Assembly: GCA_022113835.1 (NCBI GenBank)
Contig: JAILWY010000001.1
Location: forward strand, 5,518,001-5,582,000
Origin: Atopsyche davidsoni
Taxonomy: Eukaryota; Arthropoda; Insecta; Trichoptera; Hydrobiosidae
Reading direction: 5' to 3'
Length of the DNA: 64,000 nt
The notes beneath the pieces were generated by a model. The model had not been told where the DNA came from and ran no database searches. It was given only the letters and a program-made list of their open reading frames with translations. Numbering within the stretch: position 1 is the stretch's first letter; each line of letters opens with the position of its first letter. The translations under genes were made by a program, and so were the position numbers. Shown here in pieces: positions 1-64,000 of this stretch.

Positions 1-1338
1 TTATAGAAAAATTAATACTACATACAACAAATATTATTTTTTTAAAAATGCTCCGTGCCAGGCAGAACCTGAGAAACATTACGCGTATTGCAATGACGCT
101 TATAAGTGAAAAAAATAGTTTACTTGCTAAGCAATTTATACGAATTTTAAAATTAGCTAAAAATAAACAGTTTTTTTCATGCGCAAGTGTAAGGGGAGTT
201 TTATTTACGAAACAATGATTTTTTACTGTGTTTAATGCCGTCTCGTTGTAATTGACATGCCATAGTTGCATTGATTGCTTATTTATTTTCCGCTCGTAGC
301 CTCCGAATGAGTAGATTATCATCTTATTTACGATGTACCCCGTTTGCAGAGTTTAAATAAAACAAAACACAAAGGTGTTTGTATTTCAGGAAGAAGATGT
401 TTTTGAAGTGGGTGGTTAGGAAGTAAGATCTATCGCGGAGGCAGTTTATTTTTGATCATTCCGGCCTTGTGTCGAGGCGGCCTTGCTTTGTCCCCTTCCA
501 CTCCGCATTGTATTCCGCGATTATTATTCCACAAACAAATGGTATAGAAATGAGTCTTCGTTCGAGTCGAGGTAATGGAACAGGTCTATTTTTAGAAAGG
601 ATAAGTTAATACCACTATTATGTAAGAACGTATTACGCTTCTCGTAAGAAGGTTAGATCTGAATAATTCAGCACAGGTGCGATTCGAAACATGCAAAGTT
701 TTGGAGCAGTCCACAGCTAAGAGTGACTGTTTCCACCGTGTTTCTCTGTAAAAAAAACCTGAGTTCATTAAATATTTTTGTGCCAATATCAGTGGAAACA
801 AGTAGATACCAAATTTGTGAACGTACTTTTTTTACAACGTTTTATAACCTAAATATACCGTACGCCACTAATAAGAATCTACACCTTATCATGACATTAT
901 CAGAATCGTATTTTTTCTGCTGTGGGTCTATAATCGATAATTCATATGAAATGTACCATATTTTGGTTTCATACTTACTTCACTTCACTGTGAATTGTAT
1001 TAATCATATTTTATCATATGTACAATATTGTATTTTAGATTGTGTAATATCGTTATAAATACATGTTCCTGCATTTAATAAGCACTGCACTTAGTATAAT
1101 ATTTAAATTAAAGGCTGTCAGATAACACATTTGCAAATAGTCTTTTTTTTGCGGTGTATATCGATGTAAAATTTTGTCTGGCTAGTAACTTCTTACGTAA
1201 ACGAAGATCCATGGTTATGACATAAAAATCATTAAATTAAAATACTTTTATTGTATTAAAATCGTTAAGTTTTTTTTAGCTTGGGAAGTGTAAATACAAG
1301 TACATCAATTACTTATTTAAAGCCATGTTCACAAGTTT
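1..1338. other. AT-rich DNA, nothing assignable
   Basis: Unique AT-rich sequence with a slightly GC-richer patch at about 400-520. No supported gene or element. Confidence 0.5.
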
Positions 1339-1794
1339 TTATTCGAGATTAAATGGTGCAATAAAATAATAATGTACAGGGTGGGACATTAAATTATTGT
1401 TTATTTGGATCAGCTCTAGTGAACAGCTGCCTAAGACGGTTTTGTAGGAACTAGTATTGTTTATTGAAACTCTTTTGCCGTTCGTTAAAAAAAGTACGGC
1501 CCAGGGAACGGGGGAGGTTTGTTTGTTTTCAGAACCGGGAAAGGAACAGAGGTGCTCTTTCCTTGAATAATTTAAGGCTTCTACGCACGTGTGACTGGCC
1601 CGGATAGACCGTTGAAAGTTTAACAACACTGATGTTACATGCTCGTGGAACACACTTTTTATTTCTAAGGGGTGGCCTCCATACGACGGGTATACAGCTT
1701 TGCACCTCAAATTTGAACTTATTTTATATGTGAGCATGCATTGATAAACATCTGTAGACATCACACAGTGCACCGGGAACCATGAAAATGGCAA
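1339..1794 (-). other. Unrecognised 151-codon open frame
   Basis: One of the longer open stretches in the window outside known elements. The translation has no domain I recognise, no signal peptide and no repeats. On the + strand the left end has GTACAGGGTGGGACATT, which resembles the TACAGGGTG ends of mariner-like elements, so the stretch may be decayed transposon. Probably not a gene. Confidence 0.15.
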
Positions 1795-2400
1795 ATAATT
1801 AGAGTTTTATTAACAATTCAAAATATGTATTATTATAACAAAAATATAGCACGCGTATAGTCTGATATCTGTAGTATGTCCGTAAGATGAAAATGGTATC
1901 AAAACGCGGTGGAAAGAGTCAATTTAAGTTCGCGCTCTGTAAGCACGAAAATGTTTGATAATTTTATGAATTAAACAACAACAGTTTCTTGAGTGATTTT
2001 AAAATTTTAACAACGCGATAAAGCGCTTTTGTAACTAAATAATTCGCACCGAAACTCTCGGGCATTTTGCAATACAAACGTGGCATGCTTCTCGAGGTCA
2101 TTTTTAAGGAACAGTGATAAAATTTTCAGCCACGATAAACAGTTAAAATATTCACGTTACTTTCTTATCTTATTAAATATAGTTAGTTTATGAATTTATC
2201 ATTGACAAAGCAATTTAAATACATCGAATTGTGCAAGACATCCATAACTTTTGCATTTAAAAAGATAAGACATGGATTCTGATTAATGCTGCTCTTTTAT
2301 GCGATAAACCTTTAATGTCATCAAATATTGAAATAAGCTTTATTGAAAGACCATTAATACAAATTATTGAATATAATTCATTTAATATAACATCAAAATG

Positions 2401-2401
<1 letters not shown>

Positions 2402-2445
<44 letters not shown>
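2402..2445. repeat. (AT)n microsatellite
   Basis: Perfect TA dinucleotide run of 44 bp in otherwise non-repetitive AT-rich DNA. Confidence 0.95.
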
Positions 2446-2448
<3 letters not shown>

Positions 2449-4498
2449 GTAAAATTGAAGTACATTTTGTTATAGAGTAAATATGCACGCATTGTTTCAA
2501 AATTTTATTCATGCACCAAATATCACTTTTGTATAAGTTAATTGAAGATTTAATCACAAGATTAATAGAATCGGAAATCAAACTTTATTATTTTTATTTA
2601 TTTTATTGCATATTTTAATTTACAGTACAAATGTACAAATACTCAGTATGAATGGCATACGTGACTCTGTAAGACTCAAAGTCCGCACGTGCCCACTTCA
2701 GTGTTTCAAATCAACAGTACACCCAATCAGCAGAGCCGCCAGCTTATTGATTTCTGAAAAATAATCGATCAATAAAAACTTTAATGTCAAAAAAATAGAG
2801 ATTAAAAATTTATAAATTCATATTAATCGTATTTTTAAAGGAGCACTTGAGTATTTTTGAGCTACAACTTCTGAAATAAAAAAATAACACACGCATTTTT
2901 TAAAAGTCAACATTCAAAATAATATTGAAGTTTACATACAAATTGTATATTTTAACGCAATAACTCACAATGTTCCGGATTCATGATTCATAATACGGTG
3001 GAAGGTAAACAATTCCAGATTGGAGAGAAAATACAATATCAAAACTTATTTTTGCATCAGAGAGAAATATTATTGTCTGTTGTATATGATTTATGAAAGA
3101 GAGAGAGATGGACGAAGATCCAAATGGTGTAGACTTTATTAAAAAAAAAAATATCTACTCGAAATTAAGTATTGAAGATATTTTTGTAGAGGAATAGGGA
3201 CTAACGTTGTAAGTAGGTTGTTTTGCATATATAATTTCAAAAATTAACCCTCAAATAAAAACGGTTATATTAAAATATATTATGACATGTTTAACTATGT
3301 AGATAGTAAATTGCTTATGCATGTATAAAAAACCTATTTTATATCAATAGCATTATATTTGTTTAAATAATTTATAGTAACTATCGACAGAATTATTTAC
3401 GTTTACTAAAAAAGGCATGAATTTGTTAATCAGTATAAATTAAACAGATTTCATCTTATTAAATAAAACTAAAACAGAAAAATACACCTTGACTCGCCTA
3501 TAAATTATTAACAGGTGAAAATAACGAATCTTACGAGATATGACGTGTTTAAACAGCAATCGGCATTGTTCGCAAGACAGATGATAATTTTAATTGAATC
3601 CAAGCCCCCGGGGCGTCTGAAGCAGACAGAACAAACACCCCGAGTGATTTACTTATTTAACATGAATATGAACGAACCTCCCCTATATCTGCGAAGCAAT
3701 TTTTAATTATGAATATTAAAAATATCACCACATAATTTAATTAAGCTTAGAGAAAGTGACAGCATCGCACACGACTAGAAGATAAATTATATGCAAGGTC
3801 TCCGGTTTAAAAAGTCACACCGTATATTTTATGATATAAACATAAGTATTTAATAATACAATAAAATATTTATTTTTACTAATATTATAATCAATTTATA
3901 AAATATCGTTAGTCGGAAGCGTCCACACTCAAATAAATAACGCTTTTAGTAATGCAATAATACCCTTGTTGGTACTTTGAATAAACTCATATTTATAATT
4001 TGTAATGTAAACTTTAGTTAAAAAATACTTGTTAAAGAATTAATCATATTGGATGTAATTATTTATTTTATTAGAGATTTTTAAACATAAAATTTCTGAT
4101 TAAAAGGTTAATCTAATATCTACCTAAATTCTAGCAACTCATTCTAGCACCTACAGTCTCAGTTGATTTGTCAAATGGGGTTTTATAATTAACTTAAATA
4201 AATAATTTATTTACTGATCAAATAAAGTCATGTATCACAAAAATTTTATTTTTTACTTATACTTTGAATTCCTAACTAATGTTAGGAATTTTTTTTTATA
4301 TAGCAACAGTTGCTGTTGCTATGTAAAAAAAACCGCGTACTTGGAGTTCTATAGTGCGTAGCATATATTTTTGTCTCCAGAACAATGTATGTCTCTGTGG
4401 CTGTTTTAATATTAAGATGGCTTCTGATATTTATCTCAAAATTCACATTTGTTTTCATTTGAAGCGGCGGCTTCTGTCCGCAGGCAGAATTTGTCATA
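2446..4498. other. AT-rich DNA, nothing assignable
   Basis: No gene, repeat copy or element recognised. Confidence 0.5.
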
Positions 4499-4506
4499 TA
4501 TTACGG

Positions 4507-5940
4507 CACGGGTCCCCAACCTTTTAGGACCCAAGAGCACAAATGGCGCCCGCCGGTCGGGCGGCGGGCGCCATTTATTTTTTCAAGGTATTTTTCTGCT
4601 CCCGAAAGTAGTTCCAAAGCCCAGCTAAAAAAAAAAAAAAAAAAAAAATAGATTTTCTAGAAGCGCTACTAAGTTTTTGGCTTTCACATATAGATGGCGC
4701 TAACTACATATTAATTTTTTTTTTTATAATATATTATGGATTGGCTGGGCTACACTTAAAAGTGTAAAATTACACCAAAAAGTGTAAAATTGGTGGGATG
4801 AATGGTTTCGGTCCGACGGTCATTTTATTGTCACGGTATTCGTGTACTGACAGAGACATGGCAAAAATGTGTAGCTAGCGAGGGACGATACTTTGAATAT
4901 ACTATTTTTATTATTGTATTTTTTTTTAAATTATCCACTTTTCATTGATAAAAAAAAACCAGAAACTTGTGGCACACCTAGTTGGACATTTAATTCATTT
5001 AATTGTCACTTTATTTTGCTATATCGAAAGTTGATTTTTTTACAGTGAATTGAAAAAACTATAAATTATATTTATCTATTTTTTATTATTTAATTAACAT
5101 CCATTTTAAGGGTCTTGGCTCTTAAAATCTTGAAGATGTTGAAAGATTGGATAAATGACGACTTTTCAAAACCAAAGTTTGTTAAATATATATATTTTTT
5201 TAATTTTTAAAAAAATATAATGCACAGGGTTTATATTTAATCATTTAATTCCAACTGAAAAAAAGACTTATAAATGTTTGGGACTCTTAGAACTAACTTA
5301 GAACTTAAAATTCCTACACTTCAATCGAAAAAACACATATTTACCATATTAATAGTAAATTTATAAGAAATAAAAATATATTTTATTCGAAAGAAGGAAT
5401 GTATCAAACTTTTTGCATTTAAATTTTTTCGATTGGTGCAGTGGATTTTTCGCAAAACGGACTAGAAAATGATCAAAAAAACTCGATTATGCAGACTAGG
5501 CCCTTAAGCTCCAAAAGGTAAGTCGGTGTGATTTTGTTTATTTCATAAACATGTTAAAATGCATAAATATAATGAATATTAAAAGTTTATTTCATAAACA
5601 TTGGCCCGCTCAGGTAACTAGCCGCCCTAAACCAGACGCTGATTTGTAAATCCAATTAAGATTATTGTCCCATCGACGCTCGGCAAAAATAATTTTATTA
5701 CTCGTCGGTACCTGTCCTAAACCGAAAATATTTTCAAAACCCACAAACTCCAATGGCGTTCTAATTTTTCGCCCACTGTTTAATTAATTATTTTTTTTGA
5801 TTACTAAATTTTTTTTTTTTTTTTTAATATATTTTTTTTTAACATAAATATTTTTTTAATTGTGGTCGGAGAGCGGCGGGCGCACGTAAAATCGTCGGCG
5901 GGCGCCATGCCGCCCGCGGGCACAGGGTTGGGGACCACCG
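4507..5940. mobile_element. Non-autonomous hAT-type element with 8-bp target duplication
   Basis: The ends are CACGGGTCCCCAACC on the left and GGTTGGGGACCACCG on the right, typical imperfect hAT terminal repeats. They are flanked by identical TATTACGG at 4499-4506 and 5941-5948. Both ends hold GC-rich GGCGCCCGCCG subterminal blocks, while the interior is AT-rich with a poly(A) tract at about 4627-4648 and a copy of repeat family X (about 4990-5510). I see no transposase reading frame. Confidence 0.85.
4990..5510 (+). repeat. Repeat family X, copy 1
   Basis: About 520 bp closely similar to 22310-22830: shared blocks include TTTAATTGTCACTTTATTTT, AAAACTATAAATTATATTTA and GAATGTATCAAACTTTTTGC, ending near CTAGGCCCTTAA. 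It lies inside the hAT element, so it is either part of that element's body or a nested insertion. No coding capacity is seen. Confidence 0.7.
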
Positions 5941-5948
5941 TATTACGG

Positions 5949-8100
5949 TTATAATTTGGCTGATGTCTGTTTGTTTTGGCGCTCACACTGAATCCTCCTG
6001 CCTTTGACTTCTTTATATATTAGTATTGATTTTTTAATATCTTTGTAAAAAGGAGCGTATGTTTCAAATACTAATTATTTACTGTAAGATGATTAAATTT
6101 TAAAAAAAAAACGTTTAATACGGTTTAAACATCGTATATTTTAGAAATATATCACTTGATAAAAATAAATCTAATTCATTTAGTAAAACGCTTTCTATTT
6201 CATAAATTTACGATCAAATAGAATCAAGAAGAGTAATCATAAAAAGATAGCTGGCTAGATCAAAATTACTTAACACACTTATTGTACCTGCTTAAGAAAA
6301 AAAACCGAAAAGCTAATTTCTACATAAACATATCCTTATGTCATCGTAGAAACAAAAAAAAATTGTACGGGTTCATAGAGTACAGAGACTAAATTGTTCC
6401 TAGATGAATGAATGCTCGGATAAATAACTCAAAACACGTGTTCCTAGTCGATTCATTGGCCGACTGGGGGCCAAAATGCTAGATTTTATATAAGCAGCGA
6501 TATTTTTAATAAGACAATATAATAATATTGTGGGAAGCATTGACTACCCGTCCCATCGTGTCAATCTTACCTTTAAAAAAACTGTCGTTTTATTGTCAAA
6601 ATAATCTAAGGAATTGAACTTGTCGTTTTGTAAAAAATTGTAATAAAATTATCTCTTTTGTGTTTTTCCGTCAGCGAGCAGAAAAAATCCACGAATAAAA
6701 AAATAACGAGTAAACAACACCACAGGCTAAAGTTTTGTACTTATTTCAATCCAATTAAAGCATTTTTATCTTGCCATTATTGGCGGAGGGCGTGTTGTAC
6801 TTAATTACATTTTATCGTATACTTTGTATAACAGATCTGGTTGATATATTGACATTTTATTTTCTCCAGACTTTAAGCTGGAATGAAAACAAAACGATAA
6901 GCCTTTGGTCTTAAATTAATAACATTAAAATCGTTATATTTCTAATGCATAAGTTTCTATCGTTTGCAGCAGTCGACAAGTAGTGTATAAATAATTGGAG
7001 GTCGTTCAGAATTTAATAAGTTGGCCATTGCCTTCAGGCTATAAAATAACTCTATGCTTTTATATGTATTCATATATAAGTGTCTGAGTTGTATCTACAA
7101 GCTGCGGTTTATTGTTTTCCACTGCAAGACCCTAACCAGGGGCGCAACACTTTAAAAAATATTTCTTTATTTTTTAAATTGCACAAGCATATAAATGCAA
7201 ATTTACGTTGAGTCAGTTTCGGATCCATCTGTGCATAAAGGAATCAAACTGAATAACTGCGGGTCTTGACTCATGTTATATTATAGTTAATGTCTTATAT
7301 ATATTTATATATGCGGCATACAAGTTGTGTTTTTATGGTGTAGCGGCCCTGCAAGGTTTTGTGGACTTTGAGGCGGTTTATTTTTATTCAGTTCAGAAAG
7401 TTAGCGTTTCATATTGATCGCATTTACTTTCTATTTCAGCGCTATTACTCGAAAGAAAAGTTATTCTTTGGTATAATATAAATAGAGATGAATGGACTTG
7501 GCCACACAGCACAATGGCTGATAATTAAATATAATGTAATAATAAAATAATTGAATCGATTAGATCTGACTCTATGAAACTACATTACACTAGAAAATCA
7601 GTTTTTAATATTTATTTAGCATGTATGTACGTATTTTGGATTGGAATTTTTTTTTTTATAAATCATAAAAAATATAGGGCCCAAGAGATTTTTTTAATTA
7701 CTGCAAAAAATAAACTTTTTCATATTCAATAGCGAATGTTTGTATTTATAACACGTTCAACAGCGCAAAGGGCTTAAATTTATAAGAAACATTTCTGTAT
7801 TGGATTTATTGGGAATTTCTAACTCTTTTTTTTTACATGTAACGATTTATAAACACTCTTCCTGCAGCAAGCGAAACATAAAGTGCAAAACCGATTTATA
7901 AATAATATAGATATATATTTATAGAAATGGAAGAGATTCCAGAGATTCCAGAGATCCGTTATAAAAGTAAACAGTACATTACGCACATTTTATTCAGTTT
8001 GAATATTCCTTCCTCTCTTAGTCATGTTTATTAGACCATAAGTCTCCCTCAGAGCGGTTCAATTGAGATTTCAGTGACTGCCTTCACGTTTCACCCCACA
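5949..8100. other. AT-rich DNA, nothing assignable
   Basis: Unique sequence. A small 10-bp x 3 repeat (AGAGATTCCA) lies at about 7930-7956. Confidence 0.5.
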
Positions 8101-8153
8101 ATGTTCAGGTTTGCTCCTGCGCCAGCGAGTGCCTGGCTTCGCCTTAGAAGGGT
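8101..8153 (+). other. Candidate first coding exon
   Basis: ATG at 8101 opens MFRFAPAPASAWLRLRR, an Arg-rich, Ala-rich start like a mitochondrial transit peptide, ending at AAGGGTGAGTTC, a good splice donor. The surrounding 150 bp is GC-richer than average, with a TATAAAA at about 7961. No partner exon can be named, so this is a guess. Confidence 0.15.
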
Positions 8154-8410
8154 GAGTTCGTTCACCCGCGTGAGATTGCACGTATCCGGTACATGCCAAT
8201 TGTGTCGTTTATCCTGAAAACGACTGTGAGGCGAGAAATCTCCACTGAATTGCATGTATAAATTATGCAAAACAGTATCCTACGATCTGTAATGAAATGT
8301 TGATATAAAAGCACCCCTCTAACTCAACGACTACATTACACAAATAAAAATTAAAAATTTGCCTCAAAAAATTACTTAATCTTTGATTTAAAATGCATTT
8401 TGTTTATTAT

Positions 8411-9000
8411 TGTTGTTGAGGATTGCCTACCAGGTATAGTTCTCGCTTTCGAGACTTCTGGTAGACATTCAATTTCTTCGATGTGACTTCACGAATTCCC
8501 CAAAGCTCGTGAATACTTAGTGGACTGTATTGTAGGGTAGATTTAAACACTTCGTTGGTGTAAACTTTTATTTAAACTTTATTACAAACTTTGTTATAAT
8601 ATATGATTTCCAGACATGTTACATTTAACACTTTTATAAGACACTTATTTAAAAGACTTTCACTTTGAACCGACAACAGGGGTCGGTAACTTAACACTTT
8701 CGCTTTGATCGCGAACTTCTTTACGTGACTACGAACGTCACAATATACTTCCGAACTCGCGGCGGTATATTCACTGAGATTTGTAAGATCTCTACTTTAA
8801 TTACGGCAGGTACGAACATTTCGTAACCTGACCGAACCTAACGGCGGAACGGAATTCGCGTTTTACCGGAGCGTCATCTTACGGGCATCGTAACCCCATG
8901 AAGACATATTGAACACTAGCCCTTTGGGGGCTCTCACTGGTCTTTATACGGTTCCAGAACAAAGAAAGGAATGTGTTTACAAGTTCTCACGCTGAAAACA
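8411..9000. repeat. Unclassified element-like GC-richer DNA
   Basis: This stretch is more GC-rich and better balanced than its flanks, starts near TGTTGTTGAGG and ends near GCTGAAAACA before the solo LTR. The composition and TG...CA ends suggest an old LTR or other transposon, but there is no second copy in the window and no clean target duplication. No open frame. Confidence 0.2.
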
Positions 9001-9003
9001 TAT

Positions 9004-9378
9004 TGTAGCGCGCCGGGTCTCCAATAATTAAAACATGATTTATTTGCACTATTTATATTTAACTTATATTATACAGAGTCTTCACAACTATTTATATTAA
9101 CACATATTTATATCAACGACACCCGAGGACTGTCTCGCGCTCACGGCTCCCGAGAACTGTCTGTCGAGCACTACTCCCGAGGACTCTCTATCGAGCACTC
9201 TTTCCGAGGACTCTCTGTCAAGCACTGGCCCGGTCGCCTTGTCGCTCGTTCTCCAAGGCCACGTATTGTCGCCCCTAAACGACGGTCGCTTGATCATTAC
9301 AGATGTTTCTGGACTATGGACTAGAAGTAGACTCTAGAGTAGAATCGATTCGATCGATTCTACCGCTAACCCGTTACA
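9004..9378 (-). mobile_element. Solo LTR (gypsy-like)
   Basis: On the - strand it begins TGTAACGGGTTAGCGG and ends GGCGCGCTACA, a TG...CA unit of 375 bp flanked by 4-bp ATAT at 9000-9003 and 9379-9382. An AATAAA lies about 45 nt before the - strand 3' end, as expected near the R/U5 border. No internal domain or second LTR is next to it. The family assignment is inferred from the end sequence and 4-bp duplication. Confidence 0.7.
9121..9228 (-). repeat. 27-bp x 4 minisatellite inside the solo LTR
   Basis: Four consecutive 27-bp units, each starting YCCGAGRACT on the + strand, with only point differences. Because 27 is a multiple of three, the - strand frame reads a 9-residue repeat (VLDRESSGV and variants) in an open stretch 9097-9297. 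Placement within the LTR argues for a transcriptional or structural role, or none, more than for a protein. Confidence 0.75.
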
Positions 9379-9382
9379 ATAT

Positions 9383-9958
9383 TAAATTTAACAATCAACG
9401 AAAATATCAATTGACCGTGTCCAGAAAATATAAACTTTAGTTTACTAGCTATTCAACATTAACTAGATCGGTTCTTACACAAAGACATCTAGTATTTCAA
9501 CAAGTGCAAGACTTAAAATCAAATATAAAATATCCGTGGGAAGGATTGTTTTTAGGAATTATTTCTCTATATGAATAGGTAACCGTAATACCAAATGTCA
9601 AATAAATCTTTCTTTGTATAGGAAACCGTATGCCTACAAATCTTTGAAAAATATAAAACTTAGTACTAAAATTCATTATTACAAAGGGATAAGACCCTGG
9701 TCGGTTCGTTAAACTAGTTTAAACATAAAAAGTGGCGCCGGCATGGCGAGCGTCACTACATCTAACAATAGTAAATAACATCCAGATTAAATTCAAACTT
9801 AAAATAATATATTCTGCCATCGGGTTGGTAACAATTGTATTTATTGTTCTTATATCTTTAAACAAATAACTTAAATCTTGTTCTCGGCTATTGTTAATAC
9901 ACCACCGTTTTCTCAATTTTCGACGAAAATTAAATAGATCTCAATTCTAATTCTTCCA
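9383..9958. other. Unassigned DNA between LTR and LINE
   Basis: A - strand frame at 9719-9916 ends CSDARHAGATFYV and may be transposon-derived, but I cannot name it. Confidence 0.35.
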
Positions 9959-10893
9959 GTGAAAGTATTTTTAACGCACTCCTCGAGCCGGAGACCGGTC
10001 CCTGCGGGGGTCCCCCAGGGCTCACTCTTAGCCCCACTTCACCAACACTCCAGGTCGGACTCGACTAAATCAGTGCCTTTTACAAAAAAATTAAGGTTCA
10101 AAGTCTACCGGGGGAAGACTGAAGCAATCGTCTTCACCTGGAAACACCGTAGAACCGAACGCATCGACCCCTAACGAACAGATGGCAAGCCAAAAAGATG
10201 AAATACCTTGAGTCCATCTAGATCGGTACCTCACACGGTACTTCCACATAGCATCCGCCCGAGTAAAGGGCCACACAGGCAAGAACAGCCCCTACTCACT
10301 ACTATGCGCTAGTCTAAACTCAGGCTCTACACCTCCATCCTCAGGCCGTATATGATGTACGCCGAATCTGTTTGGTCCAACGCCAGCCCACACCTCATCG
10401 CGAGTATCCAGACGCCCAAAACTCCTGCCTACGCCTCATCCTAGGTCCCTATTATCGTACCAGCACCTTCTGCAACTCAGACGTTTCATGTCACTGAAAG
10501 GCTATATCACCTATAATAAAATACAACAATCTTCTTCTCAAGAGAATTGGAGACGACACCCCAGACTCACTGCCTGTCTACTACAGACATAAATTCCCCC
10601 ACTATATCCTACTCGGTGAAAATATAAGTCTCCGACGGCTCTCGGGGCATCCTGTACAAGAAGGAACGCCAAGTAGCCAAAAAACATAACATGGGGTGCA
10701 AATAAAGGGTTTTCCACTCATTTTCCCTGCCTAACACGATATTGTAACTAAAGAAATTCATGTATGCTTCCACACAATGCAAGTCCCGAAACCTGCGCGC
10801 AGGACGGGGATACCCACACACCTCACCACAACATTAGACCTAAGACCTATTGTAAATCTAACAAATGAAAATAAAAGAATCTTGATTTTTTTT
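9959..10893 (+). mobile_element. Jockey-type LINE relic (reverse transcriptase and 3' end)
   Basis: The + strand frame at 9959-10174 has the reverse transcriptase block PVPAGVPQGSLLAPL followed, after a deletion that removes the YADD region, by KTEAIVFTWKHRRT. Downstream, LRPYMMYAESVWSNA at about 10340 matches the thumb region (RPILLYG-PVW) of Jockey-like elements. Stops and frameshifts break it. It ends in an A/T-rich tail near 10893. The 5' part is missing, as is usual for LINE copies. Confidence 0.75.
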
Positions 10894-10946
10894 TCTGGCT
10901 AAGAATATAATATGGTGTGTGGCTATCCCCTGATCCTGCGCGCAGG
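10791..10946. repeat. Foldback inverted repeat at LINE 3' end
   Basis: The arm CCTGCGCGCAGGACGGGGAT (from 10791, continuing TACCCACAC) is matched in reverse complement by GGTGTGTGGCTATCCCCTGATCCTGCGCGCAGG at 10914-10946 with small gaps. The roughly 90 bp between holds the LINE tail. Each arm also carries the self-complementary CCTGCGCGCAGG. Confidence 0.6.
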
Positions 10947-11004
10947 TTGTAAGGTTTGATATTGGTGAAACGCTACTAAGCGGCAAGTCAAATCAGCTCT
11001 AATA

Positions 11005-11564
11005 CAGGGTGTCCAAAGAAAGTACCGGGTTTTTGTTAGTTCAGTAAAACAAAAACTACTTGTAATCAAGTATTTTTTTTATTGTTGATCATAAGAATAC
11101 AAAATGGAAAATTATTTTAAAAAGATGATGTTATCCAAATGGTGACCGTTACGCTGCTGGCACTCTTCTAATCTGAAACGAAGATTGCTGATAATACGCT
11201 GACACATAGCCCTCGATATTGCTGCCATTTCTGACCTGATGTTTTGTTTTAATTCCTTTAAGTTCGTCGGATTATTCTCATAAACCCTACTTTTAAGGTA
11301 TCTCCATACGAAATAGTCAAGAGGGCTAAGGTCGGGGCTTCTGGGAGGCCAGTTGATGTTACCTCTACGTGAAATGACCTTATAAGGGAATAATTCGTTA
11401 ACACCTTCAATTGATTGATTGGATGTATGGCACCCGTCTTGTTGGAACCACGTTCTTGAATTGAAACCTTGAAACTCTTGCAGCTCTGGAGCCAAAAATA
11501 TTCGCAGCATATCGCAATAACGGTCACTATTCACATTTACCCGATACTCTTTTTGGACATCCTG
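11005..11564 (-). mobile_element. Truncated Tc1/mariner-like element with C-terminal transposase
   Basis: The outer ends CAGGGTGTCCAAAGAAAG and CTTTTTGGACATCCTG are inverted repeats bounded by TA dinucleotides (11003-11004, 11565-11566). On the - strand about 150 codons remain (within 11112-11564): WFQQDGCHTSN, ISRRGNINWPPRSPDLSPLDYFVW and YLKSRVYENNP are the middle and last DDE/D blocks. The N-terminal DNA-binding half is gone, the coding part starting almost inside the terminal repeat, so an internal deletion made a short non-autonomous copy. Confidence 0.85.
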
Positions 11565-11642
11565 TATAACAAAAATAATAAATCTTGAAGGGTAATCTAT
11601 TGAAGCGATCCCTTCAAATTTTACCAAAAGACCATATAACAA
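11112..11642 (-). pseudogene. Mariner-like transposase C-terminal fragment
   Basis: This open frame of 176 codons includes about 26 residues from flanking DNA upstream of the element's end at 11564, so its start is not genuine. It keeps two acidic catalytic blocks (QQDG and SPDLSPLDYF) and the helix-rich C terminus ending near HLDNIIFLK. The first catalytic Asp and the helix-turn-helix region are absent; it cannot be an active transposase. Confidence 0.8.
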
Positions 11643-12122
11643 GAGGCAATCAGTTTATTTTAAATATAAAATTGCAATTATAAAAGTGTCAGATGTACTA
11701 AATTGTATGCTGAATTTTAAGTCACAAGAAACATTCGAATATTTCCAATAACGACGAAAAACCAATTTTTATCTAACTTCAATACGTAAGTATGTTGTAG
11801 TATGTATATTTTATTTTTTTCAAGTAGATGATTTCAGCTGATAGTGATAAAATGATAAGGATCCTATATATATTGAAAAAAAAGGAAGCAATTTTAGTAG
11901 CATTTCAATTATTAAACGGTATAAATATCAAAACTGTTAAACTCAATCGGTAAGTGCCAATTATCTAATTTTTTACAAAGGTTTTCCGTAATTTCATTTC
12001 AAAATTCATTCACAAATTGAGCGTTATAATTAATCAATTTCTCTCATTTCGGACAGAATTATCGGACCAAATATATGAATATATATTATTTATATATGTA
12101 TATTCATACATAAATTTAAAAA
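11643..12122. other. AT-rich DNA upstream of the caspase gene
   Basis: No exon-like segment or promoter motif is convincing here. Confidence 0.45.
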
Positions 12123-12333
<211 letters not shown>

Positions 12334-12631
12334 GTATATTTTTACTACAAATATTTTTTATAGACATTCTTTTGTTTGCTCCAGATAAAAGTACATATTC
12401 GAGTTTTTTTTATCGGTCTGCTTAGATTAAAGGTTGAATTTTTGACATAAGTGGAATTCTTTTTAATTTATAGATATTTTTAAATAAAATAAAACAGGAA
12501 GATCTTCTCAATGAAGCATCCAAACGTGGTATCATTTAAAAAAAAAATCTTTTCTGTTTTATTGACTAAGTATATCGTGTTTTTAATTATTTTTATAATT
12601 TTAATTTTAGGTCTTATATATCTTCTTAAAG

Positions 12632-12710
12632 ATGAGTATCAAGAGAGAATCTAATACTTATGAAGGAGAAACCAAAGGCAGTTGCTATATATTTCACAAT
12701 TACTTCGATG
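12632..12710 (+). CDS. Tandem caspase gene, exon 1 (domain 1 first beta strand)
   Basis: Codes residues 1-26 plus the first base of Gly27. KGSCYIFHNYFDG matches the opening beta strand of a p20 subunit. The donor is gtaaga after phase 1. ATG at 12632 is the best visible start, but the same frame is open back to 12611, directly after a tttaattttag acceptor-like tract, so this may be an internal exon of a longer transcript. Confidence 0.65.
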
Positions 12711-15425
12711 GTAAGATATTTGAACATCAAAATATTCTAAACAGGTATAACATTTATGAAGATTTCAGTAATGTATTTGCATAATTCTCTGTCTAATTTT
12801 TAAACATTGAATATTTGTTTAATAATAAATTACATAATCATCTCAAGGTTAGTTTTTAAATAATTGAGCGACAATGATTTATGTGATCTTACAATAGTGC
12901 GCTTGCATCTTTGTTAAAATAGTTTTCGTGTGCAGTTAATGGTAGGTTAAAATTTCTTCAGCATTTTTATCGAGAATATTGCATACTAACCCGTGGAAAT
13001 AACAATCGTTTGATATATTTATACTTGTTTTAGGTACCAATAAAGATATGACGGAAATCGATTGTATGAAGAATTCATTTAGTTCCATCAATTTTGAAGT
13101 TCATGACCAATATGAGAACTTAAAACTGAAAGATGTGCACACAGAACTAAAAAACAGTAAGTACAAATGGAAACTTAAATCTTCATTGTAATACTTGCTT
13201 TTTGTGCACTAAGCCAAGAGAAACATATATTTTGTCATAAATCATCATTTAGTCAATGATAAGATCAATAATTTTCTACAACCTTGAAATAACTATTTAT
13301 AGTATATATTTAAAATAGTGTCTTTATTTCGAGAAAATATTTTGGTATACAAATGCCCGTATGAATAATGTTCTTTTTATAGCTCGAAGAGATAATCAAT
13401 CCACATTCATAAATTAATAATATCAGATCTGTATCCTATATTTTACATTTTTATAGTATCTTCAGATGAAACTGCTCTCAGAGATATGACATGCATTGTT
13501 ATAATTTTTTTAACAAAGTCTCCTTCAATTGGCAAGCTTTGCCTAGAAGACAAAACCATATGGGAAAATGAAATAATTGAATATTTTATGAGAAATAAAT
13601 GTCCCGGATTAATTGGAAAACCGAAGATCTTTTTTTTTCTAGTAAGATCATCTTAAAATACTAATACTATTTTTATATGTTTGATTTTTGTGATGACCGT
13701 CACAATAAGTGCGATTTTGCCTATACAGGTTTTTATTTATGATTAATTGATTATGTGCATTATTTACACATGAAAAATAATTAAAGAAAAATATCATCGT
13801 GATTTGTGTGGGATTCGAACTCACATCCTCAAGCTTACATGGCCGGTGCATTTAAAAGTCTAGTAATGCAAGTCATACAATATTTAATTGGCATAATAAG
13901 TAAGTTGGTTCACATATAGGATATTATTATTAAAAATTCTCGCTAAGTACGAGTGGCTCGTTAGCATGATTGGTTAAATGCACCGGCCACGTAAGCTTGG
14001 GGATGTGGGTTCGAATCCCATACAAGTCACGATGATATTTTTCTTAGAGTTTCTTGAATCATTTTTCAATGTGTAAAAAAATGTACTTAATCAATCAATC
14101 ATAATAATATTTTATTTTTGTAACATTTTGGTTTTGTTACAAAACACACTGCGAGAATATATTTGTGTGTAGCCTTAGATATAAACCTAAAGATTTTTCA
14201 GTTTTATGCCAGCAGTGAATTAGATTTTTTAAAAATATATATGAAAAAATTAAACCGGCAAACTCACTCTTAATATCAATACTCCACAATTATGAAATTA
14301 AAGATGTTTTTTTACAAAACCTTAATTACGTTATAGTGATAATGATGTCCAAATAAATTATAATCAACACTATGTGGTATTTGTAACATTTTCTATTATT
14401 GTTTTAGACTTCCAAAGCAACTACAGAAGAAATGAATAATATTGAAAAAGATGATGTTGAGGTTTATGAATACTCACACACACTTCCCGTAGAAGCTGAT
14501 CTTTTGATTGTGAGAAGTCTTTTTGAGCCACCATCTACGCTGCTTTCATTTTCGAGTTTATTTTTCAATAATCTCGGAAATCAACCAGCCAAAGAAATAT
14601 ATTTTCTGAATATTATTATGGAATCACTCAGTGATATTTCAAAATGTATTGACCAAAAAAAAAAAAATGATTTCGGACAACATATTCCTCAAATAACCAG
14701 TACACTCACCAAGAGATTGTATGTTAAACGAAATCATAATGAATATTTGGAAAAAAATATAACTTCACCGTCAAATGATGATGACAGTTTGAAAGAATAT
14801 ATGACTTCACCAACAAAAGGAAAATTGTTTATATTCAATTTCGAGAATGTTTATAAAACTGATACTGAAGGTATGGAGTTTTTGAAAGTTGTTTAATTAT
14901 ATATTTTGTTAAAATAAATAAAAATAATTGTGTATTTCAGAAAATCTTCCTCGTCTAGGAACAAAACACGATGTAGATAAACTAGAACAAACATTTAAAA
15001 ATCGAGGCTTCTATGTATCGACAGAAAATGATAAAAGCAAGAATGAAATGATAAATATTTTGAAAGGTTTGTTCTTTCAAAAAAAAAATCTCATGAATAT
15101 AAAGAATGCCTTGTTGATAAGTTTGAACATTTGCAAAAAAGGATTTTAAATTTATTGATTTGGAAATTTCAGAGACAAGTTTTGAAAAAATTGACTGTGT
15201 CGGTGTTGTAGTGATGACTCATTCGATGATGGGAGAATTAGGAACCACAGATAGTCCTATATCTGAAAAAGACCTGTTTGATTGTTTGAAAAACCATCCT
15301 AATTTAGATGGAAAACCGAAATTTTTCATTTTCCAGGTAATCAATTCCTTTATTATTTGGTAGTCATTTTGTGATGTTCTGCGAGCGAGTTTTCGGTACC
15401 AAGAGAACGAATCACCTAATATACG

Positions 15426-15466
<41 letters not shown>

Positions 15467-17471
15467 TTACGTATATAACATATATTTATCTATATATATA
15501 AAACACAAAAGATGTTTGTGTGTCCGTCATAGGCTTTGAAACCATCCAACCGATGTGCCCCAAACCGGTTTCATTTGATAGGCAATAATACGGGTAATCT
15601 CTGTGACTATTAAAACAATGCATTAAATACATTCGGTCTATTAATTAAGTCGATTTTCAACATTTTCTGTACAAAAATTTTCAACATATGTAAAATTGAG
15701 ATCGTTCCTCGCTAAAAATTTGAAAAAAGAACATTGTGAAGATCGCGCATAAAACAAAATCACTATCTGTCATTCACAACAGAGAGTTTTTTCATAGTGA
15801 GTTTGTCTGTTTGTATATGGGAAAAAAATATTAAACAAAAATATTCGTATTTCAAGTTTCATCTACGGATTATTATGCATATGGCATTATGATAAGAGCC
15901 TTTAAAATGCCGTGAAGTGTTTCATCAGTTCATTGTTGACATGTACGCCAAAATTGAAAGCGAGCGGCTTCTGTACATTCGTTTTAACCAAAATAAATTG
16001 CGTATAGAAGATTATATCCATTCGCGCGATGCGATTGCAATATTGCATATGCATGAGTATGCTTAAGATGCTTTGACGTAGGCATTCAGGCGATTAAAGC
16101 AAAAACGGAGATTACCGCACGCTCATATTCTAATTTGGCTGATAAAAACAATTGTTCCAACTCAAATCAATAGTGTTATTTATATCTGCTGAACTACCGA
16201 ATCTACAAGAAGACGTTGTCTGCAAGAACATGATTCACGGCCCACGCGGAGCATTGAATATGAACTCGCCTTGCATGAAAGACAGCAAATGCACGAAAAG
16301 ATATCCACGCGATTTGATTAATGAAACTCAAACTGGTCAGGATGGGGATGGATATTGACATTGATATTGATATTGATATGTACATATGCAAATATGTTAA
16401 CAGTAATGAAGCTGTCTGCTGAATTCTTGGTTTTAGTATTCACGAATGATATCCAACTGTTCAATCCAATCTTGCTGTTCATTTAGAAAACGGTCAACGT
16501 GTTTATTTTACTGAAAAAAAAATGTCGAAGAACGAGGAGCACAGCTACAATAATTTTGCGAAAACATTGCTGTATAATGAAGTTCCAAAATAGAGTCAAC
16601 TATCCAATAGAGATTTTTAACTATTTGGAACCATCTGGAATGCCACCACACATCATAACTTTAAAAGTTGGTTCACCATAGATGCTCATTCGCAACTTGG
16701 ATCCACCTAAATTGTGTAACGTAACAAGACTTGCTGTTAAAAAACTATCGCCAAGTAGTTAATCGAAGCCACAATCAAAATCAAAGCCGAAAAATCTTTG
16801 TTTACACACCTACCGAAAAAACTCAATATATTGTTTATCCGCTAGCATTAAGATAAAAAAGTTAGTAAAAAACAAAATTTCCTTTTTTCGAACAAATAAA
16901 ATAAATGTATTAATTTTTTTAGCGAAGTAGAACACGCCGGGTATCCGCTAGTATTTAATAAACATGATATGAGTATTAAAATTGAAACAAAAGGATTATT
17001 TCCCTGATAATAAGAAGAAACATATTTGTTTTCATTGCTAAAGCACAGTAAATAAATGTTTTAATATAAATATTTAAAAAATAATTGTTGTAGGTTTGCA
17101 GAGGAAATAAATTGCGGGGAGAAATGCAACATAAAAGTAATCCTAGCAGTGCTTACGAAGAACGTTTCTTGTCATCAAAATGTATTTATTTGGGTGGAGG
17201 TGATATGTTTGCTGTACACAGCACCTATGACGAGGAACCCTTAATTTGGAATAAAAATAAAGGTACATGGTTTATACAAACAATTTGCAATCGTTTAAAT
17301 ATGCCAAAGAAGGGTAATAGAGAAGATACTATGATAGATATTTTTAATGATGTTCAACGCGAAGTTGCAATAACAAAAGAGGCTATTTTCACTCTAAACA
17401 ATGGCACAATGATACGCTTCAAACAGATGCCAGTAGTATACAGTACACTAACAAAACATTTTTATATTTAA
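12632..17471 (+). CDS. Tandem caspase-like protein (pseudocaspase domain fused to caspase domain), 7 exons, 505 aa
   Basis: Seen: exons 12632-12710, 13034-13156, 13457-13641, 14408-14870, 14941-15066, 15173-15336 and 17094-17471 all have GT/AG borders and join in one frame with no stop until TAA at 17469-17471. The product has two caspase (peptidase C14) units. Domain 1 is about residues 16-235 and ends in the p10 signature STLTKRLYV. Domain 2 is about 265-505 and ends STLTKHFYI. Domain 2 keeps RLGT (Arg288), MTHS (His342) and QVCRG (Cys382); domain 1 has FDGT, LTKS and LTSKA at these places, so both catalytic residues are lost. The linker (about 236-264) contains a DDD run that could be an Asp cleavage site. 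There is no death-fold prodomain if ATG 12632 is the start, but the frame stays open upstream to an AG acceptor at 12609-12610, so further 5' exons are possible. Known of the family: caspases are cytosolic Cys proteases that cut after Asp in apoptosis or immune signalling. Inferred: domain 1 acts as a built-in regulator of domain 2. A poly(A) signal lies at 17672. Confidence 0.82.
13034..13156 (+). CDS. Tandem caspase gene, exon 2 (domain 1 p20)
   Basis: Acceptor ttttag, donor gtaagt, phase 1 at both ends. It codes FDGTNKDMTEID through to HTELKN, the GTxxD helix region of p20. The Arg that normally precedes xGT and binds the substrate Asp is replaced by Phe25, coded in exon 1. Confidence 0.75.
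13457..13641 (+). CDS. Tandem caspase gene, exon 3 (domain 1, His and Cys box region)
   Basis: Codes ETALRDMTCIVIIFLTKS and ends GKPKIFFFL. The catalytic His position is Lys88 and the exon ends where Q-A-C-R-G would begin, with Leu129 for Gln. Two in-frame AG acceptors lie 9 nt apart (exon start 13457 or 13466). Alignment with domain 2 (LK-ETSFEKIDC) favours 13466 for at least some transcripts. Donor is gtaaga, phase 0. Confidence 0.75.
13740..13860 (-). repeat. tRNA-derived SINE in caspase intron 3 (antisense copy)
   Basis: On the - strand it shares with the copy at 13953 the TTAAATGCACCGGCC block, a B box GAGTTCGAATCCCAC and the CACGATGATATTTTTCTT body. The 5' (A-box) part is diverged or lost. 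The two copies face opposite directions about 100 bp apart inside intron 3 and could pair in the pre-mRNA. Confidence 0.55.
13953..14100 (+). repeat. tRNA-derived SINE in caspase intron 3 (sense copy)
   Basis: The first 78 nt fold as a tRNA-like unit: outer GTGGC pairs with GTCAC at the end, an A-box-like TAGCATGATTGG follows, and a B box GGGTTCGAATCCC is present. A non-tRNA body and A/T-rich tail continue to about 14100. It lies in an intron and has a diverged mate in opposite orientation at 13740-13860, which points to a SINE family and away from a functional tRNA gene. Confidence 0.6.
14408..14870 (+). CDS. Tandem caspase gene, exon 4 (domain 1 p10, linker, start of domain 2)
   Basis: Starts in phase 0 after gttttag with TSKATTEE, so Ser131 sits at the Cys position. 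It then carries an acidic inter-subunit stretch (IEKDDVE), the p10 block VEADLLIVRS, a helix-rich part and the p10 ending QITSTLTKRLYV. After a linker with a DDD run it enters domain 2 with TKGKLFIFNFENVY. Phase-1 donor at 14871. A single exon bridging both domains is strong evidence that the two units are one gene, not two neighbours. Confidence 0.8.
14941..15066 (+). CDS. Tandem caspase gene, exon 5 (domain 2, RxGT region)
   Basis: Acceptor tatttcag, phase 1 in and out. Codes ENLPRLGTKHDVDKLEQTF and the following GF-V-E-N helix ending INILK. The Arg of the substrate S1 pocket (Arg288) is present, unlike in domain 1. The donor gtttgt is weaker than the others. Confidence 0.78.
15173..15336 (+). 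CDS. Tandem caspase gene, exon 6 (domain 2, catalytic His)
   Basis: Acceptor atttcag; phase 1 in, phase 0 out. Codes ETSFEKIDCVGVVVMTHSMM with His342 in the catalytic His position. The usual following Gly is Ser. It ends KPKFFIFQ at donor gtaatc, so Gln380 is the Q of the pentapeptide and the Cys is in the next exon. Confidence 0.8.
15430..15465. repeat. (AT)n microsatellite in caspase intron 6
   Basis: Perfect dinucleotide run just upstream of the Helitron 5' end. Confidence 0.95.
15489..16951 (+). mobile_element. Internally deleted Helitron in caspase intron 6
   Basis: Seen: the 5' end begins TCTATATATATAAAA and the 3' end is GGGTATCCGCTAG, between a flanking A (15488) and T (16952), the A^T target of Helitrons. 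Inside, on the same strand, are relics of the Rep/helicase protein: DMYAKIESERLLYIRFNQ near 15937, an ISAELP-KNMIHGP-GALN-NSPCMKD segment at about 16180-16350, and a PIF1-type helicase end (YPIEIFNYLEPSGMPPH, then a stop, then RNLDPPKLCN) at about 16590-16740. Stops and internal joins show it is dead. It sits in sense orientation to the host gene. Confidence 0.85.
16152..16358 (+). pseudogene. Helitron Rep/helicase fragment
   Basis: The reading frame contains LPNLQEDVVCKNMIHGPRG and NMNSPCMKDSKCTKRYPRD, the Cys/His-rich stretch of Helitron helicase-like proteins that lies after the Rep domain. It is bounded by frame breaks and runs into a GATATT microsatellite at 16350-16380. It is a relic, not a gene. 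Confidence 0.75.
17094..17471 (+). CDS. Tandem caspase gene, exon 7 (domain 2 catalytic Cys and p10, stop)
   Basis: Acceptor gttgtag, phase 0, beginning VCRGN, which completes QVCRG with Cys382. The p10 block GGGDMFAVHSTYDEE and KGTWFIQTICNRLN is clear, and the chain ends STLTKHFYI then TAA. The p10 Arg that follows the conserved Trp in typical caspases is not seen here (WNKNKGTWFIQ). No Asp occurs in the Cys-to-p10 stretch before GGGD, so a classic Asp processing site between subunits is not evident. Confidence 0.82.
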   Translation, partial: VCRGNKLRGEMQHKSNPSSAYEERFLSSKCIYLGGGDMFAVHSTYDEEPLIWNKNKGTWFIQTICNRLNMPKKGNREDTMIDIFNDVQREVAITKEAIFTLNNGTMIRFKQMPVVYSTLTKHFYI

Positions 17472-17671
17472 GATATTTTTTTAATTTGTGCATTGTTATT
17501 AGTTGGGTTGAGGTTTTTAATGTTATTTTAAAATTTGAGATATTTTGTACTTAAATACTATCGAGTTGTGCATTATGAAAACAATATTTTTTAAAAATGA
17601 ATGATCATCACTGCACGATTGTGAATTTAATTTTTTTATGAATTTGTTTTAACCATACATATTATATTGTC

Positions 17672-17677
17672 AATAAA
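17672..17677 (+). terminator. Polyadenylation signal of the tandem caspase gene
   Basis: An AATAAA hexamer lies about 200 nt after the TAA of the caspase gene, with no competing gene between. The placement fits a short 3' UTR; other AT-rich hexamers nearby keep it uncertain. Confidence 0.4.
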
Positions 17678-17761
17678 TTTATATTGAAAAAGCTTTTTCA
17701 TTTTAATTACTAGCTTCGGATTACCCTGTAAATTCTGTGGAGAAAAAAATAGTATTAGTTC

Positions 17762-17850
17762 TTCTTCTCCCTTTTTCTGATGCCTCTCTTCATATGAGGT
17801 TGGTGACCATTTCATCGAACATATTTCTATTCAGACCTGGCGGAGTGAAT
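17762..17850 (-). repeat. LINE family Y 3' tail
   Basis: On the - strand it reads MFDEMVTNLI, stop, then GAGAGGCATC with A/G-rich DNA, the same terminal segment as at 23265-23310. It lies just past the poly(A) signal of the caspase gene. Confidence 0.55.
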
Positions 17851-18677
17851 TTTTCTGAATTTTATCACTGGAACTGTATTTAGAAATACAATTCTCAGTG
17901 CAAACTACATCTTATGTTACCTGTTGTTATCAATTAATATCAATAATTTGGAATTCATGGCTGAAATACAGAATAATCACACTTCGAAATATCTTCGATG
18001 TTTATCTGAACTATAAAATTTAAATATATCAATATTTTCTGTCAGCTGTACAAATATATTAAGGAGCAGGTCATGTTATGGTACGTGTCTATGAATCAAT
18101 AAACCATTAAAATATGCTGGTAAAATATTAAACTGACAAATTAAAATTTAAGAATCTAATTAAGAGTACATAGGTTAATATTATAAAGCATCAACAATAA
18201 TAAAATGATTGTAGCAATTTTCGTTCGTCTTGTACAGTCAATATATTTACAGGTATTGAAAACGAGGAACCTAAAAAATCGCTACTTACATGAGTTTGTC
18301 CAACAAATAATAAAAAAAAAATTTGGAGACTATTTATATAATTTTTTAAACTATTTACTTTGGCCGTCTAGATAATGGATCACGAGGTGACTTTCAATTT
18401 CCCTAGTAAATAATACCTCTGATTTTAATTGACACAGTAAAACCTCGATATAACGGAACCCTGTTTAACGGACTTCGGATATAACAGAAAAAAAATCCAG
18501 TCAAATGTAAACAAAATAACGTTTTAAATGCGGAAATGTAAAAAGATAAAAAAAAAATTGGTAATTTTCGAGAATTGAATATAATCTAAGTATTTATTTA
18601 TATACAATATGTACTTACAACGTAATAAACCACCCGAAACGTTCTTATTTGTTTAATCTAAAAGAGAGTATAATAAT
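17851..18677. other. AT-rich DNA, nothing assignable
   Basis: No gene. A patch at about 18440-18500 with CCTCGATATAACGGAAC resembles a pogo/Tigger-type element end but has no partner. Confidence 0.35.
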
Positions 18678-19330
18678 ATGAATGTCTTAAAACTATCAAT
18701 CACAATGTTAAGCAAAACAGTACCCGCCATGTCAAATCCTGAGTGCTTGATAATATTCTGCGACTCGAGGAGAATTAATGCTCAGAGGTCTATATATGTA
18801 ACAAGTCAAATCAGCTCTAATATAAACAAAATAAAAAATGTGAACTGTAAAACTGCAAAAATAAAAACAGACATAGGACTAAGTAAAACGAGCATAGAAA
18901 TTTTAAATGGTGTCAGACAGGGATGCATCCTGTCTCCGATGTTATTTTACCTTTATAATCTTATATTTACGAATCCTTTAAACACCATGGGTTGACCGCG
19001 TCTCAAATGAAGGACTCTTGCTCAGCATCCGCATTCCATCGGTAATGAAACGGAAGGTTTCCTATTTTGGCCACATTTTTCGTTACAGTAAATATAGTAT
19101 CCTACAGTTGATTGTCCAAGTAATAATCAAAGGAAAAAGGGGCACTGCGGAATTCGTGCCAGTGGTTGGAGATTGGAAGTGCGGCCGAATCGGTGAGACT
19201 GGCCTTTACTCCGGGGCAATTTTTAACGAGGCCCTAGATTTAAAATACTCGACTTATCGTTAATAAATCAGTAGTTGTTCAAACACTTGATTAATGTTTT
19301 AGTATAGGTCGTAAAATATTTGGAGCCGTT
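18678..19330 (+). mobile_element. LINE fragment, family Y (reverse transcriptase and C terminus)
   Basis: Seen: ILNGVRQGCILSPMLFYLYN is the reverse transcriptase motif GVRQGC-LSP-LF-LY of non-LTR elements. After a deletion at about 18985 comes a C-terminal segment, PWVDRVSNEGLL then KRKVSYFGHIFRYSKYSILQLIVQ, typical of LINEs whose tail reads R-K-YFGH-MR-KY-LLQLI. The same segment recurs at 23060-23230 and 52640-52780. Frameshifted and dead. Confidence 0.75.
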
Positions 19331-19699
19331 CCATCTTTTGACGATTATCGACTTATGTAACAAACGGAAGTACTGCAGCCCCGCGTCCCCCGAGGCCTGC
19401 GATCACTCGTCGAGAAACCCTTCAGTGCTGGTGAAGATTTCAGGCCTTGGCTCCTCAACTCCCGGAAGACTCGAGACGCGATTCTGAATGAGGAAACTTG
19501 GATGCGTGGAGACATTTATAAAATATCAAAACAAAAAAAAGACTATACAACCTACTTGGTATAAAACAAAAATTGGTTGAGTCATTATGTAACAAAATCT
19601 CAGTAGTTTGTATTGGAAGTATAAAGCCATACCATAACATAGCTCCACGTTATACCGACCAAAACCGTCTCACTTTGTGAATGAGTGAACCGTTTACAC

Positions 19700-20188
19700 C
19701 ACTGGTTCCCAAAGTGGTCAATATCGACCCCAAGGGGTCGATTCTGGCCTGCAAGGGGTCGATGATAGCGAAAAATTAAATTGGAGGGTCCTCGAACTGT
19801 AAATGGGGTCTACGAGAGTAGATCATCACTAAAATTTAGGCATTCCATAAATGTCATAATTGAACACAGATTGAACCTATGTACTTACATAATAATGCTG
19901 TTAATCCTGCATTATGGACTATCGCAATAAGGTTTTTGATAGCTTTTCCATCTTCATACCACATGGAGAAGGGTTTCAGTGTAGTTGTCAACCTTCTTAC
20001 AAAAAAAAGGAATAGTTATTCAATGTTTATATACCGACATAAAGTATGACGCACCTGTATATCAGATGTCAAAAATATGTTTGAAGATGATAAATTTGCA
20101 AAAATTCAATATTAGCAAGGCAGGGGTCTACGAAAAACAGGAAAACTCGACAAGGGGTCGACGAGACAAAATAATTTGGGAACCTATG
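19700..20188 (+). mobile_element. hAT element remnant with ZBED-type transposase end
   Basis: Ends CACTGGTTCCCAAAG and TTTGGGAACCTATG lie between identical 8-bp GTTTACAC copies (19692-19699 and 20189-20196). At 19951-20016 the + strand reads SSYHMEKGFSVVVNLLTKKRNS, matching the C-terminal E-GFS-V---LLTK-RN motif of ZBED5-like hAT transposases. The remaining interior is degenerate with stops. An internally deleted copy. Confidence 0.85.
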
Positions 20189-20196
20189 GTTTACAC

Positions 20197-21889
20197 TAAG
20201 TGAGATTTACCTTAGGCATAAAAACTCGTTTTAATCTGATATTAGTGGCAAGTAAGGTTGAGTGAATAGAAGTTTTTTTGAAATGTGGTCTGTTTCTTAA
20301 GAATGCCGGCGTAACGGTGTTGTGATATAAATGGAATTTAATATTATATATTTTTTGTACTGTTACTTATGATGTTTTACTCCATTTTTTTAAACCAATT
20401 TAATGCAATGCATGCAATGTGTATGTAAAGACCTTATTTAATGCTTCGTAGAATTTTTATTTTTCAATATATATACATGATGCATAATTGCTCCTTTACT
20501 TTATATTTTCTAGGAAAAAATAGGAAATTTAACAGCTTTGCTACCTTCAAAAACCTTTTTCACTTTAGACACAGCCCCAATTTTGACTTACTTTGAATGT
20601 ACATATATTCAGTACTTTTGACAGAAATCATTTAAGGAAATTTAATTTTGATATTTATTAAATAAATACATAATTGTGCTTTTTATTAATTTCACTAACC
20701 TATGCCAACAGTATAGGTAGTAAAAACTAGTTACAGACGTGTTTTACTAAGTAGATTGTGAATAAAGGCCATAACACTTTTTTTAATGCACTTTGGCCTT
20801 TTGTAAAAGGCTCGTAAAAATAAAGTAATAACTATAAAGTATAGAACTTTATTCGACGATAAATTTATTATCTATAATGTAGATTTACTTAGCGTTCAGA
20901 TACAGTTATTTAAGTGGTGTACTTTAAGAGTCCATTTTGCATTTAAGGCGCATTTAAAATAATTCAATAGAGACATTAAAATTGATCCGTAAAGCGTTCT
21001 ATATCGAGCACTCAAGGTAATTATAAAAATCTGGTTTTGTGGCGTATAGTTTGAGGTTTGCACGCCAATCAATGGCATTCATATAAATTGGAAAACTCAA
21101 TCCGAATAATGTACCCATAGAAAGCTTTAACTAAATCTATATATCTTCACTCTAACAATGTCTGAAAATACAACTAATTACACTGTTATTTTAAAAATGT
21201 AATAATAAGTAAAAGGCCAATGGTGGACTTATATAAACTGCTTTTATACGATAACACTTTACAAAGAATTTTAATTGATAGATATTTTATTTTATTAATT
21301 ATATTTAAATCCTTGTGTTAAAAATATTCTACATTCAACGATACAAACTAGTTACAGTTGTTACCATAATAGGATGGTTTTAAAATGATGTATGCCTACG
21401 TATTATGTGAACTATTACAATAGACTAGGTGTAAAGATTTAGGCCTAACATGACGGTGATTAGTTTTTTTACACTCTGGATTTGTTATATTTCTCATTTA
21501 TAGTTTCTTAGTACGTGTATAATAAAAACAGTAATATCAATTGTAATTTTGAGGGGGATAATTTAATTTATTTTTTATATATATTTTAAATTAACGAATT
21601 ATTGAAAATTATTTTCATTGTTGAAAAAAAAAAAACATGCGCAATGAGATAAAAACACAAAAACTTTACTCGTTGAAAGTATTTTAATAATTTAAAAGGT
21701 GATTGAAACATAATATAAAGTGAAATAAAGGCACTGTATCTATGATTTCACATATATAAATTGCATTCAGATTACAATTTAACTAACAAAATTGTAGGCC
21801 TATTAAAGCAATATGTGCTTTTATGAAGTAATAAAGTCTTTGAATACTTTAGAAAGCCGCGCGAAACAATAGCATACAAAACTCGCAGC
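20197..21889. other. AT-rich DNA, nothing assignable
   Basis: Unique sequence with no gene or element recognised. Confidence 0.5.
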
Positions 21890-22200
21890 ATCATGGATAC
21901 GGTATCCGGGAAAGTCTACGATTGATTCCCGATAGCCCCCATTAATCAATAAATCATCAGCTCTTGTCTCGCCCACAGCCGGAGAAGTTTCCAATTACTT
22001 GAGCAAATATCAATTTGTCCGATGAAAGGACCTCCGAGCAGCGGCCCAGAAGTGGGTCAACTGCCCAAACCGAGCCGGGCGGTGTGAATTACAGGCGGTA
22101 ATGAATGGCGAACCCTGGACAAACTTCTGCTCTTCCGATAACACAGCCCCAGCCTCCCCTCGGGATCTATTGAATTGATTATTCAACCTGCTTTGATTTC
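21890..22200. promoter_or_regulatory. GC-rich unique island, possible enhancer
   Basis: About 310 bp of balanced-composition DNA amid AT-rich flanks, not shared with any repeat here. It holds several TAAT-type cores (CATTAATCAATAAATCATC, TTGAATTGATTATTCAACC). No open frame of note. Might be a conserved non-coding element. Confidence 0.25.
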
Positions 22201-22309
22201 TTTAGAAATATTTCAGCTACTCTTAAGGCAGTTGCTTCCAGCCTTTTGATTCCGGTTGGACACCAGAGGCCTTCGCGAAATCATCGCATCCATTACCTGG
22301 CGAAATCGT

Positions 22310-22830
22310 GTCATTTAATTAATTTAATTGTCACTTTATTTTTCTATTTCGAAAATTGATTTTTTTACAGAATATTGAAAAAACTATAAATTATATTTAT
22401 ATATTTTTTATTATTTAATTAACGTTTATTTTCAGGGTAAAATAAAATCTTGAAGATGTTGAAAAATTTGATAAAATGACGACTTTTCAAAACCAAAGTT
22501 TGTTAAAGATTTTTTTTTTTAATTTTTAAAATAATATATTGCACACGGTTTATATTTATTATTTTAATTAAAATTAAAAAAAAGACTTTTAAATGTTTAG
22601 TACTCTTGGAAAAGGGACATGACGAATCTCCAAATTCCTACACTTCAATCGGAAAAACACATATTTATCATATTAATAGTAAATTTATATGAAATAAAAA
22701 TATATTCTGTTCGGAAGAAGGAATGTATCAAACTTTTTGCATTTAAATTTATTTGATTGGTGCAGTCGATTTTTCGCAAACGGACTAGAAAATGATCAAA
22801 AAAACTCAATTATGGGACCTAGGCCCTTAA
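22310..22830 (+). repeat. Repeat family X, copy 2
   Basis: Aligns over its length with 4990-5510 in the same orientation, without hAT ends next to it. This suggests that family X is a repeat in its own right or that this hAT copy lost its ends. No frame of note. Confidence 0.7.
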
Positions 22831-22924
22831 AATGTGTGATCTTATTTTCGAAGGAAATTTACGTTGTTTTTATCTTGTAAAGTGAGAATTGAGACAGCAC
22901 GCAGTGCATTTAATATCTTGAGGA

Positions 22925-23300
22925 AAATGCTATGCTCATGAGATATAACACCAAGTGTTATGTCGTCTCAGTTCTCTTTTATGGCGTTAAAGCTTGGACA
23001 CTCAAGACAGCTACTATGCGAAGGATTCTGGCTATATATGAGAATCTTTAAAACACCATGGGTTGACCGCGTCACAAATGAAGGAGTCTTGCTCAGAATC
23101 CGCAATCCATTGGAAAAAAAACGGAAGGTCCCTTATTTTGGCCACACTTTTTGTAACAGTAAATATAGCATCCTCCAGCTGATTGTCCAAGGAATAATCA
23201 AAAGAAAAAGGGGCATTGGAAGAAGGAAGTTTACGTGAATGCGGAATTGGTGAGACTGGCCCAGGATAGGGATATGTTCGATGAAATTGTCACCAACCTC
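22925..23300 (+). mobile_element. LINE fragment, family Y (C terminus and 3' end)
   Basis: The frame 22960-23238 carries KTPWVDRVTNEGVL and KRKVPYFGHTFCNSKYSILQLIVQGIIKRKRGIGRRKF. The sequence then ends with a segment reading RLAQDRDMFDEIVTNLL followed by a stop and GAGGAG-rich DNA. A 5'-truncated copy of the element at 18678-19330. Confidence 0.75.
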
Positions 23301-23309
23301 CTATGAGGA

Positions 23310-25172
23310 GATTTTTTATTGTTGCTACTATCTAAAGTCCAGTCACTATGTAGTAGACATTTCTTTTAATGGTGGCTTCATTTCATGATTTTTCAATTAA
23401 AATTTACGGTTTTGCAATTAAACTTCAAATTTCATGATTATGCAGTTAATATGATAACTAACTAACATTTTCGGTTTAATTTATTTGCAGATATTTTTAA
23501 ATCGTCTAAAACATTTAACATACTAATTGATTGACAAAGTCTTGTGTTTTCGCGTAAACACGTTTTAAATGATTTTATGATTAAATGAAAATTATTTATA
23601 ATTATTCGTCGGTTATTTAAAGCGTGAAATGCTCTCTTGAACTGCAAAACAAACTTTTGTTCTCTTGATCCATATAGCCTTAAATAATATATGATCGGAA
23701 ATCTAATTATCAAAATCAATTGAAAATAATCTTTATCTATATACCTTATTAAAGTATACTGTGGTTCGATAAATTTCTATAACAACTCTTACAGACTTCC
23801 TAAAGTATATTTAATTAATTTCATATTTTACGCGTAACATGAGCTCTCGATATACTAAAACATTGAAAACTTATAATAATCTTTTTCTTTCACGATCAGA
23901 ACAAACTGTTATCGTAAAAGCAAACCTCTTTTCACCTTTGTTATTCGAGATCATTTTTTTAATTTTGATAGTCTTCTCTTCTGTAACACTAACGTACTAA
24001 TAATAATAACAAAACCAAAGACATACCAAATATCCAATTTACCTTTTATTTTGGATTTCTTTGATCAGTTCAAAACCTCAGACATTAATTGTAGATACGG
24101 CAGGTGATTCTTGGTTAATTAGTATTTTGTATAGACAGATCTTTGTGCTTTCCCAAACATTGTATTTCAGCATATTAAGCATAATGCATATTATATAATT
24201 GTATTTTCATAACTATCCCATTTATCTTCAAATATTTATTTTGTAAGGCTGGTTTTGATTTGAGTATGTATTTTTTAAATCGCAAGTATTCAAGATAAAT
24301 TATAAAACATGAAAAAAAACGGACGTATCATACTTACTACCGTTGAAAATTGTGTTTTATAATTCAAGTCAGTTGGTCGTTTTTTTAAAATTGGTTTATA
24401 GGGTGTATATAATGTATAGCTTACTGACATGGGACACAATCGCTTTCACCTGGCCTTTGTTACTAGCGGCTCGCAATAGAAAATATATGCTCTGTCCTTA
24501 CCGTTCTTTCAGATACTTTATCTAGGAGGTCATTTTCTGCCTGTGATTTTCTCTTTTTGATTTATATCAATGTGGGTTGTACGTTGTGTCTAAAATGATA
24601 AGAGCCCCTATTGTTTAGCATAGGTGATAAATTATATCTCGATCATATTTAATAATACTTTACTATCTTCAGGTATACCACAATGTTGCATGAATATTTA
24701 TAAAAATATATTTATCATAAAAATGTTAACGAAATAAAAAGTATATGCTTTATATTTTGAACAAAGAAATTGAAGTATTATTTCAAAATTATCCTGAAAA
24801 TTGAAAATAATAAAAGACAGTGCAATATTGCTACACATTAATAAAAAAATCATAAGAATGTCTGACGATGGAAATATTATTAATAAATTCCCAAAGCGTT
24901 GACAAATCGGTTAGTTTTGGAGCTCCGGTCGTAAAACCAATTAGCGAGTTCCAGTATGAAATTCTTCCGTTATAATATTTGAACTCTAAAATTAATATCA
25001 GGGTCGGGAAGTGAAACTCTGTTTGGCGCCCTGAGATACAGATGAAATTAATTAAAACCGCGGTGAGCCTAAAAAATACTTTCTCATATTTCCCATGAAA
25101 TTTAAACTACTTTTCAAATGCTTTTCAAACGTCTTTCTCCCAAAAGTTAAAAAAAAATCTAATTCTGAATTT
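23310..25172. other. AT-rich DNA, nothing assignable
   Basis: The short open frames here lack domains and codon structure. Confidence 0.5.
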
Positions 25173-25180
25173 GTCTATAT

Positions 25181-25561
25181 CAGTGGCTCTCAAACTCTTT
25201 TCGCCCACGGACCCCCTTTCATAGTCAAAACTTACCTACGGACCCTGGGTGAAAAACTACATAAATTCATATTATAGACTAGTTGGTGCAAGTATCGACT
25301 CTATTGCGTTCCTGTATTAACCTACCTGACTCACCGCGATGCCTGTTATTACTTGTATTTATTGCACCTGTCTATATTTATATTTTACTTAGGACGTAAA
25401 AATCGCTAATAATGTATTCATTGTTAGTTATTTTAACTTCCATATTAATAAAAATGTGTCACAATATTTTATTTTATATTAAACCTAGCGCGGACCCCCT
25501 GACCCCCAAATTGATTTTAAGGACCCCCTGGGGTCTGTAGGGACCACTTTGAGAAGCACTG
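25181..25561. mobile_element. hAT MITE, family W, copy 1 (381 bp)
   Basis: CAGTGGCTCTCAAACTCTTT at the left and AAGCACTG preceded by GACCACTTTGAG at the right are hAT terminal repeats. The flanks GTCTATAT (25173-25180) and GTCCATAT (25562-25569) are an 8-bp target duplication with one change. Subterminal CGGACCCCC repeats are prominent. No coding frame. Confidence 0.85.
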
Positions 25562-25779
25562 GTCCATATGATTTAACACATAAATATTGTTTTCAGTTTA
25601 AATGTATATAAGTAGAAACAGTGTGAGTTTTGACAAAATAATTTAACTGAGAAGAATAATAATGTCAACAAATTCTACCAGTCACTCAAAAGGGTCAATA
25701 TTCATTATTTTAAGCGAGTGCATTACTGAAAAACTCTGAAAAATATTTTCGTTTTAGCTAATTATAATCACTCTCGAGG

Positions 25780-26345
25780 CTCGAGCACGCGGGGAGGGTG
25801 AGCACGGGTCTAACGTTCGGCAGTCGTGCGGATAACGTGTGAGCCTGAATGCTCATCCAAACTACCCCTCCAGCACGGGGGTGATTACCGAGATGGTTTC
25901 AGAGTGAATTTCACAGCCGTCCTTCAGTTAATTTCACCCAGTGCTTGAGAATCAATCATCGTTCCACCTGACTACCCATAATTTAATTACACAACATTTC
26001 TATATCACGACAATTCAGATTTGCATTATTGACCGCGAACCTTTTTTTAAACTCCTTGACTGAATAATGCTTTCAATCGCTTCTTTTTTTATTCTCGATT
26101 TACAGAAAATATACGTGTAGCTCGGATTTATAACTACCGACAGGTTCACAATGGTTCGGTTTTTTTTGCCAAGATGTCCAACGTAGCGGCAATAAATCCG
26201 AGTCGTGGAGCCGTGACGTCAGGCCTTAAGAAATAATACGTGGTGTGTAATACGGGCTTAACAAGTCAGGGACGTGTCCCGCAGCGAGCGGCGCGGGTCC
26301 TCAGCGGGGGTTGTTAGACACTGGGGACTTTAAAACTTTCTGGAA
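25780..26345. promoter_or_regulatory. Two GC-rich islands
   Basis: Islands at about 25780-25990 (CTCGAGGCTCGAGCACGCGG) and 26185-26340 (GTGGAGCCGTGACGTCAGG, a CRE-like TGACGTCA) are separated by AT-rich DNA. No coding frame. Function unknown. Confidence 0.2.
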
Positions 26346-26525
26346 ATGGAGTTTTATTTCGTTCCGTTTTCAGAGCTTTGTTAAATTTTTGGAAATATTT
26401 AATAATTGTTTACTGTTCTCAGAATTTCAGCGATTTCTGTAAATTGATTTACGGCTGGCGTCATCCAATTATTTTAGCGCGCTTATACAATTAACATACT
26501 TTGTGATTTCTATTATTAACTGAGG

Positions 26526-26835
26526 CTAAACTTTTGATAAACCCACTCTCCCCATTCTGTCGCTTGCGCATGTCGTCTTGATCGTATGTATAATAAAATA
26601 TCGGTAGTAGAGTAATGGAGGGATGTGTTTTAAAAATACCTTATAGAAGGTGGAGGGTTCTTGTTGCAGAAGAAATATCATATCTAAATGCGAGAGCTTT
26701 GTAACGAAAGACACAGCCCTTCGAATATACCCACTACACTATTTTGCCTGCGAAAACCATGAACAGACAAATGATCAGAGAAATGATCACCAACCTACTT
26801 TGAGAGTTACTTGGAGATGAAGAACAACTGGACAT
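26526..26835 (+). repeat. LINE family Y 3' region, copy shared with 62558-62990
   Basis: Blocks ATATCATATCTAAATGCGAG, AGAGCTTTGTAA, CCTTCGAATATA and GAAAACCATGAACAGAC match 62780-62920 in order. It ends with a degenerate MIREMITNLL-stop tail, as in other family Y copies. No intact frame. Confidence 0.55.
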
Positions 26836-26914
26836 TTACAAACAATGATAGTCAAGTGTTTTCATTTCGTAAAATAAAATGTATAATAATTAAATTCAAT
26901 GTCAGGGTATTTAA

Positions 26915-27350
26915 TCACAGGCCCTCCTGTCGGTATTGGCTCTCCAGTTGGTGTCTCTGAAGGCCAAAGATGGGGCATGAACCCACAAGGTGGACCACTG
27001 TTTGTGGAGTAATATCATCACAAGGGCATGTGTCATCGCTCGTCAAGTGGAACCTGCGGAGATAACTTCTCATCACTCCATGATCCGTCAGGAGCTGGGT
27101 TGATTCAAAGCTAATCCCGCAGGTATTCCTGTATACAGCGGCGTCCGGAACAGAATTAAATAACATCTTTGTGTACCTTTCGTTCCATGTGTCCATTGTA
27201 ATTTTCCTCTGTAGATTTTTTGCGAAACTCAGAGGAAAGTCGGAAAATACGTATTTACTTTTCTTTTTGGTGGCTTCTTAAGCCTTTTCGTCAGCTTTCT
27301 CGTTGCTAACAAGACCAACGTGAGCTCTCACCCAGCCCATCTCGATGTTA
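26915..27350 (-). mobile_element. LINE fragment: RNase H and C terminus (Jockey/R1 type)
   Basis: The - strand frame 26915-27196 contains STQLLTDHGVMRSYLRRFHL then CPCDD-TPQTVVHLVGSCPIF, matching the Cys/His end found after RNase H in Jockey-like elements. Just upstream, after a stop, DVNIEMGWVRAHVGLVSNEKA (cited in part) is the RNase H block WV-AHVG-NE-AD. The reverse transcriptase is missing. Confidence 0.75.
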
Positions 27351-27479
27351 ACATCACTTGCTTGTATTTTAACTTGTATTAAAACTTGGCTTAGGTATGT
27401 TTTTAATGGATTTTTTTTTATAAATAGTAGCATATTACTAATGATTATTTACTTCACGCACTATTTCTGCGATTTGGTA

Positions 27480-27740
27480 AAAGGCGGTTACGGTTTGATC
27501 CGCACCCCGCGAAGCCTCGATTGCCCGGGCCTCGCCCGCCCGGCCCTGACCGCCCGCGCCGGCCCTGTATTATTCAGGACCGGCCGGCAGCACAATGACA
27601 GGTCCCCTCCGTCCCCTCAGTGCCAGAAGTGCCGGCCGTGACGTCACCCGCGTGATTATCTTCTCGGTTTTTTTTACGAATGGACGGAAAACGTCCGAGC
27701 AGAGGTCACGGCGGGCGACGGGACGCTCTCCCCGAGACCA
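27480..27740. promoter_or_regulatory. CpG-rich island
   Basis: Very GC-rich (CGCCCGCCCGGCCCTGACCG), with inverted CCGGCCCTG/CAGGACCGGCCGG around ATATT-like DNA and a GTGACGTCAC palindrome at about 27640. No coding frame is convincing. Confidence 0.25.
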
Positions 27741-27745
27741 GAAGT

Positions 27746-28840
27746 GTGAAAATGTTTTGTCGATGTAGAAAATATATTTTTTTAAATATTTTAATACGAC
27801 AAGTATTCAACAATATTAGCTCCTTCTTTGGGTTAGGTTAGGTTGTGTGAAAATGTTTTGTCGATGTGCAAAATAATTTTTTTCAGATATTTTCACCCTT
27901 TGCACTCGAGACCGTTTCCGCGCGGACTAATCAGCAACTCGAAGCGTTTCGTAGCGCTTTTGGTGAATTTCTTACCTCCAATATAAAATGATCACACACA
28001 CAAATTAATATTTAATGTAACATAAGTCTTTGTAATTTTGCTTTGTATGATATTTCATGTAACAATTGCCGAGATGCAAGCCCGGCTTTTCGGGACAAGT
28101 ATCACAATTGTATGTCGTATGATGTCTTTTGCCGGGTTTATTGTAAATATTATCTTAACTCATTTTAAGCAGGTAACCACATTAGTGACATAAGTGATGT
28201 GCGTAGCGGGCAAAATTCGCGTAAAATTGCGCGTGCGAAATCTAGTCTATTCACCCTTTGATTTGCACTCTGTTTTGCAACTGTTATGATTGTTTAGTTG
28301 TAAGGTAATAAAAACGGAAGAGATAAGAGTCTGTCAATAATGTATTTTGCATACAATTTAAAGTTTAAAATTTATTTTGGTGTGGTATTTATTAAAACGT
28401 TCTATACATTTAAATTATGAGTGATCGGGATGTAAACAATAACAAGACGAAATTTATAGCTCCTTATCTTTATTACATAATCAAATGTTAAAGAAGTAAC
28501 CTTGAAGAGTCTAAAGAAAAATTACATTTTTGTAAAAATGACATTTTGCCGCTTTTAGAGTAAGCACATTCAAAAAGGTACAAATACATGTCCCGCTGAT
28601 AAGACAGCAGTTCCCGAAACGGGTATTAGTACCCGCCTCGCTTTTAGACAGCAGTCCGCGAAACGGGCACTAGTACCCGCCCCGCCTTTAGTGTGTACTA
28701 CGAGTATTCTACAATATTAACTCCTTCTTTGGGTTAGGTTAGGTTGTGTGAAAATGTTTTGTCGATGTGCAAAACGAAATTTTTCAGATATTTTAATACG
28801 ACAAGTATTAAACAATATTAACCCCTTCTTTTGGTGCCTC
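27746..28840 (+). repeat. Tandem repeat of about 96 bp, three units, interrupted
   Basis: The unit runs GTGTGAAAATGTTTTGTCGA ... CAGATATTTTAATACGACAA ... CCTTCTTTGGGTTAGGTTAG. Unit 1 is 27746-27840, unit 2 starts at 27843 and is broken at 27893, resuming at about 28697, and unit 3 starts at 28743. The units differ by a few substitutions. Confidence 0.65.
27895..28695 (-). mobile_element. piggyBac-related element, second copy
   Basis: The reverse complement of 28180-28270 and of 28545-28690 matches 46530-46600 and 46169-46280. Left-end sequence CCCTTTGCACTCGAG after TTCA resembles a piggyBac terminus after a decayed TTAA; a similar CACCCTTTGATTTGCACTC occurs at 28250. It interrupts a tandem repeat (see 27746-28840), whose unit contains TTAA at the break. 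No transposase frame remains. Confidence 0.55.
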
Positions 28841-31800
28841 TACTCAGGGAAGGTCGTATATTTATGCTTAGCCAGTTTTCATGGTTTTCTTAGGGAAAAT
28901 ATTTAATGAGTCCCCGGTTCCTTCTAACAATAATAACAATACCTCATAAATCAATATTTTCTTCCCATTACAATTTAAATTTAAGAGCTTAAATATATTA
29001 AAAATAATCAACAGATTTTGATGCATCAATAATTTTATTGGTTTCATTATATATTTTTAATTAAGTAATATTAAAAACCGCTATTTATCTAGGTTTATTT
29101 CTTATTAATGTTTACTTTACAAAAAAAAATTAAACTCTATATGTTATATGTGAACTTGGCTATGATATTTTTGATTTTAAATTTACAAAAAAAAAAACTA
29201 TGAATTAAAAAAATAATAGTATAAAGTTAACGTTTGCAATAAAGAACGATAGGATCCCATAATGGGAAATAATTCGCGTTTTATCGTTTTTATTTCTAGA
29301 CTATCGACAAGTTACAATTCGCGGGTATATTTGGTCGGCGGAAGCTCGCAAGTTTAACTAAGTTGGCGAAAACATTTCCCTGAAATTAAACCGCTGTCGC
29401 CGAGCGATAAGCGGCAAAGTTATCCCGAAAAACCATTTTGACAGCTGCCGTCGTGGAGGACGTCACACAGGGTACCTAAAAGAGCTATGAAAACACTTTA
29501 TTTCTAAGAATTATTTAATATATTTTTTTAATAAAGTTTTCGAAAAATTACAAATCAAAGCAATAAACAGAAACGTAGCCTTAGAGTGGAATATATACGT
29601 ATTTTTCTGAATCAAGAGTAATGATTACATTTTATTTATATCTTAGATATTGGATCCGATTAGATGTGCTCGCGAAGACTGGAGAGCCCGTCTTCAATCG
29701 TATAGCCGAAATATAGGCAAGTTTTTGCATATACAAAGACTTGAGCCCAACTCAAATATATTATTGTTTCGTTAGATAACACGATATTATTACTAGCTAA
29801 GAAATAATATGTGAATTTGAACTGAAAATAATATGTGTTCCAGTTATTTAAAATATATAATTACGCAGATAAAATTGAAATAATAAACTCTTGAGTAAAA
29901 TTTTACTGTCAGGCCTTCGAATAACTAAGTTTACTATTGTTGTTAACGTTAATGATAACCTTTCTTTTTAAACGTGAAGTAGGCTCTATGTCGATTGTGT
30001 CACCGGTTTCTATTCGCTTAGTTTATTCGCATTCATTTCAAGCTGACTCAGGCACAACAATAAGAAAAACCTACAGCAGGATGTTAATTTTGTATTGATT
30101 TTGCATCTCTGTGAGGTTTGACCTGGTAACCCATTTCGTCCCTTGCGGCCCCCCACGGAAGAGCTACAGTCCCGGACCTCGGGAAGGTTTTTCTCGGAAG
30201 CGAGTCCTTTCAGGTGATTCTACGAAGACGCAATTTGAAAGCAAGAGAGACAAACTTTTGTGCCCGGAAATAATCTCTCTCGAGCTTAAGTTGAAAAGCT
30301 CTCGTGTAAATATAACAAATTGTGTAAAGGAATTATAAATGCATGCTTTGAGTTCTATAAACATCGCAAATCTTTCCCAATACACAACGGGTTTCTTGTT
30401 AAACGATTCCGTCTATTTACATACAAGGATAATTGAATAGAAGTAGAGATACAAAAGGTAAATTAGTCATGTCGTCAAATGGAATGATATAATGGTTTCT
30501 CACAAGATACTATCTCTTAGATAAAAGCCAAAATTTAAATAAAAAAATTAGGCAAATATATTTAACTTATTTCAACCGGAGATTTTTTTCAACCTTAAAA
30601 AAAATAAAAAAAATCAAATCAGACAAAAAAATTAAAGTAAGCCACGAAAATAAAACATATCCCTTTAGATTAAAATTAGTGAGATTTTGTTGTTGTATTA
30701 TTCTAGATCTCTTTTCTTGAATCTTGTCTTTATTTAAGAATTCAAGGCGTTTCGAGATTCTTATCGAACTGCAGAAACATTCTGTAGCTAAGGCAAATAT
30801 AAGTTTTATTTTTTATTTCTACAATAAAATAATAAAACTTAGACTAATTTATGCCTTTTATCATTAGGTATTGTATTAATATTTGATGAATTTATAAATA
30901 AACAATGCATCATTATTATCAAACAAAATCAAATTTCCAAAGTACACAACAAGGATTTAAAATTTATTATGAAAAGTTGATTCGTTAAATGATAAATTAC
31001 AAAGAGAGGAAAAATAAAGGCATGGTAACACAAACAGGCGAACGACTAAGTACCCTAAAATGTGCTTTATCAAAAATATTTACGGTAATTATGAATTTTG
31101 TAATAAAAAATACGTTATACTCTTATTTCACATTATTTATGAGTTGTGCCGAGAAGTTGTGCATGAATATAATTTTCGCGAAAAGAAAAGTTGGCAAAAG
31201 TTTGGCTTGAAAATTTCATTTTATAATTCGCTTAAAACGCTAAAGCGCGAAATTCAATACTGTTTTCGCAAAGTGTGTTCATTACGCCGATACAGATTTC
31301 AACGAAGAGCAGTCGGGAGGTGATACAGCGAATAAACGAAACAAAGTCACGTTTTATATTAAAAAAGTTGAATCTCCCAATAAATTATTTTTTATGCCGC
31401 TTCTCAACACGGCTTAGCGTTCACAATATTGTTTCTGTCTGAGAGCGGGGCATTGTACTTGCTAAATTTATGATTTGGCGTTCAGACACATCGGCTGTGT
31501 CTGTTGAAATCTTTTTAAGCTTCCATTATTTGATTTTAAGGTAGAAATATAACTGTTTTAATATAATAAAACTGGATTTTAAATGATGTATCCATATAGG
31601 CAGTCTAAAATTGGATTTTGCTTTGAGTAAGATTATAATGAGATCAGAATAATACAACGATGCTGAACGTGATATATTTGGTACATTCTGAAAAAAAATT
31701 GGATTTTCTCCTACAAAGGATTTTATTGTTGCTGTTTCTCTGAAAGATGGCATCGATTTGATAATCTGCTCCCCTCGCAGATAGCTCACGAGCCGCGGCC

Positions 31801-33799
31801 CCGACTTCTCTGGAGAAATAATTTCGTTAGCACGCAGACCGTAAGGTCCTGAACCATTGAACCCACCCGAGGTCATATTCTGCTATTTATCAAGTGCAGG
31901 CTTGAGACGAGCCCTAGACGCTGAAAAAGATCTCATCAATTTTAAAAGTCTAGCAGCTTGAATTCATGTATAAGACCTTGAATTGAATACAAATCTTATT
32001 TATAAATAAAAACTTCAAATCATTAACAGGCATTTTGATGAACTATGGAAACTCAATGCAATTAAAATGAATAGTTTTTTTTTAATACTCACTCCACTTT
32101 TTTACTACCTTTATTAGCCAATATAAAATGATTGATTACTTTAAATTTATAATTGCTAGCCTTCTGAACCGAATGTTAAATAAATCAATCTAATTACCTA
32201 TTGTAAGTTTGTAAAAGTAATCTGCAATATAGTCAAATGTCTTTTTAGCGAATACCCAAGAAACAATGTTTTCGAAATGGATTTTTTTTTAAGTTTCTTA
32301 GACTAAACAAACGTTCTTGCTTTGCTATGTTTAGAAAAACATTAGACAACGAAGTACTTCGTATTAAATTTAAGACAGTATAATTTAAGGCATGCAGTGG
32401 TTTTGTTATTGAAATGAGAATCTTTTATTCTGACTTAAAACATATTTTACCGGTAATACAACCTGCCTCACGTAGGGTGGTCTTTATTAATGAATTAGCT
32501 TGCATATCAATCGTAGTGTATATCATTTTATATAATTTACTAATTATTTTTTTAATCATACTACTACCACCATCTTGTCTAATGCATATAATTTTGAATA
32601 GAAATTTCATTAACGAAATATTTTTCTGAAATAACGCTGAAAAGACTAAAAAATATTATTTTTTCAAGTAAATAGTATCAAACGTAAAATATAGTCATTT
32701 TTACTTAAAAAATATTTTAATTGAAATGGTCATGCATGTAGTGCTCAGACTATTTGAAATGATGAAGCTGTTTTTGTTTTTAATATAAATGCTTTGTTCT
32801 TGAGTGTTTCGCCGTGTATTTGGAGATTTCCGACGTTTCTGCCTAGGGCATCCAATCCCATTCCAATGTATCCGAAATTTGCATTGCCAGTAAATTGATT
32901 AGTATTTCCAGAGAAAATAGATGGCACAATAAACGAAGCTCGGGATGCGGTCGTATTTGCACAGAATTACTCTACGGTTTCATTAGAGGGATGCAAAACA
33001 AAACGAAAGCAGCATAATGGAATTCTAATTACTGTAATTTGCGTTGAGTATCTGGAAATATAATAATCTCGTACACGGATGGTTTCATAGTTTCAAATCG
33101 TTGCTTTCTGAATAATTAATATGGTAAAATGTGGAACGGTGATAGGTTAGAATATTTATGAAGCAAAGGGTTGATAACTCGTTCAATTGTGTGTGAGGCA
33201 GTTATATTAATATTGCAGTTGGACCTCTGCCGGCTTGGCTCAAAGGCCAGATATATACTATAAATGTCCTAGAAATTATCAGAATTAAATGACCCTCTAC
33301 ACGTTAACTCTTGTAATGTTTTTTTAGTTGTAAAACTTTATTATGAAGTTATAAATTAAAAACTGATTATATCGTTTGAATCACACAACCTTCAAAATGT
33401 AAAGATGAAAAGAATTTCTTGATTAAATTTACTGCAAATTTAATATAGAAATATTTTATAATTAAACCAACATCGCTGCACATAATGAAAAGCAGGCGCA
33501 AGGCTGGCAGGTGATCAGGTTTGACTGAAATAAATCTGATCGAAACACAGCCCCTCAAACTATCAAGATATAAATTGTATAAGATTCACAACATAAAAAA
33601 ATGAGTACTAACTTAACGGTTAATTATAATATAATCGATCTCTCTAGCTTTCTGTGGAAATGGCTTTGATCGAGCAAGGCATAGACGCACTATTGTAATC
33701 CACCAAAGACATATTTCAATGTCAGCCAACTAACGATAATAAAGCCGAGAAATGTGTCTTCACAAGAGAACATTATATGAGCCATAAAACATCATTGTT
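28841..33799. other. AT-rich DNA, mostly unassigned
   Basis: Apart from the island at 29320-29475 I see no supported gene. Frames such as 31526-31876 and 32745-32927 on the - strand lack recognisable domains. Confidence 0.45.
29320..29475. promoter_or_regulatory. GC-richer unique stretch with CRE-like site
   Basis: Contains AGCGATAAGCGG, TTGACAGCTGCC and GGACGTCACAC in about 150 bp. Not a repeat in this window. A regulatory role is only a suggestion. Confidence 0.2.
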
Positions 33800-34080
33800 T
33801 TCCATTGAGACGCGGGGCAGACCACGTACGCCACGTAGGCATATAAATCCGGACTTCCGCCGGCCGCCATCTTCCCGGATGGGCGCGTGTTCTTTTTGCC
33901 AGCACCTCTCGCGTGTATGTTTGTTAATTCGACATCGACGTTGACATCTCGGCGGGCGCGTCTCGAGTATCGACCTGCCGAGCCGCGCTACACCTCGCCG
34001 CTCATTTCTTTCTCCGAATAATGTACACGGCCGATATAACGCGGCCCCGTCAGCTGTTTTTGCTGTTAGAATCTTTTTTG
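33800..34080. promoter_or_regulatory. CpG island with promoter-like motifs
   Basis: A CpG-dense block with CATATAAATCC, then within 40 bp CTTCCG (ETS-like), GCCGCCATCTT (YY1/Pho-like) and TTCCCGGA. Similar clusters occur in housekeeping and ribosomal-protein promoters. No open frame of length follows on either strand, so a start site is unproven. Confidence 0.3.
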
Positions 34081-34194
34081 CGACCTCAAAAAAGCGTTTG
34101 AAATAAATCGGTAGTAATAGTAATAAATTTGTATAAAACCGTCGTAATTGATATCGATAAAATAAAAACAGTATTTTATCGCATTCTTTTAGAT

Positions 34195-34310
34195 TTAATC
34201 AATATTTTTCACAGAGAGTACTTGGTGGAATTCCATTTGGGTTTTCATCAATTTGATAACTCCATTGTGAATGGATGGTGAAACCGGTCACCAATAAAAA
34301 TTAACATGTG
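34195..34310. repeat. Repeat family Z, copy 1
   Basis: Contains GAGAGTACTTGGTGGAATTCC near 34213 and GAAACCGGTCACCAATAAAA near 34280. The first part recurs at about 57174, and the second recurs at 35005-35035 (GAAACTGATCACCAATAAAA) and, inverted, at about 57210-57235. Likely a short mobile element of unknown class. Confidence 0.4.
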
Positions 34311-34319
34311 GAAAATGTG

Positions 34320-37300
34320 ACTTTATGATTTAATTGGGGTTTCCATTGTATTTAAAATAAATTAGATTTTTAAACGGAATTATTGATATCAAGTTCGATT
34401 GTACCATTATTGTTTGAAACGAAATTAATTAATTATTTTATTGTTATTCAAAACATTTCAACATGAAAAAATATATACTATGATTCACCGTAAAAGCTCA
34501 TACGATACCAAAAAACAGCATTTTTATACTTTTTCGATGATAGCAGCTATATACCGAGTATATTTCATCTTAAATGATATACAACAATGACTTTAATGAT
34601 ATATTTATTTAAAAATTTAAATCTGAATAAAATCTCTGCCGACAACAGGTTTTTAAGAGACGTGTTAATTTAAAATGTTTTTTTTTTAAATAAAAATGCG
34701 GTTTCTTTAAAATATAGTGAAACTTTACACCCAGACACTTTTATAAAGCAAAACAATTTATTTTCAAAATTACACAATGAAAATTATCATCAGTCAATGT
34801 CAGCTTATGAGCACTGGCTCGAGAAATATCCGTTAATTTATGACAAAAAATGGCATTCAAGGGAAAAAAACTAAAATTTGAATTTATTTAAACCGAGAAC
34901 GAAAGAAAAACATTTTTGTAACGACTTTCGAGCATCAAAATAATAAAAAGTCAACTAAATAAGCCAACAAACTTCGTTTGATAATGCTAACATGGCAGGC
35001 TAGCGAAACTGATCACCAATAAAAAGAAACATGGAAAAATATTTTTTTAAATATTTATTAAATATATACATATTCATATAATTTTTTTTTTAAATAATGT
35101 GAAACACATTTATTATTTTTCTAGATTTGATAAGCAAGATAAATATCTCATAAACCAACGCAAAATTACTATAGGACTGTCGTGAAACATATCACATTAT
35201 CTAATACTCTATTTATAGGAAAGTCAACATAAAAAACGAAAAAGTCCATTAGACACGGCGAAGCGTAACTATTTATTTTGAAATGTGTATTATACATTTA
35301 AATAAATAATCAGGTTTCTCACGTCGTGAGAGATTGAGAATTAGCTTATCAGTCTGGTCGTTTGTGCCCAGCAGATGGTCCACGACCTTGGCAATAATAT
35401 TCAGATTCTCCTCCCCGCCCACCTGGGGAGATAGTGCTACGTTTGTTTGTCAGAGCTTTCGTGTGCCTCTACTAGAGATGGGCGTCACCCTTACGATATT
35501 ATGTGATATCGATATTATTAATAAAATTATTATTCAATGAAATTAATTGTCTTTCGGGTAAACTATGCCTAAAACGCAAAAAAATATATTTTTAGTTTTT
35601 ATTCTGTAGATATAAAATTGCAGGTAAGCACGCAAAGGCTTTTTTTTTACGATGTATATTTAAAGATTATATAATTTTTCTGTTGAATTTTAAAACTATA
35701 TTTCAGGAGCCGTGATGCGAAAAATCGGGTGTGTTAAGAAGTTTTTTTTTTAATCCATTATGAAGTTTTGTTCTCTCAAAAGTTTCCGAGGAGCCTCAAT
35801 CATGATAATTGGGTGATAAGTGTGAAAAGTGTTTTGCGGTGCTAATAGGAAGCACGGAATAAAAAAAGAAACAGAATCCATGATACAGTCGTTCAATAGG
35901 ACTTAGCATTTATTTAACCTTCTTCTTTTAAGTTTAGATCAGCATTGCAGCGTTTTCTTTGGATGTAGCCTTATTTGATCATGTTCCATGAATGTGTGTG
36001 GTGGAGCGTTCATTGCAAGTGTGTATTTCAAATTATTGTTAAAAAATATATATATTTAAAAAATTCCCATCACTAAAATAAATTTAATACCTCTCTAGAT
36101 AATATAATTATTTTCAAGCCTTTGTGAACGTGCAGCCTTATTTTCAATTTTATTAATATAATTTTCAACGCAGACTTGTTTTTTTGAAGCCACTGAATTT
36201 TGAGATTATTTCACATTTTCGATAACTTTCAGAAATGAAATAGAACAAATGTCTTGCCATAGAATTTGTTTTAACGTTGGAAAACGATTTAAAAGATTAA
36301 AATAAACCGATTATTGGAATAATAAAAGCTTATTCGCTTGCCTTTTGTTATTTTGAAAAATATATTTTCACTTGGCTAGACATGGGAACGTGCCGGTCAA
36401 TACTTATGCCTAAATCATTATTATTTAAAAGTAAATCTTTTTAATGTAGGGTCATATGAAATAAAATAATCATAATATAAACCTTATTCCAAAAGATGAA
36501 AACGTGATATAACATCCTAAGTTCCTTAAAAGCTTTGTACAATATATTTCAGCCTCCTGTTGTCAAGCCAATTATAAACTAATGTAATAAATTTAGATTT
36601 ATATTTTGTTTAAACCGCTTTTTTATTTATTAAGCTTTCACTTAAATTTATTTAAAATACTCAACATTACTTTTTTTGTGCAACTATTCATAGTTTTTCG
36701 TTCAAATATTACTTGCTGTTTTATTATTTCAATTAATTAGAAATAATTAATGGGTCCTGAGTGTCCACAACTTTCTGGTTAGGTGAGGTTAGGTCTCGAG
36801 TCACAAATTTATGTGCCATGACAGCAGACAGTAACCGCAATCAGCCTGTTACATTACACCGAATAGCTTAGAATCTTAACTGGCAAAAATCCCATCCCAG
36901 CCTCGTGTTAAATAAATATTTATTTGATAAATTCTCAGTTGGTGAAGAAAATAAATTTGATAGCAACTCGGTCCTGATTAATTGACCCAAACCGATTTGC
37001 AGAGCAGAAAGCTCTTAAGCACATTTGTGTAGAGATTTTCTGACGTTGCAAACTACTTTTGTGTTAAATAAAATAACTAAAAAAGTCATAAAAGCCATTA
37101 AAGATATTTTATAGTAAAAGTAAAATATACGAGTATATGTAAATCCGGTATTCCTAGTCACGGAAAAAAACGACAGCTATTTTGTATATTTATTTAATTT
37201 AAGGATCATAGAATAAATATTTATTTTAATAAGCTTGTCGCTGAGTCATAGTATATTTTTAACCACCGGTTCATTAATTAGCAAGTTTATCTCGCTTTGT

Positions 37301-38880
37301 ATAAGCTTTCAGAATTCAAACTCGCATCGTCTATTTTCAAGCAAAATATGACTTTATACAAAACTTCAGAGAATAATTATATTCATTAGTTTTTCATTTT
37401 AGAGGTGGGAGTATGATTAACTATAAATAAGTAGATGTTAATTAATCACTTGTACACTGTGTGCGATTAAAGCTCTATTAGTATTTGTAAAGATATTTGA
37501 CAGAATTAATTTAACAATAACAGAAACACCAATTACTCTTTTTGTAACTTTATACAAGCATCTCCGAAAATATTTACAAAGGTATATAACTTGAACGAAA
37601 GATAGCAGCAAAAATCAACATAGTAAAATGAGTTGTCAATTAACATTAAAATAAATTATTTACTGGTGGTAAATATAAGTTTGAAACAAAGGTTATATAC
37701 AATCAAAACGTATTTTTTAAAACAATATCATTGTCTATTATATTACAAGAATTAGGCTGCAATTTATACGTAAGTTTATACTTTGTCCCACAATAAGTCT
37801 CTGAGCTCATTTATAGAGATTCTTTCAGAAGTTTGTGGATTATAAATTATTATATTATAAAAGGAAATTTTAAAGCTTCAATGAAAAATTCATTAAAATT
37901 ATATTGTATTAAAATAATAATTATACTTCGTATTAAATCATTCTTTGAGAGCAGAACTCCAGGTAGGTACGTTTCCATGGTTGAATCTCCTTGATAAAAG
38001 TTTCAACCGAGAATACCTGCGGTGAGAACAGGAAATTATACACAATTTCAAACCTCCCAATGAATCCCTTTTCGCAATTTCTTCCCATTCATCCCTCGAA
38101 AACCTTTTCAATTTCAATGGTTTAATTTGATATATTGTGAAAAGTAATGATAATTTTGAAAATGTCCATAATTCAATGCAAAATTTTATTATAAATCCGA
38201 GATTTTAATATTGACACGGTTATATATTTTTATAAAATAAAATATGCCTTTGAAACATACTTACGAAACTAGATTAAAAATAATCGAAATATAGAATTAT
38301 AGTGACCTTTGAAGAAACGTTTGGGAATGGTGCTAACATATTTTGCTGGTGTATCAATAGGCAAACCAATTTTTTTTATGGTTTTGAAGGTTAGAAAGAG
38401 AGTTGAAAATATTTTCACAAATCGACAAAGCCATAATAACTACCAGACTATCGACAGAGACACATTTGGTTGTATAATTATGATAATTTACTATTTTAAT
38501 AAAATAGGGCAAACAGAAAAATACTTCCTCCGGACATTAAACCCCCCCCCCCCCCCCCCTCACCCTAGTCGACAATTTTAGTTTTAGTTTCAAAAACTTT
38601 ATGGCTATTAGTGGATTATACCTTTTATTAGTTTATCATATAAAAGAGAGCTGATAATTGCCATTTCAGTCACTCGGTGGAATCAGTAACTCGCATCTGT
38701 GAATAGTTGATACATATTCCCTGATAAAAATTCTCACTAAATATCGAGTAGTTACTGACTTGATTTATTAAAATTTATTGAATTTATTAAATTCACACCA
38801 TGTGTTTGATTCGATTTCAACAAAAAACTTTCTCAATAGATGACAATTGGATTTTCAAAAATAAGTAATTTTCACAAACA
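34320..38880. other. AT-rich DNA, mostly unassigned
   Basis: Contains a family Z half-copy at 35005-35035, a GC-richer patch at 35310-35500 and the poly(C) tract. No gene. Confidence 0.45.
38542..38559. repeat. Poly(C) tract of 18
   Basis: Eighteen C in a row, striking in an AT-rich region. It could be a sequencing or assembly weak point or a G-quadruplex/i-motif site. Confidence 0.9.
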
Positions 38881-39084
38881 GCCTACGTGTTTGGTCCTTT
38901 GGCTTTCAGGTCCAGCCCTGCTCAGCTCTCGCTAGATAAGACCTGCGATGCTGTTGGAATCCACAATGAAGCTCTCCTGGAGCTACTGGCCGATATGTTG
39001 GGGGTGCTAAGAACCAGGGAACCTTTTTCCGAATCACAAAATCCCGAAGGCATACAGATTCTTAAAAGCATCTACCGATATTAG
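38881..39084 (+). other. Candidate terminal exon or element fragment
   Basis: After GGCTTTCAG an open frame reads SSPAQLSLDKTCDAVGIHNE, ALLELLADMLGVLRTREPF and ends KSIYRY-stop. Composition is protein-like and GC-richer than its flanks. I do not recognise the protein; a transposon gag-like fragment is equally likely. Confidence 0.2.
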
Positions 39085-42000
39085 CAAAAATTTCCCGGCG
39101 GTCTAGTCGTGAAAATTGTACATGCTTTGTAATTTGTAAAGAATATCAACCAATTTAATTTTATATATAAATGTGTGTGTGTGCATGTTACACAATATTC
39201 CTACGATGTTGTTTTTGATGGCTTGTGTATTATATTTTGAAATATTATCGGAGAGGTTTTAGTTTCATCTGCTTCATGCCAAAAACAACAAAAAAAAAAA
39301 ACGACGCCAGATAAAGCTGGAACCACGAAAGATGAATGTTGTATTTTTATTTGAGTTTGTTCAAAAAGTAAGAAAATATTTATGTATTTTGTGGTTTATT
39401 TATTAATGGTGAATGAACTAAGTTAAAACGATAATAAATAATTTCAGTTCGCTTAAATGGTCGATGATATACTTTATAAGTTATATAATATGGAAAAATA
39501 CTGAATAATAAATCAGGGTGTATACACGCGACACAAATTGTCTTTAAAAACCACAAATTTGATAACGTGTAATAATGCATAATTGATTGATACGTATTTC
39601 ATTTTTTGTGATTCCCATAATTACCCTCTGTTTTATATTATAAAATAAAGTCTAAAATATAAAAAAAATAGTAACAATTGATTGATTACATTTGTGTATT
39701 AAAGGTTGGAGAAAATTATAATCGGTAGAGATAAAAAATATTATTCATGATTTTCAAGTGATCATTCATACTTAATTTGTATGAACACAGCTGAAAAAAC
39801 CTATTAAAATTCCGTCAATTTAGATATTTTTACTTCCCTAAAGCTCGTCATTAATGTGCCATACATCGTCCGACCGTCCCGAAAGCCAGTGTAAATCTTT
39901 ATAAAGCTGCGGTGACTTCTATGTGATGCCTTTTTAAGCTTTCCTGAAAACCTATATTGTTTCCGTTTCACACATAGCATAAGCCAGTTAAGACTAAGCT
40001 TAGTATATTAACCTTAAGTTAAGCCAGTTATGAGAAAAGATGCAAATCATATGTGTATATTATATATATATATATTTATGTGTGTGTGTAAAAAAATGAG
40101 GTAGAATAATACAGTGTTAGTGAAAAGCGTTTATTTATTTTGAGCACGCACGCGTACCAAATACGTTTTAGTCTCTAAATAACCGCATTCTTTTATTTGT
40201 TTAATTCTACTCTTTACGTATATCCCGAAGGATGCTTTGCAATGATGTCATATATAATAATCATTGTTATTAATGCGACAGAGGAACGATTGTGTGTTTA
40301 ACCCATGACGGCGCCATCGCGAGTGTAATATACTCCACATTACCCTCTCTAAATAGTCCAAATTACCCCGCGGGGAGGGCCGCACCCTCAAGGACGCTGC
40401 CGGAGGATCCCACCTCACTCTCACCCCTGCTTTTCCCATTACTAGACAAAAGAATAACCCTGGGACAGAGACTTCCTCAGGAAATTAGACGCTTGTGCCA
40501 TAATACTAGAATATTCGAGACGTTTTACTGAGATGAAAACTTACCCGATTTATTGTCTCGCAGAAGAAAATAAAGCGGGTATAAATTATTATTCAAGCCG
40601 CGCTATCTTGTTATTAGTTAGGGTATTTGCACAAAAAAAAATTGTAAGCACTTCGGTAAAAAATCGATTGCCAATATCCTAAAACCTTGCCTATTTTGAG
40701 GTTGTGCTCGTTTCCGGTACATTAGAGGTAGCATATTTGGAGCCTAACATCTGAAAGGTGAGTTCATCAGATTAAATAGACTTATTTAGCTATAAGAATG
40801 TCTATTTTCACGTATACGTTTTACAATGATGTTATTGTACTCATGTCTGATTCAGTTACGTAAGAGCATATAAAAAATGTAGTATTTGTTACGAGTTGTT
40901 GGCACTGTAACAACATTTGAAAGATTGATCACTAAAATGTGCTTGACAATATTTATATGATTTTTTTATCTCAAGTATAACAGTGATGTGTTCTTATTTT
41001 ATGGAAAAAGTTTCTGTAATTTTAATATAATAAAAAAAACAACAGAACTGTATTAAATACTATAAGAGGATAATTATTTGACTAAAAATAAGACATAATT
41101 TAAGTGAAGGCGTATATCATTTATCCTAAAATATCCATAGTAATTTTATTAAACTTTATCGTTTCAAAAATTAAATGAAGCATATATCGCTATAGATTTT
41201 AATAATTTCACACTTACACGTAAATATTATTAAAACTGAGTATTATTTTTCTCATTTAATTTCGTTTATAAAATAAAATTTATACATGGAATTGAAAAGT
41301 GTCGACCTTTATCTATTCACTGCTGAGAGGTGGCCTTTCTACATATGCTGGCACAAAGAGTATTGTCAATTACCTAACTGGGTTGCCAGATGTGTTTGAA
41401 GATAGGTAGTAATAAAAGGGAATTTTAAATGTTTTATTTGATTTTGTTCAGAGCTGCGCCCGGTTTCATTAAAAGAAGACAAAGAAAACCACAGAAAACC
41501 TTAATCAAACAGTTAACAGCAATCGTAATTCTGAATCTGAGAGCAATTTGTGTATTTTTAAATATATTTTTAGTAAGTACTTTACCTTGAACAGCTCGAC
41601 TAGTAAACAGTTAAATTAGACACAAGGCTACGAAGCGATTAGTTAATACGCCAGTGGTAACTATATAATATTGAATTGAACCTAAAACAAATACGACTTG
41701 CAAATTTTGAAATTGTAAGATAGTATTTAGTTACGCAACCTCAACATTAACCCGATAAATCGAAGCATTCCGACAAACCAAAACAAAGCGGCCAAAATAC
41801 ATCTCTCCATACAGAGTTCAGGTCCATTAGGCAAAATTATTGGGCCTTTCATTCGAATCAAATGCTCGTTTCCCGTAAATAACCATAATATACCGACTTT
41901 ATATCGAGTGCTTCAAAACTTAACAAAACGTTGGTTTAAAATAAATTAATTTTTTTGAATAGATTTTAATAATAACTCATATCGACGCATATTTATTATA

Positions 42001-43040
42001 AATTTGTATATCTAAGTTTTTAAGTTAATTCTCCAAATATTTCAGTGTAATTATTAAAAAAAAAAAAAAATATTTTTATAACGCGGAATAAATTATTATT
42101 ATTATTACTTACTGAAATCATGAAAATGCAGTGATAACTTTCAACATCTAATTATTTTTACTTTTATTTATTCTCTTTAAGGTGTATTTAATACAGTAAC
42201 GAACATTAATTTTAGAGACTATACAGGACGAAAATCTCAGTTTTATGAATAAATTGATTTACTTCTAGATTCACCTTTCAAATTTAGTCTCACACGTGGT
42301 GGTGTTTATTTTCCCTGGTGCCTCATATTATACACCAGTTTCAAATGCATAATATGCAGGGTCTAATTAACAGTTAGCGTTAGTACACATTTAAGTACTA
42401 TACAACGTCTTATACCTTTAATGCTTATTTGCATGTCAAGTGCGGCAAGATAATTGTTATGTTGCAACCTTGTTTGTATTATGAGTGAATGAGTTGTCAG
42501 TTGTTTCTAGAGCACGAAAAAACTTATACTCCTAAAAAATTCAGTAAAGGAAAAGCTTCACACAAATTTAAAATAAACCCTTTTAGTAATAAATACAGTT
42601 AAAAAGTGGTGCAGTGAGTTTTGCGGCACTCTCTAATGGTTGACTTTTCCCACCCCAAAGCATGACAGATAAAAGAGGCGCAGTAGGTGTGTGGTTGGAT
42701 ACTGCTATACTAACAAAAAGAGAGAAAATTCATTAGCGATTTTCTATATAGTAGCGTAATGAAAAGCGATATTTTTTTGAAAGTTCACATTAGGAAGTAT
42801 TACGGTCTGCGACTTAATTAAGATACCCTATCACATAAAACTTTTTTGTACTACAGAATTCTGAATTACAGCTAGAAAGTTCGTCTAGTTATACTTATAT
42901 GAAAAGCGAGAAAAAGTTGGAGAATCTTTACTCACGTAAAAAACAAATAAGTTAAGTTTAATTTGAATCCACTTTTACTAGATATTATATTCAAAATGTT
43001 TAAAATTGCGTTTCAAGGAGCAAACTTTAATGTATAATAT
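39085..43040. other. AT-rich DNA, mostly unassigned
   Basis: Short GT/TA runs at 39170 and 40060-40090, and the island at 40290. No gene. Confidence 0.45.
40290..40490. promoter_or_regulatory. GC-richer unique island
   Basis: About 200 bp with CCGCGGGGAGGGCCGCACC and GACGGCGCCATCGCG. Short frames on both strands are not protein-like. Undecided between regulatory DNA and old element. Confidence 0.2.
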
Positions 43041-43100
43041 TCATTATAATGATAAAGGTAACTTTGTATTCTTTCTTCACTTTAAGTTTATTATATTTTT

Positions 43101-43145
43101 TGCATGACTAGTTTCGACCAACAGACTTGGTCATCATCAGATGCA
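43101..43145 (-). ncRNA. Hammerhead-ribozyme-like motif (Penelope/retrozyme minimal type I)
   Basis: Read on the - strand, the 45 nt give stem I TGCAT pairing with ATGCA at the 3' end, core CTGATGA, stem II GACC/GGTC closing a 9-nt loop, core GAAA, a tiny stem III (A-U, C-G around TA; ACTAGT is a palindrome) and the cleavage triplet GTC. One extra T sits between CTGATGA and stem II, which is not canonical. Minimal hammerheads with very short stem III are known from Penelope-like retroelements and retrozymes. No reverse transcriptase is visible nearby, so this is probably an element remnant. Activity is unproven. Confidence 0.5.
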
Positions 43146-43177
43146 TAACTAAACTAAAAAGTTTAGTTATGCATCTG
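43138..43177. repeat. Perfect 18-bp inverted repeat with AAAA loop
   Basis: The arms at 43138-43155 and 43160-43177 (CAGATGCATAACTAAACT and its reverse complement) match fully. A second outer pair, CCTTTATCATTATAA at about 43199-43220 with its reverse complement at about 43045-43060, shows that two copies of one element face each other, the right one having lost most of the hammerhead segment. Confidence 0.7.
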
Positions 43178-43220
43178 ATATCATATATATCATCTGATCA
43201 TACCTTTATCATTATAAAAA

Positions 43221-45884
43221 AATGGATCTTCACCAATCAAATGGCTTGTCCCTCAACAAGATATAATATTCATGATTAATTAATAAAACAACTAGGTTAT
43301 GGTATTTTAATGTGTTTTTTTTTGTGTTTACTGTAACAAAATATACGTTTTATAATGACATAACGTTATTGATTTATTTATCAAAATATTACTAAGAGTA
43401 TACAACACAAACAACAAATCAAAACGAAAGATTGAAAGACACAAAACCAATTCTAAAAAAACTATTATATGAACTCGGCTTTTATTTTAATGCTTTTTTA
43501 AATTTAATTGAATAAATCCTCAATTTATTGATGCGACCTTCTCTCCCTTTTAAGAAACTTTTTTTCCATTTAGTAGGCTCAAAATTCGTTACGTAACTCT
43601 ATACTCAGGCGCAGAAAAGGTCTTGGGGTGTTCCGACTTTCAGGCAGAGGACCCGCTTAAACAAGAAACTTCTTACTAAAATTGCGGCTCGCCTAGTCAA
43701 CACTGTTTGCCACCTTCTTAAAGCACGCTCGGTAGAAACCACACCTTACTTACTGTATAGAAAGGTAAATCTTCCCTTCAGGCAGAACTGTATGAATATA
43801 GGGACATTAAAACTTGAGCGTATACATTTTTGGGATGGCTTTATAATAGATTAAAGTTAGCCAAAGCTTCAGTGTATTAGAGTAGAAAAATAAAGCAACC
43901 TTCACGAGATTTACGGCTAGTTTTTTTATATTACCGCTCAATGAGAAATATATTTTTTTGGCACATTAAATTTATTTCCCACTAGACACATATAAATAGT
44001 TCAATAATACAATATGCATGCAAATTGTAAAAATTCAGATTTTTCGTTGATATATTAGAAAATGCTTAATTTTTCCCATAAACAAAATAATTTAACACTG
44101 AAACTTATATAAAGTATATTCTACCTTAAATACATGATAATCTGCGTCTTAACATATTTTAAAAACTTATCTCCGTTTGGTAAACTTAATTTAATTAAAA
44201 GCTCTGTTTTAGTTAGTCAAGATCGAGCAAGCTTTGTATAAAAGGTTTAACAAATAATAAAATTGATTTTACTCTGTGAAAGTTTGAAGAGGATTTTTTC
44301 AAATTTAACATATAAAAATTATATCCTTTGGCAAAGATTGACTTTATGAAAGTAATTAAATCAGACAGTTTTAATTATGAAATAATTTTTCCAAGATACT
44401 TCGAAATATTTATCAAAAAAAGGTTTACTGTAAAATAGTTATATATTATAATTTCTATACAAATATTAAAATTCAATACATTTGTGATGAATTTCATGAT
44501 GATACGTTTATTTATATAAGGATGCAGTAAATACAAGCTTGCCGGGTTATATTTTATTCCTTTTGACAACGTATTACGTAAACACGTTGACAACGCAGTA
44601 GCTTTGTTCTGAGCTCTCTTTGGGAGAGATATGGAGGAGCTTATCGTGCCAAAAGGAAATCCTGGCGGGACATTTTTGCGTGGGAGTCGCGGGAAGGAAG
44701 CTTCCGTCGATGTGAGACGCCTTGTCAATTTAATAATACACGCGGCTGTCTATTTCTCGCGAAACAATGCCAGGTATTACATTATGTAATACGGTAATCT
44801 GTTAGAGTACTGCTTGCTTGCAATTCCAAGCAAACAGAGCGCGGCAGAGCCCCTTATTATATTCTGATGTGAATGAACGGGTGCTTTGGAGCTGTAAAGT
44901 TTGGTAGTGGTGAGATAATTGGCCTGCTGAAAATGCAATTGTTTGCTGTGTACACTTTTTAATATGTGTATTTACAAAGAGTTCCAGTGTATTTTGTGAC
45001 ATTCAAGATATAAATTTTATTGTATTTTGCTACAAAAAAATCAATACGCTTTTGAAAAAAAACTGTTAATATGCAAACAAGATTTTCCTATGTGGTACCA
45101 TATTGAAAAAAAAAATATTTTCAGTAAAACAATAATTCAATTACTGTTATGAAAATCTCTTTTAAATAACCATAAACTAATATAAAAAAATTACATTAAT
45201 TATCTGGTGTATGTATTTTGAAATATAAACTTTTACACATGAGCTTAAGTAGGATTTACTCGTACAAGTTCTCATGTAAAAACTTGGATTCTGAGTTCAA
45301 TGCTCTTTTATTTAATAATAATAAAAAATCAATTTGTATGTACAAGAACACATATCAGCTGTTCTTTAAAAGACAAGACTATATTTTTCTTCTGATTTCA
45401 CTTTTCAAAATTCAGTGCACATTAGTAAGACTAACTTTTTAAAGTTTAGGTCATGTCGCATTTTGCTGAGAAAAAGAGTCGAACCGGACTCTTTGAAAAC
45501 AGTTGAGCCAACAAACCGAGCAAATAAAGTATTTAAATTTATTTTATAAAAAACTATATTGAGATTAGTTACAAAAAATTCAAATCAAAGTTTAAGATGG
45601 TTACAGCATTTTAAGTAGACGCGTCGGGGAGTAAGAAAGCAGTCGCCGAAAACTTTGAAAATTGTCAAAAGTTAATAAAATACCAATATTTAAATTGAGA
45701 TTTATTACACCTACTCGAACAGGTCAGAAAACTCAACTTTGAATTATGATTTTATGCTTTTAATACTTAGTAATTTAGTTGGTAAGCCAATATTATTTTT
45801 AAATTACAACACATTTATTGGAAATCTCAAGATACAGTGAGATTTGAATCTAATAATTCTAAGAAAACATTTTTAATTTTTTTC
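43221..45884. other. AT-rich DNA, nothing assignable
   Basis: A GC-richer patch at 44560-44740 produces the - strand frame 44375-44728, which has no recognisable domain. Confidence 0.45.
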
Positions 45885-45933
45885 TGTGCCTTTTGAGATG
45901 CTTCTTCTTAGAGGAGGTTTGTGACCCTCTAAC
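45885..45933 (-). repeat. LINE family Y 3' tail fragment
   Basis: The - strand reads RVTNLL, stop, then EEASQKAQKK in the GAGGAG-type tail. It abuts the left end of the hAT element at 45935, which inserted within or beside it. Confidence 0.45.
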
Positions 45934-45934
45934 T

Positions 45935-46748
45935 CAGTGGCTCTCAAACTATTTTGGCCCACGGACCCTTTTTCATAGTCAAAACTTGCCCACGGACCCC
46001 CTTTCATAGTTAAAACTTGCCTACGGACCCCTTTCATAGTCAAAACTTGCCTACAGACCCTGGGTGAAAAACTACATAAATTCATATTATAAACTTGTTG
46101 GTGCAAGTATCGACTCTATTGCGTTCCTATATAAACCTACCTGACTCACCGCCATGCCTGTTATTACTAAGGCGGGGCGGGTACTAGTACCCGTTTCGCG
46201 GACTGCTGTCTGAAGGCGGGGCGCGTATTAATACGTTTTTGAATGTGTTTACTCTAAAAGCGGCAGAAGGTCATTTTATTCTTTAGGTTTACAGCTCGAA
46301 ACATTTGTTTAGGACTCGTTAACGTTACTTCTACCAATACTGTCCAGTGATTCTGAACAAAGTGACAATGAAGAAGTGGAGTGGTCAGAGAATGATAATC
46401 CTCCAATTATTGAACAATTTTTAGGACAAAGTGGTGTTGTTGTGATGCCAAGTAATCCGCAAAGTGTGTATGAAGTGGTTCAACTTTTTATATGAAACGA
46501 TTTATTTGACTACATGCAAATCAAAGAGTGTAAGACTAGATTTCACACGTGCAATTATACGCGAATTTCGTCCGCTTCGCACATCAGTTAAGTCAATTTG
46601 ATACCCGCTTAAAGTGTGTGTGTCACAATTTTTTTTATTTTATATCAAACCTTTCGCGGACCCCCTGACGTTGTTCAGGGACCCCCAAATCGATTTTATT
46701 TTTCTAAGGACCCCCTGGGGTCCTTACGGACCACTTTGAGAAGCACTG
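45935..46748. mobile_element. hAT MITE, family W, copy 2, with nested piggyBac fragment
   Basis: Same ends and subterminal CGGACCCC repeats as 25181-25561 (three on the left here). Flanks CTCTAACT and TTCTAACT form an 8-bp duplication with one change. Sequence from about 46169 to 46612 is foreign to family W and derives from a piggyBac element; family W resumes with GTGTGTCACAATTTTTTTTA. Confidence 0.85.
46169..46612 (+). mobile_element. piggyBac-like fragment nested in hAT MITE
   Basis: It starts with AAGGCGGGGCGGGTACTAGT and CGTTTCGCGGACTGCTGTCT, which match in reverse complement the DNA at 28640-28690. A frame from 46331 reads LSSDSEQSDNEEVEWSEND then NPPIIEQFLGQSGVVVM and ends at a stop after VYEVVQLFI, matching the acidic N-terminal region of piggyBac transposases ahead of the DDD core. 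The core is missing. A dead fragment. Confidence 0.7.
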
Positions 46749-46954
46749 TTCTAACTGAAGATATGATTTTTATTATTCCTCGGATGTCTTCCTGGGCAAT
46801 CAACTGAAGTAGGCCATACTTGTACTTCAGAAACTTACTTTTTTTTTTGACTGATGGAGTTTCGTGTATTCTCCCTCAAAGCCGCATTGAATGATTATGA
46901 ATGAATGTAAAATATATATATTTTTTTGCTATTGGTGTGAAGTAGTAGCCTAAA

Positions 46955-47175
46955 GCAGTGGTGAGTTGGTTTGGGCGGTTACCTGGTGCAAGGTGCTGGA
47001 TCCCACGCTATCGGCCGGCCGCCCACCGCGGCTGTCCCCCGTGCGGCGCGGGGAGCGGGGACATCTCAGAGGCGCGGGCGATGACGTCACGGCGGCCGCT
47101 TCCCAGCTCCTGCGACACAACACGCGCTACAGCACCCGGACTATACCGAAGCCGCCCAAGGCTCTCTCCATAATC
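46955..47175 (+). promoter_or_regulatory. CpG-rich island with short open frames
   Basis: Highly GC-rich (GGCCGGCCGCCCACCGCGG) with a ATGACGTCAC site. A + strand frame ends QLLRHNTRYSTRTIPKPPK-ALSIIDDF and stop, which looks somewhat protein-like, but no splice sites bracket it well. It directly abuts the family X tandem array. Confidence 0.25.
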
Positions 47176-48090
47176 GATGATTTTTGAAAATATTTTGCGA
47201 AAGATCTACGGCACCAATCAAAATAATTTAAACGCAAAATGTTAGATACATTCCATTTTCTACTCAAGAAATTATTTTACTAAAAAAAAAATACTTTTTA
47301 TATGAGAAATATGTGTGCTCCCGAGTGATGTTTACGCATCATGGAGATCATAAAAATTTAACATAACCTAACCCTAAGCATTCAGAAATCCTTTTTTTTT
47401 TAAATAATTTAAACGCTACAAGTTAGATGAATTCCTTCTTCTACTCAAGAGATTATTGAATTTCTAAAAAAAATACTTTTTATATGAGAAATATGCGTGT
47501 TCCCGAGTGAAGTTTACGCATCGTGAAGATCATAAAAACACACGTTCCAAGAACCCTAAGCATTCAGAAATCCTTTTTTTTAAATAGGAATTTAAAAATT
47601 ACATATAAAACTAATCGCATAGAATGAGTTTAAAAATAAATAAAAAATAACACTGTAACAAACTTTGTTCTTGAAAAGTCGTTGTTTTATCCAATTTTAA
47701 AACATCTTCAAGACTCTACTCCACCAATCAAAATAGTTTAAACGCAAAAAGTTAGATACATTCCTTCTTCTACTCATGAGATTATTTTATTTCTAGTAAA
47801 TTTACTTTTTATATGAGAAATATGTGTGTTCCCGAGTGAAGTTTACGCATCATGGAGTTCATAAAAACACACGTTCCAAGAACCCTAAGCATTCTGAAAT
47901 CCTTTTTTTAAATTAGAATTAAAAAAATTACATATAAACTTATCGCATAGAATGAGTTGAAAAATAAATAAAAAATAAAACTGTAACAAACTTTGTTTTT
48001 TGAAAAGTCGTCATTTAATCCAATTTTAAAACATTATTTTTACCTTGAAAAATGACGTTAAGCAAATAATAAAAAAATGTTTAGCACAAT
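47175..48090 (-). repeat. Repeat family X, three tandem copies
   Basis: Three head-to-tail units on the - strand start near 47175-47209, 47403 and 47725. Each + strand unit has an AATNNNNTTTAAACGC block, AGTTAGATACATTCC, TACTTTTTATATGAGAAATATG, CCCGAGTGA-GTTTACGCATC and CTAAGCATTC-GAAATCC. The first is truncated (about 190 bp); the others are about 320 and 360 bp. The blocks are the reverse complement of those in copies 1 and 2. Confidence 0.7.
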
Positions 48091-49124
48091 TTATAATTTT
48101 TTTAAATATAATGTGACATTTAAATAAATGAAATGACATGATTTCGCAAAAGAGTGATAAAAGCTTGCGTGTCAAAATATACTCACTCAGTATACATTTC
48201 CAAAAAAATACTTTAGGTACAAATTAAAGCGAGGAAAATAAAGGAATAAAGAACCTTGTAACATAGGCTAAGTAACCTGTGAAGGGTCTACTTATGTATA
48301 TATCGTGCAAAACATAACAATTTTACAACAAGCCTGAGTGATTTTACAGAAGCTTTACGTAATCATATTTCCCGCAAACTTAACTTGTTGACACCAATAT
48401 TTAATAAGAAGATAAAAAAATTGGAAATTAATTAATTATTCTGACAGATATTTGAGATTAAAGATAAGAATTCAGTAAAAATGTATATTGTTGAAGTTCG
48501 GGCTTTTGTTGTTGAGATATTGAATAATAAGAAATACTATAACATTAGTTAAAAAAATTATGCCGGATTAAAAGAGATTATTTTGATATGTGTATTTTCA
48601 ACAATGAGAATAACAAAAAAAACATTCGGCATAATAATTTGATCAATAATATTATAATATATTGATCACATATTCTTTTAGAACCCGAAGAGCAATGAAT
48701 GCTCTTTAAAATTACCTGTTGGGTATATTTAAGACAAATATTTTTTTTAGATCTTTATAATCGAAATTTCTACATTTATAAACCGACTTTAATATGATGA
48801 CGACGTTTTTATATTATTAAATTGGTTATGTTTTTTTATGAATGTTGAAGAAATATTTTTTGACTTCATTGAAGAAATCGTTAAATATAAAATTGATTAC
48901 AAAAAATAAATAAAATTGGAAAAAATATATATCAGGTGCTCAATTGACTTTTCATTTTAAACATCAAATTATTTAATTAGCCCACATTTTCACCCATACA
49001 CGTTTTTTGTGTCTACGATATGATATTAGATGATCGATTCACACATGAAACGACGAGAAAAATATTGAGCAATAACTAGATACATTGGTTTCGTGATTGT
49101 ATCTAACGATTCGAATTGTAGCTG

Positions 49125-49205
49125 TTTCAGTGCCACAGTAGTTTAATTAGCAACAACACCATATATGTATGTGCTCAAATCCCACTTGTCGCGAAAAAAA
49201 ATATA
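49125..49205 (+). repeat. Possible tRNA-derived SINE
   Basis: An A-box-like TAGTTTAATTAG is followed about 35 nt later by a B-box-like GTGCTCAAATCCC and then an A-rich tail. The tRNA fold is not convincing, so this is a tentative SINE call. Confidence 0.3.
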
Positions 49206-51485
49206 TTGTATATATTTATGTGTGAATCGATTATCTAAAATCATTTTGTACATGCAGAGTTTTAATTAATTTGATTAAATTTAAACATTCAAAGAAATCT
49301 TCTATGCTGCCATAAATTAGCCACAAGTCCTTAATGTGGTAATTAGAGTGTAATCTGAAATATAACGGCTTGTCATACCAGGCAGCTATTTTGTCGAGTA
49401 AAACAAACAAGCTGTGGAAGTAACTTGACACATTAGCCGCGCGGGGAGACTGGCGGCAGCTGCCGGGAAAAATGAGCTCGGAATAGGGGAACTTGTTGGG
49501 AACAGAATGACAACACCGAGCCTCGCATTCGTGAAGTCGTAAGCTAAACAATTGTATAAGAATAAAACTTTAATTTTTGTATAATTATAAAATTATTTTT
49601 TTTAATTAAAAACTGTTTAAATAATTCTCAAAAAATGTTGCGTGGGTAAAAGTGAGAACAATGCAAAAGGTTACTGTATAAAAACTGGAAAAGTAGAAAT
49701 TTTATTTTAATAAATATAAAATCTTGGCTCTAAAGTATTATGCACATAAGGGTTTATTACAGAAATAAATTTATAAAATACTCTTTGTATGAAACATAAA
49801 TAACTATATGATACTTTTCATTTTTCATATTAAGTTTTTTTAAAGTAAGTTATTGTCTTCAATTAAATCTTTTGTAATGCGATCTGGATTAAATTGCTGT
49901 GCTCATCATTATGGTCCATTTTCATTCTCTAACTCGAGGCTTGAAACTTATTTAACGACCCCCGCTCACGCCAGCTATTATTAAGTTACCTACCCCCAGG
50001 AGCTTTTACAATAATCTCATATTTTCAATTTTATTGAACCTGTTATGAAAGCTTCACTAAAAAGTTTTTTTTTTTTCTTATTCGGAACATTGCGTTTGTG
50101 ATTCTGTATGAAACGTGAGTTTGACTGTTTTTGATTAAGGTTACATAAAATAGATATCACTGGAATGATTCCTACGTTAATAAAAAGCTACGATTAAAAA
50201 TATTTTTAATGTGAATGTTATTCATTTTCTGTCAGTACAGTAAAATTTATTTCTAAGAATATGAAAAATTTATGGCCAGAATATAACTGTGTTAAGAATA
50301 GATTTAATATATTTGTGAGTTTTCTTATATAATAGCTGACTAAGAATATAATCAAACACTGAGAAGTAGGATTTAATAAAGCAGCTTAAAGACCTGTTTA
50401 TGATAAAAGCTCCACATTACCACGAACACACAATATTAAATCAGTTTTATTTTTGCCGATAAATGCAGATACTAAAAAATATTATTGATTGTACTTATAT
50501 TCATTAAAAATATGGTAAAATATGATAGAGGTTTTATAAATAAAATAATATTAATAAATTCAATACCAATTTATACTATCAACAATAGCTTAAGTTCATT
50601 TGAAAAACACACGTCGTTGCATTATCTTGGTACCCAACATATTTCAGGTTGTTTCTATAAAACGAAACCTTTACTTTCACCAGTTATCTGGTTAATCTGT
50701 TTTTTTTTTAATCATATTATTTACATTTATATTAGAATAAACCGATTACTCCAAATATGCAATTGCAATTTTTTAAATATGAAATAGTAAATTGATGAAT
50801 TTCAGCAAGCCAAATAACACCTCTTTATTTCGCAAAAATTTTGTGTTTCATATTAATTACCTGTGTGTATTATTATTTATTTCCTTTTGAAAATATGGTT
50901 ATAACGAATAACATTTTACATAAACTACATTATACAAACAAGCACAGCCATTCACCTTGTCAATAACAATTGATTTCTTTAAAATATGTTGTTAAAAGAA
51001 TTGTGGGTTTTACGAGTAAATTAATGAAATTGGGGGATGACAGTGTTGCAATCAAAAATCTTTCCTGAATTTCACGAAGAAGGTCAGAAAAATAAATCTA
51101 CTCTTAATCATGTGTAGAAGTCTGTTTCCAAGGCCTGCTAGGCGAATCAATGAAATACTCACGGCAGCCACACTCAAATCATGGATTGCCTAACCCGATA
51201 ACATATTGAGTAAGAGGAATATAGTGTGGATTATGGTGTTGAGCATCATTTCCACGTGACGTCACATCCTAGAGAAGCTTATCCGTGATAAATATAATAA
51301 CGAACGAAACTAAAGCTTCCTGCGGGTAAAGTACGATAAAATATCATCGGAAAATTCAACAACCTCCATGATCGATCACACATATTTATTAACCAATTAA
51401 GGCGAAAGATAATTCGTACACTTTTTAAACTATCAAATACGGCTTTCAAAATTGTGTTTCATAACTCAATGGGCTGTGTCTAAGC

Positions 51486-51514
51486 ATATAATATATATAT
51501 ATATATATATATAT
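51486..51514. repeat. (AT)n microsatellite
   Basis: Short perfect TA run. Confidence 0.9.
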
Positions 51515-51689
51515 CAATGCTCTCTGTGTAATTGATCATGTCAAAAACTCAAATTTAAATATATCATGTAATTGTTTAATATAAATCAACTTGTAAACAG
51601 AGTGACAGTATTTTATGGCTAAAAAAAAGAATAGCATTGTATTTTTCAGAGTTATAATTTAATCCGGTTGAAAGGAAAGATTTAAATTT

Positions 51690-52085
51690 AAGATTTCTTG
51701 ATAATAAATGGCCCAGTCCACAGACGTCAAATAAGCGTCACCTGAAAAAGAAGGCAAAGGGATAAGAAAGTTGTCAATGAGAGGCGAGGCTCAGGCCCAT
51801 CTCCGCCCCACCCCCTTTAAGTGGATTGGGAAGGTGAAGCAACCCCCGGAGAACTTCTATATTGCGAAAAACTGAGGGATGTAACGACCGACCAATATTG
51901 CCTTTGAAAAAGTTACATCAAAAGGTAACCGATGTTGCCAGTACGAGTATATCGCGAGTTGTTGGTTGTCAAGGGGAGAGAGTTGCGAGTTTCGTTTTGT
52001 CGAAGCAATGCCTCCCCGCATGGTTTTATTCTACAGATAGTCCTCCGAGGAGAATACTGCGACGGGTTGAATTTCAACAATAAAC
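51690..52085. promoter_or_regulatory. GC-richer unique stretch
   Basis: About 400 bp with CACCTG, CCGCCCCACCCCC (GC-box-like) and ACGTCA motifs and no repeat match in the window. The + strand frame 51862-52083 has no recognisable domain. Confidence 0.2.
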
Positions 52086-52619
52086 TACAGCCTTATATCT
52101 AAAGAGGTGTGCGCGTACGTAAGCTACGCGCTTTCAAACAAAAATTTATGTTATTGCATTACGGCATGCGGGTAAAAGGGAAAAATGTATTCAAATAACG
52201 GTTGATTTGTATACTTAACTGAGTGAAAGTAATCAATTTTACGATGGTCTGTTTCTGATATGTTACATTTCAGGAAGCGATTCATCAAATGTGAAAATCG
52301 ATGCAATGCTGGATTTCATTCACATACGAGAACTAAACAAATTGGTTATGTGGTTTTTTTTATTTTAGGCATGTAAGGATTATACATTAATAATATATGA
52401 CAGATATTACTTTGTTGGATAACTTTAATTAAATAATATACCCAGTGTCTTTACAACTAATTATTTTTTGACGCTTTAGTTTACCGATTTGCTAGGTTGC
52501 CAAAATCTACGATTATACGTAAGATATATATATAAATTATAAATAACATAATTATGCTACCTGGAATTAAACTATAAGTTTCTTATTTGTATTTCGTGTA
52601 TTTAAATACAAAGCTTTTG

Positions 52620-52960
52620 AAATGTGGCTATACAGGAGAATCCTTAATATACCATGAGTTGACCACGTCACAAATGAGAGTGTCTTGCACAGAATGCTCA
52701 GAGAATTAGAGCTTCTGACGATGGTAAAAGCTTAAGTTATATATAACCTTCTGTAGCTGGTTATCCAGGGAAAAAACCAAAGGAAAAAAGGTATTGGAGA
52801 AAACTGAGGTGAATTAGAAATTTGCGCCAGTAAATAGAAGTCGGGAGTACAGCCAACTTAGTAAGGCTGGTTCAGGATAAACATATGTTCAATTATATTT
52901 CTGTGAGGAGAGGCACCGGAAGAAGATTTTTTGGATGTTAAAAAAAATAAGGTTCTCATA
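52620..52960 (+). mobile_element. LINE fragment, family Y (degenerate 3' end)
   Basis: At nucleotide level it repeats the PWVDRVTNE region (ACCATGAGTTGACCACGTCA) and the later CTGGTTATCCAGGGA-AAA-CAAAGGAAAAA block of 22925-23300. It ends with an ATATGTTCAATTATATTTCTGTGAGGAGAGGCACC tail, here cited in parts. Several stops; older than the other two copies. Confidence 0.6.
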
Positions 52961-53583
52961 TATTACACCTAAAGATTCAAAGTAATACCTGTTCAGTATA
53001 TTTTCACCGTGCCTTATTATTCAACACATTTATTTAAGGAGAAAACAAATTATGTTCAGTATTAGCATTTAGAAAAGATTTAAAACGGAATAATTCTGCA
53101 CATTTCGTGTGAATAAAATGGCCTTTCTCGCAGAGTGATATATTTTATTACAAAAGTTTGCGGGCATTAGTCAGACGGGACTATAAAAAATGTAGCAAAA
53201 AATCGGTAGGATTTGAAGTGATTATAAATAATAAATTCTTTAAATATAAGTTTAATCGCTATTAAATTTATGAAATGTTTTGGTCATTAACGAGGCAATT
53301 ACCTCTCATTTTTTTAACGTCAGTTTTTTTTTTGTTTTATCATTTCTTTCAAATCTTCAACCGCAACCCACATTTTAATTCAAGATTACAAACTTATTTT
53401 TCCTGACAGCAAAAAAAATGGAAATACTTGGAAGATTTGGATATTGACATGGGAGGTCATTATGTTTTCGGTCCGCAGTTTTTGCCAGTCCCTCTGAACG
53501 ATATTCGCCTTTTCAGATTGATTTTCAGATATTCCCGCAAAAAAGGGCCGTTTTATAAATTACATTTATAAATATATATATTA

Positions 53584-53672
<89 letters not shown>

Positions 53673-54350
53673 AATGTATGAACATATGTACAGTAGGTCC
53701 CTAGGCTTTCTTAAATGATAGATAACATTTAAAGTATTACACATAAGTGTTAAATTCAGTAACATGATCTTGGAAAAAAGTAAAACGATTTATTATTTGT
53801 ATTCAAATTTATTTAACCTTATATCAAATAAGTATTGATTTACAAAGTAAATTTTTATTTTGTTATTCAAATATACGACACGCTTTTAAAAACAATTATT
53901 AAACTTAGTAAGTATGCCATTTAAAAGTTTTTGTAATTGAATCATATTTCATTATTAATCGCTTTGCGATTCAACGAAAGAATCAAGGTACATATATTTT
54001 TTTATTTAATAACGAAAAAATTTCGTTTATTAAAAAATGGAAGCTTCAGTTTTATCAGTGGTCTTTTTCATAAGAAAATTTGGGTGTGCCCAGCGAGTCG
54101 GATTGGAGTTACAGTGTTATTTCGTACGTCGATATATGAGAGATTAAAAATTTATGGCGCTGCTGTGTGTTTGTTCATGTTAATATTTTATTTTTCTGAC
54201 GAAGATAAAATATTTACTGGTGCGTGTGTGTGGGATGCAGAGAACGCTGATAAACCTTTAATAGATTTGATCAATGTACAGATATCTGAAAGAAACAAAT
54301 TTTAATAAAAATTTCCCCTTGATAGTAAAGCTATTTTGAAACCTGAAACA
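52961..54350. other. AT-rich DNA, one unrecognised open frame
   Basis: The + strand frame 53937-54305 (122 codons) has no domain I recognise. Its ATG is not favoured by context and it is AT-rich throughout. Probably chance. Confidence 0.4.
53576..53669. repeat. (AT)n microsatellite
   Basis: Long TA run of about 90 bp with one early C. The - strand open frame across it (53553-53765) is an artefact. Confidence 0.95.
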
Positions 54351-54354
54351 TTCT

Positions 54355-54420
54355 GCCGCATTGTAGTCTAGTGGCTACCAAACTTTGGGATTCTGGGATT
54401 CAATCTTTTCGGAATTGTGT
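54355..54420 (+). repeat. Possible tRNA-derived SINE head
   Basis: TAGTCTAGTGGCTA fits an A box and GGGATTCAATC about 25 nt on resembles a B box. No second copy is seen in the window. Confidence 0.3.
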
Positions 54421-54879
54421 ATTTGAGTTTTATATTATACCAAATGTGGAAAATCCCTTATGCATAATCTTAATTTGACAAATGCTCCCTACTCGAGCAA
54501 TTTCCCCGGACGTGTTGACACAGAGGCTTTTTGTCTCGCGGCCAGAATACATTTACCGACATGTCAAATTGCGACCCAGATTCAGGGTAAACAAGAGCAG
54601 TCATGAATAAAAAATTGAAAACGTTGACTTATTAAATATCAACGCATCAATTTTTTTAAATATAAATTTTCAACTGAAAAACCGATTTTACTTTGGCTAT
54701 CAAATACAATAAATTCAACGATACCCTTGAATGTTAAACACCGTCAAACTAGCCGTTGTTTACTCAGTTTGAATAAACATATCGCCATCAGCGGAAAATC
54801 TGAAAACTCAATTTAGTATATCCATTGTCAAGAGTTATTTTATATTCAATGAGTCTTATATGAGCGGGGCTAAAAATAG

Positions 54880-55210
54880 GTCGATTACCAAACAAAATAG
54901 CCCCAGCAAAGGCATGCAAACATGGTCCTTACGGCTACGTCCGTAAGAGTGATTTTTCCGCGGGCAGGGTCGCCGCAGGGTTCGCACCCATGCCGGTAAT
55001 ATCGTCTCTGGGGGCTATTTAAAGCGTTCTAGTCAAAGGCGTTAAGCTGGTCCGAGCTGAGGCCGTGGCTGGTCCAGGGCTGCGACTTGCTCCGCGTATA
55101 AATGGCGAAAGGGCGACTGGGTTTGAAAGGGTTCGGCGCTAATTATCTAATAGCGCTAAAGAGGGCCGCTTTAAAGCGGTTAATTGGAATTATAAAGTTG
55201 TGATTAATTT
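54880..55210. promoter_or_regulatory. GC-richer island with clustered homeodomain-type cores
   Basis: A 330-bp unique block with GCTAATTATCTAATAGCGC, TTAATTGGAATTATAAAG and GTGATTAATTT within 90 bp at its right end, and GC-rich DNA before it. Such clustering is seen in developmental enhancers. No open frame. Confidence 0.3.
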
Positions 55211-55955
55211 CTGTGCTTAGATAATGAGATGACTTTGTACATAACATGCCATTGGTTTGATGAAAAAGTTAAGTCGAGTTGTTATTGCTATAAAAAGATT
55301 TTCCAATTGTCCTTCTTAAGCAATCAAAATGTGAATATGTTTATTATTAATTTACTAATGGATGTTATCAAATATAACCAAAACAATATTAACTCATCCT
55401 ATATTTTTCTGATGTACAAAGGTGTGTGAATAAATAACTTTTTGTAATAATCTTATTAAATAAAATAAAAAAATAGCATAAATTCTAGGATAGGTGCAGT
55501 ATCCAGTCTGTGATATTGTAACAGAGAATTTTTAATATTGATATTTGGGAGATCAAGGTTAGCGATAATGTTGTTACGATAAACAGGCTTTATATACTAA
55601 TTTCAGAATTCTGAAACGAGGTACACTATATCTACTAATACACGTTTAAATATGGTCTCTCAGTAATATGACTTGAACGCAGAAAGAAATACTTTTGACA
55701 ATCTTAGTAAGTAATTATGGCAAATTATGCGAATTGTTATTTTTTATAAAAATCAAATATAATTCTATTTGTGAACTAAATGAGTTATTACTGCAACTTT
55801 TGGTTTGGTATTAAATTCTAGAGATGTATAGTAGTAATAAATTTTTAAAAAAACTTTTGAATAAATATCAATATATTCTATGAATATGTATGTTGATAAT
55901 GTACATGTCATATCAATACTTCAAAAAATACCTGGCTTTCAGTATAAACTCACCC

Positions 55956-55998
55956 AACGGCGTGTAACGCTACCGAGTAACGTCGTTACACGGCCGTT
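55956..55998. repeat. Strong hairpin beside G-rich tract
   Basis: AACGG-CGTGTAACG at 55956-55969 pairs with CGTTACACGGCCGTT at 55984-55998, about 14 bp of stem with one bulge and a 14-nt loop (CTACCGAGTAACGT). Confidence 0.65.
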
Positions 55999-55999
55999 A

Positions 56000-56150
56000 G
56001 AGGCGCGGCGCCGGGGCGCTGGGGCCTACTTGAAAAATCGCTAAGCCGGCGCCGCAAACACGGGGGGCCATGGGGGGCCAAGGGGGGGCCAAGGGGGGCC
56101 ACGGGGGGGTAAGGGGGGCCACGGAGAGCCACGGGGGCCCTCCAGCTCCG
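56000..56150. repeat. G-rich imperfect tandem repeat
   Basis: After a GGCGCGGCGCCGGGGCGCTGG block come seven or so imperfect 11-bp units of the form GGGGGGCCAHG. Runs of five to seven G give strong G-quadruplex potential. The - strand Pro-rich frame 55997-56215 is a by-product of this composition. Confidence 0.75.
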
Positions 56151-57159
56151 GCCGGGATCTCTGATGTATATGCCATCTTCGGGGGCCTTTGAATCCGAAT
56201 CGTTCGAGCCCTCAAGTGCGGGGAACTTTTTTAGGATGTTTGATTTACGCCCGCGCTACATGTAACGTATGCAGTGAAATATCGTATTATTTCCCTCGTG
56301 AGAAAAGCGTATTCAAATTTTTCTGAATTCAAGGCGGAGCAATAATCAAATTCCGTACCCTCACTGTTGAAATTTACTGAAATGTTCTTGATGCATATAA
56401 AAAGTACGTTTTTTTTAATTCGATTATCTACAAAATATCTTTTTAAATCTAGCCTCTACATGGCGTATTCAGAAAGTACTCAGCGATATCTTTATCCAAC
56501 TATATTATATTTTGATTTAATATCGGCATTATATTAACTTGTATATATTTAATATAAAAGGTTTAGGCTTTTAAAACAGCGTTTATTTTTTTTATACGAT
56601 ATTATAAAGCAGTCCGTATAAACATTTAGAGAGAAAAAGTATTTTTCTGTTTAAAATAAATATTATTGCGGATTTTGTGGACTGCTTGTGTTTCTTGTGT
56701 CAGCCTTTGAATGAATCATATTTTAAGAATCCCGAATGTCAATAATGTTGGTTTAAATTTTTCCATATAAATATTTTTTAATCTTTTAAGTTATTTATTA
56801 GTAGTTAATCTTATATGAAACAAATATTCAGAATAATATTTTTTTATACTTAATCAATACTAACACGAAGGTGTTCTGCCTATAAATAAATTATATTAAA
56901 TCAGAAGCTACGAGTACAAGTGTTTTAAAATTTCGATGTGTAGCAATCCACTCAGGTGAAACGTATTTTATCCAAAGTAATATTATAAAATTTACAACAG
57001 TGTTTCGTTTTATTTGACAATTATATTTTGGCTTTTATCCAATGAAAAAAGTTATTTTTTCTTTATTAACTACGACCGTTTTCAAGATTTACAGGTCTCA
57101 TAATATAACACATTTTAAAAAAATAATGCATTAAAGAAAGACATCCATATTGATATATT

Positions 57160-57240
57160 CAACATTTTTTACAGAAAGTACTTGGTGAAAATCCATTTTG
57201 ATATAAATAATGTTATTTATTGGTGACCGGTTGAAATTGA
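57160..57240. repeat. Repeat family Z, copy 2 (rearranged)
   Basis: CAGAAAGTACTTGGTGAAAA and ATCCATTTTGAT match the left part of the 34195 copy, while TTATTGGTGACCGGTT is the reverse complement of its right part. One half is thus inverted relative to the other copy. Confidence 0.4.
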
Positions 57241-57344
57241 AATATACAGCCGTACTGTACATTTAATATGAATTATGGTTGTTATAACATATTTTCTCAT
57301 GTAAATATTTTAAAACTTACTAATTTTTTTATATTGATTTTGCA

Positions 57345-57369
57345 GGTGTGTAACGTATACGCAGATGCA
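57345..57369 (+). other. Candidate 25-nt microexon
   Basis: GTGTGTAACGTATACGCAG and ATGCAG sit between a strong acceptor (TTGATTTTGCAG) and a strong donor (GTAAGTCT). Both splice signals are of high quality, but there is no partner exon in view. Confidence 0.2.
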
Positions 57370-57519
57370 GGTAAGTCTATGATAGGTAAATTAAGTGCGC
57401 GTGTAGTTTCTGGAAGGTTGAGTTGTATGTCCCAATTGGTAGACCGTGAGAAAGGGCTTCGGAATTATGGGCTTACCTTTTTGTTCGGGTCACTTGAATT
57501 GCCCAGCCAAGATTATTGA

Positions 57520-60500
57520 TCGCGCGTCAAGCTTCGGAATAGCACGTCACACGCAACCGCGTGCATGTCTGCCCACAGTAAAAGATACTTATTAAATTGA
57601 ATTACCACCCGATATACACAATAATGTGTATGGATGTTTATTCAGCTGGCGTAGAAACAACACTGCATTTCTTGAAAAGCTCAAAACATACAAATAACAC
57701 TTTAATATTTTTTTTAAATTATAACTAGACTAGACTAAGAATGCAATTGGTATTAAATAAATCACCAAGGGTTTTTATAATATATAAATAATTATAACAA
57801 ATAGAGTACTTATTGTTTTTCTATAATTATTTATACATTTGAAATTAAAAAAGAGAGCGTCTTGTACTCGTATATATATTTTTTAATTGAATTAAACTCT
57901 TAAAAAGCCAAACCATTTGGTTTTAAGCTCTCTCGTAATTTAGACACATAATTTTAGAGACATATTTATTATATAATAAATTAAGTGTAATACATATATG
58001 TAACTGGTAAACTTTTATTATTAGTGTTTTTGTAGTATACCCTTACAAGTGCTGTTTAATTTTTTTAAAAATATTATATGATTATTTGAAAATACGATTC
58101 AGAAATCAATAAACATAACGCTTAAAGATTAGATGCAAGTTTTTTTTCAGTCTATACAACTACACAATCTTGTAAAATAATTATTTGCCTATGCTTTGTT
58201 TTATGTAAGATTGGAATTGGATGAGAAGTTTTACTTTTACAATATACTGAAGGTGAAAGGATACTATAACACACGCTAATCACTTTACAGTATTACACCG
58301 CATCTGAGAGTGTTCAGCTTCAGATTATCTCCTTCAAACATGAAGGCATTAATCAAGATTAGTATTTGAAGATATTCCTAATGCATTAACTATGACAGCG
58401 AAATATATGATATTGTATATCAACACAAATTAACAGTCATTTTCCATTATTTAAACATGTTATACACGTCCATTAATTTTATTTTTTTTTATTAAATGAT
58501 CCTAAAAAATGAAATAATTTAAATCAAAGGAAATCATAAATTCTTATACATGGTTATTCATTACTATTTTATTTATTAATCTATGGGAAATAAATCATTT
58601 GTTTTAAAAAATAACACCAACCCATAACATTTTTTTTGATGGAAGTACTACTTCTTTTGGGTATTTTGTATTTTGCTTTCAGAATATAAACACATTATGA
58701 TGTTAATATTTTAAATAAAACGCACGAAGGTATTTTTTGGTAATGGTAAAAAAGTATGTACTTTTTTGTTAGTCAGTGTTCTATGAACACAAATTTTATC
58801 AAGATATCCTGGACGTTAGAAATAATACGTGCAGATACAAGGTAAGATCCTAAATGCTAGGGTTTATAGTATCAGGATTGTTAATTTTAAATATACACAA
58901 ATCGGCTAATATGTGCGAACACTGTATCCTTTGTTCCCATCCTTCATTTTGTAAATTGGCGAACCTCATCAATCAAACTTGAAAGCTTCCAAGTTCTGAT
59001 GCCACTCGGCACAAACACTGATCTCCGAATCGGATATTCGGAAACGGTTATAATTGCCGAGCCATCAGTTACAATGTTTCATGATGTTCAAGTTCTAGAT
59101 GTTAGAATAAAATTTATACGCACACTAAATGACAAAACGGAACACAAGCCAAGCGGGTGAGCCTTTTATTTGTCGTAAAACATACGGGCTCTAACATTTA
59201 CTGTGTAAATTGAAACGGATGTATGTGAAGCCAATGTTATCTTCTTCCTAGCCTATATTCTCATATACAAATGTTATATTGAAACTATTTTGAAAACAGT
59301 AAATATAGATGGAAATGACAATAAATTTTTAAATATCTAAAATCTTTAGCTAATATGGTATAGCTTTTATTTATTAAAAGAATTAAGCTTAAATGTAAAG
59401 AAACATGCATATAATGATATGTCTTTCCCAATTTATTTATTATCTGTTGGATTAGAAGTATGAGACCTCTTGAGCTTTTTGAAATTCAAATAGCTTTGCT
59501 GTACTCTTGAAATTAAAGCACAATGCTGGCAATGTATAAAATATAATAAATTATTTTTAAAAAATATATAAGAAAAGAACATTTAAAAGCTCAATGAGTT
59601 TTGATATGAGAAATGAGAATTAAAGATTAACAGTGATCAAGTCGATTAAATGAGATTTAAAACTTTTATGATTCTCGCACCACAAAAAGCACATTAACAA
59701 AGCTCGGGCAACTTATGATAAACATGCGTATAGCAATTTCCACACATCAAATTTATAAATCAAACAAGCCGGTGTTGCCATATTACTCAGCTCTGGGCTA
59801 GCATAATAAACTGGAAGTCAATATGTATGTAAACACAAACAATTAACCTTGGTCCACATGGACTGTAATTGGTTCGTTTTAGACCTCCAGAAATATAAAG
59901 AATCAGCAGGAAATACATCTCCGAAATTGTTACATTTTTTTTTTATTTGCATTCATGATTTCGCTAAAGGTTACTTAGGTCCACAGAAATTAATTACTCA
60001 ATGATACTTGCAATACCTCTCAGTGGTGTAGTGGCACTTTGGCTCTAGTCACAGTGTGCTTATCCCGAGTCATGGCAACAAAGTCACCGAGTGGTGGTTA
60101 AACAAACTGGAATTGTGAATGCTTTGTTCTCCTCACTACACGTGCAAAACAGAAACTTGTCTCCTGTGCTGTCATAAAAGAGTAGTGATCGTTGATACGA
60201 GTACTTAACAATGTCCATTTTGTGTCAGTGTGCATAATAAATAGTAATACAATGCAACACAAAAATAAAACAAAATACGAATATATTTTGGTACTTAGGG
60301 TGTGTTTTCAATATGTATATTTTATTATATTATGCAGTTGTTTTTTAACTTACAAATTTACATCGTTTATACGCAACACCAGGCACTACGTTTTAGCCGT
60401 CCAATTGTGTAAAATTTTAAGCATAATTTAAGATAAAAAAAACTTTAAAACTGTACTCTACATGAATATTAATAGATGCATGTTTCGTGCTGGGTCATAA

Positions 60501-62464
60501 ATGAGAGGAGGTAGTTATGAAAATTTTAAAATTTAAATAGCGACTTTTCAAGCCTGCTCCTCTTCTAACTTTTTATATATGGTGACTGCATTAAAATATA
60601 TTGTATGTAATCATAGAATTATTTATAAAAATAATTTCTTAGTTTGTAAAATATTTTACATGTACGCCTTTATACAATTCGATTAAACTTTTCATGTGAA
60701 GTGGAAGCCAAGATAGTACTAATTATTTTCCTCCTTTCATCTGAAATTTATTATTTTATGCCTGGCGAATAATTTAAAAAAAGTTATATTTATTTTGAAT
60801 GGGATTATGTGAGATTTCATAATTACGTTTACACAATTTATGTAGATTTTTATATTGAAATAATATTTCAAGCGGACCGCGTTCAGTGGCCCTCCAGGGG
60901 TGGATAGGTTAGGTTAGGAATAAGTATTTACAATAATAAACTATAATAGCCATATAAACATGGTGAGGCGGTGTGTGTGTGTGATGATGTCAACCCTCAC
61001 GCTCAACGCGAAAAAAACGTAAGGTTTATGACTCATAAACCTTTGATAGATTTTAACCGATTTCATGAATTACATCTCGTTTGAGTGCTCATTGAATGAA
61101 AGTGAAACATAAATTTGCCGTATTTTATAGTGTTGGGAGCATTTTATATGAAAAACTGTATAAAAAATTTTAAATGTCTTCTAAAAATTCGCACCTTTGG
61201 TGAAAATCATCAATCTTCTTTTCAAAAAACATAATAAATTATTTAAATGTTGGAAATATTAAGCCCAAAAAGTGAAGTGACGGAGGCTCCTTTTTTATAT
61301 GGTACATTAAAATAATTTGAATAATGATTTGTCTTATTTATTTTCTCATGAGGGGTAGCATTACAAAGTGAACTAAACAAAGTAGAATATAAATTCAACG
61401 ACCCCTCTAAATAAATGATCAAAAAATAATTTTTCTACTTTTCCTTAAAGATACTTTTAGTATACATATTTTTTTAATATGCGTATAAATTTAAACTTTA
61501 TTAGACTATTAACTTATATTGAAAACAAACAGTATAAAATAAACAGAATAAGATTTTCTTTACAGCGAGAAAACAAGCAATGATAACAAAATATAGATTT
61601 TTGGAACACATATAACAAAAACGATAATACAACGTTATACAATATTTTTTTATATGCAAATGTATTTCTTAAAGTCATTGGATAAATTCGTGTTTATAAC
61701 TGTATTTTGAATTGAAAATCTGTAAAAAAATATTGAATGCAATGATTTATATGATAGTAAAAAATAAACGAACTGAAATAAAACTACAACAGATCTTGCC
61801 ATTTAGTCAGTCATTTATATCGATAGTTACACGGTGACTTCCAGTCCAGAATATTTGACTTATTCAGTATTGTGAATCATTGAGTTAGTTTAAAGAAGAT
61901 TTAAATATTATAAACATTTGGAGACATCATCGTTCTAACTAAATGTGACAACTTAGAGAGACTAAAAAAAATTCTCGAAAACGTTGAGATCCTCCACAAA
62001 ATATACCGATTATAGTGAAAGCTTGTGCGGATTTTCAGTCGTGGCTGTGCACGGGAGTCCTCTAGGTGAAAGGATCTTTAGAGCCCCGGAAGTGGTGCTC
62101 CTCGGGGAGTCACCCCCACTGTGAGGCCATTGACTACAAATAAATTAATATAAATTAGCTAAATTAACAAGACCGAAGACACTATGTAGTTTTTTTAAAT
62201 TTATTTCGAGATTAATTATGCTACGAACTTTTCTTAATGAAAAACTTGGCACCCGTGTATAAACATTTGGAAACAATCTATATTTACAACGTAACCAGAT
62301 TATATAAATGATATAATATTTTTAATACAAAAACCTTAATTTTATGAAAATATTTAAGATCTAGAATATTTTTTGCAATATCCTGTGTTCTTACTACGTT
62401 TTTTAAAAACGTAGTAAGAGCTTTTACATTAAAAAAAAATAATAATGTCGATCTCTTGAGTAAA
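57520..62464. other. AT-rich DNA, nothing assignable
   Basis: A GGTTAGGTTAGG dodecamer near 60908 and a GC-richer patch at 58980-59060 are the only features of note. Confidence 0.45.
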
Positions 62465-62530
62465 ATTTCTTATCAGGTGGCTCTCCTCAGAGGAGGTCGA
62501 TGACGTATATAAAACTGTAGTGTAGAAGAA
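62465..62530 (-). repeat. LINE family Y 3' tail fragment (antisense)
   Basis: The + strand CTCTCCTCAGAGGAGGTCGAT is the reverse complement of the family Y tail at about 62950-62975. Two tails therefore face away from each other about 450 bp apart. Confidence 0.45.
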
Positions 62531-62557
62531 CCCGAGGACCCACCACACTATTTATCC

Positions 62558-62990
62558 TTATAAAACCATGAACACACAAAGAAACCAACTCAAAATATAT
62601 GAAAAAAAGTTATCAAGGAAAAAATCCCAAAAAACCTCCACGCTCTCCACATTTTGTTGCTTGTACCTTGAGAGTGTGTAAAGAATCGGTAATGGAGCAG
62701 TGAACTTGGAACAATTGTGGAGGGATGTGCTCTGGAAGTACCTTGTCGTGGTAGGGGGGCTCATGCTATTGTTTCTGGGAGTATCATATCTAAACGCCAG
62801 AGCTTTGTAAGGGAATAAATTTATAATAATGCTATTGGGCAGCAGTAATATGCAGACTTTTCCTTCGAATATAAAACTGCACTGCACTAATTTTCCTATA
62901 GAAAACCATACACACTGGCTCAGCACAAACATATGCTCAGTGAGATGGTCTCCAATCTCCTCTGAGGAGAGGCACTCGAAGAAATACTAG
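62558..62990 (+). repeat. LINE family Y 3' region, second long copy
   Basis: Collinear with 26526-26835 (see its shared blocks) and ends MLSEMVSNLL, stop, GAGGCACTCGAAGAAAT. The - strand open frame here (62558-62932) is a shadow of this repeat and not a gene. Confidence 0.55.
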
Positions 62991-63039
62991 CCAACAATCT
63001 ATGATGATTTTTTTAATGAGTTCCTAGGGCTATCCTTGC

Positions 63040-63287
63040 AACATGGTATGTGGCCTTCCTTGGTCCAGCGCGCAGGTGGTGGAGCTTACAAAATGTGGCT
63101 GTGGAATGAGGACTACATTAAAACACGTAATGGCGGTGGTGGGTTGGTGTTGGAAGTCCACGATACCGCAGGGCATCGTCAGCTCGGCGAGGCGGCGCAT
63201 CGCGAGCGCAATCCGTAATTTCCTGAAGAAGCGCGGAAGTCTTATCGCGGCGCGGCTGCCAGCTCGGCCGGGCGCTCGGCGTCCGCA
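63040..63287. promoter_or_regulatory. GC-rich island ending at hAT terminus
   Basis: Overlapping short frames exist on both strands because the block is GC-rich. None has a recognisable domain. It directly precedes the hAT end at 63288. Confidence 0.2.
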
Positions 63288-63345
63288 CAGTGGTGCTCAA
63301 ACTTTTATGCTCGTGACCCACAATTATTTTTTATTTTTATAAAAC
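63288..63345 (+). mobile_element. hAT terminal repeat, single end
   Basis: CAGTGGTGCTCAAACTTTTA followed by CTCGTGACCCACAATT is the typical start of a hAT terminal region. No matching opposite end is seen before the window ends, so this is a truncated copy or one that continues past 64000. Confidence 0.5.
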
Positions 63346-64000
63346 TACTGTTTATATATTTTCATGCCATTGTGATATCGCTGATAAAATAAGACAAGTG
63401 GGTGAGTAGTGAGCGGATATATTTTAGCGAAAACATACAAATCAAATTAATGTTTCTTGAATAAGAATCTAGCATATGTTTCAGTACATATATTTTTTCA
63501 AAGTGACATCTGCGTTTTACGCATCAACAATTATACTATTACTCATTAATATTTCTGAAAAATATATAATTAAACCATTTGGTGTTTTTTAAAATCCATT
63601 TAAATAATAATAACTTATAAATAAACGTGAATTTCAAAATATTATACACTAGATTTATTTGCCAGAAAAGTAGATTCTCACTTTGTAAATTTGAAGATTT
63701 AATAAATTTATAAAACAGCATGAATTTTAATTCATATTTCTAATACCCTTAAAAAAGATTCTACTTTAAACCTAAATTATTACATAGTAAAAATGTCATT
63801 GTAATATTTTCTGCTTTTTATAGTACAAAGTATAAGTTTTCTCGAAAAGTAAATAAGTATGGGTTTTATTTTTTAATATATTGTGTCGCGCCACGCAGTT
63901 TGCGATGCACTGCACTTGATGCGTCAGTGAAGAGGAGAGAGGGACCTAGTTACTGAGATACTTCTGCTGTCAATATCCACCACACCCAAGATTGTCTATA
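63346..64000. other. AT-rich DNA to window end
   Basis: Nothing assignable. No right end of the hAT copy at 63288 was found. Confidence 0.45.

Follow-up and report, generated by a model that had tools for sequence, protein, structure and literature searches.

Organization of the locus

The window, that is the whole 64-kb stretch of Atopsyche DNA analysed here, carries on its forward strand seven exons between positions 12632 and 17471 that likely form one gene encoding two successive caspase domains. The first domain begins in exon 1 (12632..12710), which encodes its β1 strand and ends in phase 1 with the splice donor G/gtaaga, continues through exon 2 (13034..13156, phase 1 at its end) and reaches its p20 part in exon 3 (13457..13641, phase 0 at its end), where the Lys88 codon (13516-13518) occupies the position of the catalytic His. 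Exon 4 (14408..14870) carries the Ser131 codon (14411-14413) at the position of the catalytic Cys, followed by what resembles the p10 of domain 1, the interdomain linker (14735-14818, residues 239-266) and the β1 strand of domain 2. The second domain is continued by exon 5 (14941..15066, phase 1 at its end), with the Arg288 codon at 14952-14954, and by the p20-encoding exon 6 (15173..15336, phase 0 at its end), in which His342 (15220-15222) is followed by Ser343 instead of Gly and which ends with Gln380 (15334-15336). Exon 7 (17094..17471) supplies Cys382 (17097-17099), an intersubunit linker free of Asp, Trp432/Asn433 (17247-17252) at the position of the second P1-binding Arg, the β6 strand and the stop codon.

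All six introns are bordered by GT-AG, and the joined exons amount to 1518 nt, or 505 residues and a stop, with no internal stop, frameshift or damaged splice border, which bears out the seven-exon structure of the original prediction. Lys88, Leu129 and Ser131 of domain 1 and Arg288, His342, Gln380 and Cys382 of domain 2 were all found where it had placed them in the joined protein. When compared with Pfam, the whole protein matched Peptidase_C14 (PF00656; E 5.1e-45, 154.4 bits) in two stretches, the better of which covers residues 285-504. The protein had been described as two full p20+p10 units; "full" is slightly generous for domain 1, whose L3 loop and helices 4/5 are poorly preserved.

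Exon 4 speaks for a single gene. Within its 463 nt, one frame connects the Cys position of domain 1, by way of the p10-like part and a short linker, with the β1 strand of domain 2, and none of 200,000 first-order Markov shuffles kept this frame open by chance; the product of the corresponding chances over the seven exons is about 2e-18 when exon 4 is entered as 0.5 in 200,000. The stop-to-stop frame around exon 4 spans 162 residues and ranks second among the 14 frames of at least 110 residues in the window. Because exon 4 links the two domains without interrupting the frame, the exons appear, from their sequence, likely to belong to one gene.

c-FLIP bears DEDs. Among the Pfam matches at E<=1 of 10 of the 54 upstream open frames, a scope that stops short of any distant 5' exon, no DED or CARD was present; three weak matches to other families all fell in one of these frames. 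No further caspase gene was seen in the 64-kb window by tblastn. The window occupies C1:5518001-5582000 in a genome of 370.7 Mb. A PF00656 scan of this genome gave 32 matches, of which 20 fall on C18 at 17.50-17.61 Mb, and a closer scan of this C18 array found 16 matches to the His-loop exon, some of which are fragments.

Two introns carry repeats that lie outside the mRNA. Intron 3 contains, on the forward strand, a tRNA-derived repeat pair (13808..14040) in which ARAGORN recognized a tRNA-Thr-like element at 13955-14030 and the inverted partner was identified by eye. Intron 6 contains a decayed Helitron fragment (15896..16678, forward strand; Helitron_like_N in Pfam, 1.3e-06), whose Pfam match is confined to 15896-16063, the remainder having been assigned by visual inspection and from a match below threshold.

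Domain 1, a pseudocaspase by sequence

Whether the first half scores above chance as a caspase had been set beforehand as a check, and it does so clearly. Residues 1-238 alone matched PF00656 with an E of 1.8e-12 and 47.9 bits, the gathering score being 21.4, and their best match among solved caspases was 3sir_A (8.3e-09). Residues were then compared across 23 aligned caspase domains, taken from the window, from elsewhere in the same genome and from database relatives, with 17 domains serving as references. In this alignment domain 1 has Lys for the catalytic His, Ser for the catalytic Cys and Leu for the Gln, so that the predicted replacement of both members of the dyad (by Lys88 and Ser131) is confirmed. 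At the first P1-Arg position, domain 1 is without Arg and falls in an alignment gap. Phe25, which had been named as the substitute for this Arg, is indeed present, but its replacing the Arg is only one possible alignment.

The loss is unevenly distributed over the domain. With active-site and scaffold columns chosen by hand, gaps scored -3 and helices 4/5 omitted, the mean deficit of domain 1 relative to the 17 references was -2.73 over 38 active-site columns and -0.13 over 88 scaffold columns, and none of 10,000 label shuffles gave a contrast as extreme. Helices 4/5 scored -0.25 (reference mean 1.25) and the L3 substrate loop -0.25 compared to 2.49. The dimer strand β6, at 1.77, is at the level of the references (mean 1.78). 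Judged by its residues, domain 1 is thus clearly dead, a pseudocaspase whose active site is gone and which has kept most of its scaffold and β6. This pattern is more in line with retention of a pseudocaspase for pairing than with random drift of the domain.

Domain 2 is an atypical caspase domain

The second half matched chains of caspase-3 among the solved structures (best 1.2e-19) and retains the His342/Cys382 dyad, Gln380 and the first P1-Arg, Arg288. Its Cys loop scored 2.30, inside the reference range (lowest reference 2.11). Active caspases have an Asp in the p20/p10 linker for processing; the intersubunit linker of domain 2 has none, and each of the 22 other aligned domains has at least one. 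The residue after the catalytic His is Ser343, at a position occupied by Gly in 17/17 reference domains. In caspase-1 the oxyanion hole includes the amide of Gly238, and Arg341 is the second P1-binding Arg, according to PMC10088814. The position of this second Arg, where 15 of the 17 references carry Arg and the other two Lys, is taken in domain 2 by Trp432 in the alignment, or by Asn433 if the gap is placed, by eye, as against the C18 genes. Domain 2 also has Leu at the position of caspase-1 Ser339, which is less telling as the references themselves vary there (Ser 12/17, Ala 4/17, Pro 1/17).

The L3 loop of domain 2 (1.24) scored under the lowest reference (1.57), and its active-site deficit of -0.72 is under all 17 references, the lowest of which stands at -0.52; the difference between its active-site and scaffold columns was not significant (2010/10,000 shuffles). 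The description of domain 2 as catalytically plausible therefore holds for Arg288, His342, Gln380 and Cys382 but passes over the loss of the Gly238 and Arg341 equivalents and of every Asp in the intersubunit linker. As far as residues can tell, domain 2 departs from a normal caspase yet is not plainly dead, and its losses make any normal activity doubtful.

Origin of the two halves

The introns interrupt the first half in phases 1-1-0 and the second half again in phases 1-1-0. Compared between the halves, the third introns share one codon border, the second differ by no more than about one codon, and the first differ by at most three to six codons, according to how the halves are aligned. Introns two and three are also present, in unchanged phase, in three C18 genes and in one C6 gene (the border is unclear in another C6 gene) and are on that account probably old. 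The first intron, present in both halves, was not seen in the three C18 genes and one C6 gene examined, and the p10 intron of the examined C18/C6 genes is missing from both halves. This pattern favours a duplication of one caspase gene, in which the last exon of one copy would have been fused to the first exon of the other.

The domain tree neither recovered nor rejected this relation: the two halves were sisters in 0/200 bootstrap trees, with a p-AU of 0.262. Grouping domain 2 with the C18/C6 genes cost just 0.49 log units, and grouping domain 1 with them cost 6.59 log units (p-AU 0.084). The branches leading to the halves are very long, at 3.7 and 3.1 changes per column.

Tandem caspases in other animals

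Database searches with the whole protein, which reach only proteins sharing short exact words with the query, gave 6 and 14 matches representing 19 different proteins, of which at least five are arthropod proteins with two caspase domains. These five are predicted or database proteins from Condylostylus longicornis (P0001), Leptopilina boulardi (P0002), Ephemera danica (P0004), Anabrus simplex (P0007) and Nephila pilipes (P0015), which we take to be a fly, a wasp, a mayfly, a Mormon cricket and a spider, respectively. Both QACRG boxes are intact in P0001 and in P0007, whose first domain is without its N-terminal part. The second domain has no catalytic Cys in the other three: QACRG is followed by QTNRG in P0002, QTCRS by a degenerate p20 and then a TPR in P0004, and QACRG by a degenerate domain in P0015. 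All five resemble the Atopsyche protein in having two caspase domains in one predicted chain. However, none of them has the dead domain first, and in P0002, P0004 and P0015 the order is reversed, the active domain preceding the degenerate one. In the domain tree, each domain of P0001 has the other as its closest relative (99/98), and the same holds within P0002 (100/99); these two fusions therefore arose independently. AlphaFold2 models of the wasp protein P0002 (pLDDT 64, pTM 0.66) and of the fly protein P0001 (pLDDT 50, pTM 0.39) scored too low to decide how the domains pack.

The dead-then-live order has been published outside insects. Caspase-X of the coral Acropora is described in PMC4715348 as a single chain with a pair of C14 domains, of which the first is without catalytic His and Cys and the second has both; the live domain alone killed more HeLa cells than the full protein, and its authors modelled the two domains as paired via their β6 strands. 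Likewise, the N-terminal half of mammalian caspase-16 (CASP16) is a pseudocaspase that arose by exon duplication, the dyad residing in the C-terminal half (PMC12198278). In both cases the likeness, drawn from the published descriptions only, lies in an inactive N-terminal and a dyad-bearing C-terminal domain within one gene. The Atopsyche gene differs from Caspase-X, which belongs to another phylum and whose second domain is called typical in all respects (PMC4715348), in that its domain 2 has lost the Gly that follows the catalytic His, the second Arg for P1 and any Asp in the linker. It differs from CASP16 as well, which is of vertebrate origin, has linker exons that were duplicated again and is reported to conserve the residues critical for catalysis (PMC12198278). 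Four caspases with two CASc domains are also recorded from mussels (PMC10967218).

Control of a live caspase by a dead homologue is known from separate chains. According to PMC4715348 and PMC12198278, the dead homologue c-FLIP(L) controls caspase-8, and the decoy CASPS18 controls CASPS19 in Aedes aegypti, as told in PMC4840389. The Atopsyche gene sets a dead caspase homologue beside a domain that keeps its dyad, but places both in one predicted chain. A tandem caspase of the dead-then-live order was not found for any insect in the literature searched. No described insect caspase of this layout was known to the author of the original prediction; the layout itself is published for Caspase-X and CASP16. 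The novelty lies in its occurrence in an insect and in the unusual second domain.

Proposed mechanism and alternatives

We propose, at even chances by our own analysis, that the two halves pair within one chain, with domain 1 governing the state in which domain 2 is held. The proposal builds on the gene model, the homology of the domains, the residue losses and the selective conservation of the scaffold. The halves would pair intramolecularly through β6, as c-FLIP does with caspase-8, and domain 1 would act as a built-in non-catalytic partner that keeps domain 2 at low or altered activity. An Asp-rich NDDD/S stretch between the domains (Asp253-255, 14777..14785, forward strand), by sequence a possible caspase-type cleavage site, could be cut by another caspase, which would release domain 2.

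The main rival to such tethering is that both domains are effectively inactive and that the protein, acting in trans, pairs with active caspases encoded by the C18 array and the C6 genes, damping or boosting them. We regard this double decoy as somewhat unlikely. It would account for the missing Gly238 and Arg341 equivalents, the Asp-free linker and an active-site deficit beneath that of every reference; possible partners exist in the C18 array with its 16 His-loop exon matches, and CASPS18 is said to damp or boost CASPS19 (PMC4840389). A long-dead domain would, however, hardly be expected to keep Arg288, His342, Gln380, Cys382 and a Cys loop within the reference range, nor are the active-site columns of domain 2 significantly worse than its scaffold. 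Alternatively, domain 2 could form an ordinary inducible homodimer between chains, with domain 1 a mere bulky prodomain, and intermolecular pairing is indeed named as an alternative for CASP16 by its authors (PMC12198278). The β6 strand of domain 1, held at reference level, suggests that it still pairs, and we find the interchain homodimer very unlikely.

Two further possibilities concern the gene itself. One transcript might end after exon 4 and another start inside this exon at Met261, given that an in-frame stop lies at 14894-14896, 24 bases into intron 4, and AATAAA at 14913 and 14917. Yet a single exon encodes both the last part of domain 1 and the first part of domain 2, intron 4 is bordered by GT-AG and its removal preserves the frame, and AATAAA/ATTAAA occurs 24 times on the forward strand of 12601-17800, so that a poly(A)-like signal is little informative; two separate transcripts are thus highly improbable. 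That the gene is dying and has no function would agree with the very long branches of both halves and the transposon fragments in introns 3 and 6. With 1518 coding bases intact in frame and splice borders, and with domain 1 scoring close to the reference mean over its scaffold columns, we hold this to be extremely improbable.

A bolder extension of the tethered pair is that arthropods repeatedly built covalent pseudocaspase-caspase pairs, the Atopsyche one being a permanently paired, non-self-processing protease that is not Asp-specific, has a rebuilt S1 pocket and is set by its dead twin. We consider this unlikely. The changes cited for the rebuilt pocket are the absence of the second Arg, the replacement of the oxyanion Gly by Ser and the lack of an Asp for self-cleavage.

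Taken together, the observation of the gene was sound and its first interpretation was partly supported and partly over-read. The Atopsyche gene looks like a further case in which evolution has tethered a caspase to its own dead partner. If expressed, it would provide a caspase pseudo-heterodimer whose 1:1 ratio is fixed by the gene, and control by a dead partner could be studied without mixing two proteins. Along with the fly, wasp, cricket, mayfly, spider, coral and mammal cases, it suggests that the tethering of caspases followed by the loss of one active site has occurred several times.

Caspase loci of the A. davidsoni genome

On contig C18, caspase genes and gene fragments form a large tandem array (positions 17497632-17611139, loci L009-L021) in which the exon of the His loop is matched 16 times. 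Near-identical copies are present in this array and part of them are inverted, as exemplified by the copies at 17504.6-17506.4 kb on the minus strand and 17510.4-17512.1 kb on the plus strand. By contrast with the caspase genes of C18, of contig C6 and of the window, the four caspases of loci L001, L002, L003 and L004 have a coding frame free of introns. Three of them carry QACQG, and the fourth, presumably Dredd-like, combines QSCQG with a long N-terminal half.

A pair of adjacent caspase-type genes (L022) was located on the minus strand of C6 (5491508-5499228). The first caspase carries QACRG. On the same strand, 1.3 kb downstream of it, lies a caspase-like gene that has MTQG at the His box and IIL preceding the Cys position. 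The last caspase exon of the QACRG caspase closes in a good donor, AGA|gtgagt, so that an active-then-dead caspase fusion is possible at this locus as well. A clear splice acceptor to pair with this donor was not found.

Repeats in the window

Long AT/TA dinucleotide runs occupy window positions 12071-12332, 15430-15500 and 53567-53669, one of which stops 300 bases upstream of the tandem caspase gene. Short GGTTAGGTTAGG stretches, found within repeated units at 27744-28835, resemble interstitial TTAGG repeats.

Tandem caspases in arthropod databases

Among the arthropod database proteins with two caspase domains, P0004 and P0015 have the active one first. In P0004 (mayfly Ephemera danica, 771 aa), a caspase precedes a degenerate caspase p20 and TPR repeats. 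In P0015 (spider Nephila pilipes, 590 aa), a QACRG caspase, in which Lys is aligned with the second P1-Arg position, precedes a degenerate caspase domain whose His and Cys positions are occupied by Phe and Tyr, respectively.
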